A stretch of 64,000 nt of DNA from Pseudoalteromonas sp. MEBiC 03607 (GTDB lineage Bacteria > Pseudomonadota > Gammaproteobacteria > Enterobacterales > Alteromonadaceae). Location: contig NZ_SRRY01000001.1 in NCBI RefSeq assembly GCF_004792295.1, positions 940,501 through 1,004,500 on the forward strand. Reading direction: 5' to 3'. Under the pieces are notes generated by a model that saw only the letters and a program-made list of their open reading frames with translations, was not told the origin of the DNA and did no database searches. The position numbers were made by a program, and so were the translations under genes. Shown here in pieces: positions 1 to 64,000 of the stretch. Every line of letters starts with the position of its first letter. Position 1 is the first letter of the stretch.

Positions 1-1
1 G

Positions 2-793
2 ATTTCCAATGCTTTACCATCAGCTAAATATTTGGCTGAGATTAATGAATTCTGGAGTCAATATACTATCCAGAATCAAGATAAAGTGAATTTTGAAAAT
101 TATAATAAAGAAATGCTAGAAACTATTAGGAATGATTTTCTGAAATTAAGTGAGGGGGCTGATACAGTTATTGAAAAAACAGCTGCAAACTCCCTTCGAA
201 TTCAGTTTTTGAAATTATTATTTCCAGATGCGAAGTATATTTTTATAAAACGCAATTGTTTTCAAGTCATAGCATCAGTTTTAAAAAAGCAAAAGGGTAA
301 TATAAATAAAGTTACTAATAGTGGTAATGTTACTTTCTCATCTAGATTAGAGCTACTTATAGAGAGGGTTAGAAGTAAGGTATCAAAAGTAGAAAAGAGC
401 CCTTCGAAAATGTGGAGGCTAATTTGTGACAATTTTGCCAATATATTAAATATCTTGAATCTGAAAAATGATACGCATTGGGGTCCAAAGTTTTGTTCTA
501 AGTCATCTAGAGCTAAAGTAAAACACCCTGAGCTATATGCTTTTTTACAGTGGGCTGCTTGCACTTCTGAGATTGAAAATGTTAACAATGAAGATCGCAA
601 TAATTTATTTTTGGATTTTGAGGAAATAATTGAAAATCCAACAGAATTTTCTCAAAAAATTAATCATTTTTTAGGTTGTACAGATGTCAGCTTTAATATT
701 GATTCAAGAGCAAACTTAATTGTCAATAAAAATGATTTTGAGTTTTATGATTTAATACAAAGCTTAAGCTCTATTCAGAAGGAGGGAGAATGA
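2..793 (+). CDS. Sulfotransferase family protein (5' end outside window)
   Basis: The reading frame is open to the left edge, so the N-terminus is missing; the first possible start inside the window (TTG at 32) is probably internal. The segment VIEKTAANSLRIQFLKLLFP followed by DAKYIFIKRNCFQVIASVLK resembles the 3'-phosphate-binding region of PAPS-dependent sulfotransferases, in which a hydrophobic strand leads into an R-N/D-P...S motif. The 5'-phosphosulfate-binding loop would lie in the missing part. The family moves sulfate from PAPS to a sugar or other hydroxyl. The stop overlaps the next start by four bases, and the cys genes that make PAPS begin about 2.6 kb downstream. Base composition is very AT-rich (13 G/C in bases 61-120), as is common for exchanged polysaccharide genes. 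The family call is fairly likely; the substrate is unknown. Confidence 0.68.
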   Translation: MSNALPSAKYLAEINEFWSQYTIQNQDKVNFENYNKEMLETIRNDFLKLSEGADTVIEKTAANSLRIQFLKLLFPDAKYIFIKRNCFQVIASVLKKQKGNINKVTNSGNVTFSSRLELLIERVRSKVSKVEKSPSKMWRLICDNFANILNILNLKNDTHWGPKFCSKSSRAKVKHPELYAFLQWAACTSEIENVNNEDRNNLFLDFEEIIENPTEFSQKINHFLGCTDVSFNIDSRANLIVNKNDFEFYDLIQSLSSIQKEGE

Positions 794-1536
794 GTTTAGT
801 CAGTATTATAACGCCTTCATACAAGTCAAAAAAATTCATAAAAGAAACACTATTATCAATACAGAACCAGACTTTTACTGATTTTGAAGTGCTAATTGTT
901 GATGATGCTTCTCCTGATGACAGTGCTGATTATATTGAGGCTAATCTACCAGATGATCGTTTTCGATTAATTCGCCTTGAAAACAACCTTGGCGCTGCCG
1001 AAGCGAGGAATGAAGCCTTAAAGATTGCAAACGGTAGATATATCGCTTTTTTAGACTCTGATGACTTATGGAAAACTGAAAAGCTTGAAAGACAAATTCA
1101 GTTTATGGAAAGAAAAAATATTGCTTTTTCTTTTTCTGCCTATGAGGTCATAGATGAAAATGGCATTATAGTAAAAGATAAAATACCTGTTCCAGATAAA
1201 ATAACTAAGTCGCAATATCTTGGAAATACTATAATAGGTTGCCTAACAGTTATATTAGATCGTACTAAGTTCAAACAGGATATTATAATGCCTAATTTAC
1301 GTAGTAGTCATGATATGGCTCTATGGGTTAATTTGTTGGACGAGATAAAAGTAGCTCATGGATATAAAGATATTTTGGCTAGTTATAGACTTGTAGGAAC
1401 ATCTAACACTGCCAATAAAACTAAAGCAGCCAAGGAGGTTTGGCAAGTGTATCGAAACTACCTTCAGTATAACCGTTTTAAATCTTCGTATTACTTCATC
1501 AAGTATGCATTCAACGCTGTATTAAAGAGAATTTAA
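790..1536 (+). CDS. Family 2 glycosyltransferase
   Basis: A 248-residue GT-A enzyme. It opens with VSIITPSYKSKKFIKETLLS, the usual GT2 nucleotide-sugar fold start, followed by a VDDASPDDS acidic motif near residue 38 and the metal-binding FLDSDDLW (DXD type) near residue 88. No convincing transmembrane segment is seen, so it should act at the inner face of the cytoplasmic membrane, adding one sugar to a lipid-linked repeat unit. It overlaps the sulfotransferase by ATGA and is directly followed by the sugar-1-phosphate transferase, so the three form one transcription unit. Donor and acceptor cannot be read from sequence. The AT-rich composition matches its left neighbour and suggests this part of the locus was acquired by transfer. 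Confidence 0.88.
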   Translation: MSLVSIITPSYKSKKFIKETLLSIQNQTFTDFEVLIVDDASPDDSADYIEANLPDDRFRLIRLENNLGAAEARNEALKIANGRYIAFLDSDDLWKTEKLERQIQFMERKNIAFSFSAYEVIDENGIIVKDKIPVPDKITKSQYLGNTIIGCLTVILDRTKFKQDIIMPNLRSSHDMALWVNLLDEIKVAHGYKDILASYRLVGTSNTANKTKAAKEVWQVYRNYLQYNRFKSSYYFIKYAFNAVLKRI

Positions 1537-2133
1537 ATGAATAAGACGAATAAAATTCTTAAAAGGTTATTTGATGTTGCACTCTCATTTTTTGGGTTGC
1601 TTCTATTTTGGCCTATTATTTTTATCGCATGGTGTGTTGCATCACTGGAAACTAAGTCTAATGGGTTTTTTATCCAAGTAAGGGTAGGTTTAAATGGTAA
1701 CCTTTTTCATGTAATAAAAATTAAAACCATGAAGAAGGTACAAGGTGTTAGTACAAGTGTCACATCAAAAAATGATTGTAGAATTACTAAAAGTGGTTCT
1801 TTTTTTAGAAATACTAAAATAGATGAGCTACCACAGTTATGGAATGTTCTTATTGGTGACATGAGCTTTGTTGGCCCTAGACCAGATGTACCTGGCTATG
1901 CGGATCAGTTGCTCGGTGATGACAGAATTGTGCTGTCTATACGCCCAGGCATAACTGGTCCTGCTTCAATAAAATATAAGAATGAAGAAGAGCTTTTAGC
2001 TAACCAAAATGATCCGGAAGATTATAATAGGAAAGTTATATGGCCAGATAAAGTAAATGTTAATAAAGCTTACATTGAAAATTATTCATTCTTTAATGAC
2101 ATAAAATATATTTGGCAAACAATTGTAGGTTAA
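1537..2133 (+). CDS. Short (PglC-type) undecaprenyl-phosphate sugar-1-phosphate transferase
   Basis: A 198-residue bacterial sugar transferase. Residues 9-35 (RLFDVALSFFGLLLFWPII) form the single re-entrant membrane helix typical of monotopic phosphoglycosyl transferases. The catalytic Asp-Glu pair lies in TKIDELPQLWNVLIGDMSFV, followed by the VGPRPD motif. The length is that of the minimal PglC/WcfS form, without the N-terminal four-helix domain of WbaP. The family starts glycan assembly by moving a sugar phosphate from a UDP-sugar to undecaprenyl phosphate. It starts one base after the preceding stop and is followed by a DegT aminotransferase. That pairing fits use of an amino-dideoxy sugar as first sugar, an inference discussed in the findings. 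Confidence 0.9.
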   Translation: MNKTNKILKRLFDVALSFFGLLLFWPIIFIAWCVASLETKSNGFFIQVRVGLNGNLFHVIKIKTMKKVQGVSTSVTSKNDCRITKSGSFFRNTKIDELPQLWNVLIGDMSFVGPRPDVPGYADQLLGDDRIVLSIRPGITGPASIKYKNEEELLANQNDPEDYNRKVIWPDKVNVNKAYIENYSFFNDIKYIWQTIVG

Positions 2134-2134
2134 T

Positions 2135-3310
2135 ATGTTAAATACACCATTTTCACCATGGCCTAGCTTCTCACAAGAAGAAGCTGATGCAGTAAGCCGT
2201 GTTGTTTTATCAAATAAAGTTAATTACTGGACCGGCACTGAGTGTCGTGAATTCGAAAAAGAGTTTGCTGAATGGGCAGATAGTAAATATGCCGTTGCAT
2301 TAGGTAATGGTACCTTAGCTCTAGATATTGCTTTGAAAGCATTAAATGTAGGTGACGGTGACGAAGTTATTACAACTCCACGTACATTTTTAGCTTCGGC
2401 TAGTAGCATTGTTACCGCCGGTGCAAATCCTGTTTTTGCTGATGTAGACTTAAACAGCCAAGCTATTACTGCAGAGTCTATTAAGGCTGTACTCACACCA
2501 AAAACTAAAGCTGTTATTGTTGTGCACTTGGCTGGTATGCCTGCTGAAATGGATGACATAATGGCCTTAAGTAAACAGTATGGCTTTTATGTGATTGAAG
2601 ATTGTGCGCAAGCGCATGGAGCGAAGTATAACGGTAAATCAGTTGGGAGTATTGGTCATATTGGTGCTTGGAGCTTTTGCCAAGATAAAATCATGACTAC
2701 GGGTGGCGAAGGAGGTATGGTTACTACGAACTCTAAAGCACTTTGGAGTAAAATGTGGAGCTATAAAGATCATGGTAAAAGCTTTGATGCAATATATAAC
2801 CGTGAGCACCCACCAGGCTTTAGGTGGCTTCACGAAAGTTTTGGCACTAACTGGCGTATGACTGAAATGCAGGCTGTTATTGGTCGTATTCAGTTAACTC
2901 GTATGAGCGATTGGACTGCGAAACGACAAGAATATGCTGCAAAGCTTGATAATGCAGCAAGTGAGTTTAATTGCATTCGTTTAGTTGAAGTTCCCGATAA
3001 TATAGAACATGCTGAATATAAACATTATATGTTTATTAAAACTGAGCATTTAGCAAAAGGATGGGATCGTGACCGTATAGTACACGAAATCATGGAGCGC
3101 GGCGTACCTTGTTTTCAAGGCAGTTGCTCTGAGGTTTATTTAGAAAAGGCTTTCGATAATACCCCATGGCGCCCTGAAAAACGCTTACCTAACGCAGTTG
3201 AATTAGGTGAAACTTCCCTTATGTTTTTAGTTCATCCTACTTTAACAGAATCTGAGATAGCTAAAACAACCCGAGTAATTCAAAATGTTTTACTCTTAGC
3301 CTCTAGTTAA
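2135..3310 (+). CDS. DegT/DnrJ/EryC1/StrS family sugar aminotransferase
   Basis: A 391-residue PLP-dependent enzyme of the sugar aminotransferase family (usual length 370-400). Visible features are the cofactor-binding GNGTLALDIALKAL near residue 58, VIEDCAQAHGAKY (the D pairing with the PLP ring nitrogen) near 154, and WSFCQDKIMTTGGEGGMV near 180 with the Schiff-base lysine. These enzymes aminate 3- or 4-keto sugars bound to UDP, GDP or dTDP. It starts one base after the phosphoglycosyl transferase stop, in the same operon. A 4-keto-6-deoxy substrate could come from the dehydratase at 9798-11762. The exact regiochemistry cannot be told from sequence. Composition is closer to the core genome than that of the three genes to its left. 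Confidence 0.92.
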   Translation: MLNTPFSPWPSFSQEEADAVSRVVLSNKVNYWTGTECREFEKEFAEWADSKYAVALGNGTLALDIALKALNVGDGDEVITTPRTFLASASSIVTAGANPVFADVDLNSQAITAESIKAVLTPKTKAVIVVHLAGMPAEMDDIMALSKQYGFYVIEDCAQAHGAKYNGKSVGSIGHIGAWSFCQDKIMTTGGEGGMVTTNSKALWSKMWSYKDHGKSFDAIYNREHPPGFRWLHESFGTNWRMTEMQAVIGRIQLTRMSDWTAKRQEYAAKLDNAASEFNCIRLVEVPDNIEHAEYKHYMFIKTEHLAKGWDRDRIVHEIMERGVPCFQGSCSEVYLEKAFDNTPWRPEKRLPNAVELGETSLMFLVHPTLTESEIAKTTRVIQNVLLLASS

Positions 3311-3366
3311 CTTTCAATTTAGTTTGCTAAGAGTGAATGGATAAACTTTTAAACAAGAAAATTTAT

Positions 3367-4272
3367 ATGAATCAAAAATTAACTCACCTCAAAGCTTTAG
3401 AAGCCGAGGCTATACATATTATCAGGGAAGTAGCTGCTGAGTTTGACAACCCTGTTATGCTTTACTCAATAGGTAAAGACTCATCTGTTTTATTGCATTT
3501 AGCTCGTAAAGCATTTGCTCCCGGCAAAATCCCGTTTCCTCTACTTCATGTTGATTCTCATTGGAAATTTAAAGAGATGATTGAGTTTAGGGATCGCATT
3601 GCCAATGAATATGGTTTTGATCTCATAGTCCACAAAAATATGGAAGGTGTAGAAGCTGGGGTAGGCCCGTTCACACATGGTAGTTCAAAGCACACTGATA
3701 TAATGAAAACTCAAAGCTTAAAACAAGCTCTAAACAAAGGTAAATATGATGCAGCCTTTGGTGGAGCGCGCCGTGATGAAGAAAAATCGCGTGCTAAAGA
3801 ACGAGTGTATTCATTCCGTGATAAAAATCACCGCTGGGATCCAAAGAATCAACGACCAGAATTATGGAATATTTATAACTCAAAAGTTGAGCAAGGCGAG
3901 AGTATACGTGTTTTTCCTTTAAGTAATTGGACTGAGCTTGATATATGGCAATATATTTACTTAGAGAATATTGAAATTGTCCCTCTTTACTTAGCTAAAG
4001 AGCGCCCTGTAGTTGAACGTGATGGTATGTTAATTATGGTTGATGATGAACGCATGCCAATTAAAGATAAAAGCGAAATTCAACATAAAATGGTTCGCTT
4101 TAGAACGCTTGGTTGTTACCCGCTTACAGGCGCTGTGGAGTCTGAAGCAACAACACTTCCAGAAATAATACAAGAGATGCTTTTAACTAAAACATCAGAA
4201 AGGCAAGGGCGCTTAATAGACCATGACTCGTCAGGCAGCATGGAAAAGAAAAAAATGGAAGGGTATTTTTAA
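3367..4272 (+). CDS. cysD: Sulfate adenylyltransferase small subunit CysD
   Basis: Subunit 2 of ATP sulfurylase, which with CysN makes adenosine 5'-phosphosulfate (APS) from sulfate and ATP in the cytoplasm. The PP-loop motif [20 protein letters not shown] is present, as are [16 protein letters not shown] and the conserved C-terminus ending in KMEGYF. The chosen ATG gives 301 residues beginning [18 protein letters not shown], which matches the start of E. coli CysD (302 residues). An upstream in-frame ATG at 3337 has a plausible AAGAG site and would add ten residues not seen in the family, so the start is not certain. The stop overlaps the cysN start (TAATG). The gene lies in a polysaccharide locus, not beside cysH, which points to sulfation and not only assimilation. 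Confidence 0.96.
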
Positions 4273-5687
4273 TGAGTCACGCATCTACGCTAATTGAATC
4301 GAATATTTTAGATTATCTTGATCAACACGAAAATAAAGAGTTGTTACGTTTTATTACTTGTGGTTCAGTTGATGATGGTAAAAGTACTCTAATTGGTCGC
4401 TTGTTACATGATTCAAAAATGATTTTTGAGGATCAGCTAGCAGCTATAGAGAAAGACAGTAAAAAAAGTGGTACTACAGGTGAGAAAGTAGATTTAGCAT
4501 TATTGGTTGATGGATTACAGTCTGAACGCGAGCAAGGCATTACTATTGATGTTGCCTATCGTTATTTTTCGACAGATAAACGTAAATTTATAATTGCAGA
4601 CACTCCTGGGCATGAGCAATATACAAGAAATATGGCAACAGGCGCTTCGACCGCTGATTTAGCTATAATCTTAATTGATGCTCGATATGGTGTTCAAACA
4701 CAGACTAAGCGACATAGTTTTATTGTATCGCTGTTAGGAATAAAACACGTTGTTGTAGCAATCAATAAAATGGACCTTGTTGATTTCTCTGAACAAACAT
4801 ACAACGCTATTTGTGAAGATTATAAAAAACTAGCTGAATCTTTAAATATCCCAGATATTCACTTTGCACCAATTTCTGCTCTTAATGGTGACAACGTCGT
4901 TAATCAAAGCTCAAATACACCTTGGTATAAAGGTGGAGCATTGATGTCGTTATTAGAAGGTATTTCTATTGAGTCAGCTGAAACTTTAGACGAATTTCGT
5001 TTTCCTGTGCAGTATGTGAATCGTCCAAATCTTAATTATCGTGGTTTTGCCGGAACAATTTCTTCGGGTTGTGTTGCTGTGGGGGATGAAATTAAAGTTT
5101 TACCATCGGGCAAGCAAAGTAAAGTAAAAAGTATTGATACATTTGAAGGTTCAATTACAGAAGCTTGCGCTCCATTTGCGGTAACAATTACTACAGAAGA
5201 CGAAATAGATATCAGCCGTGGTGATATGCTTGTTCACTTAAAAAGCTCTGCTAAACTTGCTGACCAAGTATCTGCACATATTGTATGGATGGACGAAAAA
5301 GTATTATCGCCTAACAAAGAATACTTAATGAAGTTTGCAACAAAAGAGGTAACGGGGTTCGTTTCATCTATCAGCAATAAAATTGATGTAAATACTCTTG
5401 AGAAGGAAAGTGCGGAATCTTTAGAGCTTAATGAAATAGCCCTGTGTGAACTAAAATTAAATAGCCAAGTTACTGTAGACCCATATAGCTTAAATCGTCA
5501 AACAGGTTCATTTATTATTATTGACCGTTTAACTAACGGAACTGTTGGTGCTGGTATGGTTGTTAATGCAACAAATATTTCAAGTACTAAACACCTTGAG
5601 AAAAAGCAATATACAGAAGCAGAAATCCAGTTAAATAAATATATTCGAACGCATTACCCTGAGTGGAATGCAAAAGAAATTAGCTAG
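4272..5687 (+). CDS. cysN: Sulfate adenylyltransferase GTPase subunit CysN
   Basis: A 471-residue regulatory GTPase of ATP sulfurylase; GTP hydrolysis drives APS synthesis by CysD. G1 is [18 protein letters not shown] (residues 32-49), the switch region contains [16 protein letters not shown]3 is [16 protein letters not shown] and G4 is NKMD. EF-Tu-like beta-barrel domains follow from about residue 240. The length is close to E. coli CysN (475), and there is no fused CysC domain: the APS kinase is separate at 7931-8530. The start overlaps the cysD stop by one base, implying translational coupling. Confidence 0.97.
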
Positions 5688-5709
5688 TAAATATAAGTAA
5701 AGGGAACTT

Positions 5710-7437
5710 ATGAATATTGAGCAGTACTTAATAGTTGCTATTTTCATAGCAACTATTATTTTTTTAGTTAAGTTTCAAAAGTTTCCTGAACGTGTTTTTG
5801 CCGCATCATGTTTGGCGTGCAGTGCGGCTAACTTAGTTTCAACTGAGCAATTACTCACGAATGCTGTTAACCCGGGCTTAGTAACGCTATTGCTTTTAGT
5901 TGTATGCGCATTTTCTTTTGAGCGTACCAGTTTTTTGCGAAAACTGGCTAATGTTTTATTGAATGGCTCAGTAGCTAAGTCTTACATTAGAACCTTATTA
6001 GCAACAATTGTAGCGTCAGGCTTTTTGAATAATACTGCGGTAGTCGCTACTTTAATTAGTCCAGTAAAAAACAATAAGCTGATTGCTCCGACCAAACTTT
6101 TATTACCTCTTTCTTATGCCGCTATATTAGGCGGCACTCTTACACTAATAGGTACTTCAACAAACTTAATAGTTAACTCTATGCTTATTGAGCGAGGCGC
6201 TGTGGGTTTTGAGTTTTTTGACTTTTTACCAATTGGATTAGCTGCAGTCGGAGCTTGTGTAGTGATAATGGCATTAACTATTAACCGACTTAAAGGTAAA
6301 GTAAGTAAAGTTGAGAGCTCTAGTGATTACTTTGTTGAAGCTAAAGTGAATACGGGCTCACCTTTAATAGGTAAAACAGTAGAGCAGAATGGGCTACGTA
6401 GTTTAGAAGCTCTGTTTTTAGTTGAGATAGTACGTGAAAAGCGCTTAATTTCGCCTATAACACCCTCACAAATTATTCAAGAAGGCGATAAGCTAATTTT
6501 TTCGGGCGATGTAACTAAGGTATTGGTGTTGCAACAATTTGAAGGTTTGAGCTTATTTGCTGAACAAGATGGCTTGTTGCGTGATAACTTAACCGAAGTC
6601 GTCATTAAGCCTGGAGCTGCTGTGGTAGGTAAAACATTAAAGACTGCCAGTTTTCGTGCTCGCTTTGATGCTGCCGTTGTCGCTGTGCGCCGTGAAGGCG
6701 AAAAGCTTTCGGGTAAGCTGGGTGATATCACTATTCAAAGTGGTGACTTTTTGATTCTTGCAGTCGGCCCTGACTTTGCCAAACGTACTAACTTAACTAA
6801 AAACTTTTTTATACTTAGCGGTGTAAAAGCCGATAACATGCTTAAAGGGATAAAAGAGCGTATTGTTATTTGGGGCTTTGTTGCAACCATTGCAAGCTCT
6901 CTGATTTTTGATATTAGCCTATTAAAAAGCTTTATATTTTACCTTGCAGTACTGGTGGGTTGTCGTTGTTTATCGCTAAACGAGATTAAGCGGCGTTTTC
7001 CGCTCGAGCTTTGGCTCATTGTAATGAGTGCTTTAACTCTAGCTACAGCCCTAGATAACTCAGGGGTCTCAAGGTTAATAGCCGAGCAAGTCAAAGGCTT
7101 GCTTGCTGGGCAAAGTGTTTATATCGCCTTTGTTGGTGTATTTTTACTTACTCTATTATTTACTGAGCTAATAACCAATAACGCTGCAGCAGCGCTGACC
7201 TTTCCAATTGCATTTACCATTGCTCAAGGTTTAGGTGTTAGTTATTTACCATTTGTACTCGCGGTTGCATTTGCCGCTAGTGGTAGTTTTATTAGCCCTT
7301 ACGGTTATCAAACCAACTTAATGGTTTATAATGCCGGCAACTACAAATTAAGCGATTTCATAAAGTTTGGCCTACCGATTTCTATCACTTATAGTGTGGT
7401 CGTATTGGCCTTGATACCCATATTTTTTCCATTTTAA
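5710..7437 (+). CDS. SLC13-type permease with two TrkA-C domains, probable sulfate importer
   Basis: A 575-residue membrane protein of the divalent anion:sodium symporter superfamily. The N-terminal half holds several hydrophobic helices and the motif FLNNTAVVATLISPV. GTSTNLIVNSML is a typical SLC13 substrate/sodium hairpin, and a second copy (ITNNAAAALTFPIAFTIA) lies near residue 490. Between the halves are two soluble TrkA-C (RCK-C) domains, about residues 205-275 and 285-360, each with the V..G..L...FRARF-type pattern. Family members of this build transport sulfate or other anions. Position between cysN and cysC, 22 bases after cysN with a clear AAGGGAA ribosome site, supports sulfate supply for APS/PAPS synthesis. 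The substrate is inferred from context. Confidence 0.85.
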   Translation: MNIEQYLIVAIFIATIIFLVKFQKFPERVFAASCLACSAANLVSTEQLLTNAVNPGLVTLLLLVVCAFSFERTSFLRKLANVLLNGSVAKSYIRTLLATIVASGFLNNTAVVATLISPVKNNKLIAPTKLLLPLSYAAILGGTLTLIGTSTNLIVNSMLIERGAVGFEFFDFLPIGLAAVGACVVIMALTINRLKGKVSKVESSSDYFVEAKVNTGSPLIGKTVEQNGLRSLEALFLVEIVREKRLISPITPSQIIQEGDKLIFSGDVTKVLVLQQFEGLSLFAEQDGLLRDNLTEVVIKPGAAVVGKTLKTASFRARFDAAVVAVRREGEKLSGKLGDITIQSGDFLILAVGPDFAKRTNLTKNFFILSGVKADNMLKGIKERIVIWGFVATIASSLIFDISLLKSFIFYLAVLVGCRCLSLNEIKRRFPLELWLIVMSALTLATALDNSGVSRLIAEQVKGLLAGQSVYIAFVGVFLLTLLFTELITNNAAAALTFPIAFTIAQGLGVSYLPFVLAVAFAASGSFISPYGYQTNLMVYNAGNYKLSDFIKFGLPISITYSVVVLALIPIFFPF

Positions 7438-7491
7438 AAACGAGCACTATAGAGGTAAGATATCAGAGAAAAGAAGTAAGAAGGAACTGCG

Positions 7492-7840
7492 ATGAATTTT
7501 GAAAAGTTAGATATTTGGAAAAGAGCTGTTAAATTAAGTGCAGAAATTTATAAAACCACTTCTGAAATAAATAACTATGCTTTCAGGAGTCAATTAACAC
7601 GTTCAGGCACTTTCAGTGCCAAGCAATATTGCTGAGGGTGTTTGTAGAGATAGCTTTAAAGAAAAGAGTCGCTTTATTGATATTGCTAGAGCTTCTTTAG
7701 CTGAAGCTAGAACTTAAATTTACATAGGTTTAGAGGTTGGTTATATAGGGCGTGAAGTCGCTTTAAGCTGGATTGCAGAGTCAAAAGAGTTAGCTGCTAT
7801 GTTGACAAGTTTAAAGAATCGTTTTGACTCTGAAATCTGA
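7492..7840 (+). pseudogene. Decayed four-helix-bundle (S23 / 23S intervening-sequence) protein gene
   Basis: From the ATG at 7492 the frame reads MNFEKLDIWKRAVKLSAEIY and on to SQLTRSG, the start typical of S23-like four-helix-bundle proteins, then stops at about 7633. In the +1 frame from about 7611 the family continues with VPSNIAEGVCRDSFKEKSRF and ASLAEART, then a TAA at about 7716 where a glutamine is usual, then IYIGLEVGYIGREVALSWI to a TGA at 7838-7840. One frameshift and one nonsense change therefore break a gene of otherwise normal length (about 116 codons). The final stop falls inside the heptamer repeat that follows. These proteins are known from 23S rRNA intervening sequences and from scattered intergenic copies; no RNA gene is seen here. 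Confidence 0.82.
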
Positions 7841-7907
7841 AATCTGAAATCTGAAATCTGAAATCTGAAATCTGAAATCTGAAATCTGAAATCTGAAATC
7901 TGAAATC
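7831..7907 (+). repeat. Perfect 7-bp tandem repeat, 11 copies of TGAAATC
   Basis: Exactly 77 bases made of eleven identical TGAAATC units. It overlaps the end of the broken S23-like gene and stops 23 bases before the cysC start. Seven is not a multiple of three, so copy-number change would shift any frame through it. Its position could affect spacing between the permease transcript and cysC. Confidence 0.97.
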
Positions 7908-7930
7908 AACCCTGAACCTCAAGAGGCAAT

Positions 7931-8530
7931 ATGACCGAGAACATTGTATGGCACACTCAAACCGTTTCGCGTGCTGAAAAAGAGCAACATAAAGGGCATA
8001 AGCCTTTATTACTTTGGTACACTGGGTTAAGTGGCTCAGGTAAGTCGACAATTGCAAATGCGGTTGAGGCAAAGTTATTTGAATTAGGTTGTCATACTTA
8101 CTTGCTTGATGGTGACAACGTACGCATGGGCTTAAACAGAGGTCTTACTTTTAGTGACGAAGACCGCATCGAAAATATTCGCCGCATTAGTGAAGTTGCA
8201 AAGCTGTTCGTTGATGCAGGTTTAATTGTATCAACCGCGTTTATTTCACCGTTTAAAGAAGACCGTGCTCGCGCTAGAAGTATTATGAGCCAGGGCGAGT
8301 TTGTTGAAGTGTTTATTGATACGCCGCTAGAGGTTTGCGAGAGCCGCGACCCTAAAGGGTTGTACAAAAAAGCACGTGCAGGTGAGATCCCTAATTTCAC
8401 AGGTATTAGCTCGGCTTTTGATGTACCAGAGCAACCAGAGATTCATGTAAAAACAGCAGAACAAAGCATTGAGCAAAGTGTTGAGCAAATTATTGGCTAT
8501 TTGCGCAAAGCAGGGATTATAGAAATCTAG
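7931..8530 (+). CDS. cysC: Adenylyl-sulfate kinase CysC
   Basis: A 199-residue APS kinase (E. coli CysC: 201). It phosphorylates the 3'-OH of APS to give PAPS, the sulfuryl donor. The P-loop is LLLWYTGLSGSGKSTIANAV (residues 31-50), followed by LLDGDNVRMGLNRGLTFSDE, then FISPFKEDRARAR and FVEVFIDTPLEVCESRDPKG, all standard. The ribosome site is GAGG before ATG. Because the gene follows cysDN and the permease in a polysaccharide locus whose first visible gene is a sulfotransferase, the PAPS may serve glycan sulfation as well as cysteine synthesis. A heptamer repeat ends 23 bases upstream and a degenerate pyrimidine-rich repeat lies directly downstream. Confidence 0.97.
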   Translation: MTENIVWHTQTVSRAEKEQHKGHKPLLLWYTGLSGSGKSTIANAVEAKLFELGCHTYLLDGDNVRMGLNRGLTFSDEDRIENIRRISEVAKLFVDAGLIVSTAFISPFKEDRARARSIMSQGEFVEVFIDTPLEVCESRDPKGLYKKARAGEIPNFTGISSAFDVPEQPEIHVKTAEQSIEQSVEQIIGYLRKAGIIEI

Positions 8531-8534
8531 AGCC

Positions 8535-8665
8535 AGAAACCTGATTACTGACGTCTAACAACTGATATCTGTCTGTTGACCTCTGATATCTAACCTTTGA
8601 TGTCTAACTTCTGACCTCTAATATCTGACTTCTAGCTTCTAATTTCTAAATCCTAGCGCCTAATG
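8535..8665 (+). repeat. Degenerate short-period repeat downstream of cysC
   Basis: About 130 bases consisting largely of variants of CTGATATCTAAC, CTGACCTCTAA and CTTCTAATTTC at a 7-9 base period. It looks like a decayed relative of the perfect TGAAATC array on the other side of cysC. No reading frame of interest crosses it; the DHH gene starts 28 bases beyond it. Confidence 0.7.
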
Positions 8666-8692
8666 CTTTATCCTTTATTACTTTGAGATTTT

Positions 8693-9670
8693 ATGAACTA
8701 CGATATTTTTAACGGCGATGCTGATGGCATAATCGCTCTTTTACAGCTACAGCTAGCGAACCCTATAGATAGCGTTAAAGTAACCGGTGTGAAACGCGAT
8801 ATTCAATTATTAAAAAAAATCACCCCAAAAGCCGGTGATAATATTCGTGTACTCGATATTTCGATGGAAAAAAATATGGCAGAACTGCACGATGCGCTAT
8901 GTGTTGGGGCGCGAGTTATGTATGTTGACCATCATAAAGCGGGTGATATTCCAAAGCACGTTAACTTATTTGCACATATTAATTTAGATGCGAATATGTG
9001 CACTAGTTTAATAGTAAGCGACCTTATCGATAAGCAGTACCACTTATGGGCCATTACAGCAGCTTATGGTGATAACTTATTTACTAAAGCTGACTGTGAG
9101 GCTGATAAATTAAACCTTACAGAGCTTGAAAAGTCGCAGTTAAAAGCATTTGGTACTTACATTAATTACAATGGCTACGGCAGTGAAATTGCCGATTTAC
9201 ACTTTGCTCCAGAAGACTTGTTTAATGAGCTACTTAAATATGAGTCTCCTTTTGATGCAATTAACGATCTTGGGTCGGTTTATTATGTATTAGAAAGAGC
9301 CTACAAAGCAGATATGCAAAAAGCAGCATGTGCTGAAGTTATACATAATTGCGAGACAGCTAAAGTTATTTTACTTGAAGATGCGCCATGGGCTCGCCGT
9401 GTAAGTGGCGTATTAGGCAACGACCTTGCAAACCAAGCGCCAAGTAAAGCCCATGCTGTGCTTACCTATAACAATAAAGGAAGTTACACAGTAAGTGTGA
9501 GAGCGCCACTCAATAATAAGAAAGGCGCTGTTGATGTATGCAGTCTGTTTGCTACTGGAGGTGGCCGAGCAGCTGCTGCAGGTATTAACGAATTACCAAA
9601 AGAGTCAGTAGGTGAGCTGGTTGAAGTTTTAGCGAATTTTTATAAAAAGGTTGGTGAAATCAATAGTTAA
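8693..9670 (+). CDS. DHH-family phosphoesterase, candidate PAP phosphatase
   Basis: A 325-residue protein with the DHH phosphoesterase layout. NGDADGIIALLQLQ at residues 7-20 is motif I, with Asp ligands for manganese. VMYVDHHKAGDIP near residue 80 is the DHH motif. A C-terminal DHHA1-like part ends in FATGGGRAAAAGINEL, the substrate-binding GGG(H)xxAAG element with Arg in place of the usual His. Size and order resemble NrnA-type enzymes, which degrade short oligonucleotides and remove the 3'-phosphate from PAP (3'-phosphoadenosine 5'-phosphate). PAP is the by-product of sulfotransferases, and the gene follows cysC directly, so PAP recycling is an attractive but untested role. A different DHH activity is possible. 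Confidence 0.78.
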   Translation: MNYDIFNGDADGIIALLQLQLANPIDSVKVTGVKRDIQLLKKITPKAGDNIRVLDISMEKNMAELHDALCVGARVMYVDHHKAGDIPKHVNLFAHINLDANMCTSLIVSDLIDKQYHLWAITAAYGDNLFTKADCEADKLNLTELEKSQLKAFGTYINYNGYGSEIADLHFAPEDLFNELLKYESPFDAINDLGSVYYVLERAYKADMQKAACAEVIHNCETAKVILLEDAPWARRVSGVLGNDLANQAPSKAHAVLTYNNKGSYTVSVRAPLNNKKGAVDVCSLFATGGGRAAAAGINELPKESVGELVEVLANFYKKVGEINS

Positions 9671-9797
9671 TAAAAATGTATTGGTTTTTGGTGATTTTTA
9701 CTCTCACTAGCTATATTATATGGATGTATAACAATCATTAAGCTTTTGCTCAGTTAGGACAACTGATAATTCAAGCTTAATACAAAAGGGATTTCAA

Positions 9798-11762
9798 GTG
9801 GACAAAATAATAGACTCTATCTTTAACGCGCCTCGTTCTAAAAAGCGCGCTATCACTCTAGTTGTTGATTCATTTTTTATTTTTTCGGCCTTTTGGCTTG
9901 CCTTAGTTGTTCGGCTCGACAGCTTGGCCCCCTTGTATGTTCTTGAGTACTGGTTTGTACTTGGCTTATTGTTGCCTACCTCATTAATTGCTTTTGTTAA
10001 CCTAGGCTTATACCGTGCGGTGCTTCGTTATATGAACGCTCAAGCATTGTGGGCCATTGTTATTGGTACCTTAATAGCCACTGTAGCACTGGTTATATTC
10101 TCGTTTTTTTTAGGGGTGATGATGCCCCGTTCTATGCCTTTTATTTTTGCTTGGCTTTGTTTATTAACAGTCGGTGGTTCACGCATTGTAGTGCGCGCTA
10201 TGATTGGCAAAATGTCTACATCACATAAAGAGCAAGTTATAATTTATGGTGCTGGGTCATCAGGTAGGCAACTTGCAACAGCGCTAGAGGCCGGGCCAGA
10301 GTACCATGTACGCGCATTTATAGACGACGATGTAACAAAGCAAGGTTCAATAATTCAAGGTGTACCTGTATATGCATTTAACGACATACATACCCTAATT
10401 GATAAACGAAATATTGGTAAAATATTGCTAGCTATGCCAAGCGAGAGTCGCTCACGCCGTAAAGAGGTACTTGCGCAATTAGAGCCGTTAGCAATACAGA
10501 TTTTGTCGATCCCGGGTATGGCCGATATTGTAGGTGGTAAAGCTAAGCTTTCTGAATTTAGAGAAGTCGAAATAGAAGACCTATTAGGCCGTGATTCGGT
10601 AGAGCCAAAACCTGAGCTAATGGCTGCTAATATAACAAATAAAGTAGTTATGGTTACCGGGGCTGGTGGTTCTATTGGCTCTGAGTTATGTAGGCAAATT
10701 ATTAAGCAGCAACCTAAAAAGCTTATTTTGTTTGAGGTAAACGAGTTTGGCTTATACTCAATCGAAAAAGAGTTGTGCGAACATATTCAAGCGAATGAGC
10801 TTAATATTGAGCTTGTGCCAATTATGGGCTCTGTTCAGCGTATAAACCGCATTGAGACTGTAATGATCACCTTTGGAGTGCACACCGTTTACCATGCTGC
10901 TGCTTATAAACATGTGCCTTTAGTTGAGCATAATGTGGTTGAAGGTGTACGTAATAACGTATTTGGTACCTACTACGCAGCTAAAGCAGCAATGAATGCT
11001 AAAGTCGAAACCTTTGTACTTATATCTACCGATAAAGCTGTACGCCCAACCAATGTTATGGGGGCTACTAAGCGCATGGCCGAGTTATGCTTACAAGGGT
11101 TAGCGCAAAATAAAGGTAAGCAACATAATACCCGTTTTTGTATGGTGCGGTTTGGGAATGTACTTGGCTCGAGCGGCTCTGTAGTGCCATTGTTCCGTAG
11201 GCAAATTAAAGAGGGCGGGCCAATTACCTTAACTCATCAAGATATAACGCGCTTTTTTATGACCATTCCAGAGGCTGCACAATTGGTAATACAAGCCGGT
11301 GCTATGGGTAAAGGTGGCGATGTATTTGTGCTCGACATGGGCGAACCTGTAAAAATTAAAGACCTCGCTACAAAAATGATTCGCTTATCGGGTTTTGAGG
11401 TTAAAAGCAGTGCTAACCCACATGGCGATATTGCCATAGAGTGCACAGGCTTACGCCCTGGTGAAAAGCTCTACGAAGAGCTATTAATTGGCGATAACGT
11501 AGGCGAAACTTGCCACGAGCGAATTATGACTGCTAACGAAGTAATGCTGCCGCTTGCCGAAATTAATGTATTTTTAGAAGCATTTGATATTGCTTGCCAT
11601 AATTTTGATCACGAAACAATTCGCCAGCTGTTATTAGACGCACCTACTGGCTTTAACCCTACCGATGGTATTTGCGATTTAGTATGGACTGCTAAACAAA
11701 ATAAAGAACAATCTACCACAAACGAGCCTCTAGAAAATAAAGTTGTTAACTTTAAAGGCTAG
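9798..11762 (+). CDS. Membrane-bound nucleotide-sugar 4,6-dehydratase (CapD/WbpM/PglF type)
   Basis: A 654-residue protein starting at GTG with an AAAAGGG site just upstream. Residues about 15-130 hold four transmembrane helices. A CoA-binding-like Rossmann domain follows (IIYGAGSSGRQLATALEAG near 150). The catalytic SDR domain has VTGAGGSIGSELCRQI near 285, an STDKAVRPTNVMGATKR motif near 410 in which Met replaces the usual SDR Tyr, and LRPGEKLYEELL near 550. This is the inverting/retaining C4,C6-dehydratase family acting on UDP-GlcNAc, as in PglF, WbpM and CapD. The 4-keto-6-deoxy product could feed the DegT aminotransferase at 2135-3310. It is the first gene after a 127-base gap and probably has its own promoter. 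Confidence 0.93.
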   Translation: MDKIIDSIFNAPRSKKRAITLVVDSFFIFSAFWLALVVRLDSLAPLYVLEYWFVLGLLLPTSLIAFVNLGLYRAVLRYMNAQALWAIVIGTLIATVALVIFSFFLGVMMPRSMPFIFAWLCLLTVGGSRIVVRAMIGKMSTSHKEQVIIYGAGSSGRQLATALEAGPEYHVRAFIDDDVTKQGSIIQGVPVYAFNDIHTLIDKRNIGKILLAMPSESRSRRKEVLAQLEPLAIQILSIPGMADIVGGKAKLSEFREVEIEDLLGRDSVEPKPELMAANITNKVVMVTGAGGSIGSELCRQIIKQQPKKLILFEVNEFGLYSIEKELCEHIQANELNIELVPIMGSVQRINRIETVMITFGVHTVYHAAAYKHVPLVEHNVVEGVRNNVFGTYYAAKAAMNAKVETFVLISTDKAVRPTNVMGATKRMAELCLQGLAQNKGKQHNTRFCMVRFGNVLGSSGSVVPLFRRQIKEGGPITLTHQDITRFFMTIPEAAQLVIQAGAMGKGGDVFVLDMGEPVKIKDLATKMIRLSGFEVKSSANPHGDIAIECTGLRPGEKLYEELLIGDNVGETCHERIMTANEVMLPLAEINVFLEAFDIACHNFDHETIRQLLLDAPTGFNPTDGICDLVWTAKQNKEQSTTNEPLENKVVNFKG

Positions 11763-11892
11763 GCTTTGTGTAACAGATTGGTTTTTAATATTTATAACAA
11801 ATGGTAGTATTTATGGTTATGCTTGGCTTTACTTATCTTGAGTAAGTGGTCTTAAGCTAGGCTATAAAGTTTTTTGAAAGGATGATTTATAA

Positions 11893-13059
11893 ATGAAAAT
11901 AGCAGTAGTGGGTACTGGTTATGTGGGCTTGTCAAACGCAATGTTGCTTGCGCAGCATAACGAAGTAGTCGCCCTAGATATAGACGAACAAAAAGTTAGT
12001 TTATTACAAAACAAGCAATCACCGATTGTTGATACCGAAATAAGCGACTTTTTAGTTAATAAATCGCTTAATTTTACTGCTACCACTAACAAAGAGTCAG
12101 CCCTTTTAAATGCTGAATTTGTTGTAATTGCCACCCCAACAGACTACGACCCAGACACTAACTATTTTAATACTCGCTCGGTTGAGTCGGTAATTAGTGA
12201 TGTATTAGCGATTAATCCAACAGCAACCATGGTAATTAAATCAACCGTGCCTGTTGGTTACACTAAATCGGTTAAAGAGCAGTTTGGTACAGAAAATATA
12301 ATTTTCTCTCCAGAGTTTTTACGTGAAGGTAAAGCACTTTACGATAACTTGCACCCATCACGTATTATTGTTGGTGAACAAAGTGAGCGAGCAAAAACAT
12401 TTGCCAACTTACTCGCTGAGGGCGCCGTAAAAACTAACATCGAGATTTTATTTACTGACTCAACCGAAGCAGAGGCGATTAAGTTATTTTCGAATACTTA
12501 TTTGGCAATGCGTGTAGCTTACTTTAATGAGTTAGACAGCTACGCTGAAAGTCATGGCTTAGATGCAAAGCAAATTATCGAGGGCGTAGGGTTAGACCCA
12601 CGCATAGGTAAGCACTATAACAACCCATCGTTTGGCTATGGCGGTTACTGTTTACCTAAAGATACTAAGCAGCTACTCGCTAACTACCAAGATGTGCCTA
12701 ACAATATGATCCGCGCTATTGTAGATGCCAACACAACCCGCAAAGATTTTATTGCAAATTCAATTATTAAACAAAACCCTAAGGTGGTTGGTATTTACCG
12801 TTTAGTGATGAAATCGGGCTCTGATAACTTTAGAGCATCTGCCATTCAAGGCATTATGAAACGCATTAAAGCTAAGGGGATTGAGGTAGTCGTTTACGAG
12901 CCAACCTTTGAGGGTGATGCATTTTTTAATTCGCGTGTAATTAAAAATCTTGATGAGCTTAAAAGTATCTCTGATGTAATTGTATCGAACCGCATGGCCG
13001 AAGAGCTGCAAGATGTAGCTGACAAGGTTTATACTCGCGATTTGTTCGGAAGTGATTAA
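11893..13059 (+). CDS. ugd: UDP-glucose 6-dehydrogenase
   Basis: A 388-residue enzyme, the length of the short E. coli Ugd type. The NAD-binding start is [28 protein letters not shown] and [20 protein letters not shown] are conserved; the catalytic cysteine is in [15 protein letters not shown] near residue 253. It oxidises UDP-glucose twice to UDP-glucuronate, a precursor for acidic polysaccharides. The ribosome site AAGGA lies ahead of the ATG. It supplies uronate to the locus, and galU, which makes its substrate, follows after an intergenic block of repeats. Confidence 0.97.
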
Positions 13060-13120
13060 GGCGAAATAGCTTTCAGCTGTCAGTTTTGAGCCGAGCAGTG
13101 TTGTTTGTAGGCCTTTATCA

Positions 13121-13547
13121 AAGGCCTAAATCGTAGAAGGCACTTTAGTGCCAAAAATATTTTCACAAAGAGAAGTGAACGAGAAGGGAAAGAGGAAGTG
13201 ATAATAAAGCTTTTTGTTTTCTCTAAAGAGCAGCGCCTCTTAGTTTCTTTGTGCAAATATATGCCTTTGATATAGGTGTGAAATTTATTTTGCGAAGATT
13301 TATTCATAAAGAGAAGTGAATGAGAAAAGAATGAGGAAGTGATAATTATGCTTTTTGTTTTCTCTAAAGCGAAGCGCCTCTTAGTTTCTTTGTGCAATTA
13401 TATGCCTTTGATATAGGTGTGAGATTTATTTCGCGCGAAGATTTATTCACAAAGAGAAGTGAATGAAAAAAGAATGAGGAAGTGATAATAATGCTTTTTG
13501 TTTTTTCTAAAGCGAAGCGCCTCATAACCTCTTTGTGAGATATTTCT
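13121..13547. repeat. Three 90-bp type B palindromic repeats at 142-bp spacing
   Basis: Fills most of the 628-base ugd-galU gap. Type B copies lie at 13164-13253, 13305-13394 and 13448-13537, each exactly 90 bases. Left arms begin CACAAAGAGAAGTGAA (CATAAAGAG in copy 2). Right arms read TCTCTAAAGCGAAGCGCCTC and end TTCTTTGTG or CTCTTTGTG, so the ends pair. Copies are separated by a conserved linker around GATATAGGTGTGAAATTTAT. A REP-like GGCACTTTAGTGCC palindrome lies at 13127-13141. Several frames stay open through the copies and yield similar low-complexity peptides; I do not regard them as genes. Confidence 0.93.
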
Positions 13548-13687
13548 TTGGTAAATTGTATCTCTTTTACTCTTTGTAAACATCAGTATCTACGAAAAAT
13601 AAAATTAAAAATCATTCAGCTTGTATCTACTTTGGTACTGTTAGTTTGGTGTTATTGTAGATTTAATTATTAAATAAGGGACTAATT

Positions 13688-14596
13688 ATGAAAGCAGTGA
13701 TTCCAGTTGCGGGCCTTGGTACCCGTATGCTCCCAATGACTAAAGCAATTCCAAAGGAAATGTTACCTTTAGTTGATAAGCCGCTTATTCAATACATTGT
13801 TAATGAATGTGTTTTAGCTGGCATAAAAGAAATTGTGCTAGTTACGCACAGCTCTAAAAACGCTATTGAAAACCATTTTGATACCAGCTTTGAGCTTGAG
13901 GCAACACTTGAAAAGCGTGTTAAACGTACGCTACTTGAAGAAGTGCGCTCAATTTGCCCACCAGATGTAACCATTATGCATGTTCGCCAAGGTGAAGCGA
14001 AAGGCTTGGGCCATGCGGTATTATGCGCAAAACCAATCGTAGGTGATGACGACTTTGTAGTGGTACTGCCAGATGTTATTTTAGATGGCTACACCGCAGA
14101 CCAAAAAACCGAAAACATTGCCGCGATGATCGAGCGTTTTAACGATGTTAAAGCAAGTCAGATTATGCTTGAACCTGTACCACAAGAAAGTGTTCACAAG
14201 TACGGTATTGCTGATATCGGTGGCGTTAAAATTAAAGCCGGCGAAAGCGCACCAATTAAAACGATGGTTGAAAAACCAAAAGCTGAAGAAGCACCATCTA
14301 ATTTAGCGGTTGTTGGCCGTTATGTGTTATCAAAAGCTATTTGGCCGTTACTTGCTAAAACACCTGCTGGTGCGGGTGGCGAAATTCAGTTAACAGATGC
14401 GATTGACGAGCTTATGAAAACTGAGGTTGTTGAGGCGTTCCACATGAGTGGCCGAGCACATGATTGTGGTGATAAGTTAGGTTATTTAAAAGCGATTATA
14501 GAGTACGGTATCCGTGACGAAAAACTAGGCGGTGAGTTCTCTGAGTTTTTAAACGATATTGTTGCGCCTAAAGTGAGTCACTTAAAAGCGGTTTAA
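13688..14596 (+). CDS. galU: UTP-glucose-1-phosphate uridylyltransferase
   Basis: A 302-residue nucleotidyltransferase that makes UDP-glucose from UTP and glucose 1-phosphate. It begins [20 protein letters not shown] with the GxGTRxxPxTK signature; [17 protein letters not shown], then [15 protein letters not shown] near residue 100 and the VEKPK motif follow. Length matches E. coli GalU (302). The ribosome site is AAGGGA. It provides UDP-glucose for ugd directly upstream and for galE at 32962-33975. Repeats occupy the space between ugd and galU, yet gene order and strand are kept. Confidence 0.97.
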
Positions 14597-14622
14597 TTAG
14601 TTTTTGAGTTTCTGAAATATTC

Positions 14623-14653
14623 AAACGCCTACACATTGTGTAGGCGTTTTTGT
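14623..14653 (+). terminator. Rho-independent terminator of galU
   Basis: Perfect 12-bp inverted repeat: AAACGCCTACAC, loop ATT, then GTGTAGGCGTTT, followed by TTGTTT. It begins 27 bases after the galU stop and closes the polysaccharide-precursor block. Confidence 0.93.
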
Positions 14654-14760
14654 TTATTAAATAGCATTTTAAACACAAAGGGGGCGAGGATTACAGATTG
14701 AGATAATTAATAGACTTAAGGTGAATGTGTAGACTCTTTACTAAAGTGATATTTGATACC

Positions 14761-15274
14761 GTAGGTCTGAAATTTATTATGCACGTAAGATCTCTTTTGA
14801 ACCACAGAGGACACAGAGAACACAGAGGTAAATACGGCAAGACTAAAAACTCAGAAAGAGCTGTTTGGTAGTGTTATGTTAGTTTGTGGGATGTTTTGGA
14901 TACCAAAATTTTAAGAGCTTTGAACCACAGAGGGCACAGAGGAAGAGAAAGAGGGTATAAGGTGCTTTATCTTCAGCCCGGTGTTTTATGAGTTTTAGAA
15001 TTAATTTAATTTTCTCTATGTAGCGCCTCGGTGTGCAGTGTTTATGTCTTTAATCTAATTAGAACCGCAGAGGGCATAGATAGCACAGAGGAAGAGAAGG
15101 AGGTCTTTAAGCTTTCAGCCGTTAGGTTTCAGGTAAATTGTGTTGTTTGTGGGTCAGACATTGGTTGATGGAATGGTGTTGTATATAAGACGCACCAAGC
15201 AGGTGTGACGCCTACTGTTTAATATTTTATTTATCCATGTAGCGCGCAGCGCCTCGGCGTGCTCTGTAGTTCAA
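14761..15274. repeat. Type A palindrome arms on the left of the GxxExxY gene
   Basis: This block opens with a degenerate REP-like GTAGGTCTGAAATTTATT element. Type A left arms are at about 14800-14830 (GAACCACAGAGGACACAGAG), 14921-14950 and 15062-15100. Two right arms (TAGCGCCTCGGTGTG near 15020 and AGCGCGCAGCGCCTCGGCGT near 15241) are present. There is one more left arm than right arms. It fills most of the 769-base gap between galU and the next gene. Confidence 0.85.
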
Positions 15275-15365
15275 AAAGTATTTTTCGTATTATTAGTAAG
15301 ATAATTTAAGCTATTCTTAAATTATAAACAGCTTTTAAATGTTCAATATTAGCAAGGATGGCTAT

Positions 15366-15737
15366 ATGGAAATGGATATAATTACCCGTAAAGTAATAGC
15401 GTGTGCTATTGAGGTACATAAACAATTAGGGCCAGGTTTATTAGAGTCTACCTATGAAAGTTGCTTGGTATATGAATTGCTGCAAGTTGGCTTTTCACCA
15501 CTTAACCAAGTTGAGTTACCTATTTCATACAAGAGTGTCTGTTTAGATGCTGGGTATCGACTTGACATATTGCTTCCAAAGTCGCTAATTATCGAATTGA
15601 AAGTAGTAGAAAAGCTTTTACCCATTCACACAGCACAGTTAATTACATATTTAAAATTAACCGACATCAAAACAGGTTTGCTTATTAACTTTAATGTTAC
15701 AAGGTTGGTGGATGGTATTAAGCGAATTCAAGTTTAG
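15366..15737 (+). CDS. GxxExxY protein (PDDEXK-like small nuclease family)
   Basis: Start chosen at ATG 15366 because AAGGA lies seven bases upstream; an in-frame ATG at 15339 has no such site. The 123-residue product carries the family-naming motif in GPGLLESTYESCLVYELL (G-L-L-E-S-T-Y). A PDDEXK-like core follows: RLDILLPKSLIIELK supplies the Asp and the Glu-x-Lys, and KLLPIHTAQLITYLKL is the conserved helix. NFNVTRLVDGIKRI closes the domain. Biochemical function of the family is not established to my knowledge; nuclease activity is inferred from the fold. Type A left arms lie upstream and only right arms downstream, so it may be cargo of that repeat element. No operon partner is seen. Confidence 0.88.
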   Translation: MEMDIITRKVIACAIEVHKQLGPGLLESTYESCLVYELLQVGFSPLNQVELPISYKSVCLDAGYRLDILLPKSLIIELKVVEKLLPIHTAQLITYLKLTDIKTGLLINFNVTRLVDGIKRIQV

Positions 15738-15804
15738 TTTTTCTCTTGGCTTGAAAATTAATTGGAGCCACTGATGTATCAAGGTCAAGCGCCTGCTTAC
15801 TCTG

Positions 15805-16093
15805 AGCTCTCATCACTATATAGTGCGAAGCGCCTCTGTGCTCACTGTGGTTAAAAATTATTCAAACTTAATTACATCATAGGCGCTACAGTTAGCTCCC
15901 TTGTTTAAATTTCTAATTATAACTTTGATTTTCTCTGTGTAGCGCGCAGCGCCTCTGTGTGCTCTGTGGTTCAAAATTATTCAAACCTAATTACATCATA
16001 GGCGCTACAGTTAGCTCCCTTGTTTAAATTTCTAATTATTAACCAGGTTTTCTCTGTGCAGCACGCAGTGCCTCCGCGTACTCTGTGGTTCAA
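15805..16093. repeat. Type A right arms, including a 119-bp tandem duplication
   Basis: Three right arms at about 15823-15852, 15935-15973 and 16055-16091, each ending CTGTGGTT, with no left arm nearby. The second and third belong to a 119-base direct duplication: the same spacer (ATCATAGGCGCTACAGTTAG and flanks) recurs from about 15858 and again from about 15977. The block separates the convergent GxxExxY and MBL genes. Confidence 0.87.
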
Positions 16094-16113
16094 AGTTCAA
16101 TATGTAGGTAAAT

Positions 16114-17523
16114 CTATGTAGCTATTTCAACCTTAGTTTTATCGCCCAGTAGGGCTTGGTATTTTTTAGCCAAAGTTGCTTTGGCTTCGTCATCGCCGTG
16201 TACAATTTTTATTAACTTCGGTTTCTTTTTCATACCTGTTACAAACCTAATTAGTCCCTTTTGATCTGCGTGGGCGCTGTAGCCACTGATGGTATGAACT
16301 GCCGCGTTTATATAAACCTTTTGATTATTAATATATACATAACCGCCTTTTGGGCCGTAGGTTTGAATATCTCTTCCTAGCGTGCCTTTGCCCTGGTAGC
16401 CAACAAAAATAATATCGGTTGTTTTGTCAGGTAAAAACTGCTCAAGGTAATTAACAATTCGCCCCCCTGTGCACATACCGCTGGCAGCTATAATAATCGC
16501 TGGCTGTTGCTTTGAACTTAAAAAGTTAATGAGTGCCTTGTGCTCTTGGTGTGTATCAATTGTATGTAGTTGGTCAAAATCTAACGGGTGACGCCCTTGG
16601 TTAACTCGCTTCTTTGCTTCGTTATCCCATAGGGTTTTAAAGTGTTGGTACTGTGCAGTAAAGTTGGCGGCCATGGGCGAGTCTACAATTACTTGTAGTT
16701 TATGCCACATTGAATTTTTACGAGCTGAGTGAATTATTTGTTCTAGCTCATAAAGTAGCTCTTGCGTTCGGCCAATACTAAACGCAGGAATAAGCACCAC
16801 ACCGTTATCTGTAACGGCTCGTTCTATAATATTTTTTAAACCTTTTACACGCGTTTTTCGGCCATCATGGTTTTTATCACCATAGGTCGATTCTATTACT
16901 AAGGTATCGGCACGGTATGGCGGTTTAGGTGAGGGTAATAATGGCGTATATGGGGCTCCTAAATCTCCCGAGAATACCACTCTGTGATTATTTGGCTTTT
17001 TGCCAAGTTCAATTTCTACATAGGCAGAGCCAAGAATATGGCCTGCGCGTTGTAGGCGGATTTTAAATAAAATTTCTTGGCTTTGGGAGCTCAAGGCTGC
17101 TTTTTCGGGGCTAAAGCCCACTCCTACAGGTATGGAGTACCATTTATTAAAATCTAGACTCACTATTTGCTGTTTTAGTCTTCTTATACAGGTGTTTATT
17201 ATGGCTTCATCACGTGTTACACCTAGTTTTAATGCGTCTTCAATAACGAGTGGTAGTAGTTTTGCGGTTGCTTTAGATGTGTATATTGGTCCTTTAAACC
17301 CTGCCACAAATAGGTAGGGTATGCGGCCTACGTGATCAATATGGCAGTGGGTAACAATAAGCGCTTTTACGGTTGATATGTCAAAGTCGATATTGAGATC
17401 TTCGTGGCTGTCTTCGCCCTGAAACAGCCCGCAATCGATGAGTATTGAGTTGTTGTCGTTAATAACAAGCTGGTGGCAAGACCCTGTAACACCGTTAACT
17501 GCTCCGTGGTGTTTTATTTGCAT
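16114..17523 (-). CDS. MBL-fold/beta-CASP hydrolase, probable RNA-processing nuclease
   Basis: Start taken at ATG 17523 (MQIKHHGAVNGVTGSCHQLV), which has AAGGAT seven bases upstream; an in-frame start at 17559 is less likely. The 469-residue protein has the metallo-beta-lactamase motif THCHIDHVGRIPYL near residue 55. It also has SGDLGAPYTPLLP near 180, ESTYGDKNH, a beta-CASP domain with PAFSIGRTQELLYEL and DSPMAANFTAQY, and the C-terminal RMBL motif SGYSAHADQKGL. This layout is shared by CPSF-73-like and archaeal RNA 3'-end endonucleases and by bacterial homologues of unknown substrate. It is expected to be cytoplasmic and zinc-dependent. It stands alone, flanked on both sides by palindromic repeat blocks. 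Confidence 0.9.
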   Translation of the reverse strand: MQIKHHGAVNGVTGSCHQLVINDNNSILIDCGLFQGEDSHEDLNIDFDISTVKALIVTHCHIDHVGRIPYLFVAGFKGPIYTSKATAKLLPLVIEDALKLGVTRDEAIINTCIRRLKQQIVSLDFNKWYSIPVGVGFSPEKAALSSQSQEILFKIRLQRAGHILGSAYVEIELGKKPNNHRVVFSGDLGAPYTPLLPSPKPPYRADTLVIESTYGDKNHDGRKTRVKGLKNIIERAVTDNGVVLIPAFSIGRTQELLYELEQIIHSARKNSMWHKLQVIVDSPMAANFTAQYQHFKTLWDNEAKKRVNQGRHPLDFDQLHTIDTHQEHKALINFLSSKQQPAIIIAASGMCTGGRIVNYLEQFLPDKTTDIIFVGYQGKGTLGRDIQTYGPKGGYVYINNQKVYINAAVHTISGYSAHADQKGLIRFVTGMKKKPKLIKIVHGDDEAKATLAKKYQALLGDKTKVEIAT

Positions 17524-17681
17524 AATAATATCCTTATTTTTGAAGCATAGCCTCAGCATAGAGGTTATTGACTATAACGGCAACGAGCAAAGTTCTTCAT
17601 GTATTGTTGGATTATTCATAAGCTGTAGGTATTAAGTTTTAAGTCGGATGAGTAAACTCTTATAAAGTCGAATACGATACC

Positions 17682-19307
17682 GTAGGCGTGAAATTTATTT
17701 CGCGCGTGAGATTTTTTTGTACAATTTGCACAAAGAGAAGTGAATGAGAAGAGAATTAGGTAAACCACAAGATTATTTTACTTTCTCTAAAGCGTAACGC
17801 CTTTGTGAGTTAAAGACCTTTTTTTCTAACCACAGAGGTCACAGAGAGCATAGAGGAAGAGAAGGAGAGACCAAACTTTTTTAAATATTGGTTTCTCTGT
17901 GTAGCGCGAAGCGCCTCGGTGCGCTCTGTGGTTCAAATATTGTTTTTACACAATGAGAAGAGAATGAGGTAAACCAAGAACTTACTTAATTTGTGTTCCT
18001 CTAAAGCGAAGCGTCTCATAATCTCGTTGTGATCATTTGTTTTCTCTATGTAGCGCGCAGCGCCTCGGTGTACTCTGTGGTTCAAATATTGTTTTTGCAC
18101 AATGAGAAGTGAATGAGGAAAGAATGAGGAAACCACAAGGTTATTTTCTTTTGAGCGAAGAGAGTTGTAACTAACTGTGAGTTATAGATCTTTTTTCTAA
18201 CCACAGAGGTCACAGAGAGCATAGAGGAAGAGAAGGAGAGACCAAACTTTTTAAATATTGGTTTCTCTATGTAGCGCGAAGCGCCTCGGTGCGCTCTGTG
18301 GTTCAAATATTGTTTAAACGCAATGAAAAGTGAATGAGGAAACCACAAGATTATTTTTTACTTTCTCTAAAGCGAAGCGTCTCATAATCTCGTTGTGATC
18401 ATTTGTTTTCTCTATGCAGCGCGAAGCGCCTCGGTGTTCTCTGTGGTTCAAATATTGTTTTTGCACAATGAGAAGTGAATGAGGAAACCACAAGGTTATT
18501 TTCACTTTCTCTAAAGCGTAACGCCTTTGTGAGTTAAAGACCTTTTTTCTAACCACAGAGGTCACAGAGAGCATAGAGGAAGAGAAGGAGAGACCAAACT
18601 TTTTAAATATTGGTTTCTCTATGTAGCGCGAAGCGCCTCGGTGCGCTCTGTGGTTCAAATATTGTTTAAACACAATGAAAAGTGAATGAGGAAACCACAA
18701 GATTATTTTTTAATTTCTCTAAAGCGTTGCGCCTCTTATTCTCTTTGTGAGTTAAAGATCTTTTTTTTCTGACCACAGAGTCACAGAGAGCATAGAGGAA
18801 GAGAAGGAGAGACCAAACTTTTTAAATATTGGTTTCTCTGTGTAGCGCGAAGCGCCTCGGTGTTCTCTATGGTTCAAATATTGTTTTTACACAATGAGAA
18901 GAAAATGAGGTAAACCAAGAGCTTAGTAATTTGTGTTCCTCTAAAGCGAAGCGTCTCATAATCTCTTTGTGATTATTTGTTTTCTCTGTGTAGCGCGAAG
19001 CGCCTCTGTGTACTCTGTGGTTCAAATATTGTTTTTACACAAAGTGAAGTGAATGAGAAAAGAATGAGGAAACCACAAAATTATTTTCTTTTGAGCGAAG
19101 AGAGTTGTAACTAACTGTGAGTTATAGAACTTTTTATAACCACAGAGGACACAGAGAGCATAGAGGAAGAGAAGGAGAGATCAAACTTTTTAAATATTGG
19201 TTTCTCTATGTAGCGCGAAGCGCCTCGGTGCGCTCTGTGGTTCAAATATTGTTTAAACACAATGAAAAGTGAATAAGGAAACCACAAGATTATTTAGTTT
19301 TCTCTAT
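17682..19307. repeat. 1.6-kb array of alternating type A and type B palindromes
   Basis: Fills the divergent gap between the MBL gene and yjbH. A REP-like GTAGGCGTGAAATTTATTTC starts it. Type A left arms (AACCACAGAGGTCACAGAGA or close variants) occur at about 17829, 18199, 18551, 18772 and 19138. Right arms (GCGCGAAGCGCCTCGGTG type) occur at about 17903, 18055, 18272, 18420, 18627, 18845, 18993 and 19213. Type B units (GAAAAGTGAATGAGG or GAGAAGTGAATGAGG left arms, CTCTAAAGCGAAGCG right arms) sit between them. The usual order is A-left, A-right, B-left, B-right, extra A-right, B. Spacing of A left arms is near 350-370 except for one of 220. I see no credible gene in it. Confidence 0.93.
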
Positions 19308-19423
19308 CATTTAAATTTCATTTTTGTATTAACTTTTTAAACATGAACAACTAACTAATTTAGTTAATTAATGCTATATTGGCGTTAACAAAAAATTCTA
19401 ATAATTCTTCATGGATTCGAGTT

Positions 19424-21511
19424 ATGCTAAAGGCGAACACTTTACTCATTAGCGGGTTAGCAACCCTTTGCGCTCCTGTGCTAGCTTCAGAAAAAATTAA
19501 TAACTATCAATCTTTTACTGGCTATACAGGCCTAATAAATACCCCTAATGCAAATGTAATTGATGTAGGCAATATTGATATTGGTTACAACAACATGCTT
19601 GATCTTAGAGGTAAAGAGTATATTGATGGTCATAACTTCTCTTTTGCTGCAGGTTTATTTGACGGTTTTGAAGTCAGTGGTTTAATTGCTGCCGAATCTA
19701 TGAATGATAATTTATTTCTCGTTAATGAAAAGCAATTGCGAGATGTATCGTTTAACGCTAAATACCAATTACCCTATATACCAAAAGACTGGTTAACTGT
19801 TGCTATTGGTGCAAAAGATATCGGTGGTGCAGCAAATAACTACGAAACTTACTACGCTGTTGCCTCTAAAGAATTGTGGGATTTTAGATTTTCTGCAGGT
19901 TACGCAGTCAGTGATCGTGCTACAGGCCAAATGGATGGCCCTTTTGCTGGTATTGAATGGCAACCATTTGACTGGTTTGCGTTGCAAGCAGAGCATGACG
20001 CTGATGCATTTAATGCAGCCGTAAAAGTCACAGTGCCTAAAAAGTGGTTATACGATATCGGTGAGTTAACATTCACTAGCCGTTTTTATAGTAATACAGA
20101 CTACAGTGAAGAAGACACATCTTGGGGTGTTAACTTCAAAATACCATTATTCACAAAACCTGAGTACGAGGCGATCGAAAGTGCGCCAGAACCAGTGGTA
20201 TCTGAAAGTGATGAACTAGCCTACTTTAAGCTTAACGCTAATAAAGAACCTGTAACTATAAAAGATCCTAACGCACACCGTTATTTCGAAAGCAATAAAG
20301 AAATGACAAGGCAAGCTGCAACGTTAAAGCATGCTTTAGTTAAAGATGGTTTCGAAAGTGTACAAGTGGGCTTTAATAACGATAAGCAAATTGTTGTTAA
20401 GTTTGAAAACTCAACTTTTAATCGTAATGACCTTGATGCAATTGGTTTAGTGCTTGGCCGAATTTCGCAATATGTAAGCAGTGAAGGCATTGAGTTTAAT
20501 GTTTTTATGTCTAAGCAAGATATTCCTCAACTTAGCCTAAAAGGTAACGTAGACGAGTACCGCGAGTTTATTCTTTCGCAAAAGCATCCTGAGGTAGTTG
20601 TTTATCAAGGTGCTATGCCACTACCAAGAGCACTTACTTGGGTTGGTTTAATGAATACTAACTCGCCTTACTTTAAGCCGCGTGTAACTTTTAGCCCTGC
20701 ACTTACGAATGCCTATGCTACTGAATTAGGAGTATATGATTTTTCATTAGCGCTCCGCGCCGATGTAGACATACCTTTATGGCAAGGTGCGGGTATCAAC
20801 CTTGGTGGTCAGGTAAGTGTAGCTAATAGCGACGACTTTGATGAAGATGCAGCATTTAGGTATTACCGTGAAGAATCTGAATTTGATAGAGCGACACTTT
20901 ATCAAACATTCGCATTACCTTACGGCATTTATAACCAAACACAGCTTGGGTATTATAAAGAACGTTTTGATTTTTATGGCATCCAAAACGAAACTACTTG
21001 GCTTAGTCCTGAAGGTCGCCACAAGGTAAGCGCAAATATTGGTTACTTTGACTACCAAGACTACGATGCAAATAGAGATTATCAAACAATAGCCTACCAA
21101 TTTAACTGGGTTGAGCATGATGTTACGTTTCATGCTGAGGTTGGTAAGTTTTGGAATGAAGACTCAGGCATTAAAGTAGAAAGTAGGTTCTGGTTTGGTG
21201 ATAGTTATCTAGCTCTTTATGGCGAAGATACCGATGCAAGAAAAATAGGCTTTGCTTTTAGTATTCCGCTCTCACCACGTAAAGACATGTCAGTAACGCG
21301 TTACGGGCAAGTAAAAGGTACGGAAGCTTGGCGACACTCGATTGGTACACGAATTGGTGAGTCTCAAAATACATTGATTTTTAATCAAGCTTATAAGCCA
21401 GTAAATAGTGTTAGCATCGACCGTAAATATCTGAATCAGGGGCGGTTATCTAAAGCATATTTATATGCTAATTTTAGCCGCTTGAGAGATGTTTACTTAG
21501 AATACAAATAA
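19424..21511 (+). CDS. yjbH: YjbH-like outer-membrane exopolysaccharide protein
   Basis: Start set at ATG 19424 because it gives a clean signal peptide (MLKANTLLISGLATLCAPVL then ASE); the frame can extend to a TTG at 19379. The 695-residue product is close in length to E. coli YjbH (698). It has the family opening SFTGYTGLINTPNANVIDVG, a first beta-barrel region up to about residue 245, a central soluble stretch, and a second barrel region to the C-terminus (LYANFSRLRDVYLEYK). YjbH-type proteins are tied to exopolysaccharide export or surface display; their exact role is unclear. yjbE, F and G are not adjacent here. The 1.6-kb repeat array lies directly upstream, so the promoter must be in the last 110 bases or within the array. 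Confidence 0.87.
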   Translation: MLKANTLLISGLATLCAPVLASEKINNYQSFTGYTGLINTPNANVIDVGNIDIGYNNMLDLRGKEYIDGHNFSFAAGLFDGFEVSGLIAAESMNDNLFLVNEKQLRDVSFNAKYQLPYIPKDWLTVAIGAKDIGGAANNYETYYAVASKELWDFRFSAGYAVSDRATGQMDGPFAGIEWQPFDWFALQAEHDADAFNAAVKVTVPKKWLYDIGELTFTSRFYSNTDYSEEDTSWGVNFKIPLFTKPEYEAIESAPEPVVSESDELAYFKLNANKEPVTIKDPNAHRYFESNKEMTRQAATLKHALVKDGFESVQVGFNNDKQIVVKFENSTFNRNDLDAIGLVLGRISQYVSSEGIEFNVFMSKQDIPQLSLKGNVDEYREFILSQKHPEVVVYQGAMPLPRALTWVGLMNTNSPYFKPRVTFSPALTNAYATELGVYDFSLALRADVDIPLWQGAGINLGGQVSVANSDDFDEDAAFRYYREESEFDRATLYQTFALPYGIYNQTQLGYYKERFDFYGIQNETTWLSPEGRHKVSANIGYFDYQDYDANRDYQTIAYQFNWVEHDVTFHAEVGKFWNEDSGIKVESRFWFGDSYLALYGEDTDARKIGFAFSIPLSPRKDMSVTRYGQVKGTEAWRHSIGTRIGESQNTLIFNQAYKPVNSVSIDRKYLNQGRLSKAYLYANFSRLRDVYLEYK

Positions 21512-21808
21512 TCATTGTTTCTGTTTTAGGAATAAAAAGTTTAAAATCGACAAATTGATTTATTTTTTGTAATTCTAATTGCTGGATTGTAAATATTATC
21601 TATAATTTTTATTGAGCCTTTTTTAGTAAAATAAAGGCTCTTTGTGTAAAATCACAGTTGCAAATGTTGTGATTGTTATTTAACCTATCAGGTAGCAATG
21701 GGAAATTATTAATTATTTTGCTTTCAACTATGGGTTTAGTTGGAGATTTCCCTGTATATCGACCTTATTTGATACGTTTATTTTAAAAAAGGAATAAAAG
21801 GACTCCCT

Positions 21809-23413
21809 ATGTTTACTAACAGAAAAACGCTACTAGCTATGTCTGTAGCATCAGTTTTTGCTCTTTCAGGCTGTTCGAGTGATGACGACAAAAATGAGGT
21901 CGTGCCAGATCCAGTTGTACCACCAGTAACAGAAATCGTTCCACCTGATACAATTGTTACTGAGCAACCAGACAAAATATTTTCAGTAAATGTTATTGAT
22001 GCTACAAACGCTGATGCTCTTGTTGGTGCAATGGTTACTTTCATGGTTGATGGTGAAGCTGCAACAAGCTTAGTGGATCCTAACGGTGAAGAACTTAGCA
22101 TGGTTACTGTTGATGATTCTGGTAACTTTACTTTCCTTCCGAAAGAAGATGCTACAGGCGAAGTAACTGCACAAGTAACTTTTGACGGTTACGTAGGTAA
22201 AAGCTTTGTTGTTGATCTAGACGCTCAAGTTGATGAAGGTTCTAATGACATTCCTCTAAACTTTGCTTTAGTTCCTGCTGACTCTGAAGGTTTAGCTTCA
22301 GCTACAACAGAAGTTGAACTAACAGACGCTACCACGATTGATCCTATCGTTGCTGTTGCTAGTAAAGACGGCGCTAAGTCAGATGTAACAATTCCTGCAG
22401 GCACAACTTTAAAAGACGCAAATGGTGATGCTGTTGCTGGTGGCGCTGTTAAATTAAATGTGTTGGCGGCTGATTCAAGTGTAAGTGGTACTGGTCTTAT
22501 CATTCCTGACGGCTTAAATGAAAACAGCACTACAGAAGTGAAAGAGTCACTTGGCGTAACTAACATCACAATGACTGCTGGTGAGACTAAAGTTAAGCAG
22601 TTTACTCCTGCTATTAATGTATCTGTAACTTTACCTGCTAGCAGTGGTGTAAGTGAAGGCGACATCCTTAACGTATCTTCACACAATGAAGACACTGGTA
22701 TGTGGAAAGATGAGCAATTCAAAGCTACAGTAGGCGCTGCAAATACAGATGGCACTTATCCGGCTAGCTTTATGACTGACCATTTAACATTCTTCTCAAT
22801 GAATCAGAGTGTTCCTGTGTGTAGTGCAGGTGTAACAGTTAAAGTTGTTAGTGGCACCTTACCTGCTCGTGGACTAGCAGTAGTTATGACTTCACCAGAT
22901 GGTTCTATTTCTAGCTACATCAGAAGTACTACTAAACAGGTTCTATCAGGTGCATCGACAGCTCGCTTTGGTATTTCATCTGATGCAGTAGCTAAAGTTC
23001 GTGTATATGATAACGCAGGTAACACTTGGTACGAGCAAGAAAACCAACCAATTTGTGGTGACGTTGAAGTTACACTTAATAATACGGTTGAGACATTCGA
23101 TAGTGCAGTAACTCTTAACGGTGTTTGTGCTGCAGATAATACAGTTAATCCAGATCTTTCTGGCTCTATTGTAACTTATGCAAAAGATGGTAAAGCAGCA
23201 TCATTAGCTCAGGGACAAGGTAATTCAACATTTAGCCTTGCTGGCCTTGAAGCCGGTGGTACCTACAAAGTACGTGCAACAATCCGTGGTGCAAAAGTTG
23301 ATGGTGGTGGTCAATCACAAACATTCACATTTGAGAATGTTCAGAGCACTGACACTCTAACAGGACAAGTTTCTATTGAGTGTGAAGAAAGAGAAGTAAC
23401 AGGTACTAACTAA
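21809..23413 (+). CDS. Large surface lipoprotein with carboxypeptidase-regulatory-like domains
   Basis: A 534-residue secreted protein. The N-terminus MFTNRKTLLAMSVASVFALS ends in the lipobox LSGC (Cys22), followed by SSDDDKN and a Pro/Val-rich linker. Asp at +4 or later does not suggest inner-membrane retention, so outer-membrane anchoring is likely. Residues about 55-140 look like a beta-sandwich regulatory-like domain (VIDATNADALVGAMVTFMVD). A middle region with GVSEGDILNVSSHNEDTGMW and a C-terminal region with two further beta-sandwich-like repeats and paired cysteines follow. No enzyme motif is seen. It lies 297 bases after yjbH on the same strand; no strong promoter was identified in that gap. 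It ends at a clear terminator. Function unknown; a structural or polymer-binding role is a guess. Confidence 0.82.
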   Translation: MFTNRKTLLAMSVASVFALSGCSSDDDKNEVVPDPVVPPVTEIVPPDTIVTEQPDKIFSVNVIDATNADALVGAMVTFMVDGEAATSLVDPNGEELSMVTVDDSGNFTFLPKEDATGEVTAQVTFDGYVGKSFVVDLDAQVDEGSNDIPLNFALVPADSEGLASATTEVELTDATTIDPIVAVASKDGAKSDVTIPAGTTLKDANGDAVAGGAVKLNVLAADSSVSGTGLIIPDGLNENSTTEVKESLGVTNITMTAGETKVKQFTPAINVSVTLPASSGVSEGDILNVSSHNEDTGMWKDEQFKATVGAANTDGTYPASFMTDHLTFFSMNQSVPVCSAGVTVKVVSGTLPARGLAVVMTSPDGSISSYIRSTTKQVLSGASTARFGISSDAVAKVRVYDNAGNTWYEQENQPICGDVEVTLNNTVETFDSAVTLNGVCAADNTVNPDLSGSIVTYAKDGKAASLAQGQGNSTFSLAGLEAGGTYKVRATIRGAKVDGGGQSQTFTFENVQSTDTLTGQVSIECEEREVTGTN

Positions 23414-23446
23414 TTGATTATACTTATTTAAGTATATCTACTTTCC

Positions 23447-23478
23447 AAAACCCCAGCTTTTGCTGGGGTTTTTGTTTT
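23447..23478 (+). terminator. Rho-independent terminator of the lipoprotein gene
   Basis: AAAACCCCAGC, a short T-rich loop, then GCTGGGGTTTTTG and further T residues. It lies 34 bases after the stop. Confidence 0.93.
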
Positions 23479-23618
23479 TATACAGCGCCTAAATACGGTT
23501 AAGAGCAAAATTTAGATTATGTGATTCAGTATATTTTTTCGCTGTATTTGGCATTTTTGAGCCGAAAAGTGCAAGGTTGCTGTAGACATGATATTGATTC
23601 CGCGTACAGATCTTTTTT

Positions 23619-24392
23619 CACAAAGAGAAGTGAGTGAGAAGAGAAAGAGTAAATCCAAAAATACTTTATTTACTTCTATAAGGCTGGGCTTCTGTGAATT
23701 CTATGGTTCAATATGTTTTTAAAAAATTTGCACAAAGAGAAGTGAATGAGAAGAGAATGAGGAAGTGATAATTATGTTTTTTGTTTTCCTCTAAAGCGCA
23801 GCGTCTCTTATCACTCTTTGTGAGTTAAATATCTTTTTTTCTAACCACAGAGGGCACAGAGAGCACAGAGAAAGAGACCAAATCTCTTTGTAAATATTGG
23901 TTTCTCAGTGTAGTGCGAAGCGCCTCGCTGTGCTCTGTGATTCAAATATTGTTTTTACAAGATTTGCACAAAAAGAAGTGAATGAGAAGAGAATGAGGAA
24001 GTGATAATTATGTTTTTTGTTTTCTCTAAAGCGCAGCGCCTCTTATTCTCTTTGTGAGTTAAATATCTTTTTTCTAACCACAGAGGACACAGAGAGCACA
24101 GAGACAGAGAAGGAGAAACCATTATCTCTTTGTTAATATTGGTTTCTCTGTGTAGCGCGAAGCGCCTCTGTGATCTCTGTGGTTCAAATATTGTTTTACA
24201 CAAAGAGAAGTGAATGAGAAGAGAATGAGGTAAACCAATAACTTACTTTATTTGTTTTCCTCTATAGCGCAGCGCCTCTTATTCTCTTTGTGAGTTATAG
24301 ATCTTTTTTCTAACCACAGAGGACACAGAGAGCACAGAGAAAGAGACCAAATCTCTGTGTAAATATTGGTTTCTCTGTGCTCTCTGTGGTTC
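23619..24392. repeat. Mixed type A and type B palindromes
   Basis: Three type B left arms (CACAAAGAGAAGTGAGTG at 23619, then about 23738 and 23967) plus a fourth at about 24199. Type B right arms are near 23792, 24025 and 24262. Type A pairs are near 23845-23945, 24077-24185 and 24315-24392. The last A copy lacks the GCGCGAAGCGC insert in its right arm, so its ends pair directly (CACAGAGGACACAGAG with CTCTGTG). The block occupies the convergent gap between the lipoprotein and the sugar kinase gene. Confidence 0.9.
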
Positions 24393-24462
24393 AAAATGTT
24401 TTGTTGCTTGGGAGTTTAATGTAAGACTTGCCAAGCAAGCGTGACGCCTACGGTTTATATTG

Positions 24463-24486
24463 CGCGATGTAAAATCGCGCCTACGA
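24463..24486. repeat. REP-like palindrome
   Basis: GCGCGATGTAAAATCGCGCC followed by TACG. This is the same core as the elements at 28733-28755, 38965-38987 and 44406-44425. It sits directly before the CTAGCAA array. Confidence 0.75.
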
Positions 24487-24489
24487 TAA

Positions 24490-24559
24490 CTAGCAACTAG
24501 CAACTAGCAACTAGCAACTAGCAACTAGCAACTAGCAACTAGCAACTAGCAACTAGCAA
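24490..24559. repeat. Perfect 7-bp tandem repeat, 10 copies of CTAGCAA
   Basis: Exactly 70 bases of identical CTAGCAA units, ending two bases before the stop codon (24562-24564, minus strand) of the sugar kinase gene. This is a second perfect heptamer array in the window with a different unit but the same period as the one at 7831-7907. Confidence 0.97.
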
Positions 24560-24561
24560 CT

Positions 24562-25641
24562 CTAACCTTTATTTATCTCTAAAATCGCTTTTAAAGTATG
24601 TTCTTTTTCAAGAATATCACGGTAAAGAGCAAACTGATTACGGGCACGCTCTAAGTTATGGTTTGCATGCTTGGTAGCAAAGTAATTATCGCCATCAATA
24701 AAGTCTGTTAAAAAGCGCAGGCCAATCATAAAGGTCATGACCTTTGTGCCTAACCAAAAGCTTTCTTTTTCAGTATCGGTGATCACATCTTTTAAAGGCT
24801 CAACATAACCTTTCACAATCGCTGCAAATATCTCTTCACGCACACGAACATTGCTCAAATTAGTAGAATCTTCTTGCTCTGGTGAGCAGAAGGTACGCAC
24901 CATATCGCCAAAATCAAATAACCAATAACCCGGCATACAGGTGTCTAGGTCAATTACTGCTTTAGCATCGTCAGATTGTGTGCAAAACAGCATGTTGTTA
25001 ATCTTAGTATCATTATGGCAAGGTCTAAGTGGGATCTTACCCTCAAGCTCTTTAAGTTCAGTTACTAAACCTTGTTGTGCTAAACAAAAGTCAATATCGT
25101 CTTGGCAAAGCGCTACTCTGCTTGCTGGGTCTTTTGCTAACACGTTTTTGAACGCGTCAAAACGCATTGCTAAATTATGAAAATCAGGGATCACATGATG
25201 CAACTGATCAGCCTGAAAATCTTGTAAGGCTAAAGCAAATTGTCCAAATGCATTGGCTGCAGTTTGTGCTTGCGATATGGTTGCTACCACATCTTCACTG
25301 TAGCTGCCGCCAATAAATTCGAGTGCGCGCCACACGCCTTGATCACACTCAACTAAAAAGTCATTTTGAATGGTGGGCACATGACGAATAATGTCGAGGT
25401 TATATTCACCATTGTCGTGCTTTACAGTTAAATGCTGTTCAATTAAGCGAGCATTTTCAACAAGTTGTTCAGGATTCGGAAAAACGGTTGTATTTAACTT
25501 TTGAACCACAAGTGCTTGATCATCTGCTTTTAATAGCATGGTGGTATTTATATGGCCATTGCCAATCGGTTTTAGGCTAATATCCACTTTATTTAGGCCA
25601 AAACACTCTGATAAGTGTTCTGCGACAGGGTTAGACTTCAT
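24562..25641 (-). CDS. Aminoglycoside-phosphotransferase-fold kinase, probable sugar 1-kinase
   Basis: With the ATG at 25641 the product has 359 residues, beginning MKSNPVAEHLSECFGLNKVD. Upstream in-frame starts up to 25710 exist but would overlap the next gene by 56 bases, so the start is uncertain. LKPIGNGHINTTMLLKADDQ is the glycine-rich N-lobe loop seen in N-acetylhexosamine 1-kinase (NahK)-like proteins. RPCHNDTKINNMLFC is the catalytic Brenner motif (HxDxxxxN), and VIDLDTCMPGYWLFDFGDMV carries the metal-binding Asp. It lies just after a nucleotidyltransferase gene (14-base gap), a pairing typical of sugar salvage: the kinase makes a sugar 1-phosphate and the partner activates it. The precise sugar is unknown. 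Confidence 0.82.
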   Translation of the reverse strand: MKSNPVAEHLSECFGLNKVDISLKPIGNGHINTTMLLKADDQALVVQKLNTTVFPNPEQLVENARLIEQHLTVKHDNGEYNLDIIRHVPTIQNDFLVECDQGVWRALEFIGGSYSEDVVATISQAQTAANAFGQFALALQDFQADQLHHVIPDFHNLAMRFDAFKNVLAKDPASRVALCQDDIDFCLAQQGLVTELKELEGKIPLRPCHNDTKINNMLFCTQSDDAKAVIDLDTCMPGYWLFDFGDMVRTFCSPEQEDSTNLSNVRVREEIFAAIVKGYVEPLKDVITDTEKESFWLGTKVMTFMIGLRFLTDFIDGDNYFATKHANHNLERARNQFALYRDILEKEHTLKAILEINKG

Positions 25642-25654
25642 AGAAAGTTCACTT

Positions 25655-26569
25655 TTAAAATGCGTTTGAACAGCTGTGGTTGCTGGTTGTTCGTCCATGA
25701 TGTAATTCATAAAGCTTTTTCGAAACCTTTTCTAGCTCTTCTCTGTAAGTGACGCCATACCAGGCTGATTGCGCTTGATAGACCATGACAGATTGTTGAT
25801 TGTTTTTAACAGCAGTTTGGATTTGATCAGGTAAATAATACTCTTTTGTGACACCGTTGTCATTATGTTCTAGGAATTGCGCAAAGCCTATTTCTAACTC
25901 GTTGAATATGTTTGGCGTTACTCCCCAAAAACTCATGGAGCCTAGAGCTTCGGTCGAAATTACTTCGCGCTTACCCTGAGGGTTGTCACCATACAAGGTC
26001 TTATCTTCAAGTTTTATATTTAAATACTCAATCACATTAGTAAGTTGTTGCTGCTCATTCACTTCACAAACACCACGATTTACACCACCTTGTTCAGAAA
26101 GTGTGTTTTTGATTGGAAAACCAACCATGGCCCAATCGTTATTATTTTTAAAGTGTTTAGCCATTATTTCAAAAGAGGATGCCCCATAATAATCATCAGC
26201 AGTGATGACAATAGCGGGGTTCTTTACATAGGGCTTTGCACATAACAGAGCATGCCCAGTTCCCCAAGGCTTAATACGATCTTTCGCTAAATGGCTGTAC
26301 TGCTCAGGTACCATACTAATTTCTTGTTCAACAAGCACAACCTCAAGTGATTTAGGTAAGCGAGGCAGTATGGTTGCTTCAAGTTCGGCGCGGATTTTTT
26401 TATTTATGATGATAACAGCTTGGCTTACACCCGCTTTTATTGCATCACGAATGCTTAATTCCATTATGGTGCAGCCCAACCCTGGGATCTCTGCTATTTG
26501 TTTGTTTCCGCCAAAACGACTACCAAGCCCACCGGCTAATACGATTAAAGTAAGAGAGTATTGTGTCAT
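25655..26569 (-). CDS. Sugar-phosphate nucleotidyltransferase
   Basis: A 304-residue protein with the nucleotidyltransferase start LTLIVLAGGLGSRFGGNKQI (GGxGxRxxxxK, residues 10-23). KDRIKPWGTGHALLCAKPYV binds the nucleotide. VITADDYYG is the metal-binding Asp motif. It resembles UTP- or CTP-using sugar-1-phosphate transferases but is not GalU, which is encoded at 13688-14596. It is first in a two-gene unit with the kinase downstream; no other gene is on its strand nearby. The divergent gap towards dciA is 760 bases and largely repeats. Together the pair would turn a free hexose or hexosamine into an NDP-sugar. Confidence 0.85.
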   Translation of the reverse strand: MTQYSLTLIVLAGGLGSRFGGNKQIAEIPGLGCTIMELSIRDAIKAGVSQAVIIINKKIRAELEATILPRLPKSLEVVLVEQEISMVPEQYSHLAKDRIKPWGTGHALLCAKPYVKNPAIVITADDYYGASSFEIMAKHFKNNNDWAMVGFPIKNTLSEQGGVNRGVCEVNEQQQLTNVIEYLNIKLEDKTLYGDNPQGKREVISTEALGSMSFWGVTPNIFNELEIGFAQFLEHNDNGVTKEYYLPDQIQTAVKNNQQSVMVYQAQSAWYGVTYREELEKVSKKLYELHHGRTTSNHSCSNAF

Positions 26570-26708
26570 TGTGTGAATAAGTTAAAAAATAAAGGAAAAG
26601 AGTACCAGAAACCCCAAAGGAAAAATATTATTGGAGCTAGCAATCGCAAAGAATTATTTTTAAACGATTAAAGAGTTCAAGAAGCTTTAAACGGAATGGG
26701 TGATGCAT

Positions 26709-27104
26709 GTAGGAGGTACTTTAGTGCCGAAAATATTTTTACAATGAGATCTGTGGTTAAACATGTTTTTATACGATGTGCACAATGAGAAAAGAATGAG
26801 AAGAGAAAGAGGTAAACCAAGAACTTATTAAATTTTTACTTCAAAGCGCAGCGCCTCTTACCCTCCTTGTGAGCTAAAGATCTTTTTCTAACCACAGAGG
26901 ACATAGAGAGCACAGAGGAAGAGAAAGCGAGACCATAATCTCTTTGTTGATAGTGGTTTCTCTATGTAGCGCGAAGCGCCTCTATGTACTCTGTGGTTCA
27001 AATATTGTTTTTACACAAAGAGAAAATAATGAGAAGAAAATGAGGGAACCACAAGATCATTATTTTACTTCCTCTAAAGCGCAGCGCCTCTTACCCTCTT
27101 TGTT
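26709..27104. repeat. Type A/B palindromes and REP-like element before dciA
   Basis: GTAGGAGGTACTTTAGTGCC starts the block. A remnant A right arm at 26746 is followed by B (26780-26880), a full A pair (26890-27003) and B (about 27012-27104). From 27141 to 27230 two diffuse REP-like fragments follow (TAGGTCGTGCTTTAGCGCGT). The remaining 100 bases before dciA contain its likely promoter, which I cannot place with confidence. Confidence 0.86.
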
Positions 27105-27329
27105 CGATTAGATGTCTTTGATGTAGGCGTGAAATTTATTTCGAGCTTTCTTGTAGGTCGTGCTTTAGCGCGTCATTGATGAAACGTACGTAATATCTTG
27201 TTGCCATAAATGACGACTTACATTAACAAAATCGCATCTCGCACCTTGTGCCTTAAACCTGATAGCTTCATATTTACGTAGGTGGTATATTCCCTATGTG
27301 GTGATTAACCCCTTTAGGTAGAAGATTTA

Positions 27330-27803
27330 ATGGCAAAAGATAGATATGCGCCAAAGGCTCTTGGCGATATTATGGCGGGCTTGAGTGGTCGTTTAGCGTC
27401 TTATGCTGGTAAAACCCAAGGCCTGTCGAGTCAACAAACGATTTTAGACGAGTTTTTAGGTGAAACGCTTTCCAAAAAATGCCGGGTAAGTAATTACCGC
27501 GATGGTACTTTGATGATTGAAGCGGTTTCTGCACCGATTGCACTGCGTTTAAATTATTTAAAAATGGATATGCTCTCGCATTTTCGTGCCGCTGGCATGG
27601 TAGAGCTTGGACAAATTAAAATTACCGCCAACCCACAAGCTACTCAGCGCTTATCTACATCAAAAGAAGCTGAAAAAAAACCGCAATCAAAGCGCCATAT
27701 GAGTGAGCAAACGGCGGACTATTTAACAGCTATTGCTGCTGACGCCCCTCCATCGTTAAAAGAAAAATTAGAGCGCTTAGCCCAACACGGGCGGAAAAAA
27801 TAA
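27330..27803 (+). CDS. dciA: DciA-type replicative helicase loader (DUF721)
   Basis: A 157-residue DUF721 protein. The domain spans about residues 25-100, with ILDEFLGETLSKKCRVSNYR and GTLMIEAVSAPIALRLNYLK, which correspond to the conserved W/F...L.V.v.ssalaqeL pattern of DciA. The C-terminal third is charged and probably disordered, as in other DciA proteins. DciA recruits the DnaB helicase in bacteria lacking DnaC/DnaI. Position just before secA on the same strand is the usual gammaproteobacterial context. A 1.3-kb gap, mostly repeats, separates the two genes here, which is unusually long. Confidence 0.86.
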   Translation: MAKDRYAPKALGDIMAGLSGRLASYAGKTQGLSSQQTILDEFLGETLSKKCRVSNYRDGTLMIEAVSAPIALRLNYLKMDMLSHFRAAGMVELGQIKITANPQATQRLSTSKEAEKKPQSKRHMSEQTADYLTAIAADAPPSLKEKLERLAQHGRKK

Positions 27804-27924
27804 GTAAAGCCATCAGCTTTCAGCCGTCAGTTTTGAGTTGCCCAGCATTGCCTGTTGGTTATGTGTTGATGTGCATGATTCGCGTTTTATGGCATGCGCG
27901 CCAAGCAAGCGTGACGCCTACGTT

Positions 27925-28707
27925 TGATGTAGGCGTGAAATTTATTTCGCGCGTCAGATCTTTCTCACAAAGAGAAGTGAATGAGAAAGGAATGAGGGAA
28001 CCACAGGTCCATTTTTTTACTTTCTCTAAAGCGCAGCGCCTCATAACCTCTTTGTGAGTTAAATATCTTTTTTCTAACCACAGAGGTCACAGAGAGCACA
28101 GAGGAAGCGAGACCATAACCTCTTTGTTGATAGTGGTTTCTCTGTGTAGCGCGAAGCGCCTCGGTGTGCTCTGTGGTTCAAATATTGTTTTTACAATATT
28201 TGCACAAAGAGAAGTGAATGAGAAGAGAATGAGGTAAACCAAGAAATTACCTAATTTATTTTCCTCTAAAGCGCAGCGCCTCATAATCTCTTTATGAATT
28301 AAAGAGCTTTTTTCTAACCACAGAGGTCACAGAGGAAGAGAAAGCGAGACCATAACCTTTTTGTTGATAGTGGTTTCTCTATGTAGCGCGAAGCGCCTCG
28401 GTGTTCTCTGTGGTTCAAATATTGTTTTTACATGATTTGCACATAGAGAAGAGAATGAGAAGAGAGTGAGGTAAACCAATAACTTACTTAATTTTTTTTC
28501 CTCTAAAGCGTAGCGCCTCATAACCTCTTTGTAAGTTAAAGATCCTTTTTTCTAACCACAGAGGTCACAGAGAGCACAGAGGAAGAGAAAGCGAGACAAT
28601 AACCTCTTTGTAAATATTGGTTTCTCTGTGTATCGCGAAGCGCCTCGGTGTTCTCTGTGGTTCAATATGTTTTCCTCTAAAGCGCAGCGCCTCTTATCCT
28701 CTTTGTG
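27925..28707. repeat. Type A/B palindrome block between dciA and secA
   Basis: Starts with GTAGGCGTGAAATTTATTTC, then B (27966-28053), A (28076-28180), B (28199-28293), A (28315-28420), B (28438-28530), A (28553-28662) and a B right arm alone (28673-28707). A and B therefore strictly alternate with a combined period of about 235 bases. Just before it (27894-27920) is a CCAAGCAAGCGTGACGCCTA element also seen near 24430. Confidence 0.92.
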
Positions 28708-28732
28708 AATATTAATTTTCACTTTTGCAGGT

Positions 28733-28755
28733 TTCGCGATATGAAATCGCGCCTA
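28733..28755. repeat. REP-like palindrome
   Basis: CGCGATATGAAATCGCGCCT followed by AC, a relative of the elements at 24463 and 38965. It lies between the repeat block and the secA promoter region. Confidence 0.7.
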
Positions 28756-28916
28756 CAATTGAGCTCCTTTTTTCATCCCTGATCTTGATTTTATTTCAAT
28801 TGTCGCCATATCTACTCAGTGGTCTTGTTTTCACCTTTTTTATGGGGTTAGATCAAAGATTATGGCTGATTTTTAAATTTTCTTGCCGAAATTCCATATC
28901 TTCACACACAGAAGGT

Positions 28917-28944
28917 TTGATGTTGCGCAGACTCTGGTATGATA
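28917..28944 (+). promoter_or_regulatory. Candidate sigma70 promoter of secA
   Basis: TTGATG, a 16-base spacer and TATGAT at 28939-28944. This would give a secA leader of about 170 bases containing a 23-base duplication and two inverted repeats. Assigned by eye only. Confidence 0.55.
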
Positions 28945-28958
28945 GCGCACGAAATAAG

Positions 28959-29004
28959 CGGTGTTTTGAACAGCGTACTGACGGTGTTTTGAACAGCGTA
29001 CTGA
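28959..29004 (+). repeat. 23-bp tandem duplication in the secA leader
   Basis: Two identical 23-base copies, 28959-28981 and 28982-29004, each containing GGTGTTTTGAACAGCGTACT. They lie directly downstream of the candidate -10 element, so the 5' end of the mRNA would carry the motif twice. Confidence 0.95.
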
Positions 29005-29014
29005 TAAATTGTTA

Positions 29015-29094
29015 ATTAATATGCCCTACATCATGAGCATAAGCGCATATTAATTATCAATTGAAGAAAGTGGGTTAGCTAATGACTAGCTAAC
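29015..29094 (+). promoter_or_regulatory. Two inverted repeats in the secA 5' leader
   Basis: ATTAATATGC (29015-29024) pairs with GCATATTAAT (29045-29054). GTTAGCTA (29074-29081) pairs with TAGCTAAC (29087-29094), ending 26 bases before the secA ATG. No run of T follows either, so they are more like control hairpins than terminators. No secM-like gene is present between dciA and secA. Confidence 0.6.
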
Positions 29095-29120
29095 AAAGAA
29101 TATATTGTAACGGTTTTATC

Positions 29121-31829
29121 ATGATATCTAATTTATTTACCAAGATTTTTGGTAGTCGCAATGACCGCACTATTAAAAACCTAAGAAAGACGGTCGCTCT
29201 AATTAATGCGCTTGAAAAGCAATTAGAAGCGCTTTCTGATGAAGATTTAAAAGCAAAAACAGCTGAATTTAGAGAGCGTTACGATAACGGACAAAGCCTA
29301 GATGATATCTTACCAGAAGCATTTGCTGTGGTACGTGAAGCATCTAAGCGTGTAAATGGCATGCGTCACTTCGACGTACAGCTACTAGGTGGTATGGTGT
29401 TACATCAAGGTCGTATCGCAGAGATGCGTACCGGTGAAGGTAAAACACTTACTGCAACATTACCTGCATACCTTCGTGGTTTAACAGGTAAAGGTGTTCA
29501 CGTTATTACTGTGAATGACTACCTTGCAAAACGTGACGCCGAAACTAACCGTCCATTATTTGAATTCTTAGGCCTAACAGTAGGCTGCAACGTACCAGGC
29601 ATGATGCCACAGCAAAAGAAAATCGCTTATGCTGCCGACATTACTTACGGTACGAATAACGAATTTGGCTTTGATTATCTACGCGATAACATGGCATTTA
29701 GCATTGAAGAACGTGTGCAACGCCCACTTTACTACGCAGTAGTGGATGAGGTGGATTCAATCCTAATCGATGAAGCGCGTACGCCGCTTATTATCTCAGG
29801 CCCTGCAGAAGACAGCTCTGAGCTTTACATCGAAATCAACAAAATTGTGCCAGAACTTGAGCTGCAAGAAAAAGAAGATGAAGAAGGCGTTGAAGGTGAC
29901 GGCGACTTCACTATCGACGAAAAATCTAAGCAAGTTCACTTAACTGAACGTGGCCAAATCAAAGTTGAAGAACTATTAATTGAGCGTGGCTTAATCGAAG
30001 AAGGTGATTCACTTTACTCAGCTTCTAGCATCACATTATTAAGTCATGTGTATGCGGCGCTACGAGCTCACAAGCTGTATCAAAAAGACGTTGATTACGT
30101 TGTTAAAGAAAACGAAGTTATCATCGTTGATGAGCATACAGGTCGTACAATGGAAGGTCGTCGTTGGTCAGAAGGTTTACACCAAGCTGTTGAAGCAAAA
30201 GAAGGTGTTCGCATTCAAAACGAAAACCAAACATTGGCATCAATCACATTCCAAAACTACTTCCGTTTATACGACACATTAGCGGGTATGACAGGTACAG
30301 CAGACACCGAAGCGTTTGAGTTCCAGTCTATCTATGGTCTAGACACAGTAGTAATGCCAACTAACAAACCGATGATCCGTGACGATCGTGCTGACCTTGT
30401 GTACTTAACACAAGAAGAGAAGTACGAAGCAATTCTTGCTGATATCAAAGATTGTCAAGAACGCGGTCAACCGGTACTTGTGGGTACGATTTCTATCGAA
30501 AGTTCTGAGTACTTATCGCAGTTCTTACGTAAAGAAAAAATTAAGCACAACGTACTTAATGCTAAGTTCCACGCGCAAGAAGCAGACATTGTTGCCGATG
30601 CAGGTTTACCTGGCACAGTAACCATTGCAACTAACATGGCCGGTCGTGGTACCGATATCGTGTTAGGTGGTAACTGGCACAGCGAAGTTGAAAAGCTAGA
30701 AAACCCGACTGATGAACAAATCAAAGCGATTAAAGATGAGTGGCAAAAACGTCACGATGCAGTAATCGAAGCGGGTGGTTTACACATCATTGGTACTGAG
30801 CGTCACGAGTCTCGTCGTATCGATAACCAGTTACGTGGTCGTTCTGGTCGTCAAGGTGATGCGGGTTCAAGCCGTTTCTATTTATCAATGGACGACGCGC
30901 TAATGCGTATCTTCGCTGGTGAGCGCATGACTAACATGATGCGTAAACTAGGTATGCAACGCGGCGAAGCGATTGAGCACCCTTGGGTTAACCGCGCAAT
31001 CGAAAACGCACAACGTAAAGTTGAAGCACGCAACTTCGACGTTCGTAAGCAACTACTTGAGTACGATGATGTAGCAAACGACCAACGTCGTGTTGTTTAC
31101 TCACAGCGTAACGAGCTACTTGAAGAAGGCGATATTTCAGAAACTATCACTGCAATTCGTAGCGACGTTCTTAACAGTACGATTGACCAATATATTGCAC
31201 CGCAAAGCTTAGCTGAAATGTGGGATATTCCAGGTCTTGAAGAGCGCTTAAAACTGGACTTCTTAATTGAGCTGCCAATTTCACAATGGTTAGCTGACGA
31301 TAGCAAACTATACGAAGAAAAACTTCGTGAGCGTATCGAAGAAGCGGTTGAGCAAGCATACAAGCAAAAAGAAGAGATGGTAGGTGAGTCTGTACTACGT
31401 CAATTCGAAAAAGCGATTATGCTACAAAGCCTAGACCAACACTGGAAAGATCACTTGGCAGCGATGGACCACCTTCGTCAAGGTATCCACTTACGTGGTT
31501 ACGCACAGAAGAATCCAAAGCAAGAGTACAAGCGTGAGTCGTTTGAGCTGTTCTCTGAAATGCTTGAGAACTTAAAAATCGACGTTGTTGGTATTTTAAG
31601 TAAAGTGCAAGTTCGCGCAGAAGAAGATGTTGAGAAAGTTGAAGAGCAACATCGTCGTAGCGAAAATGCACCACGTGAATACCAACACGAAGAAGCTGAG
31701 CACATTGGTGGCGAAACACCAGAAGGTGCTACAGTAACTCACCGTGCAGAGCCTAAAGTAGGCCGTAACGAGCCTTGCCCATGTGGTTCAGGTAATAAAT
31801 TTAAACAGTGTTGCGGTAAATTAAAGTAA
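29121..31829 (+). CDS. secA: Preprotein translocase ATPase SecA
   Basis: A 902-residue motor of the Sec pathway (E. coli 901); it binds SecYEG and drives export of unfolded proteins. NBD1 has Walker A in [17 protein letters not shown] near residue 102 and [20 protein letters not shown] near 208. NBD2 has [16 protein letters not shown] and [19 protein letters not shown]. The preprotein cross-linking and helical scaffold domains are in place. The C-terminus ends with the zinc-binding [16 protein letters not shown] that contacts SecB. Start region matches the family ([20 protein letters not shown]). The ribosome site is weak. Upstream is a structured leader without a recognisable SecM arrest peptide; downstream is mutT, as in many gammaproteobacteria. 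Confidence 0.99.
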
Positions 31830-31844
31830 CCAAAATACGCTGAT

Positions 31845-31873
31845 AAAAAGCGACGCTTGCGTCGCTTTTTTTA
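31845..31873 (+). terminator. Rho-independent terminator between secA and mutT
   Basis: AAAAAGCGACGC, loop TT, GCGTCGCTTTTTTT. It begins 16 bases after the secA stop, so mutT probably depends on read-through or its own start. Confidence 0.93.
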
Positions 31874-31890
31874 TGATTGAGGAATAACAA

Positions 31891-32292
31891 ATGACAAAAA
31901 AAGTAGTGCATGTTGCTGTTGGCGTTATTTATAAAGATCAGCAGTTATTTATTTGTAAGCGCCCAGACGACAAACACCAAGGCGGCTTGTGGGAATTCCC
32001 AGGCGGAAAAGTAGAGCAGGGCGAAAGTGTGTTTGCAGCACTTCAGCGTGAGCTGTTAGAAGAAGTAAACCTAACCGTAAACGGCAGCGAAGAGCTAATG
32101 GTTATCGAGCATGACTACGGCGATAAATGCGTGCGCTTAGATGTGCACATTGTTGATGATTTCACAGGCACTGCCCATGGTGCAGAAGGCCAACAAGGTA
32201 AGTGGGTTGCACTGAGCGAGCTTGATGATTACAGCTTCCCAGCAGCGAATGTTGAGATTATCGAAAAGATAAAGCAGAAGTTTGAGCTGTAA
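31891..32292 (+). CDS. mutT: 8-oxo-dGTP diphosphatase MutT
   Basis: A 133-residue Nudix hydrolase (E. coli MutT 129). The Nudix box is GGKVEQGESVFAALQRELLE followed by EV (residues about 38-59), preceded by CKRPDDKHQGGLWEFPGGK, the MutT-specific purine-binding region. It removes oxidised dGTP and so prevents A:T to C:G changes. The start follows GAGGAA by six bases. It is placed after secA, a usual order. Convergent with galE; the gap between them is a repeat block. Confidence 0.95.
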   Translation: MTKKVVHVAVGVIYKDQQLFICKRPDDKHQGGLWEFPGGKVEQGESVFAALQRELLEEVNLTVNGSEELMVIEHDYGDKCVRLDVHIVDDFTGTAHGAEGQQGKWVALSELDDYSFPAANVEIIEKIKQKFEL

Positions 32293-32321
32293 GCTGAACG
32301 GTGTTGTTGGTGGGAGATGCG

Positions 32322-32932
32322 TGTAGGAGGTACTTTAGTGCCGAAAATATTTTCACAAAGAGAAGAGAATGAGGAAGTGATAATTATGTTTTTTGTTTCC
32401 TCTAAAGCGCAGCGCCTCATAACCTCTTTGTGAATTAAAGAGCTTTTTCTAACCACAGAGGACACAGAGAGCACAGAGGAAGAGAAAGCGAGACCATAAT
32501 TGTTGATAGTGGTTTCTCTGTGTAGCGCGAAGCGCCTCGGTGTGCTCTGTGGTTCAATATGTTTTTAAAAAATTTGCACAAAGAGAAGTGAATGAGAAGA
32601 GAATGAGGTAAACCAATAACTTACTTAATTTGTTTTCCTCTAAAGCGCAGCGCCTCTTATCCTCTTTGTGAATTAAAGAGCTTTTTCTAACCACAGAGGA
32701 CACAGAGAGCACAGAGGAAGAGATCAAAATTTCTTAGTAAATATTGGTTTCTCTATGTAGTGCGAAGCGCCTCGGTGTTCTCTGTGGTTCAAATATTTTT
32801 TGCACAAAGAGAAGTGAATGAGAAGAGAATGAGGAAGTGATAATTGTGTTTTTTGTTTCCTCTAAAGCGCAGCGCCTCTTGTCCTCTTTGTGAATTAAAG
32901 ATCTTTTTCTAACCACAGAGGACACAGAGAAC
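32322..32932. repeat. Type A/B palindrome block between mutT and galE
   Basis: GTAGGAGGTACTTTAGTGCC starts it, then B (32354-32435), A (32450-32555), B (32576-32665), A (32691-32795), B (32801-32890) and a final A left arm that is cut off after ACACAGAGAA, 30 bases before the galE stop. The same order, alternation and leading REP-like motif are seen in front of dciA. Confidence 0.92.
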
Positions 32933-32961
32933 AGCCATTTGTCTAACACCAAGGCTAGTGC

Positions 32962-33975
32962 TTATTTATAACCGTTAGGGTTTTTACTTTGCCAGCGCCA
33001 CGTATCTTGCATCATCTCGTCAATGCCGCGCTCAGCTTGCCAGCCAAGCTCCTTTAGCGCCTTTTCTGGGGCAGCGTAACATGCAGCTATATCACCCGCT
33101 CTGCGCGGCGATATTTGGTAAGGAACAGCTTGACCGCTGGCTTTTTCAAAGGCATTAACCATTTGTAATACCGAATAACCATTGCCTGTGCCAAGGTTAA
33201 ATACGTGTGCGCCTGTATCACTAGCAATGCGGTTCAGCGCTTTTAAGTGACCAAGAGCTAAATCAACAACATGAATGTAATCACGCACGCCCGTGCCATC
33301 TACCGTATCGTAGTCATCACCAAACACACCTAGCTTTTCTAATTTGCCAACTGCCACCTGAGAAATATACGGCAGTAAGTTATTAGGAATGCCATTAGGG
33401 TCTTCACCGATTAGCCCCGACTCGTGCGCACCAACAGGATTAAAGTAACGTAAAATTACAAAGGCAAAGCGTTCATCCGATTTAGCAATATCTTGTAGCA
33501 TCATCTCAACCATGAGTTTTGATGTACCGTATGGGTTTGTTGTGCCACCAACAGGGAAGTCTTCGCGAATTGGTAAGCTTGCTGGGTCGCCATAAACCGT
33601 TGCTGATGAGCTAAATACTAATTTGAATACACCAGCGTCGCGCATTGCATCAACCAGCGTTAACGTGCCTTGTACGTTGTTTTGGTAATACTCAATAGGT
33701 TTAATAACCGATTCGCCCACGGCTTTTAAACCTGCAAAGTGGATAACGCTGTCGATTGAGTGCTCACTAAAGATTTTATCTAAACAGGCTCTATCTAAAA
33801 TATCACCTTGGTAAAATGTGACATCTTTACCCGTAATTTTTTTAACACGAGCCAATGACTCATTTGATGAATTGCTTAAATTATCAAGTACAACAACATC
33901 ATTACCCTGTTGTAATAACTCTAAAACGGTATGTGAACCGATATATCCGGCTCCGCCGGTGACTAAAATGGTCAT
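32962..33975 (-). CDS. galE: UDP-glucose 4-epimerase
   Basis: A 337-residue SDR enzyme (E. coli GalE 338) that interconverts UDP-glucose and UDP-galactose with tightly bound [23 protein letters not shown] starts the Rossmann fold. SSSATVYG carries the catalytic Ser/Thr region, and [11 protein letters not shown] has the Tyr and Lys of the YxxxK pair. [20 protein letters not shown] and [14 protein letters not shown] are family signatures. It stands alone on the minus strand but complements galU and ugd as a nucleotide-sugar supplier. Its downstream side abuts a truncated type A arm. Confidence 0.97.
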
Positions 33976-34204
33976 AAGATTTCCATAAACTATACCTGAT
34001 TAAATTAGGCTTATTTCATCATATTTAGCGCTAAATTACATGAATAAAATGTGATTATTATTCTGTATGGCAAGGTGAGGTAGTTGTTTTTGATTACACT
34101 TTATACCATATTGGTTACACCTAGCTGATTACATATTAAGCTATAGTTAATCGTCAGCTGCTAAATTTTTAAGCACTAGCTAAACCTGTTAACTGGAGAA
34201 TATA

Positions 34205-34708
34205 ATGAATATAGTAAAAAAAGTTGCGTTAGCGCTTATGGTTACGCTCCCGGCTTTTGCTCATGCAGGCGAAGCAAAAGTTAAATGGCATGACTTTAAT
34301 GATTATCGTGATGTACGCCCAGGGAATAACTCACCAAAAGGCGCATTTCATAAAAATGTGGCAAATAATTTTGAAAAACACTTTAACAAACTAGCTGAAA
34401 AGCTACCCGAAGGTTATACCTTTAATGTTGAGGTGACAGAGCTCGATCTAGCTGGTGATGTGCGTTTTGGTACCATGAATGAGCTACGTATTATCAAACC
34501 AATTTACTTTCCGCGTATCGACCTAAATTATTCAATTACCGATAAAAACGGTAAGGTCGTGAGCGAAGCAAACGATGTAAAACTCAAAGATATGGGATTC
34601 ATGGATCGTATGAAGATGGGTCGTGACGAGGCTTATTATTACGATAAACGTTTAATTACTGATTGGTTCGAAGATGAGCTATTACCGTCGTTAAATCTTG
34701 ATGAATAA
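34205..34708 (+). CDS. DUF3016 family secreted protein, copy 1
   Basis: A 167-residue exported protein with a Sec signal (residues 1-21: MNIVKKVALALMVTLPAFAHA). The mature part starts with GEAKVKWHDFNDYRDVRPGN and contains VEVTELDLAGDV, both typical of DUF3016, whose function is unknown. The C-terminus (KRLITDWFEDELLPSL) is also conserved. A TGGAG ribosome site lies before the ATG. A paralogue follows at 35001 on the same strand, 292 bases on. No enzyme residues are evident. It is probably periplasmic. Confidence 0.85.
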   Translation: MNIVKKVALALMVTLPAFAHAGEAKVKWHDFNDYRDVRPGNNSPKGAFHKNVANNFEKHFNKLAEKLPEGYTFNVEVTELDLAGDVRFGTMNELRIIKPIYFPRIDLNYSITDKNGKVVSEANDVKLKDMGFMDRMKMGRDEAYYYDKRLITDWFEDELLPSLNLDE

Positions 34709-35000
34709 ACTTAGTCACTATGTGGCTGTAGCAGTAAGTAAATAGTACAACTAAATACATATTTAACTGCTGCTACAATTTATAAATTTCATTTTATTGA
34801 GAATATCCGTATATAAGTTTTTCTTTTAGCTTATTCGTTTAACGTTCAATACCTAAAGTACTAAAAGTATTCTTAGTCTTGATCTTGGTTACATTTTGAA
34901 CCATATTATTATTCTATTACATGATTTTTACGTGGTGTTCACACTATACATTTTATAAATGTTGATTATGTAATAGTTTGAAACCTAATGGAGAAATGGA

Positions 35001-35516
35001 ATGATTAAGATCAATAAAGCTTTACTTGTAACTAGTTTACTTTTACCTGCTTTTGCCTACTCTGGTGAAGCCGAAGTAAAATGGCAAAATTTTGATGAAT
35101 ACAGTGATGTGCGCCCAGGGAGTAACTGGAAAAAAGAAAATTACTATAACAGCGTTAAGCGTAACCACGAAAAAACGTTTAGAAAGTTAGCAAGTAAATT
35201 ACCTGATGGTTATGTTTTTTCTGTTGAGGTAACAGATTTAGATCTTGCTGGTGAAGTACTGTTAGGTAATGGCAATGGCAATAGTACCGAACCTCGCGTA
35301 ATGTCATCTACATACTCACCTAAAATTACCTTAAATTATACAGTTAAGAGTAATGATGGAAAAGTTGTTAGCCAAGATAGCAACTTGAAACTTAAAGATA
35401 TGAGCTATCTAGATGGTATCGTAATGCGTTACAAAGATTCATACTATTACGATAATAAACTGATAGCCGAGTGGTTTGAGGATAAACTGCTTCCGTCAAT
35501 TGACTCAGCTGAATAA
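35001..35516 (+). CDS. DUF3016 family secreted protein, copy 2
   Basis: A 171-residue paralogue of the preceding gene. Signal peptide MIKINKALLVTSLLLPAFAY, then SGEAEVKWQNFDEYSDVRPG, VEVTDLDLAGEV and LIAEWFEDKLLPSI align with copy 1 along the whole length; it carries a short insertion rich in Gly and Asn (LGNGNGNSTEP) after the LDLAGEV motif. The upstream regions also look related: both contain a TTACA...ACCATATT stretch about 85-120 bases ahead of the start, so the duplication probably included the promoter. No terminator is obvious between the copies. Function unknown. Confidence 0.85.
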   Translation: MIKINKALLVTSLLLPAFAYSGEAEVKWQNFDEYSDVRPGSNWKKENYYNSVKRNHEKTFRKLASKLPDGYVFSVEVTDLDLAGEVLLGNGNGNSTEPRVMSSTYSPKITLNYTVKSNDGKVVSQDSNLKLKDMSYLDGIVMRYKDSYYYDNKLIAEWFEDKLLPSIDSAE

Positions 35517-35678
35517 ATACGCTTTTATGGCAGCAACTTTATATAGAGTGTTTTTGCTTTTGTTTGCATAATTAACAAGATATAAAAGCGCTGCCAAAAT
35601 TAACTATATGAGTTTTAACGATGAATATACTCATTGTTAAACTTATGGCTAAAGAGCCACTTTCACTTTTCCGTTAGT

Positions 35679-35969
35679 TTACTTAAACGTCGCTAACAGT
35701 TGTAATAGCTGTTGCAGTTTAATAACGGTTTTTTTCAGTTTTTCTTCGTCCATACCATCATTGCTTAAGCTTTCTACATCAGCAGCAACATCGAGAACGT
35801 AAGGTTTAAAGCGTTTAGCTTCAAAATCAAAGCCAGCATCTTTTGCAAATAAGGCTGTGAATTTGCCGTGCCCTTGCTGCTGTAAGTCATCTAATTTTTT
35901 ATCGGCATCAAGTGCCTGACGGTAAACGATTTTTAGGTTAGCATTTAGCTGTTCTATAATTGAATCCAT
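35679..35969 (-). CDS. Small coiled-coil protein of unknown function
   Basis: A 96-residue soluble protein, not recognised with confidence. It is helical throughout, with heptad-like leucine patterns at both ends (IIEQLNANLKIVYRQALDAD and EEKLKKTVIKLQQLLQLLAT) and a central FTALFAKDAGFDFEAKRF. The middle pattern faintly recalls PriC-type primosomal proteins, but it is half their length, so I do not assign that name. It is transcribed divergently from the small gene at 36042. No signal peptide or membrane helix. Confidence 0.6.
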   Translation of the reverse strand: MDSIIEQLNANLKIVYRQALDADKKLDDLQQQGHGKFTALFAKDAGFDFEAKRFKPYVLDVAADVESLSNDGMDEEKLKKTVIKLQQLLQLLATFK

Positions 35970-36041
35970 TTTTTTCCTAAAGCTTTAGACTGCAATGCCG
36001 ATATAGTACGTGGATTGTCTTAAAAAGTCAGGTAATGAACT

Positions 36042-36254
36042 ATGAATATATCAGGATCAAGCTTACCAGCGATGAGTGGCGGTGGTGAAAGCGCCGAAGT
36101 TTACAGCGCATCGCTTGCTAAAAAACAGCAAAAAGCAGAAGGTGCAGCAGCTCTAGCGCTAATCGAAGGTGCAGCCACATCGAGTGCAGCAGCACAAACA
36201 CCTGCTAAGTCGGTAACTGCGACACTAGGTAACAACGTAAACGTATACGTTTAG
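36042..36254 (+). CDS. Small Ala-rich protein, possibly YjfB-like
   Basis: A 70-residue protein. Residues 1-15 are MNISGSSLPAMSGGG. A helix SASLAKKQQKAEGAAALALI follows, and the tail is rich in Ala, Ser and Thr, ending NNVNVYV. The helix plus its position resembles the short YjfB/putative-motility family (about 60 residues), but similarity is weak. The stop is three bases from the convergent epmB stop. Codon use looks normal, and the start has no strong ribosome site, so it is a moderate-confidence gene. Confidence 0.55.
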   Translation: MNISGSSLPAMSGGGESAEVYSASLAKKQQKAEGAAALALIEGAATSSAAAQTPAKSVTATLGNNVNVYV

Positions 36255-36257
36255 TTG

Positions 36258-37271
36258 TTAAACTAGATTGAGATCGATTGGCGTTTTACTTTTTTCGCCG
36301 CCGATCTCGCGTACCAGCTTTGGAACCAAGAACCCCGGCAATGCTGCCAGCATAGCCGTCACGATTTCCCGTGCCTGACTCTCTGCTATATCAAAGTGGC
36401 TGGCACCTTCAACTTTATCAAGTAGATGTAAGTAGTAAGGTAAAATGTCTGCTTCGAATAGCGCTTCACTAAGTGCAACTTGTGACTCGACAGAGTCATT
36501 CACATCTTTTAGTAACACCGCTTGATTTAATAAGGTAACACCCACAGCTTTTAATTTTTGCATGGCAGCTTTAAAGTCATCATCAATTTCGTTGGCGTGA
36601 TTGATATGGTTTATAAACACCACTTTTAACGATGATGCAGCAAAGCGTGCACATAGCTCATCGGTAATTCTTGCAGGGATCACCACAGGTAAGCGGCTGT
36701 GAATACGTAGGCGTTTAATTTGCGGTAGCTGCTCTAACTCATCCATAAACCAACTAACGGCATCGTCTTTGGCCATCAAAGGGTCGCCGCCACTTAAAAT
36801 GACTTCGTTAATATTGCTGTCGGCTTTTATATAAGCCAGTGCGTCAATTAAGCTACGTTTGTTTAATTGGTTTTCTTGATACGGGAAATGGCGTCTAAAA
36901 CAATAGCGACAATTTACCGCACAACCGGTTTTAAACATCACTAAAACGCGAGAGCGATACTTGTGTAACAAACCAGGTTGGTTGTTATCTTGCTCTTTTA
37001 AGGGGTCTTTGTCGTAACCTGTTTTTGCTAAAAATTCTTGATGGCGAGGCATCACTTGCAGCAAAAGAGGGTCGTTTATGTCGCCATAACGCATTTTTTT
37101 GATAAAAGGCAGCGGCACGCGGACAGGAAAAAGACTGCGTGCTTTGAGGTCTTTTTCGTCTACTTTGCTTGATAATCCTAGCATTTCTAGCAAGCGTTCA
37201 GGACAAGTGACAACATTTGCCAATTCTTTTTGCCAGTTTTTATGCAAATTTACTTCATTTCTTTGTATCAT
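36258..37271 (-). CDS. epmB: EF-P beta-lysylation enzyme EpmB (lysine 2,3-aminomutase-like)
   Basis: A radical-SAM enzyme of 337 residues from ATG 37271 (a GTG two codons earlier is possible). It turns (S)-alpha-lysine into (R)-beta-lysine for attachment to EF-P. The iron-sulfur motif is GCAVNCRYCFRRHFPYQ (CxxxCxxC, near residue 110). VILSGGDPLM and the C-terminal PYYLHLLDKVEGASHFDIA are family features; the PLP lysine lies in the C-terminal part. It is divergent from efp and 41 bases away, the classic arrangement. Confidence 0.95.
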   Translation of the reverse strand: MIQRNEVNLHKNWQKELANVVTCPERLLEMLGLSSKVDEKDLKARSLFPVRVPLPFIKKMRYGDINDPLLLQVMPRHQEFLAKTGYDKDPLKEQDNNQPGLLHKYRSRVLVMFKTGCAVNCRYCFRRHFPYQENQLNKRSLIDALAYIKADSNINEVILSGGDPLMAKDDAVSWFMDELEQLPQIKRLRIHSRLPVVIPARITDELCARFAASSLKVVFINHINHANEIDDDFKAAMQKLKAVGVTLLNQAVLLKDVNDSVESQVALSEALFEADILPYYLHLLDKVEGASHFDIAESQAREIVTAMLAALPGFLVPKLVREIGGEKSKTPIDLNLV

Positions 37272-37312
37272 TGACACGTAGATTACTCGAAATTATTTAG
37301 ACAGAGGAAACG

Positions 37313-37879
37313 ATGGCGAATTATAGCACCAATGAGTTCAAGGGCGGCCTAAAAATTATGTTAGACGGCGAACCTTGCAGCATCTTAGAAAATGAAATGG
37401 TAAAACCAGGTAAAGGCCAGGCGTTTAACCGTGTTCGTATTCGTAAACTTATCACAGGTAAAGTACTAGAAAAAACGTTCAAGTCAGGTGAGACCGTTGA
37501 AGGTGCAGACGTAATGGATACCGATTTAGCGTATCTATATACTGACGGTGAGTTCTGGCATTTCATGAACAACGAAACATTTGAGCAAATCGCTGCTGAC
37601 GAAAAAGCACTTGGCGACAACGCTAAATGGTTAGTTGAAAATGACGTATGTACAATCACGCTTTGGAACGGTAACCCAATCGCCGTTACTCCACCAAACT
37701 TTGTTGAACTAGAAATCACTGACACAGATCCAGGTCTAAAAGGTGATACAGCAGGTACTGGCGGTAAACCAGCAACATTAAGCACTGGTGCTGTTGTTCG
37801 TGTTCCTCTATTCGTACAAATCGGTGAAGTGATCAAGGTTGATACACGTAGCGGTGAATACGTGAGCCGCGTTAAGTAA
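37313..37879 (+). CDS. efp: Translation elongation factor P
   Basis: A 188-residue EF-P that rescues ribosomes stalled at polyproline. Three beta-barrel domains. The modified lysine is Lys34 in the loop [17 protein letters not shown], the target of EpmA and EpmB, whose genes flank it. The C-terminal domain ends GEYVSRVK. The GAGGAAACG ribosome site precedes the ATG. A strong terminator follows. Confidence 0.98.
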
Positions 37880-37903
37880 TAGGCTTTGTTAAGCAATTTA
37901 TTA

Positions 37904-37935
37904 TAAAATCCCAGCTTCTGCTGGGATTTTTTTTG
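37904..37935 (+). terminator. Rho-independent terminator of efp
   Basis: AAAATCCCAGC, loop TTCT, GCTGGGATTTTTTTT. It starts 25 bases after efp and ends 12 bases before epmA. Confidence 0.94.
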
Positions 37936-37946
37936 AGAAACAGTTT

Positions 37947-38921
37947 ATGTCTAAAGCCCTTTGGCAACCAAGCGCCGATATTGAAACTTTACGCCACCGT
38001 GCCGCCATCATTCGCCGTATTCGTGAGTTCTTTTATGCGCGCGATGTTATGGAGGTTGAAACACCAAGCCTAAGTGCTGCCAGTGTAACTGATGTGCATT
38101 TAGCGACATTTAGTACCGAGTTTGTTGGTCCTGGTCATGCTGGTGGCTTACCACTTTATTTGCAAACGTCACCTGAGTTTGCCATGAAGCGTTTACTTGC
38201 TGCGGGCTCTGGGGCTATTTTCCAGCTGTGCAAAGCCTTTCGAAATGAAGAGGCGGGTAGCCATCATAATCCTGAATTTACGATGCTTGAGTGGTATCGT
38301 CCGGGTTTTGATGAATTTGCGCTTATGGATGAAATGGATGAGCTTATGCAATTGGTGCTTGGCGTAGAAAGCGCAGAGCGACTCACTTATCAGCAAGCCT
38401 TTATGAACGCCTTAGGTGTAGACCCTTTAACTGCTGATATCAGCACATTGCAGCAACTAGCAACAGAGCAGGGCTTTGCCGATATTGCCGCGAATGAAAC
38501 ACATCGCGATACCTTGTTACAGCTATTATTTTGTATGAAGGTTGAGCCAACTATTGGCCAAGAAAAGCCTTGTTTCGTTTATCATTTTCCAGCTTCGCAA
38601 GCAGCTCTTGCGCAAATTTGTCAGCACGATGAGCGAGTAGCAGGGCGCTTTGAGTTATATTTTAAAAATATGGAACTGGCAAACGGCTTTAATGAGCTGA
38701 CCAATGGCAAAGAGCAAGCAGCTCGTTTTAGTGAAGATAATCAGTACCGAGAAGCAAATGGCTTAAAGCAAGTGCCAATGGATGAGCGTTTAATAGCTGC
38801 ACTAGAGCATGGCTTACCACAATGTGCGGGTGTCGCACTGGGCATTGATCGACTCATTATGCTGGCAACGAATAAGCAAAAGATCAAAGACGTGATCGCT
38901 TTTGATGTCGAAAGGGCTTAA
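37947..38921 (+). CDS. epmA: EF-P--lysine ligase EpmA (GenX/PoxA)
   Basis: A 324-residue class II lysyl-tRNA-synthetase-like protein without the anticodon-binding domain, as expected for EpmA (325 in E. coli). It attaches beta-lysine to Lys34 of EF-P. Motif 2 is [20 protein letters not shown]. Motif 3 is [14 protein letters not shown] near the C-terminus. [19 protein letters not shown] is a family signature. It follows efp after a terminator, so separate or read-through transcription is likely. With epmB the full EF-P modification set is present except epmC. Confidence 0.96.
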
Positions 38922-38922
38922 A

Positions 38923-38987
38923 TGTAGGAGCGGGTTTAACCCGCGATTTTCATTGATTTTAAAAGCGCGACATAAAGTCGCGCCTAC
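38923..38987. repeat. Pair of REP-like palindromes in opposite orientation (BIME-like)
   Basis: GTAGGAGCGGGTTTAACCCG and following CGA (38924-38946) faces GCGCGACATAAAGTCGCGCC and TAC (38965-38987). Each is a hairpin whose GTAGG foot marks orientation. They sit between the convergent stops of epmA and the TonB receptor and may serve as terminators. No RAYT transposase is in the window. Confidence 0.82.
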
Positions 38988-38990
38988 GGT

Positions 38991-41090
38991 TTATAGCTCG
39001 TAAATAAATGTCACACCGGCAACCATAGGTTCGCCAAGTTGGGTGTAAGTATGAGTGGTGTAACCATCTAATGGGTCGTTACCAAACTCAAAACCACGAG
39101 TTGGTACGTCTTCATCAAATAAGTTACGTGCCCATGCATTAATGCTCCAATTATCACTTTCATAACCAAACGAAGCATTTACCAAGTTGGTGCTTGGTGC
39201 TTGTGAGTTATGGCTGTCAGAGAAGTAATAATCGTCTTTGCCCTCTACACCAATTGATGCGTAAAGTGCTGGCGTAAAGTTATAACGCGCAGTGAATGCA
39301 TATTGGTATTTAGGTGCTTGTGCTTGGTCACGGCCATCTTGATCAAGGCCTGATTGTGCAACAAAGTCATTGATTTCGGTATGTAAATAACCTGCACTAC
39401 CCGTAAGTAGTAAATTGTCAGTGGCTTGGAAGCTACCTTCAATTTCTAAACCGTAGTTTTCACCAGAGCTGGCATTATCGATATAGCCTGTGAATTTTTG
39501 ACCTTCAACCTGCCACGATTTTAACTGCATATCTTCGCGATACATGTAGAAAGCGGCAAGACGTAACACAAACTTATCGTCTAGTGAGCTGCCTTTTACA
39601 CCAAACTCACCGCTCCAAAGGTATTCAGGGGCAAATGATGTGTGATTAGCAAAGAAATCAGCATCTAGATTTAAGCCTTCATCTTTTGCTTTTGCTAATG
39701 CTTCAGAATTAATACCGCCGGCCTTATAGCCACGAGTAATACTGGTGTAGATCATGGTGCGATCAATCACTTGGTATTCAAGTGCAAGCTTACCGCCCAC
39801 CATGACATCATCAGTTTCTTCAACAAAACCGTTGTTGTCGGTGTAGTCGCCTTGATACTGCTCAACACGCAAACCCGTAATTAAGGTTGTTTTTGGACCA
39901 ATAGGTGTTGCTAATTGACCGTATGCCGCAATATTGCTGGTTTCATAATTTGATGCAAATGGTTGCGCCAGCCAAGTGTATTGGCGTTCTAAATCAACTT
40001 CGCGGCCTTGGTAGTAAATACCGGCAACCCACTCACCAGACTTACCGCTAAATTGCAGCTCGGCTGCTTGATCTTGACGATCGCGAAAGTAAGCATCTGT
40101 TGAGCTATAGCCCCATTCATGCAAGCCTGCAGCACATAACTCTGGTTGGGCTTCATCATTACACACCCAGTCTTCGTCGTAGCTGTATAGCAGCTCGCTG
40201 TCGATACCTGAAAGGTTTAGGCTAACATCAAACCAATCGAAGCCGGTGTAAATGTTGGCAAGGCCAACCGCAATGCTTTCTTGGTTATCTTGGCCAGGTT
40301 CATCAGCCACACTGTAACGGCTGTTATCCAAGGTGAAGGCGTCATAGCCGTTATTAATATCAATGTAATGAACGCTCAGTTCAGTACGTAGATGATCGGT
40401 CAATTGGCTGTGTAATTTAAAGCGAGAAACGAGCTCATCTTGTTGTTGGGTATCTTCGCCTAAATAACGGTTTTCAACATAGCCATCAGACTCACGTTGA
40501 TAAATACTGGCGCGTACTGCTGTGTCGTCGGTAATACCCGTACCTGCGGCAATACCTGCCTCAAAGCTGTTGTAGTTGCCCGCACCTAGTTGTACTTTCA
40601 CACTTGGGTCAAGAGTGGGTGTTGCAGATTCCATTTGAATCATGCCAGCTAGAGCATCAGCACCAAAGCGAGTTCCTTGTGGGCCGCGATAAATTTCTAC
40701 CTGGTCGATATCAAATAACAGTGAACTACCGCCTAAACCAGAGTAGTTGATGCCGTCGATCACTAAGCCAACCGAAGGATTAATTGGGTCTACAAACTGT
40801 GAGCGTAAACCTACACCACGAATTTGCACGAAACGACCACGAGATGCCCCTGAGGTAAAGTTTACATTCGCTGCACTAGCAAGCATTTCATCTAAAAACT
40901 TTGCACCACGTTGATTGATTTCATGGTCTGAAAACAAACTAGCACTGGCACTTAATGTTTGAATGCTTTCTTTTTTGAAATCACCGGTAACTACAATCGT
41001 TTCCAACTCACCATCTTCAGCGTAGGCAATCGAAGATGCTGCAAATAAAGGCAGGATGGCAGCAGATAATAATGATAAACGTCGTTTCAT
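38991..41090 (-). CDS. TonB-dependent outer-membrane receptor
   Basis: Start set at ATG 41090 (MKRRLSLLSAAILPLFAASS then IAYA), which gives a standard signal peptide; an in-frame start at 41108 adds six residues. About 699 residues. The TonB box is ETIVVTGDF near residue 31. The plug domain has ASAANVNFTSGASRGRFVQI and RGVGLRSQFVDPIN. YRGPQGTRFGADALAGMIQM marks the plug end. The 22-strand barrel occupies the rest and ends MVAGVTFIYEL. Such receptors import siderophores, cobalamin, sugars or other nutrients. No substrate-specific neighbour is present, so the ligand is unknown. No Fur box was identified upstream. Confidence 0.93.
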   Translation of the reverse strand: MKRRLSLLSAAILPLFAASSIAYAEDGELETIVVTGDFKKESIQTLSASASLFSDHEINQRGAKFLDEMLASAANVNFTSGASRGRFVQIRGVGLRSQFVDPINPSVGLVIDGINYSGLGGSSLLFDIDQVEIYRGPQGTRFGADALAGMIQMESATPTLDPSVKVQLGAGNYNSFEAGIAAGTGITDDTAVRASIYQRESDGYVENRYLGEDTQQQDELVSRFKLHSQLTDHLRTELSVHYIDINNGYDAFTLDNSRYSVADEPGQDNQESIAVGLANIYTGFDWFDVSLNLSGIDSELLYSYDEDWVCNDEAQPELCAAGLHEWGYSSTDAYFRDRQDQAAELQFSGKSGEWVAGIYYQGREVDLERQYTWLAQPFASNYETSNIAAYGQLATPIGPKTTLITGLRVEQYQGDYTDNNGFVEETDDVMVGGKLALEYQVIDRTMIYTSITRGYKAGGINSEALAKAKDEGLNLDADFFANHTSFAPEYLWSGEFGVKGSSLDDKFVLRLAAFYMYREDMQLKSWQVEGQKFTGYIDNASSGENYGLEIEGSFQATDNLLLTGSAGYLHTEINDFVAQSGLDQDGRDQAQAPKYQYAFTARYNFTPALYASIGVEGKDDYYFSDSHNSQAPSTNLVNASFGYESDNWSINAWARNLFDEDVPTRGFEFGNDPLDGYTTHTYTQLGEPMVAGVTFIYEL

Positions 41091-41213
41091 GTGGATTCTT
41101 AACTCCATTTTCGGGACTGCTATTCTAGCAACCTAGCTAGCCAAATGGCTATAAAATCAATTTTTATGGTATAAACGCAGGCAATTATACGTAAATTGAT
41201 TAGGAATACGACT

Positions 41214-41603
41214 ATGACCTTTAAAGTCGACTTTAAAGTGCGTGATTATGAGTGTGATTTACAAGGTATTGTAAATAACAGTGTTTATTTTAATTACTTA
41301 GAACATGCTCGCCATGAATTTTTACATGCTCAAGGTATCGACTTTGCAAAGCTAGCAAGAGAAAAAGTGAACCTTGTGGTGCTTCGCAGCGAAATGGATT
41401 ACAAGGCATCACTTGTGCCGGGTGATGAATTTTACGTTGCAGTTGAGCCGGAGCGTATCAGCCGTTTAAAGTTTGCGTTTAGGCAAACGGTGTATCGCAA
41501 ACATGACGATAAAGTGATGCTACAAGCGTTAGTGATTGGTACGTCGGTAAATGAAAAAGGTCGTCCTTTTTTACCAGAAGAAGTCGATAACTTATTCAAG
41601 TAA
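41214..41603 (+). CDS. Hot-dog-fold acyl-CoA thioesterase
   Basis: ATG 41214 has TAGGA eight bases upstream; an earlier TTG at 41196 is less likely. The 129-residue product is a 4HBT/YbgC-like enzyme: VRDYECDLQGIVNNSVYFNY then LEHARHEFL contains the catalytic Asp and the conserved Y..E..R. RSEMDYKASLVPGDEFYVAV follows. It hydrolyses acyl-CoA thioesters in the cytoplasm; substrate length cannot be read. Divergent from the TonB receptor, monocistronic. Confidence 0.88.
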   Translation: MTFKVDFKVRDYECDLQGIVNNSVYFNYLEHARHEFLHAQGIDFAKLAREKVNLVVLRSEMDYKASLVPGDEFYVAVEPERISRLKFAFRQTVYRKHDDKVMLQALVIGTSVNEKGRPFLPEEVDNLFK

Positions 41604-41726
41604 GCGAGAGTGTTTCAAAAAAATGGGGCTTAGAACAATTTTTTACAGATAAAACATGTTTTTTTAACGATCAAAGCAGTCAAATATTGTTACTATTATG
41701 GTATTGGAATTTGAATTGTAAAAAAT

Positions 41727-42131
41727 ATGAAGCGTTTAGCCGTACCACTTTTGTTTGTATTATTTTGTTTAGGGTGTTCATCAACCAGTACAGTCACAAG
41801 TGAACAATTAAAATATACTCAGTGGCAGCTATCAAAGGTGAATGGCTTAAGTCTTGATGTGTCGCAAAGTGCATCAATGCGATTTATTGAAGCAATGCAA
41901 ATAAATGGCTTTGCAGGCTGTAATAAATTCTTTGGCGAAGCAGTTCTAACTGACGATGATTCAATTGTAGTAAACAAGCTAGGCATGACACGTAAATCGT
42001 GCGGTGAGAAAGCCGATGAACTCGAACGTAGTTTGTTAACCGCGTTAAGAGAAGGTGCAGCCATTAAGCTTGAAGGTGAGCAACTGACTTTGCAAGGTAC
42101 GCATCGCTTTACCTTTATCGCCAAAAACTAA
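41727..42131 (+). CDS. META-domain lipoprotein (HslJ-like)
   Basis: A 134-residue lipoprotein: MKRLAVPLLFVLFCLGCSST with lipobox CLGC (Cys17). The META domain covers residues about 27-131, with YTQWQLSKVNGLSL, FAGCNKFFGEAVLTDDD and LGMTRKSCGEKADELERSLL, matching the HslJ pattern (W.l......G..GCN.f.g and T..aC). HslJ-like proteins are linked to stress and novobiocin tolerance but their activity is not known. It lies between the thioesterase and the thiamine riboswitch and is not clearly co-transcribed with either. Confidence 0.88.
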   Translation: MKRLAVPLLFVLFCLGCSSTSTVTSEQLKYTQWQLSKVNGLSLDVSQSASMRFIEAMQINGFAGCNKFFGEAVLTDDDSIVVNKLGMTRKSCGEKADELERSLLTALREGAAIKLEGEQLTLQGTHRFTFIAKN

Positions 42132-42202
42132 AGCGCATGTGCTTGCAGCAAATTTTTAACTAACGTACACTCATTGCGTTAATAAAAAATAACGAATTTA
42201 AA

Positions 42203-42290
42203 CTTGTCGGAGTGCCTTTAACAAGGCTGAGATCGCGAAAGCGGGATCCGTGAACCTGATCAGGCTAACACCTGCGTAGGGAACAAGCTG
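42203..42290 (+). promoter_or_regulatory. TPP riboswitch (THI element)
   Basis: The conserved THI-box sequence is visible in order: CTTGTCGGAGTGCC, GGCTGAGATCGCGAAAGCGG, GATCCGTGAACCTGATCAGG, CTAACACCTGCGTAGGGAAC and AAG. The outer stem pairs CTTGTC with GAACAAG. It is 154 bases ahead of thiC and should shut off the thi operon when thiamine pyrophosphate is abundant. The following GGCGCTTGTGCGCC hairpin near 42300 may belong to the expression platform. Confidence 0.97.
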
Positions 42291-42440
42291 CCTCACTAGG
42301 CGCTTGTGCGCCAAATTTTGGGGCATAAGCGGCACAGGCTGCACTGGTAAGCATTTAACTTACTAACGATCCAATGGCGTTTGCCACTCTCTATTGCACT
42401 TGCAATATCTGACAAGACAACCCTTAAAGCAATGAGGTAA

Positions 42441-44396
<1,956 letters not shown>

Positions 44397-44401
44397 GCTA
44401 G

Positions 44402-44428
44402 TTGTAGGCGCGATTTTATATCGCGCTA
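44402..44428. repeat. REP-like palindrome between thiC and thiO
   Basis: TTGTAGGCGCGATTTTATAT then CGCGC. The core GCGCGAT/ATCGCGC hairpin carries the GTAGG foot seen at 38923. It lies inside the thi operon and could act on mRNA stability between thiC and thiO. Confidence 0.8.
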
Positions 44429-44464
44429 TTTGCTTAAATCTTATCGTTTAAGGCTGAGGTTAAT

Positions 44465-45469
44465 ATGTCTTACAACATTGCAGTGATTGGTTTTGGCTTA
44501 GCGGGGCGCTTAGCGGCATTGGCGCTAATTAAGCAGCATCAAGTTACGGTGTTTGAACAAGATGATGAACATGCTAGCAACAGTGCTGGCAGCGTTGCTG
44601 CAGCGATGTTGGCACCCCTTGCTGAATCAGTCTTGTGTGAACAGGATTTAGCCTTACAAGGGCTTAATAGCATCATTCGTTGGCAGCAAATTTTAAGTGA
44701 GCTCGATGACGCTGTGTATTTTCAACAAACAGGCAGTTTAGTGGTTGCTCATCAGCAAGATAAGGGCGATTTACAAAGTTTTGTGAGCCGCTTAAAACCG
44801 CTTGAAAGCTATCAGGCGCAGGCATTGGTTGGCACTCAAATCGCAGACCTTGAGCCAGAACTAGCTGGGCGGTTCCACCAAGGTGTGTATTTACCTTGTG
44901 AAGGGCAACTCGATAATCAGGCATTTTATCGCGCTAGTTTTAAAAAGCTTACCTCGCAAGGGGTGCAATTTAACTTTGGCTGTAAAGTTGAGTTGAACGC
45001 CCATCAAGTGAATGGCCAAAGCTTTGATTATGTATTTGATTGCCGCGGCTTAGGTGCTAAACATGCTGAACCCTTACTGCGTGGAGTAAGAGGGGAGGTG
45101 GCGCGTTTATATGCACCAGAGGTGAACCTAACCAGACCGATACGACTGATGCATCCGCGTTACCCAATTTATATTGCTCCTAAGCCAAATCATCAATTTG
45201 TGATTGGTGCGACTGAAATCGAATCGCAAGACCGCGGTAAAGTCACCGTGCGCTCGGCGCTGGAGCTATTGTCTGCTGCTTATACAGTACATAGCGGCTT
45301 TGCTGAAGGGCGTATCGAGAGCTTGCAATCAGGGCTTCGTCCAGCGTTTGCAGACAACCGCCCGAAAGTCACAAAGCAAGGTCGAGTGATCAGTATTAAT
45401 GGCTTGTACCGTCATGGCTATTTACTTGCGCCTCAGGTGGTCGATGATGCAGTGAGCTTAATTGCTTAA
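44465..45469 (+). CDS. thiO: FAD-dependent glycine oxidase ThiO
   Basis: A 334-residue DAO-family flavoprotein. IAVIGFGLAGRLAALALIKQ near the N-terminus is the FAD-binding GxGxxG fold. SAGSVAAAMLAPLAES, RGVRGEVARLYAPEV, RYPIYIAPKPNHQFVIGATE and GLRPAFADNRPKV are family features. It oxidises glycine to iminoglycine, the thiazole precursor, with oxygen. In this operon it replaces the oxygen-sensitive ThiH of enterobacteria, which suits an aerobic life. Eight bases separate it from thiS. Confidence 0.93.
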   Translation: MSYNIAVIGFGLAGRLAALALIKQHQVTVFEQDDEHASNSAGSVAAAMLAPLAESVLCEQDLALQGLNSIIRWQQILSELDDAVYFQQTGSLVVAHQQDKGDLQSFVSRLKPLESYQAQALVGTQIADLEPELAGRFHQGVYLPCEGQLDNQAFYRASFKKLTSQGVQFNFGCKVELNAHQVNGQSFDYVFDCRGLGAKHAEPLLRGVRGEVARLYAPEVNLTRPIRLMHPRYPIYIAPKPNHQFVIGATEIESQDRGKVTVRSALELLSAAYTVHSGFAEGRIESLQSGLRPAFADNRPKVTKQGRVISINGLYRHGYLLAPQVVDDAVSLIA

Positions 45470-45477
45470 GGATAAAA

Positions 45478-45675
45478 ATGAATATTTTAATTAATGGTCA
45501 GTCAGTTACAGTGGACGACAATACATCGCTCACTCAGGCGTTGAGCCAGTTTGGCGCAAGACCTCCATTTGCGGTTGCCGTTAATGGTGACTTTGTACCG
45601 CGCAGCCAATGCGATGCTAAACCTCTCAACGAAGGCGACAGCATTGAGCTATTGTCGCCAATTCAAGGAGGCTAA
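45478..45675 (+). CDS. thiS: Sulfur carrier protein ThiS
   Basis: A 65-residue ubiquitin-like carrier ending in SPIQGG; the C-terminal Gly-Gly is adenylated by ThiF and then loaded as thiocarboxylate. [18 protein letters not shown] begins the beta-grasp fold. Immediately followed by thiG, one base after its stop. Confidence 0.96.
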
Positions 45676-45676
45676 G

Positions 45677-46459
45677 ATGGATAGTTTTTCGGTTTATGGT
45701 GAGCAATTTACGAGTCGGTTACTGATTGGCTCTGCACTGTACCCTTCGCCAAGTGTTATGACAGAGTCGATAGTGGCCTCACAGGCTGAAATTGTCACCG
45801 TTTCATTGAGACGTCAGCAAAGCGCTGCTGCGGGTGATGATTTTTGGCAATTGATAAAAAATACCGGGTTAAAGGTGCTGCCAAATACGGCGGGTTGTCA
45901 TAGCGTGAAAGAAGCGGTGACCTTGGCACAAATGTGCCGCGAAGTGTTTGCCACTGATTGGATCAAGTTAGAGTTGATTGGTGATGAATATAATTTACAG
46001 CCAGATCCATTCGCACTGCTCGAAGCCACTAAAATTTTATTGGCCGATGGCTTTAAAGTTTTACCTTATTGCACTGATGATTTAGTGCTGTGTCAGCGCC
46101 TCGCTGATTTAGGCTGTGAAGTACTTATGCCTTGGGGCGCACCGATTGGCACGGGTAAAGGCTTGCTGAATCCTTACAACTTAAAAATGATCCGTGGGCG
46201 CTTGCCAAACCATACTTTAATTGTTGATGCGGGCTTAGGTTTACCATCCCATGCCTGCCAAGCGCTAGAATTAGGGTATGATGCCGTATTATTAAATTCG
46301 GCAATTGCAGGTGCAGGTTGCCCAGTGACGATGAGTAAAGCGTTTAAGAGTGCGGTTGAAGCGGGGCGATATAGCTATTTGGCCAAAGCGATGCCAGAGA
46401 AAGACGTAGCAAGCCCATCAACGCCGACGCTCGGAATGCCATTTTGGCATCAAGAATAA
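45677..46459 (+). CDS. thiG: Thiazole synthase ThiG
   Basis: The true start is ATG 45677 ([20 protein letters not shown]), with AAGGAGG just upstream inside the end of thiS; an open frame from 45551 overlaps thiS and is not used. The 260-residue TIM barrel (E. coli 256) condenses DXP, iminoglycine and ThiS-thiocarboxylate. [20 protein letters not shown] carries the catalytic lysine; [20 protein letters not shown] and [12 protein letters not shown] are conserved. Confidence 0.97.
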
Positions 46460-46474
46460 AAAGTGAGGAGTAAC

Positions 46475-47998
46475 ATGAATCAGGTTGTATGGACCATAGC
46501 TGGCTCAGATTCGGGCGGCGGTGCAGGAATTCAAGCCGACATCAAAGCAATGCAAAGTTTTAACGTACATGGCTGCACAGTTATTACTGCTTTAACGGCA
46601 CAAAATAGTTTAGGTGTAGAAGCGCTGAACCCGATATCAACAGAAGTGATTGAGTCGCAACTATTAGCCTTAGCCAGTGATATGCCTGCCAGCGTGATTA
46701 AAATTGGCATGCTTGCCAATGTGCAGCAAATACAGCTTATTAGTGAGCATTTAAAACATTACAAAGCAACTTGGGCAGAGCCACCTTTGGTTGTTTATGA
46801 TCCGGTTGCCATTGCCTCAAGTGGTGACTTACTTACAGAAGAAGATACTGTTAGTGCCATTAAAGAGTGTTTATTGCCATTAGTCGATGTAGTAACACCG
46901 AACACTCACGAAACGCAGCTATTAACCGGTGTTTATTTGATTGGCCCAAGCGCAGTGAAAGAAGCCGCCGAGAAGTTAACAGGCTATGGTGCAAAAGCGG
47001 TGATCATCAAAGGGGGGCATTGGGATTACCCAAGTGGCTATTGTATTGATTACTGCGTGCAAGGTGATCACGCATATTGGCTTGGCAACGAAAAAATTCA
47101 AACACCGCATAGTCACGGTACTGGATGCAGTATGGCCTCTGTGATTGCTGCGTGTTTAGCCAAACAGTATCCACTCAAAGATGCCTTTATTTTAGCGAAA
47201 GCCTATATAAACCAAGGATTAAAAGCAGCCATTCGATATGGTGAAGGGATTGGCCCTGTTGCACACACTTGCTTTCCAACAAATCTAGCTGATTACCCAC
47301 AAGTCATCGAAGCGGGAAGTTGGCTAGGTGATGAACTCGACTTTGACTGCCCGGTTGATTTTACCATGGCAGCAGGCTTTGCTGAGTGCGACTCTAAACA
47401 GCTTGGGCTATATGCCGTTGTTGATACGGTTGATTGGTTAGAGAAGTGTTTAGCTGAAGGAGTTAAAACCGTTCAATTAAGAATGAAAAATGCAGACGAT
47501 GCAACACTCGAAGATGCCATTGCAAGTGCAGTTATGCTGGGGCAAAAGTACGATGCGCAGGTGTATATCAATGATTATTGGCAATTAGCGATTAAACATG
47601 GCGCTTATGGTGTGCATTTAGGGCAAGAAGACTTACAAACCGCTAATCTAATTGCCATAAAAGAGGCTGGGTTACGCTTAGGTGTTTCAACCCATGGCTT
47701 TTATGAGATGCTACGCGCGCACAATTACAGACCAAGTTATATGGCGTTTGGTGCTATTTACCCAACCACCACCAAAGACATGACAGGGCAAATTCAAGGC
47801 TTAGAAAAGCTCGAAAAATTTGTGCCGTTGATGGCTGATTATCCAACGGTTGCGATTGGTGGAATTGATATATCACGTGCAGAGCAAGTTGCGAGTACGG
47901 GGGTTGGCAGTGTTGCAGTAGTACGTGCGATTACTGAAGCCGAAGACTACCAAGTAGCCATTGCCAAGTTAAAACAGCTGGTCGAAGGTCAGTCTTAG
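46475..47998 (+). CDS. thiDE: Bifunctional HMP-P kinase / thiamine-phosphate synthase (ThiD-ThiE fusion)
   Basis: ATG 46475 follows GAGGAG by four bases; a GTG at 46463 is less likely. Of 507 residues, about 1-265 form ThiD (WTIAGSDSGGGAGIQADIKA, then VVYDPVAIASSGDLL, VVTPNTHETQLLTG and the anion-hole HSHGTGCSMAS). About 305-507 form ThiE (LYAVVDTVDWLEKCL, VQLRMKNAD, YGVHLGQEDLQ, FGAIYPTTTKD, VAIGGID). It phosphorylates HMP-P and joins HMP-PP to thiazole phosphate. Fusion puts both final steps on one chain. A linker of about 40 residues joins the two. Confidence 0.96.
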   Translation: MNQVVWTIAGSDSGGGAGIQADIKAMQSFNVHGCTVITALTAQNSLGVEALNPISTEVIESQLLALASDMPASVIKIGMLANVQQIQLISEHLKHYKATWAEPPLVVYDPVAIASSGDLLTEEDTVSAIKECLLPLVDVVTPNTHETQLLTGVYLIGPSAVKEAAEKLTGYGAKAVIIKGGHWDYPSGYCIDYCVQGDHAYWLGNEKIQTPHSHGTGCSMASVIAACLAKQYPLKDAFILAKAYINQGLKAAIRYGEGIGPVAHTCFPTNLADYPQVIEAGSWLGDELDFDCPVDFTMAAGFAECDSKQLGLYAVVDTVDWLEKCLAEGVKTVQLRMKNADDATLEDAIASAVMLGQKYDAQVYINDYWQLAIKHGAYGVHLGQEDLQTANLIAIKEAGLRLGVSTHGFYEMLRAHNYRPSYMAFGAIYPTTTKDMTGQIQGLEKLEKFVPLMADYPTVAIGGIDISRAEQVASTGVGSVAVVRAITEAEDYQVAIAKLKQLVEGQS

Positions 47999-47999
47999 C

Positions 48000-48755
48000 A
48001 TGAGCGCGTTAAGCGACAAAGAGCAAATTCGTTATAGCCGCCACTTGCTATTAAAAGAGGTGGGGCATGCGGGGCAGCAAAAGTTAAAGTCTGCACATAT
48101 TGTGGTTGTCGGGGCAGGTGGACTTGGCTCACCAGCACTGTTTTATTTAGCGGCGGCGGGTATCGGAACGCTCACTTTGATTGACGACGATAAGGTTGAG
48201 CTTTCAAATCTACAGCGACAAATACTCTATAAAGTAAACCATATGGGGCAGGCAAAAACACAGGCGGCTGCCAAGGTATTAAGCAGTTTAAATAATCAAA
48301 TTACGGTTAAGCCCCTATGCCAAAAGCTTGATGAAAGTAACTGTGCTGAGCTTCTTGATGGCGCTGACATCATCCTTGATTGCAGTGATAACTTTGCTAC
48401 CCGTTATTTGGTTAATCGCTATTGTTTAGCTAAATCTATCCCTCTTGTGTCAGCTGCTGCCATTGCAACGCAGGGGCAGGTGATGAGTTTTGATTTTCGT
48501 GATGAACAGAGCCCTTGTTATGGTTGTGTATTCCCGCAAACGGAGGAGCAAACAGCGCTTAATTGCGATAATGCTGGGGTATTGAGCCCGTTACTGGGTG
48601 TTATTGGGAGCATGCAAAGTTTATTGGCTATCAATATATTGCTTGGCCATAAAACGGGTAGCGAGTTTATTCAATTTGATGGGCTAACACTAAAACAGCA
48701 GCGCTTTAATATTCAAAAAGATAGTGAATGTTTAGAGTGTAATCGTGGGGTATAG
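48000..48755 (+). CDS. thiF: ThiS adenylyltransferase ThiF (HesA/MoeB/ThiF family)
   Basis: A 251-residue E1-like enzyme. QIRYSRHLLLKEVGHAGQQK, the ATP-binding VVGAGGLGSPALFYLAAAGI, DDDKVELSNLQRQILY and DCSDNFATRYLVNRYC are family motifs. Zinc cysteines are in CYGCVFPQ and the C-terminal CLEC. It activates the C-terminal Gly of ThiS. Context decides for ThiF over MoeB: it is the last gene of the thi operon, starting one base after thiDE. A bidirectional terminator follows. Confidence 0.93.
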   Translation: MSALSDKEQIRYSRHLLLKEVGHAGQQKLKSAHIVVVGAGGLGSPALFYLAAAGIGTLTLIDDDKVELSNLQRQILYKVNHMGQAKTQAAAKVLSSLNNQITVKPLCQKLDESNCAELLDGADIILDCSDNFATRYLVNRYCLAKSIPLVSAAAIATQGQVMSFDFRDEQSPCYGCVFPQTEEQTALNCDNAGVLSPLLGVIGSMQSLLAINILLGHKTGSEFIQFDGLTLKQQRFNIQKDSECLECNRGV

Positions 48756-48776
48756 GCGCGATTTATAGTGAATTTT

Positions 48777-48812
48777 AAGCAAACCACTTTTAGTTAAAGT
48801 GGTTTGCTTAAT
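48777..48812. terminator. Bidirectional terminator between thiF and psd
   Basis: AAGCAAACCACTTT, loop TAGTT, AAAGTGGTTTGCTT, followed by AATTGGTTTGCTTAATTG. A-rich and T-rich flanks on both sides fit convergent thiF and psd. A partial REP fragment TAGGCGCGATTTATAG lies just upstream (48752-48768). Confidence 0.9.
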
Positions 48813-48833
48813 TGGTTTGCTTAATTGAACTTA

Positions 48834-49700
48834 TTAGTCGTTAATTTTCGCAAATGGTGTGCCCATACGTGTTACTGTTTCTGGGTGTTGATCTGATAAG
48901 AACTCAGCTTGATTTGCACCCCAGGCTAAAATAACGGTAGAGCCTAATTTAAAGCGACCCATTTCTTCACCCTTCTTCAGGGTAATTGCATTGTCACCTT
49001 TAGTTGGGTAATTCCAACTAAATACATCTTTACCTGCTGGTGGCGTTACTGTGCCAGCCCAAATAGTCTCGATGCTAGCAACAATTGTCGCACCTACAAG
49101 CACCATGGCTAGCGGGCCAATTTCGGTTTCGAAGATAGCCACAACTCGCTCGTTACGAGCAAATAGGTTAGGTACATTTTGCGCTGTTAACGGGTTTACC
49201 GAAAATAAATCACCCGGTACGTAGATCATTTTGCTCAGCGTACCATCAACAGGCATGTGAATACGGTGGTAATCTTTAGGCGCTAAATAAATAGTCGCAA
49301 ACTTGCCGCCTAAAAACGGCGCTGTGTCTTCTTCTTTGCCACCAAGTAGTGCTTGTAAGCTGTAGTCATGGCCTTTTGCTTGGATGATTTGACCGTCGAC
49401 TACATCGCCTAATTGGCTAATTGCACCATCAACTGGGTGAGCAATAATGTCGCTTTCTTCAGCAAGTGGACGAATACCTTCTTTTAATGGGCGAGTGAAA
49501 AACTCATTAAAAGTTTTGTAATGAGCTGGATCTGGGTATTTAGCCTCACTCATATCAATTTTGTATTGTTTGATAAACAATTTAATTAAGGCCGTTGTTA
49601 AGCCACCCGCTTTTGCTGCTGCTAACTTGCCAACCATGCGCGAAATGAAATGTTTTGGCATGGCATATTGCATAGCAATTTTGAATTTATCTAAACTCAC
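48834..49700 (-). CDS. psd: Phosphatidylserine decarboxylase proenzyme
   Basis: A 288-residue membrane-associated enzyme that makes phosphatidylethanolamine. Self-cleavage gives the pyruvoyl group at the LGST motif seen in [15 protein letters not shown] near residue 255. [20 protein letters not shown] is the conserved catalytic His region, and [16 protein letters not shown] lies near the N-terminus. It follows rsgA by 18 bases, with orn divergent upstream, the classic gammaproteobacterial order. Confidence 0.97.
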
Positions 49701-49718
49701 TTGTTATTTCCTAAATAG

Positions 49719-50777
49719 TTATACGCGAGGAGCGCGTGCACCAGCACGGCCGTCGGCCATAGTTTCTAAAATTCGGTGGTAACTGTCAAAGCGAAGTTCT
49801 GAAATTTCACCATCATCAACAGCTTGGCGAATTATACAGCCAGGATCGTTTAAATGCTTACAATCGCGAAAACGACAGCCACCAATAAAATCACGGAACT
49901 CTTTAAAGCACCATGTAACGCGCTCAACCTCTAAATGCCATAAGCCGAACTCACGAATTCCCGGTGAGTCGATAAGATTACCGCCACTTGGTAAATGGTG
50001 TAATCGCGATACGGTTGTTGTGTGTTGACCAAGGCCGCTGTTCTCGGAGACCTCTTGGGTTAGAATGTCAGCATCTGGCAGTACAGTGTTGACTAAGGTT
50101 GATTTACCCACACCACTTTGACCAACAAAAATGCTGTTTTTACCGACCAGTTTTTGTTTAAGTTCATCAATGCCTTGACCCGTTTTATTACTGACTAACA
50201 GTACTTGATAACCTAACTCTCGATAGATATCGAGAATTTCATCAATAAAAGCAAGGCCTTCATTGTCAATTAAATCTATTTTGTTGAGCACTAAAATAGG
50301 CTCAATTCCCATGTCTTCACAGGCAACTAAATAGCGATCGATAATGTTTGGCGTAAACTCAGGCAGTACCGCAGAAACCATTAAAATTTGGTCGATATTG
50401 GCAGCGACGACTTTTACCCCGTCATAAAAATCAGGGCGCGTTAATTGTGAGCGACGTTCATGGGTTGCTTCAATAACGCCAGATAAGTCGCCCTCGCTAA
50501 CTTTTGCTCGGCGAAAAATAACTTCATCACCACAGACAAGGCTCGATACTGTTCTGCGAATATTACAACGTAATATGCTGCCTGATTCGGTTTCGATGTC
50601 GGCATGTTGGCCAAATCGACTGATCACTACCGCATTTTCGGCAGGACCTAAATTGTCATTTTGCCATTGCACAGTTGCCCCTTTCTCTTGCTTTTTATCT
50701 GCATTAGAGAGGCGTTTTTGATGGTTGGCCTTAATTCGACGCGATTGGCCTTTACTTAATTTCTTTTGTTTTGCCAC
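49719..50777 (-). CDS. rsgA: Ribosome small-subunit GTPase RsgA
   Basis: A 352-residue circularly permuted GTPase that checks late 30S assembly. The N-terminal OB fold includes [21 protein letters not shown]4 (LNKIDL) precedes G1 ([17 protein letters not shown]) and G3 (DSPGIREFG), the permuted order. The C-terminal zinc knuckle is [14 protein letters not shown]. It starts with a basic leader [20 protein letters not shown]. It is cotranscribed with psd downstream. Confidence 0.97.
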
Positions 50778-50899
50778 TTTTGGCCTATAACTTGAGTAAA
50801 TGTCGGGCTTTTTGAAAAAAAAGCTTTAGGTCGACTGATGATACTAATATGATATATCTAAATGCGTTGGATCTAAAGGAAAGCACCGCTAAGGTAACT

Positions 50900-51445
50900 A
50901 TGTCTTTTCATAAATCAAATCTTATCTGGCTCGACCTGGAAATGACAGGCCTCGAACCAGCAACAGATAAAATACTCGAAATTGCCACTGTTGTCACCGA
51001 CAGTGATTTAAACATTTTGGCTGAAGGCCCTGTTATTGCTATTCATCAAAGCGATGAACTGCTTGATGGCATGGATGAGTGGTGTACGACTCAGCACGGT
51101 CAATCTGGTTTAACAGCTCGCTGTAAAGCAAGCACATTCACAGAGCAAGATGCCATTGAGCAAACACTGGCATTTTTGAAGCAATGGGTACCTGCGGGTG
51201 CTTCGCCTATGTGTGGTAATTCTATCGGCCAAGATCGCCGCTTTATGAATAAGTACATGCCTGAATTGGAAGACTACTTTCACTACCGTAACCTCGATGT
51301 AAGCACAGTTAAAGAGCTTGCGCGTCGCTGGAAACCTGACGTGTTAGCACAAGTGAACAAAAAAGGTTCGCATCTAGCCCTCGACGATATTAAAGATTCG
51401 ATCATGGAATTAAAGGTTTACCAAGAAAAATTCTTTAATTTGTAA
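50900..51445 (+). CDS. orn: Oligoribonuclease
   Basis: ATG 50900 follows TAAGGT by four bases and gives 181 residues, exactly the E. coli length; an in-frame ATG at 50849 would add 17 unneeded residues. DEDDh exonuclease: [20 protein letters not shown] (DxE), [16 protein letters not shown], and [17 protein letters not shown] (HxxxxD). It degrades 2-5 nt RNA to mononucleotides and is usually essential; it also ends c-di-GMP breakdown by clearing pGpG. The stable-RNA array starts just downstream. Confidence 0.98.
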
Positions 51446-51452
51446 AAAACAT

Positions 51453-51480
51453 TTGCAAACACATCGGATTATTGTAGAAT
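51453..51480 (+). promoter_or_regulatory. Promoter of the tRNA-Gly array
   Basis: TTGCAA, a 16-base spacer and TAGAAT, followed by the C-rich CCTGCCCCGC discriminator region typical of stable-RNA promoters under stringent control. It is 72 bases ahead of the first tRNA-like unit. A short AACCCC...GGGGTT hairpin lies at 51501-51515 in the leader. Confidence 0.75.
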
Positions 51481-51551
51481 CCTGCCCCGCTTAAGACGTT
51501 AACCCCCGCGGGGTTAGTGTGCCTTTAGCTAAACTTTTATAGTTGAAATTT

Positions 51552-51634
51552 GCGGCACTAGTTCAGTTGCCAGAACGTTTTACCGCAACCTTCAAGGTTG
51601 TGCACCAACGGACAAATTACTGACTACTTATAAA
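51552..51634 (+). pseudogene. tRNA-Gly-derived truncated unit P1
   Basis: Begins GCGGCACTAGTTCAGTTG, one base different from the true tRNA-Gly 5' end, then CCAGAACGTTTTACCG, an anticodon-like hairpin CAACCTTCAAGGTTG whose loop is TTCAA in place of TTGCCAA, and TGCACCAACGGACAAATTAC. The T-arm and the 3' acceptor strand are absent. In this copy GTTC and GAAC form a perfect D-stem. Confidence 0.8.
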
Positions 51635-51717
51635 GCGGCACTAGCTCAGTTGCCAGAACGTTTTACCGCAACCTTCAAGGTTGTGCAGCAACGGACAAAT
51701 TACTGACTACTTATAAA
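51635..51717 (+). pseudogene. tRNA-Gly-derived truncated unit P2
   Basis: An 83-base unit nearly identical to P1, with GCTC in the D-arm and TGCAGCAACGG in the 3' part. It is joined directly to the first intact tRNA-Gly. Confidence 0.8.
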
Positions 51718-51793
51718 GCGGCACTAGCTCAGTTGGTAGAGCGCAACCTTGCCAAGGTTGAGGTCACGAGTTCGAGCCTCGTGTGCCGCTCCA
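51718..51793 (+). tRNA. tRNA-Gly (GCC), copy 1
   Basis: Acceptor GCGGCAC pairs with GTGCCGC; D-arm GCTCAGTTGGTAGAGC; anticodon arm CAACCTTGCCAAGGTTG with anticodon GCC; T-arm CACGAGTTCGAGCCTCGTG; discriminator T and encoded CCA. 76 bases. The CCA end starts a nine-pair hairpin with the downstream AGAAATTGG. Confidence 0.98.
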
Positions 51794-51892
51794 ATTTCTC
51801 ACCAAAAGAAATTGGCTTAAGTTTCAAGGGGAAAGTAACTAACTTGAAGCTTGTAACTTAAAACTAGTAACTTAAAACTAGTAACTTATTGT

Positions 51893-51968
51893 GCGGCACT
51901 AGCTCAGTTGGTAGAGCGCAACCTTGCCAAGGTTGAGGTCACGAGTTCGAGCCTCGTGTGCCGCTCCA
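51893..51968 (+). tRNA. tRNA-Gly (GCC), copy 2
   Basis: Identical in sequence to copy 1, including encoded CCA, and followed by the same CAATTTCT...AGAAATTG hairpin. The 99-base spacer before it contains direct copies of AACTAGTAACTTA. Confidence 0.98.
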
Positions 51969-52070
51969 ATTTCTCACCAAAAGAAATTGATATAAGTTTC
52001 AAGTGGAAAGTTGAAAGCACCAAGCTATTCAAACTTGTAACTTGAATCTTGTAACTAGAAACTATTTGAT

Positions 52071-52146
52071 GCGGCACTAGCTCAGTTGGTAGAGCGCAAC
52101 CTTGCCAAGGTTGAGGTCACGAGTTCGAGCCTCGTGTGCCGCTCCA
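52071..52146 (+). tRNA. tRNA-Gly (GCC), copy 3
   Basis: Identical to copies 1 and 2. The spacers on both sides are near-identical 102-base sequences (CAAGCTATTCAAACTTGTAA and flanks), showing recent tandem duplication of tRNA plus spacer. Confidence 0.98.
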
Positions 52147-52248
52147 ATTTCTCACCAAAAGAAATTGATATAAGTTTCAAGGGGAAAGTTGAAAGCACCA
52201 AGCTATTCAAACTTGTAACTTGAATCTTGTAACTAGAAACTATTTAAA

Positions 52249-52332
52249 GCGGCACTAGCTCAGTTGCCAGAACGTTTTACCGCAACCTTCAAGGTTGTGC
52301 ACCAACGGACAAATTACTGACTACTTTTGAAT
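52249..52332 (+). pseudogene. tRNA-Gly-derived truncated unit P3
   Basis: An 84-base unit like P2, with TGCACCAACGG; its 3' linker differs (TACTTTTGAAT). Confidence 0.8.
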
Positions 52333-52413
52333 GCGGCACTAGCTCAGTTGCCAGAACGTTTACCGCAACCTTCAGGTTGTGCGACAACGGACAAATTACT
52401 GACTACTTATAAA
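52333..52413 (+). pseudogene. tRNA-Gly-derived truncated unit P4
   Basis: The most divergent unit, 81 bases: one T fewer in CGTTTACCG, hairpin CAACCTTCAGGTTG with one A fewer, and GCGACAACGG downstream. Confidence 0.78.
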
Positions 52414-52496
52414 GCGGCACTAGCTCAGTTGCCAGAACGTTTTACCGCAACCTTCAAGGTTGTGCACCAACGGACAAATTACTGACTACTTATAAA
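52414..52496 (+). pseudogene. tRNA-Gly-derived truncated unit P5
   Basis: An 83-base unit nearly identical to P2, differing at TGCACCAACGG, and directly joined to the last intact tRNA-Gly. Confidence 0.8.
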
Positions 52497-52572
52497 GCGG
52501 CACTAGCTCAGTTGGTAGAGCGCAACCTTGCCAAGGTTGAGGTCACGAGTTCGAGCCTCGTGTGCCGCTCCA
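52497..52572 (+). tRNA. tRNA-Gly (GCC), copy 4
   Basis: Identical to the other three copies, with encoded CCA. Unlike them it lacks the following AATTTCT hairpin; the array ends with CAATCTCTAAAAAATCCC, and no clear terminator is visible. Confidence 0.98.
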
Positions 52573-52658
52573 ATCTCTAAAAAATCCCAAAATACTTTCT
52601 TAAATAAAATCTTTCTTAAATAAAGCTGTTAAAACCAAATTTTGTCTATAGCTAGTTT

Positions 52659-53084
52659 TTAGATCTGACCTTGAATCGTCGCGACAATGCGTCTAGCACC
52701 ACCATGGTCTCGGTGTTCACCTAAATAAATACCTTGCCATGTGCCTAGCATTAAGCGGCCTTGATTAATTGGTATGGTGAGTTCAGCACCTAATGTACTG
52801 CTTTTTATATGGGCTGGCATATCGTCATCACCTTCATAATCATGACGATAATAACTTTGTCGTTCTGGCACAAAGTGATTGAAGTGACTTTCCATATCCA
52901 TTCGCACAGTCGGATCTGCATTTTCGTTAATGGTTAAGCTTGCAGAAGTATGCTGAATGAAAAGGTGTAATAAACCGACTTTGTACTGTGTTATTTCGGG
53001 GAGTTGGCGAAGTATTTCGTCATCAATAATGTGAAAGCCTCGCGAGCGAGGCTTTAATTGAATTGTTTTTTGCTGCCAACTCAT
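52659..53084 (-). CDS. yjbQ: YjbQ/UPF0047 family protein
   Basis: A 141-residue protein of the YjbQ family (secondary thiamine-phosphate synthase enzyme). [20 protein letters not shown], then [35 protein letters not shown] and IVATIQGQ are family hallmarks, with the conserved His and Glu residues near a bound metal or anion. Weak thiamine-phosphate synthase activity is reported for the family, but the main role is not settled. It overlaps cheX by ATGA, so the two are translationally coupled. The thi operon is about 4 kb away and not part of this unit. Confidence 0.9.
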
Positions 53085-53548
53085 AGTTTATCAAAGCTTA
53101 CTTCGATATTGGCGTTACCGTCAGCTGACGTGAATGGAATTAACACCTTGGCACCTTCGCATTTGTGAGCAATTGTATGTCCTTTGCCAGACACTACAAC
53201 TGGTGTTGCCATATCAAACTCATAGCCTTTTTCGCCAAGTAAGTTTTTAGCACCACCTGTCACCATGTTAGTGATTTCACCGACCATATCGGTAACTTCT
53301 TCATCGATAGTTTCTGGTCGTTCTCCGAGCATTCTTTCCATAATGGTTAATGCTAGGCTTTCATCAAATGAGATTGAAAGTGAGCCTTTTGTTTGTGGTC
53401 CAACCATACCTATTAAACCGGAAACATCACCACGGGCTACTTCATCTTTTTTTAAACTAGGTTTACCCGGTTTCAATTCTGTTTGAGCCATGGTGCTCAA
53501 TACATTTAATAATGATGATAAAAATGGGTTGATGAACTCCACATTCAT
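53081..53548 (-). CDS. cheX: CheX-like chemotaxis phosphatase
   Basis: A 155-residue CheC/CheX-fold protein. The active helix signature E-x2-N appears in [20 protein letters not shown] (residues about 85-104). It starts [20 protein letters not shown], typical of CheX. Family members dephosphorylate CheY-P or act on other response regulators. No chemotaxis genes are nearby; the gene is coupled to yjbQ and follows zur after 75 bases, so its partner is unknown. Confidence 0.87.
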
Positions 53549-53623
53549 TATTTAATTTCCCTCAGGTTACGCAGCCAAGCTGCAATTATAACTTAAGTGT
53601 AGTGGCTGTTCAGAACAGTGCAC

Positions 53624-54058
53624 TTAATCTTTGCAATTTTCACACTTTCCATGTGCTTCGATAGTTTGTCCAGAGACAATAAATCCACTTTCTGCGGCGA
53701 GATTATTCAGTTCGTGAGAAATCACTGTTGAATGTAACTCTTTAACAAAACCACAGCTGTCGCAAATTAATAGTTGTACAGGGTGAATATAATCGAAATG
53801 ATGGCACAACATAAAAGAGTTAGTACTTTCGATTTTATGAATAAAGCCAAGTTCAGACAAAAAATCTAACGCGCGATAAATAGTGGCAGGTTTTGCACCA
53901 GACTCAGTTAATTTAAGTTGTTCTAATAAGTCATAAGCACCTACACCACCTTGCGCACTAGCTAAAAGGCGAAATACTTTTTCACGGATAGGCGTGAAAC
54001 GTGCACCACGATTGTCGCAGACTTGTTTTGCTTTACTAACGAGTGATTCTATATTCAT
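53624..54058 (-). CDS. zur: Zinc uptake regulator Zur (Fur family)
   Basis: A 144-residue Fur-family repressor. An N-terminal winged helix (TPIREKVFRLLASAQGGVGA and AKPATIYRALDFLSELGF) is followed by a dimer domain with HHFDYIHPVQLLICDSCGFV and C-terminal CENC, the structural zinc cysteines. SFMLCHHFDYIHPVQ fits Zur better than Fur or PerR. It would repress zinc importers when zinc is plentiful. No Zur box could be assigned by eye in the short gap to marC. Confidence 0.85.
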   Translation of the reverse strand: MNIESLVSKAKQVCDNRGARFTPIREKVFRLLASAQGGVGAYDLLEQLKLTESGAKPATIYRALDFLSELGFIHKIESTNSFMLCHHFDYIHPVQLLICDSCGFVKELHSTVISHELNNLAAESGFIVSGQTIEAHGKCENCKD

Positions 54059-54152
54059 CTTCTCTTATCCTTACGCTACCGTGATATACTAACATACTGT
54101 ATTGTAGTTGCAGTGTTTTTATTCGCTATCTCGTTTTCAAGGAAGTTTGTTA

Positions 54153-54773
54153 ATGACTGAGTTGCTCGCCGCGTTCATTTTCTTTTTTGCTGTGATTGAT
54201 CCAATCGGTACGGTGCCTGTCTTTATTGCTGTAACCCGCTGGGATGATGCCAAGTTTAAACGCAAAGTTGCACTTAAAGCGGTAGGAGTGTCGGCATTAG
54301 TTTTGCTTTTCTTTGTTATTGCTGGGGAGTTGCTGTTAAACGCAATTAAAATCCCTTTATCGGCATTTCAGATTGCTGGCGGCATTGTTCTATTACTTTT
54401 TGCGCTGTCTATGATCTTTGGCGAGAGTAAGCCTGAAAGCGAAATTAAAAGTGTCCGTGATAGTACCGAAACGGCTATCTTTCCGCTGGCAATTCCATCT
54501 ATTGCAAGCCCAGGGGCAATGCTCGGTGCAGTGTTGATGACGCGCAATAATGAATATACATGGTTAGAGCAACTAGTTACCTCTGCGATAATGTTATCGG
54601 TGCTCATTATCGTCTTAGTGTTACTTTTATTGGCTACTCAAGTTCACAAATTAATTGGTGATAGTGGTGCCAGTATAATCAGCCGAGTGATGGGACTAAT
54701 TTTATCTTCAGTGGCTGTGACAAACATTCTTGGCGGCATAGCTCACTACTTTGGTTTGAGTGTCGTTGGATAA
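54153..54773 (+). CDS. MarC-family integral membrane protein (YhgN-like)
   Basis: ATG 54153 follows AAGGAAG by seven bases; a TTG at 54108 is in frame but unlikely. The 206-residue protein has six predicted transmembrane helices. The first, AAFIFFFAVIDPIGTVPVFI, carries the family DPIG(T/N)xP motif; PLAIPSIASPGAMLGAVLMT is the second signature, with P-x-x-x-GPG-like turn. Function of MarC/YhgN proteins is not known; they are not proven antibiotic transporters. Divergent from zur. Confidence 0.9.
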   Translation: MTELLAAFIFFFAVIDPIGTVPVFIAVTRWDDAKFKRKVALKAVGVSALVLLFFVIAGELLLNAIKIPLSAFQIAGGIVLLLFALSMIFGESKPESEIKSVRDSTETAIFPLAIPSIASPGAMLGAVLMTRNNEYTWLEQLVTSAIMLSVLIIVLVLLLLATQVHKLIGDSGASIISRVMGLILSSVAVTNILGGIAHYFGLSVVG

Positions 54774-54870
54774 GATGAATTAAAGTGCATTTTCAGTAAT
54801 TTAAACTTTGAATATTTGTCTTCTTTTATCTAAGTTAAGAAGTAGGCAATAAAAATTTAAGGAATAGAGA

Positions 54871-55350
54871 ATGCTACTCAAAAATGTTGTTTTATCAGTT
54901 TTTCTGATTTTTAGTTTAGGTGCTTGCATGGAGCCAACCTATGACAGTGGTAAGTTAAAAGTTATTGAAGTAACTGATCATGATTTTAAAATTAATGGTG
55001 AAAGCGCAGTAACAGTGATCATTGGTCATGCAAATGTTGCTGAGTACAGCTTTTCACTTCGTAAAAGTGATTTAAAGAAAGGTACACTTTTACAATCAGT
55101 GTCTGACAGCAACCCGAATGTTCGCGCTGATGGTACATTTTTTAGTGAATACTATGTGCAGTCAAAAGATCATGATACTCATGCATCAATTGAAATTGTT
55201 GAAATCGACCCTGTTGAAAAAGTAGCGCGAATTGCAGTGGGTGCCAAACTAGTTAACCTTAAGAACGAAGATTATAAAGAGTTAGAAATCACCATATTTG
55301 AACTTACAGGCAAAAACTTAGAACACCTCCTTAATGAAGTTAAAAGTTAA
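54871..55350 (+). CDS. Small lipoprotein of unknown function
   Basis: A 159-residue lipoprotein: MLLKNVVLSVFLIFSLGACM with lipobox LGAC (Cys19). The mature part is a likely all-beta domain (LKVIEVTDHDFKINGESAVT, then IGHANVAEYSFSLRKSDLKK and ASIEIVEIDPVEKVARIAVG). No family recognised. The GGAATAGAG ribosome region precedes the ATG, and a terminator follows 18 bases after the stop, so it is a single-gene unit. Confidence 0.75.
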   Translation: MLLKNVVLSVFLIFSLGACMEPTYDSGKLKVIEVTDHDFKINGESAVTVIIGHANVAEYSFSLRKSDLKKGTLLQSVSDSNPNVRADGTFFSEYYVQSKDHDTHASIEIVEIDPVEKVARIAVGAKLVNLKNEDYKELEITIFELTGKNLEHLLNEVKS

Positions 55351-55367
55351 CTTATCCACCATTTTGT

Positions 55368-55397
55368 AAGAAGTGAGTGTGTAGTCCACTTCTTTTA
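55368..55397 (+). terminator. Terminator after the small lipoprotein
   Basis: AAGAAGTG, an 11-base loop, CACTTCTT and TTATTCTTTT. Medium strength because of the large loop. Confidence 0.75.
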
Positions 55398-55576
55398 TTC
55401 TTTTCTTCCCCATCTTTGATTATGTCATGTTGCGATTGAGCATTAGTGATATAATATCGAAAATTTTGTCAGGGCATGATGCATCTCTTAAAATTGCGTC
55501 ATCGCTGTACTGAGCGTTAATCGTATTAGGTAATCAAGTTGCAAGTAAACGTATTGATCTTTAAAGGGGCCATGTT

Positions 55577-56554
55577 ATGAGCACAACGACATTAAACCGC
55601 CGTTTTTCCGTGGCACCCATGTTAGATTGGACAGATCGTCACTGTCGAACTTTTCACCGTAAAATGACTAAGCATGCTGTGCTTTACACTGAGATGGTGA
55701 CAACAGGGGCTATTTTATTTGGTAAAGGCGACTACCTTCATTTTAACCAGCATGAAGGGCCTGTGGCATTGCAGCTTGGTGGCTCAGATCCTGAAGCGTT
55801 GGCTAAGTGTGCAAAGTTAGCGGCAGAGCGTGGCTATGATGAGGTTAACCTTAATGTTGGCTGTCCTTCTGACCGTGTGCAAAATGGTCGTTTTGGTGCT
55901 TGTTTAATGGCAGAGCCGAAGCTGGTTGCTGACTGTGTTGCAGCAATGAAGGCCGAAGTGACTATTCCTGTTACAGTTAAAACGCGCATTGGCATTGATG
56001 AGCAAGACTCGTATGAGTTTTTATGTGCCTTAATTGAAGCAAGTCATGATGTTGGTTGTGATGACTTTATTATCCATGCCCGTAAAGCATGGTTAAATGG
56101 TTTAAGCCCAAAAGAAAATCGTGAGATCCCACCACTTGATTACCCGCGTGTTTATCAGCTGAAAAAAGATTATCCGCAACTTCACTTAAGTTTAAATGGT
56201 GGCGTGAAAACCATTGCTGATAGTGTGGCTCACCTTGAGTATGTTGATGGCATTATGATTGGTCGTGAAGCGTATAGTAATCCGTTTATTTTGTCTGAGG
56301 TTGATGAAAACATTTATGGTGATGAAGCCTTTACGCTTACTCGTCATCAGGTTGTGCGCTCTATGTATGACTATATCGAAGATGAAATGAGTAAAGGTGC
56401 TAACTTTTGGCATATTGCTCGCCACATGTTGGGGATTTTCCAAGGCCAACCTGGCGCGCGTGGTTTTAGACGTCATCTTTCAGAAAAGGGTCATGGTAAA
56501 GCGGCTGATTTATCTGTTATGGATAAAGCCTTAAGTTTTGTCCCAGAAGCCTAA
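55577..56554 (+). CDS. dusA: tRNA-dihydrouridine synthase A
   Basis: A 325-residue FMN enzyme that reduces uridines 20/20a in the tRNA D-loop. [20 protein letters not shown] starts the TIM barrel and [20 protein letters not shown] has the catalytic cysteine. [20 protein letters not shown] is specific to Dus[13 protein letters not shown] lies in the C-terminal helical domain. It has its own terminator. The AAAGGGG ribosome site is clear. Confidence 0.97.
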
Positions 56555-56568
56555 TCATTTCCCTCATT

Positions 56569-56596
56569 AAAAAGCCACATTTTGTGGCTTTTTTTG
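56569..56596 (+). terminator. Rho-independent terminator of dusA
   Basis: AAAAAGCCACA, loop TTT, TGTGGCTTTTTTT, starting 15 bases after the stop. Confidence 0.94.
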
Positions 56597-56731
56597 ATCC
56601 TAAAATTTGGTGAAAAAGTTAATTTTTTAGTCAAATTAGTTATTTTTCATTCAGTCACCAGTCAGTCTAATTCTTGATTTTTAAATCTCAACTTATTGTA
56701 TTTAAATATTTATTTTTATTTTAGTGGTAGT

Positions 56732-56747
56732 TGGCACAAGAATTGGA
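56732..56747 (+). promoter_or_regulatory. Sigma54-type promoter of the psp group
   Basis: TGGCACAAGAATTGGA matches the -24/-12 consensus TGGCAC-N5-TTGCW except for G in place of C in the -12 element. It is 43 bases before pspA. Phage-shock operons are classically sigma54/PspF dependent. No pspF gene is adjacent. Confidence 0.75.
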
Positions 56748-56789
56748 ATCTCCTTGATGTATTAACCCAATAATCAACAGGAGAGTCAC

Positions 56790-57464
56790 ATGGGTGTATT
56801 AAATCGCGTAAATGACATTATTCAGGCAAACCTTTCAGCTGCATTAGACAAAGCAGAAGATCCTGAAAAGCTACTGAACTTACTTGTGCAAGAAATGCAG
56901 GATGCATTGAGTGAGTGTCGTGCAACTGCAGCCACGTTTCTAACGCAAGAAAAGCAAATGAAGCGTGAAATTGCCGCTAAACAAGCAAAAGTAGCTGACT
57001 GGCAAGCGAAGGCAGAAAAAGCACTGAGTAAAGATCGTGACGATCTTGCCAAAGCAGCATTAGTTGAAAAACAGCGTTTAACTACAGAAATCGAAGCGCA
57101 ACAAGCTGAAATGAATAAAGTGGCTGAGTCACTAGCAAAGCTCACTGAAGATTGTCAGCGTTTACAAAATAAGCTTGCAGATGCAAAAGCAAAGCAACTG
57201 ACTTATATGCAAAAAGAGCGCGTTGTTACAGCACGTTTAAAAGTAAAAGAGCAGCTGCATAGCAGCAAAGTTGAAGATGCATTAGCGCGTTTTGACTACT
57301 TAGAGCAACGCGTTGAAAATATTGAATCGCAGGTTGAAGCGTATGAACTTACGCAAAGTGATGCGGCAAATTCAACAGCAGCACAAATTGCAGCGCTTGA
57401 GAAAAATGACGCGATTGATAAAGAACTTGCTGATTTAAAAGCAAGTATGAAGCAATCTGCTTAG
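56790..57464 (+). CDS. pspA: Phage shock protein A
   Basis: A 224-residue PspA/IM30 protein (E. coli 222). It begins MGVLNRVNDIIQANLSAALD with the amphipathic membrane-binding helix; EDPEKLLNLLVQEMQDAL is the family signature, and the rest is long coiled coil (heptads to residue about 190). PspA is an ESCRT-III-like effector that stabilises stressed inner membrane and also restrains PspF. GAGAG precedes the ATG. First gene of a three-gene unit. Confidence 0.96.
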   Translation: MGVLNRVNDIIQANLSAALDKAEDPEKLLNLLVQEMQDALSECRATAATFLTQEKQMKREIAAKQAKVADWQAKAEKALSKDRDDLAKAALVEKQRLTTEIEAQQAEMNKVAESLAKLTEDCQRLQNKLADAKAKQLTYMQKERVVTARLKVKEQLHSSKVEDALARFDYLEQRVENIESQVEAYELTQSDAANSTAAQIAALEKNDAIDKELADLKASMKQSA

Positions 57465-57474
57465 GAGTTTAGTG

Positions 57475-57681
57475 ATGAATACATATCATACATCAACACG
57501 TTGGTACCGAGATCTAAGCAACAAGAAGATCTCTGGTGTGTGTAGTGGCTTAGCTGCACGATTAGGCTTTCCGGTATGGTCTACACGTTTAGTCATGATC
57601 ATACTACTTATTCAAATGCCGTTGTTAATAGGCTTGGGTTATTTAGTGGCTCATTGCACTTTACCAGTTAAAGGTTACTAG
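57475..57681 (+). CDS. PspC-domain membrane protein
   Basis: ATG 57475 has TAGGAG seven bases upstream; GTG at 57472 is less well placed. The 68-residue product has a PspC domain: WYRDLSNKKISGVCSGLAAR followed by LGFPVWSTRLVMIIL and a membrane helix. It is much shorter than enterobacterial PspC (119), lacking the C-terminal coiled coil. It would sense or signal membrane stress together with PspA. No PspB gene lies between. Confidence 0.9.
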   Translation: MNTYHTSTRWYRDLSNKKISGVCSGLAARLGFPVWSTRLVMIILLIQMPLLIGLGYLVAHCTLPVKGY

Positions 57682-57690
57682 GAGTCTTTT

Positions 57691-58017
57691 ATGAAAACGT
57701 TAGCTATCATCATCTTAGCAATGTTATTACTGTGCACAGATACAATTTCGTTTGTATCGTTTGATACATGGCAGTTGCCTTTGTCGATTGCAGATATGAG
57801 CTGGGCTGGGCTTGAAGTGCTTGGTGCTATCATCGCAGTAATTGCCGTTGTGGCTGGGGTTGCTTTATTTACTATTGGCTTAATTGGCGCAGGTGTTGTT
57901 GCTGTGATTGGCGTAGTGCTTGCGTTTTTATTTGGCTCAGTTGTAATTGCATGGCCGTTATTGTTAATCGCCGCGTTGTGTTGGCTGGTTGCCGATAACA
58001 AAAAATCAGTGGCTTAA
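57691..58017 (+). CDS. Hydrophobic membrane protein in the psp unit
   Basis: A 108-residue very hydrophobic protein with three to four helices: MKTLAIIILAMLLLCTDTIS, then LEVLGAIIAVIAVVAGVALF, LIGAGVVAVIGVVLAFLF and VIAWPLLLIAALCWLVADN. It follows the pspC gene by nine bases with TAGGAG upstream, so it should be induced with the psp genes. Position suggests a PspD/PspG-like auxiliary role, but no family is recognised. Confidence 0.8.
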   Translation: MKTLAIIILAMLLLCTDTISFVSFDTWQLPLSIADMSWAGLEVLGAIIAVIAVVAGVALFTIGLIGAGVVAVIGVVLAFLFGSVVIAWPLLLIAALCWLVADNKKSVA

Positions 58018-58097
58018 GCTGTGAATAAACTGCCTTAATAGCCAAAGTATGCTAAATTTAGCGGGTAAGTAGATGTCTTAACAAGGATTAAAACATA

Positions 58098-58604
58098 ATG
58101 AAGTTGTTACCCGCACTGTCTTTTTTTACTGCAAGTTTATTATTTAGTACGTTTACATCTGCCCATAGCGGTCATGAGCACAGCGAGGTTGCAGAAGTTA
58201 CCGTGAGTGACGCCCAAGTTCGAGAATTCTTACCCGCTAGTAAAGCGACTGTTGCTTATCTTACTATTACCAATCCAAGCGATCACGCCACAGTGCTTAC
58301 TAAAGCCGAACTGGATGGTTTAGGCCGCGTTGAGATTCATCAGCATACGCATGTTGATGGCATGATGAAAATGCAACAGGTTCTTTCACTGGAAATTAGC
58401 GCTCATAGTCAGGTGGAGTTTAAACCTGGCGGTTATCATTTAATGGTTTTTGAACCAGAGGATGAACTAAAAGCAGGGCAAGAGCGTAAACTCACGCTAT
58501 ATTTTAAAAACGGCAACCGAGTTTTTACTCAAGCTAAGGTTGTGTCTTTACAAGAAATGTCTGAACAGGCTGCAAATAAGAGTGAACAACACTCACACCA
58601 CTAG
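58098..58604 (+). CDS. Periplasmic copper chaperone PCu(A)C
   Basis: A 168-residue secreted protein. The signal peptide is MKLLPALSFFTASLLFSTFT then SAHS. The mature part has an N-terminal His-rich HSGHEHSE and a C-terminal HSHH. The copper site follows the family pattern: VEIHQHTHVDGMMKMQQV and PGGYHLMVFEPEDEL (H...M...H.M). It delivers Cu(I) to cytochrome oxidase or handles copper in the periplasm. It is placed eight bases before the DUF2333 gene, probably in one operon. No cox genes are close. Confidence 0.9.
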   Translation: MKLLPALSFFTASLLFSTFTSAHSGHEHSEVAEVTVSDAQVREFLPASKATVAYLTITNPSDHATVLTKAELDGLGRVEIHQHTHVDGMMKMQQVLSLEISAHSQVEFKPGGYHLMVFEPEDELKAGQERKLTLYFKNGNRVFTQAKVVSLQEMSEQAANKSEQHSHH

Positions 58605-58612
58605 GAGGTACC

Positions 58613-59599
58613 ATGTCTGAGCATAAAGGAAAAATAGCCAGCGCATTACTTATCATTTTAATTATTTTCTATGCAATTGCGGTTTACTGGAGTAGTGAGC
58701 CAGATCGCATGGATGTTGTAAACAAGGCAAAACAAGAAGCCCAACAACGGGGTGAAAAGTTTGTCACCGGTTACACAACCACGTCAACACTCATTAATGT
58801 TGCAAGTACATTGTTAAACAAACCGGGTGGCTATTTATCAAATGATATTATGCCACCAAGTGTGATGATGGATAATATGCCGGCATGGGAATACGGGGCG
58901 CTTGAGATGACTCGAGACCTGGTATTGTCGATGCGTAAAGACTTTAGTCGTTCACAATCACAGTCGACCGAACATGAGGCTCTGAAAAAAGCGCAGCCGC
59001 AATTTAATATAAGTTCAGTAGCATGGGCATGGCCAAGTGCTGAGGCTGAATATCAAAAAGGCATTGATTTACTGATTGTATATCGAACTCAAATTGCGGA
59101 TCAAAATGACCGCGATAGCCAGTTTTATGCCCGTGCAGATAATCTACGTGGTTGGTTAAAAGAAGCTGAAAAACGCCTAGGCAGTTTAAGCCAACGCTTA
59201 AGTGCCAGTGTCGGCCAAGAACGCTTAAACACAGATCTAGCCGGTGATACCGCAGCCCATCAAGCAACCTATACGCCTTTACAGAATCAGGTAAAAACAT
59301 CATGGTGGCAAATTGATGATGTGTTTTATGAGTCTCGTGGTGCAACATGGGCGTTGCTGCATTTTTTACAGGCAGTTGAATATGATTTTGCCGATGTCTT
59401 AGAAAAGAAAAATGCGCGTGTTAGCCTGCAACAGATTATTCGTGAATTAGAGGCCACACAAGAAACCGTGTGGAGTCCAATGATATTAAATGGTAGTGGT
59501 TTTGGCTTTGTAGCGAATCATTCATTAGTAATGGCGAATTATATTTCTCGAGCCAATGCGGCTCTAATTGAACTTAGCGAACTTTTAGCGCAAGGATAA
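58613..59599 (+). CDS. DUF2333 family protein
   Basis: A 328-residue membrane-anchored protein: one N-terminal helix (ASALLIILIIFYAIAVYW, residues 10-27), then a mainly helical periplasmic part. Conserved stretches include LLNKPGGYLSNDIMPPSVMM and DNMPAWEYGAL, LVLSMRKDFSRSQSQS and WSPMILNGSGFGFVANHSLV. DUF2333 has no assigned function. AGGAGG precedes the ATG. One base separates its stop from the next gene, so the chaperone, DUF2333 and barrel genes appear to be an operon. Confidence 0.88.
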   Translation: MSEHKGKIASALLIILIIFYAIAVYWSSEPDRMDVVNKAKQEAQQRGEKFVTGYTTTSTLINVASTLLNKPGGYLSNDIMPPSVMMDNMPAWEYGALEMTRDLVLSMRKDFSRSQSQSTEHEALKKAQPQFNISSVAWAWPSAEAEYQKGIDLLIVYRTQIADQNDRDSQFYARADNLRGWLKEAEKRLGSLSQRLSASVGQERLNTDLAGDTAAHQATYTPLQNQVKTSWWQIDDVFYESRGATWALLHFLQAVEYDFADVLEKKNARVSLQQIIRELEATQETVWSPMILNGSGFGFVANHSLVMANYISRANAALIELSELLAQG

Positions 59600-59600
59600 A

Positions 59601-60371
59601 ATGATGAAAAAGTACTGTTTAGCGGCCGCCTTATCGATGGCCTGTTTAGCTCCGACAGCTCAAGCTGACACATTATTAGGTTTATATCTTGGTGTTGATG
59701 GCTGGCAATCTGATAACAGCGGTAGTTTTGCCCAAGACGGTAATCTACAAAGCTTCAAATTTGATGATGAGACGTTTACGAGCTACTACGCAGCACTAGA
59801 GCACCCAGTACCACTTGTACCAAATATTAAACTTAAGTACACAGAGCTTGAATTAAACGGTTCAACCATGCTTGATGAAAGCTTTAGCTTTGGCGATTCT
59901 AACTACGTGGTAGGTACAACCGTTGGTACGGTAAGTGATTTGTCACATGTTGATTATATTCTTTACTATGAGATTTTTGATAACGATTTAGTGTCTATCG
60001 ATTTAGGTGTCAATGCTAAACAGTTTGATGGTGAGATTACGGTAACGGGTACATCGCAAAACGGTGGACCAAGCACTACTGAGCGTGTTGATTTTTCAGG
60101 CTTTGTACCATTAGTGTATGGCCGTGCTGAAGTTGGCTTACCATTAACTGGCTTGAGTGTTTTCTTTGAAGGTAGCTTACTGGCTATTGATGATAGTAAG
60201 GTTCAAGATTATCAAGCCGGTATTGCTTATGCGTTACTTGATAACCTTGCTATTGATATGGATATTAAAGCGGGCTATCGTTCAATGACCTTAGAGCTTG
60301 ATGATATCGATGATATCTACACAGATATTGATGCTTCTGGGCCATTTGCAGGTATTCAAATTCACTTCTAA
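59601..60371 (+). CDS. TIGR04219-type outer-membrane beta-barrel protein
   Basis: A 256-residue protein with signal peptide MMKKYCLAAALSMACLAPTA ending QADT. The mature part starts LLGLYLGVDGWQSDNSGSFA, the usual TIGR04219 opening. Alternating hydrophobic strands fill the rest; the C-terminus DASGPFAGIQIHF ends in Phe, the outer-membrane assembly signal. Function unknown. It is coupled to the DUF2333 gene and likely shares its regulation. Confidence 0.85.
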   Translation: MMKKYCLAAALSMACLAPTAQADTLLGLYLGVDGWQSDNSGSFAQDGNLQSFKFDDETFTSYYAALEHPVPLVPNIKLKYTELELNGSTMLDESFSFGDSNYVVGTTVGTVSDLSHVDYILYYEIFDNDLVSIDLGVNAKQFDGEITVTGTSQNGGPSTTERVDFSGFVPLVYGRAEVGLPLTGLSVFFEGSLLAIDDSKVQDYQAGIAYALLDNLAIDMDIKAGYRSMTLELDDIDDIYTDIDASGPFAGIQIHF

Positions 60372-60399
60372 GATGGTGAATCTATTATTAGCTGGCAGG

Positions 60400-61287
60400 C
60401 TATTTTAAAGCATGCCAGCTAACGTCAAACTCATCTTCTAAGGATGTTGATAAAATATTTTTATAAGCTTTATTTATCGGTGTACTAATGAGTTTTTTAA
60501 GCTCATCACCGGTTTGAGTAAACTTATAGTAACTAAGCACCAAATCATTACTTTTAGCTTTTAATACAAGGCGCTGATTCATAAAACTAAGGGCTAACTC
60601 TTGTCCTGCTTTTAATACTGCTGATTCAATTTCTTTTCGATACAACAAGTTAATATCCATTAAAGTCAAAATGTCAGGAAAACTAACCGGGGTTTTGCCC
60701 AAGTTAAATGACACTTTGTTGCCTTTTCTTAATAAATCAAAAAGCGACGGCTTTTTGTAAAAGCCCAAGAGAATTAAGTGACTGTGGTCTTTTTCGTTAA
60801 ATCCACACAGCGAGGTGCAGCGCTGTAATGCATCGGCTTCACGCTGAGTCATAAATTTAAGCGTTTGTAAGCTTTTGATTGAAAATGTACCTGGAGTAAC
60901 AGTTTCACCTGCCAATATTTTTGCCCACAGTTTTTGCATTGCAGTATTTGCAGTATCTTCGCATAAACTAATAAAGCGCTCTATCCAATCGAAATCCGGT
61001 CGTTGTTGGCCTGTTACATCGGGGCAAAACGCCATCGCCATTGCCATAATGGTTTCGATATTTTCTTGGCGCTTTATTAATTGGATTTCTTGGCGTGTAT
61101 GGGCTCTGTCGAGTAATGTTGCTTCAGCTTTTACTTGATAGGGTAGCTGTTGTTGTCCTTGCGGCGAGTATTGTTCATCGTTTGTTTGATTGATTTTTAC
61201 AGACGATGTTTTATGGATAGGGTATCCAAGCTGGTTTTCGATTATGTTAGCAAGATTAATTCTCGCTTGAGCCGCTTTGACTGTCAT
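60400..61287 (-). CDS. TIGR03899-like protein
   Basis: ATG 61287 (MTVKAAQARINLANIIENQL) is preferred to TTG at 61296. About 295 residues, mostly soluble, with a conserved core FDWIERFISLCEDTANTAMQ and KLWAKILAGETVTPGTFSIK, the hallmark of the DUF2806/TIGR03899 type. FMTQREADALQRCTSLCGFN follows. No catalytic motif is seen. It overlaps the end of the upstream SRPBCC gene by 32 bases, indicating coupled translation. Function unknown. Confidence 0.75.
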   Translation of the reverse strand: MTVKAAQARINLANIIENQLGYPIHKTSSVKINQTNDEQYSPQGQQQLPYQVKAEATLLDRAHTRQEIQLIKRQENIETIMAMAMAFCPDVTGQQRPDFDWIERFISLCEDTANTAMQKLWAKILAGETVTPGTFSIKSLQTLKFMTQREADALQRCTSLCGFNEKDHSHLILLGFYKKPSLFDLLRKGNKVSFNLGKTPVSFPDILTLMDINLLYRKEIESAVLKAGQELALSFMNQRLVLKAKSNDLVLSYYKFTQTGDELKKLISTPINKAYKNILSTSLEDEFDVSWHALK

Positions 61288-61816
61288 CGGTAGCAATTGC
61301 CTTTTCTGTTGTTGCTAACTGCGCATAGGTTTTTATATTGTTCAAAGCCAACTTAACCGAGTTATTAAGTATATATTGGCTTAATAAAGCGAGGTAGCCG
61401 CCAATAATAGGAGTGTTGACTTCACCTTGTAATGTGCATCTAACCTCAACGCCATCTGCGGCATTTGAAAAACGTATCTCGCCTTTTGCAATGTGCTCTT
61501 GGTTAAACAAAATATTAAACATCATTGCATTTTTATTTAGTTGGGTAATGGTCATCTCGCCTTTGCCAAAGCGACTTTGCCAAAACTGATGAGCGCCAAC
61601 ACCTTGGCTTGGCTCTGCAATTATAAATTCAATACTTGGGTCAACTGCTTGCCAAGGTTGCCACTCAGGCCATTGGTTAAAATCACTAACCAAACCTGCG
61701 ATTTCTTCGGCGCTTGCTGATATTCTTATCGACTTATCAACAGTGTATTGTTGAGAAAGCATTAAACCCACCACAAGCGCGATGAGTGTCATAACAAATA
61801 ATGCTTTTAAACTCAC
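61256..61816 (-). CDS. SRPBCC-fold (polyketide-cyclase-like) membrane-anchored protein
   Basis: A 186-residue protein starting at GTG 61816 (ATG 61792 is an alternative). Residues 4-20 are a signal anchor (KALFVMTLIALVVGLMLSQQ). The SRPBCC/START-like domain covers about 25-165: ISASAEEIAGLVSDFNQWPE then WQPWQAVDP is the family motif. AEPSQGVGAHQFWQSRFGKG and GGYLALLSQYIL complete it. Such proteins bind hydrophobic ligands. Co-transcribed with the TIGR03899-like gene. Confidence 0.83.
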   Translation of the reverse strand: MSLKALFVMTLIALVVGLMLSQQYTVDKSIRISASAEEIAGLVSDFNQWPEWQPWQAVDPSIEFIIAEPSQGVGAHQFWQSRFGKGEMTITQLNKNAMMFNILFNQEHIAKGEIRFSNAADGVEVRCTLQGEVNTPIIGGYLALLSQYILNNSVKLALNNIKTYAQLATTEKAIATDDSQSGSSEN

Positions 61817-62025
61817 AAAGAATAATTTAATAATCTCACCTCAGGCAATAGTTTTATATCTTTCATAACATTATACGTATCTTAGGCTATAATCTTTTTG
61901 ATACGACTGTATATGTTATCACTAATGTACCACAGTCGAATAAGTGATAGAATTTTTATGCATCGTTGTAAAGTGGAGAGTCACCATCGATACAGTTTTA
62001 CGGTGTTCACTTTAAGGAATTATTA

Positions 62026-64000
62026 ATGACATCAGACAGTAATGACTTTTTATTTAACGACCAAGATGATGAGCAGCTTCTCGAAGAAACTGTATCTGAT
62101 TTTTGGGATGTATTAATAGTCGATGATGATCCTGAAATACATTCTGTCACTAAGCTAGCTTTATCTGGGGTTGAGTTTTGGGATAAAGGCTTGCGATTCC
62201 ATCACGCCTACTCTGGTGCAGAAGCGCTCGAATTACTTAAAAAAGATCATTCTATTTCCGTTATTTTACTTGATGTTGTGATGGAGTCAGATGATGCTGG
62301 TTTACAAGTTGTGAAGCAGGTCAGAGAATGCCTAAAAAACCATAATATTCGTATTATTCTTCGTACTGGTCAGCCAGGGTATGCCCCTGAAGAAAAAGTA
62401 ATCCGCGAGTACGATATTAATGATTACAAAACTAAAACTGAGCTGACTCGTAGTAAATTGATTACTTCACTGGTAACAGCTATCCGTTCTTATGAACAAG
62501 TTTGCCAGCTCGAATTTCAAAGCCGCGCATTAAACAATATTCTACTCGCCTCGAAGGCTATTTTAGGCTTTACCGATATCAAAGCTTTTACCATGGCTGT
62601 ATTAAAGCAGCTTTCGTTTATTTTAGATTGTGAGCCTCACGGCTTACTGTGTGGTTCGATTGAAGATGACGAGCGGGTTTTTGTTTTGGGCGGTGGCGCT
62701 GAATACAACGATGTAATTGGTCAGCGAATTGAGCAGCTTGATAATGGTCGTATCATTTTACAAGTGAAAAACTGCTTAGCACAAGGTGAGCATCAACATA
62801 CTGAGCTTGACAGTACCTATCTACTAAAAAGTAAAAATCGCCAAGCCGCGATTTACTTAGAAACAAATCAAACGCCAAGCCCGTCGCAGTTACAATTTGC
62901 CGAGATCTTTTTAACCAATGTAAGCGTTGGTCTTGATAATGTGCGCTTGTTTAACCGTTTATGTGATGCAGCATATAAAGATATTTTAACAGGTCTTCCT
63001 AATCGTAATGATTTTATCAACAAAGTAGAGCGTTTTTATCAGCCCGGTAAAACAGACTATGTTTTTTTATTGATTGATGTTGCCCATTTCTCTGATATCA
63101 ATAATGGTTTAGGACAAGAAATTGGTAATTTGCTTTTAAATGCCATTGTTGAAAGGCTGCAACAAGAGTATCCAGAAGCCGAGCTACTTTCTCGAATAGG
63201 TGCTGATGTGTTTGGTTTGATATTACCAAAACAGCGTTATGACCTTGAGCAGTTACGCGAACATCTTAGTTTACCTTTTACTGCTGGCGAACATATTTTA
63301 CCTATCAATTTTAAGATTGGCTTGTGCCTTCAAGGTGACTTTCAGAAAGCGGGTATTGAAACACTAAAATTGGCATATATAGCTTTGAACCAAGCTAAAA
63401 AGAATTCCTCTGAAATGGTCGTCACGTATACTCCAGAAATGGAAGAGCAGATGGCATGGCGCTTAGGGATTATTAGGCAGCTTCGTCAAGACTTTGAACA
63501 ACGTAAACTTGAAGTGTGGTTCCAGCCGCAACTAGATTTGAATACATTAGAGATCATTGGCTGTGAAGCATTGCTACGTTGGCCGTCAGGGAATGGCCAA
63601 TATATTTCCCCAGCTATATTTGTTCCCTTGGCTGAAGATGCAGGTTTAATTGTTGAAATAGGGCAGTGGGTACTAGAACAAGCATGTTTACAACAAAAGC
63701 GTCTTGAACAGCTTGGCTTTAACATTAGTGTTGCTGTAAACGTTTCAGTGCCACAGTTTAAAGTGAAAGGTTATGCGCAGCAGGTTAAAGACACTCTAAT
63801 AAAATATGAAGTTAAGCCACAGTTTATAGAGCTTGAAGTAACCGAAAGTGTGGTAATGGATGAGCTGAGCAATGTTATTACCACTCTTGAGGAGTTAAAA
63901 TCATTTGGCATTGAAATTGCGATTGATGATTTTGGTACAGGCTTCTCATCGTTGAGTTATTTGCAAAAACTGCCGTTAGATAGACTCAAAATCGACAGAG
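62026..64000 (+). CDS. Response regulator with DUF3369, degenerate GGDEF and EAL domains (3' end outside window)
   Basis: Starts at ATG 62026 with AAGGAATT seven bases upstream and stays open to the right edge (658 codons). Order: acidic leader; receiver domain (about 28-155) with VLIVDDDPEIHSVT and phospho-acceptor Asp in SVILLDVVMESDDAG; DUF3369 sensor (about 170-315) beginning NNILLASKAILGFTDIKAFT; GGDEF domain (about 325-470) with DILTGLPNRNDF but RIGADVFGLIL in place of GGDEF; EAL domain from about 490 with EVWFQPQLDL, CEALLRWPSG, VNVSVPQFKV, ELEVTESVVM and IDDFGTGFSSLSYLQKLPLD. The EAL motifs are intact and the GGDEF site is not, so c-di-GMP phosphodiesterase activity is the likely output. 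The cognate kinase is not in view. Confidence 0.93.
   Translation, partial: MTSDSNDFLFNDQDDEQLLEETVSDFWDVLIVDDDPEIHSVTKLALSGVEFWDKGLRFHHAYSGAEALELLKKDHSISVILLDVVMESDDAGLQVVKQVRECLKNHNIRIILRTGQPGYAPEEKVIREYDINDYKTKTELTRSKLITSLVTAIRSYEQVCQLEFQSRALNNILLASKAILGFTDIKAFTMAVLKQLSFILDCEPHGLLCGSIEDDERVFVLGGGAEYNDVIGQRIEQLDNGRIILQVKNCLAQGEHQHTELDSTYLLKSKNRQAAIYLETNQTPSPSQLQFAEIFLTNVSVGLDNVRLFNRLCDAAYKDILTGLPNRNDFINKVERFYQPGKTDYVFLLIDVAHFSDINNGLGQEIGNLLLNAIVERLQQEYPEAELLSRIGADVFGLILPKQRYDLEQLREHLSLPFTAGEHILPINFKIGLCLQGDFQKAGIETLKLAYIALNQAKKNSSEMVVTYTPEMEEQMAWRLGIIRQLRQDFEQRKLEVWFQPQLDLNTLEIIGCEALLRWPSGNGQYISPAIFVPLAEDAGLIVEIGQWVLEQACLQQKRLEQLGFNISVAVNVSVPQFKVKGYAQQVKDTLIKYEVKPQFIELEVTESVVMDELSNVITTLEELKSFGIEIAIDDFGTGFSSLSYLQKLPLDRLKIDR

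Follow-up and report, generated by a model that had tools for sequence, protein, structure and literature searches.

GxxExxY nuclease genes between inverted repeat arms: a putative selfish unit resembling REP/RAYT pairs

The locus in Pseudoalteromonas

The gene considered here lies at 15339..15737 on the + strand of the window, by which we mean the whole 64,000-nucleotide stretch of Pseudoalteromonas sp. MEBiC 03607 DNA that was analysed, with galU on one side, a beta-CASP metallo-beta-lactamase gene on the other and a polysaccharide locus adjoining. Its 132-residue product exceeds the curated cut-offs of both PF13366 (E 3.4e-39, 134.3 bits, cut-off 22) and TIGR04256 (E 8.2e-41, 139 bits, cut-off 35) and thus belongs to the GxxExxY / PDDEXK_3 nucleases, a large family whose function is, to our knowledge, not known. 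The active site is of the QxxxY-type PD-(D/E)XK kind (D76, E86-L87-K88, Q100, Y104), and D76, E86 and K88 are invariant in 21/21 and in 39/39 aligned GxxExxY sequences, which marks them as the PD-(D/E)XK catalytic residues. None of the cysteines is invariant in the aligned sequences, C42 alone being nearly so, in A2. When folds were compared, the best match of GxxExxY was 4ic1, a Cas4 fold; a search of the PDB by sequence with the window protein gave no match. The product is a PDDEXK_3 protein and matches no known transposase. Its gene is the only PF13366 match in the genome (two contigs, 4.56 Mb), and the nearest named relative, among the best 80 of 584 profile matches, is a Pseudoalteromonas sequence with 74% identity.

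Around this gene lie arms of a palindromic repeat, here called type A. On the left are three left arms on the + strand, namely arm 1 (AACCACAGAGGACACAGAGAACACAGAGG; 14800..14828), which has no adjoining partner, arm 2 (14923..14955) and arm 3 (15063..15103), together with two right arms on the − strand, one belonging to copy 2 (15012..15041; truncated here and complete in the relative G003) and one directly 5' of the gene (15230..15276). On the right are three right arms in a 119-bp tandem series (15811..15857, 15930..15976 and 16049..16095, all − strand) and no left arm, exactly as the preliminary description had counted them. The arms closest to the gene are thus right arms on both sides, and we therefore rejected left arm 1 as a proven partner of the gene; their pairing can only be suggested. 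Across the whole genome, CCACAGAGG occurs 42 times and its reversed pattern twice, and an arm motif with 17 set letters has 60 matches at up to one mismatch, its reversed control 0.

Sister genomes show how gene and arms can be arranged. In G056 (L020), the gene stands between a 136-bp tandem series of seven right arms and a 119-bp series of six. In G006, two gene-bearing units sit within an array of short units that have the same spacer, and each has, in register, a degenerate left arm, the gene at the position of the loop and a right arm. In G015 (L018) a short copy encloses the gene, which has similar stretches of ~19 nt on either side (aataacttctctgtgtagc / aattactcctcggtgtagt) and could be a late insertion there; G008, G014 and G047 carry an entire short copy directly upstream of the gene. 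Overall, arm clusters are found within 1.5 kb at 10/16 gene loci of the genus and at none of the other six, and only 1/15 unique genes passes the strict close-arm test described below, so that the unit appears to be eroded or rearranged in this genus.

Short gene-less copies

Short type A copies, consisting of a left arm, a short loop and a right arm and ~105-120 bp long, occupy intergenic positions between 17.8 and 32.9 kb of the window, all on the + strand. Four are found at 17828..17933, 18199..18303, 18551..18655 and 19138..19242; three, with other repeats in between, at 23843..24391; one between an NTP-transferase gene and dciA at 26890..26998; three, alternating with a second repeat (type B), between dciA and secA at 28076..28662; and two, with a truncated left arm, 3' of a NUDIX gene at 32451..32923. 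They share the ends AACCACAGAG...CTCTGTGGTT with the arrays around the gene, as had been proposed. Folded as single-stranded DNA, three window copies (four folds) reach z −4.1 to −4.95 against shuffles (−4.4 for the copy at 17828, −4.95 for that at 18199), their right arm forming a GCGC side hairpin; a short copy of G006 is moderate (z −2.25), and the one type B copy folded is no better than shuffles (z −0.72). An Rfam scan of 14600-19400 gave nothing above gathering scores.

Other repeats share these regions. Type B copies (CACAAAGAG...GCGCTTCGC...CTCTTTGTG), whose right arm has a GCGC core similar to that of type A, alternate with type A in arrays at 17939-18037, 28000-28800, 32390-32930 and elsewhere, and a further intergenic repeat (GACGCCTACG...TGTAGGCGTGAAATTTATTTCGCGCG), present at 27803-27970 and in relatives, recurs in the genus. 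When 13688-23413 is compared with G019, G055 and G073, the metallo-beta-lactamase gene stands before the yjbH block here and after it there, with repeat arrays at the junctions of the changed order, which suggests rearrangement at the repeats.

Gene and repeat go together across the genus. Among 108 genomes, the motif is present at least four times in 11/13 gene-bearing and 9/95 gene-less genomes (Fisher 3e-8, kinship ignored), the reversed control of the 17-letter motif occurring once in all 108; a stricter arm motif gives 5/13 against 8/95 (p 0.009, kinship likewise ignored). Some gene-less genomes are rich in the motif (27 matches in G067, 15 in G100), as gene loss, or a different source of the repeats, would lead one to expect. 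The close relatives G019, G055 and G073 lack both the gene and, at the two intergenic sites that were compared, any type A copy, G055 having one arm-motif match away from these; the relatives' intergenic regions at the short-copy sites are crowded with other repeats.

Inverted arms around GxxExxY genes in other bacteria

The preliminary description had suggested that GxxExxY genes of other bacteria often sit beside CACAGAG-type repeats, and inverted repeats do flank these genes far above chance in many phyla. Outside the genus, 99/133 unique genes lie between inverted repeats within ~150 bp and 34/133 do not; the control 700 bp further out, genus genes included, gives 0/140. This close-arm test started from 196 loci, of which 20 were without a gene by motif search; merging identical genes left 150, 148 of them with scoreable flanks. 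A set of 80 named loci was fetched with a profile of 21 sequences headed by the window protein; being the best 80 of 584 confirmed matches, these loci are biased towards close relatives. In them, CACRRAG on the gene strand reaches 7.25/kb within 200 bp upstream of the gene, and its complement 7.7/kb within 200 bp downstream, compared with 0.2-0.5/kb beyond 1 kb. The opposite polarity is also raised near the gene (1.76 and 1.37/kb), as is the reversed word GAGACAC (0.60/kb on the 5' side and, on the opposite strand, 0.59/kb on the 3' side), a control that is not independent because the word is contained in runs such as CACAGAGACACAGAG.

In a test that uses no motif, an inverted pair scoring at least 14 is present at 53/78 loci and 0/70 controls, 78 of the 80 named loci being scored and 2 dropped for short flanks. 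A locus's own arm pair scores 17.4 on average, the highest of 10,000 permuted averages being 10.98, and its own right arm ranks first in 27/78 loci and among the first five in 47/78. The polarity of the 53 paired loci is the usual one in 47 and the opposite in 2, with no clear word in 4, and TT(A/C)ACC(A/G)C forms the outer end of the arm on either side. In a phylum set chosen by profile (the best match from each of 30 top-scoring genomes, mostly of one family), 25/28 genes pass the close-arm test, and 61/77 loci of the tree set, spread over 12 phylum-level groups that include an archaeal MAG contig, have three arm words or more. Matches were found in 0/50,697 phage records and 8/72,556 plasmid records. 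Chance clustering of the arms is ruled out by the motif counts against the reversed control, the flank densities and the motif-free pair test.

Y1 transposases are the enzymes behind REPs, and Y1_Tnp genes are found in 91/108 genomes of the genus and in 20/22 GxxExxY genomes of other groups. It could therefore be supposed that a RAYT or TIRYT (Y1) transposase moves the repeats, with the GxxExxY gene as a passenger, and PMC3733652 reports RAYT-like genes that lie between long TIRs. In the same genomes, however, the two-unit arm motif lies within 500 bp of 0/30 Y1 loci (30 of ~110 matches) and of 12/30 GxxExxY loci, and arm words have a density of 0.27/kb at the former and 4.44/kb at the latter. 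Across 17 stretches around Y1 genes of the genus, the sole type A arm is ~3 kb from the Y1 gene (L332). Furthermore, G022 and G100 contain the repeats and no Y1 gene, and G521 and G522, whose genomes may be incomplete, have GxxExxY units and no Y1 gene; nor would a passenger gene dictate the arm motif. With arms at none of the 30 Y1 loci, this explanation is strongly disfavoured, and we consider it very improbable.

Arm word and protein subfamily

The arm class agrees with the protein subfamily in 101/103 classed genes, the best of 10,000 permutations reaching 93, while 32 further genes have no clear class. GLLE-type proteins are accompanied by CACnnAG arms (89/90 classed), GFLEK-type proteins by CACnGAT arms (8/8) and other GFLE-type proteins mostly by CACnnAAA arms (3/4). 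The same rule holds between paralogues within G516, G514, G523 and G513, so host composition cannot explain the arm class. On a protein tree of 51 rows, in which GLLE rows were thinned to every third, the three arm classes need 3 changes (12.2 when shuffled). Finer arm variants cluster as well (22 changes, 31.2 when shuffled). In the protein tree, phyla are mixed yet clustered beyond chance (32 changes, with 14 possible and 50.2 when shuffled), which would fit a spread from phylum to phylum in which the arm type travels along, though wrongly binned contigs or paralogues may also play a part. Taken together, this subfamily code strongly implies that the nuclease recognises its own arms. Runs of the CACAGATGAACACAGAT type, which are common between genes in many genomes, serve the GFLEK subfamily as its arm (L295, L299, L302, L066, L072).

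Filled sites, empty sites and exchange between species

Orthologous sites with and without the unit are seen in the trp operon of a genus near Mariprofundus (L165-L184), where many members carry a GxxExxY unit between trpD and trpC. The junction is filled in 14/20 loci, three of them with decayed genes, and empty in 6/20. Empty sites, a check proposed in the preliminary description, thus exist, but gain is indistinguishable from loss here, and a trpC tree of 13/20 loci gave no ordering of the two. In some of these species the trpD stop codon lies at the arm edge. The two arms of one locus are 86.6% identical, compared with 74.5% between orthologous left arms of different species (permutation p 1e-4; 12/14 filled loci, with arms read by eye and checked against the DNA, L177 and L184 being dropped as eroded). 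L176 and L183, which have a common nested hairpin, differ from each other at one position where left and right arm carry the same change; at another position the arms are unlike within each locus, in opposite ways. This paired evolution indicates that the arms are kept matched, whether through selection, arm-to-arm conversion or repeated replacement.

The units have terminal inverted repeats, as insertion sequences and MITEs do. No excess of target-site duplication was found for lengths 2-9 in the 35 loci with a clear arm pair. Most of the 22 genomes searched hold several GxxExxY genes at different places, and most paralogues of a genome are old, with ~56-69% DNA identity where they align, the exceptions being one G511 pair at 78% and three G512 loci at 75-81% over long stretches. 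The absence of target duplication, the age of most copies and the occupation of one site in many species speak against simple transposition. Two G512 units, L272 and L287, are 96% identical over 589 bp and lie between ends that by eye resemble integron attC sites (GCCGAAC...GTTCGGC); an integron may therefore have moved this pair, and we rejected it as proof of transposition.

A recent exchange is indicated closer to home. The segment 14600..15752 of the window is ~99% identical to the relative G003, with 10/1077 sites differing over the left repeats and gene (14660-15737), whereas identity is 89.9% in galU and 85.5% in the metallo-beta-lactamase gene; it drops abruptly after 15752, 15 bp past the stop codon. 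Left repeats and gene thus passed between species recently; homologous recombination in the shared flanking genes could also account for the island. Similarity to G056 is comparable for 14651-14950 only and not for the gene: this noncoding DNA at left arm 1 is 97-99% identical, galU and the gene 81-93%.

Two further explanations need to be weighed. First, the arms could be an operator, or a hairpin stabilising the mRNA, that serves autoregulation and involves no mobility, the short copies having arisen by ordinary duplication and horizontal transfer. Such a role would suit arms that evolve pairwise at a fixed trp site, a unit that many members of one genus carry in their trp operon and the lack of target duplication, and the tandem arrays are evidence of ordinary duplication. 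However, gene-less copies with complete ends adjoin unrelated genes, and rarely such hairpins lie away from the gene in other phyla too (3 in 416 kb, reversed control 0); arm variants cluster with a protein tree of mixed phyla; and the enrichment of dispersed copies in gene-bearing genomes is unexplained by a regulator. We regard this explanation as unlikely.

Second, the unit could be a homing-type element, in which the nuclease cuts unit-less alleles and homologous repair copies the unit in, the arms being remnants of recognition or a protection and the short copies relics of failed repair. A PD-(D/E)XK fold, the sharp conversion-like island, orthologous sites that are filled in some genomes and empty in others, and again the missing target duplication would all agree with homing. 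On the other hand, most of the genomes searched carry several genes at different places, the arms are part of the unit and not of the target, and plain homologous recombination between shared flanking genes could have made the G003 island. Homing therefore seems to us more doubtful still than autoregulation.

A model for the unit

The explanation we prefer is that the GxxExxY gene and its inverted arms form a co-inherited selfish unit, a pair of the REP/RAYT kind built on an unrelated nuclease, and we hold this to be probable. What is observed is the unit, the matching of motif and subfamily, the paired evolution of the arms, the association of gene and palindromes, the gene at the loop position, the exchange between species and the conserved active site. 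The unit would be laid out as arm, small PD-(D/E)XK nuclease and arm, the arms being runs of a ~9-10 nt word proper to each nuclease subfamily (CACnnAGnn, CACAGATnaa or CACGAAAnn). The nuclease, a minimal Cas4/RecB-like enzyme, would recognise its own arms, in all likelihood folded together into a hairpin in single-stranded DNA, with the side hairpin of the right arm setting the direction. It would then bind and nick at this hairpin, and repair or template switching at the nick would copy the palindrome elsewhere or even out the arms, so that the same copying process may keep the arms matched. In Pseudoalteromonas, gene-less arms would form the ~105-120 bp palindromes multiplied across the chromosome, like REPs beside RAYT genes, and units may also be exchanged between phyla. 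Of the earlier proposal that the gene is the cargo of such an element, the flanking repeats, the enrichment of repeats with the gene and the common ends have stood, but no intact pair of left and right arms is evident at the window's own gene, and movement of the short copies by the nuclease, like any dependence of type B on it, is conjectural.

A broader claim can be made, for which we see the chances as evenly balanced: that GxxExxY units represent a new class of mobile element, present in many bacterial phyla and on one archaeal contig or more, in which a lone Cas4/RecB-type nuclease recognises hairpins of its own repeats and, through nicks followed by templated copying, spreads both itself and gene-less palindromes, without a known transposase. 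They would then be an independent invention of the REP/RAYT arrangement and the source of the CACAGAG, CACGAAG and CACAGATGAA repeats of many genomes. No mobile element known to us depends on a single PD-(D/E)XK nuclease accompanied by arms of this kind, the mobility of the present unit being putative. The GxxExxY family gains a defined DNA partner and a subfamily code that links protein and repeat. Should the nuclease move the repeats, this would be a new kind of mobile element, with an enzyme outside the DDE, HUH, tyrosine and serine recombinases. If true, a class of intergenic palindromes would be explained and the REP/RAYT arrangement would have arisen more than once.

Comparison with known systems

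D, E-x-K and QxxxY form the motif of the Cas4 / RecB family, and GxxExxY proteins are alike in these residues and in fold (4ic1). Cas4 has four conserved cysteines that hold an iron-sulphur cluster; GxxExxY proteins differ in being ~130 residues long and in lacking these four. MITEs and their parent insertion sequences are similar in that gene-less short copies have the ends of the gene-bearing unit, but GxxExxY units show no target-site duplication and their gene encodes no known transposase.

Among the matches listed from open-access full-text papers, none links GxxExxY, PDDEXK_3, PF13366 or TIGR04256 with repeats, and none gives a function for GxxExxY, TIGR04256 or PF13366; one source mentions GxxExxY in connection with an RT neighbour (PMC8934634). 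TIRtrons, as far as the available text of PMC3733652 describes them, also have a nuclease gene between long terminal inverted repeats and possibly families of repeats, but their enzyme, TIRYT, is a tyrosine transposase, unlike the GxxExxY nuclease; within the main text of that paper, CACAGAG and CACGAAG are absent.

The closest parallel is REP/RAYT, and the comparison drawn in the preliminary description was apt. In the accessible text of Nunvar et al. 2010 (PMC2817692), RAYT genes are flanked by two inverted REPs, coevolve with them and correlate with REP number. GxxExxY units likewise have flanking inverted repeats (1/15 in the window's own genus), gene-less dispersed copies, coevolution of protein and repeat, a correlation of gene presence with repeat number, and repeats in arrays, as REP/RAYT systems (REPtrons, BIMEs) do. 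The differences lie in the parts. RAYT, in the same accessible text, is a tyrosine transposase related to IS200/IS605, whereas GxxExxY is a PD-(D/E)XK, Cas4/RecB-like nuclease; no Y1 transposase lies between the GxxExxY repeats, the Y1 genes fetched being elsewhere; and the GxxExxY arms are runs of a 9-10 nt word, with a range that covers many phyla and one archaeal contig. By this analogy, GxxExxY units would resemble REP/RAYT pairs in their way of life and not by descent.
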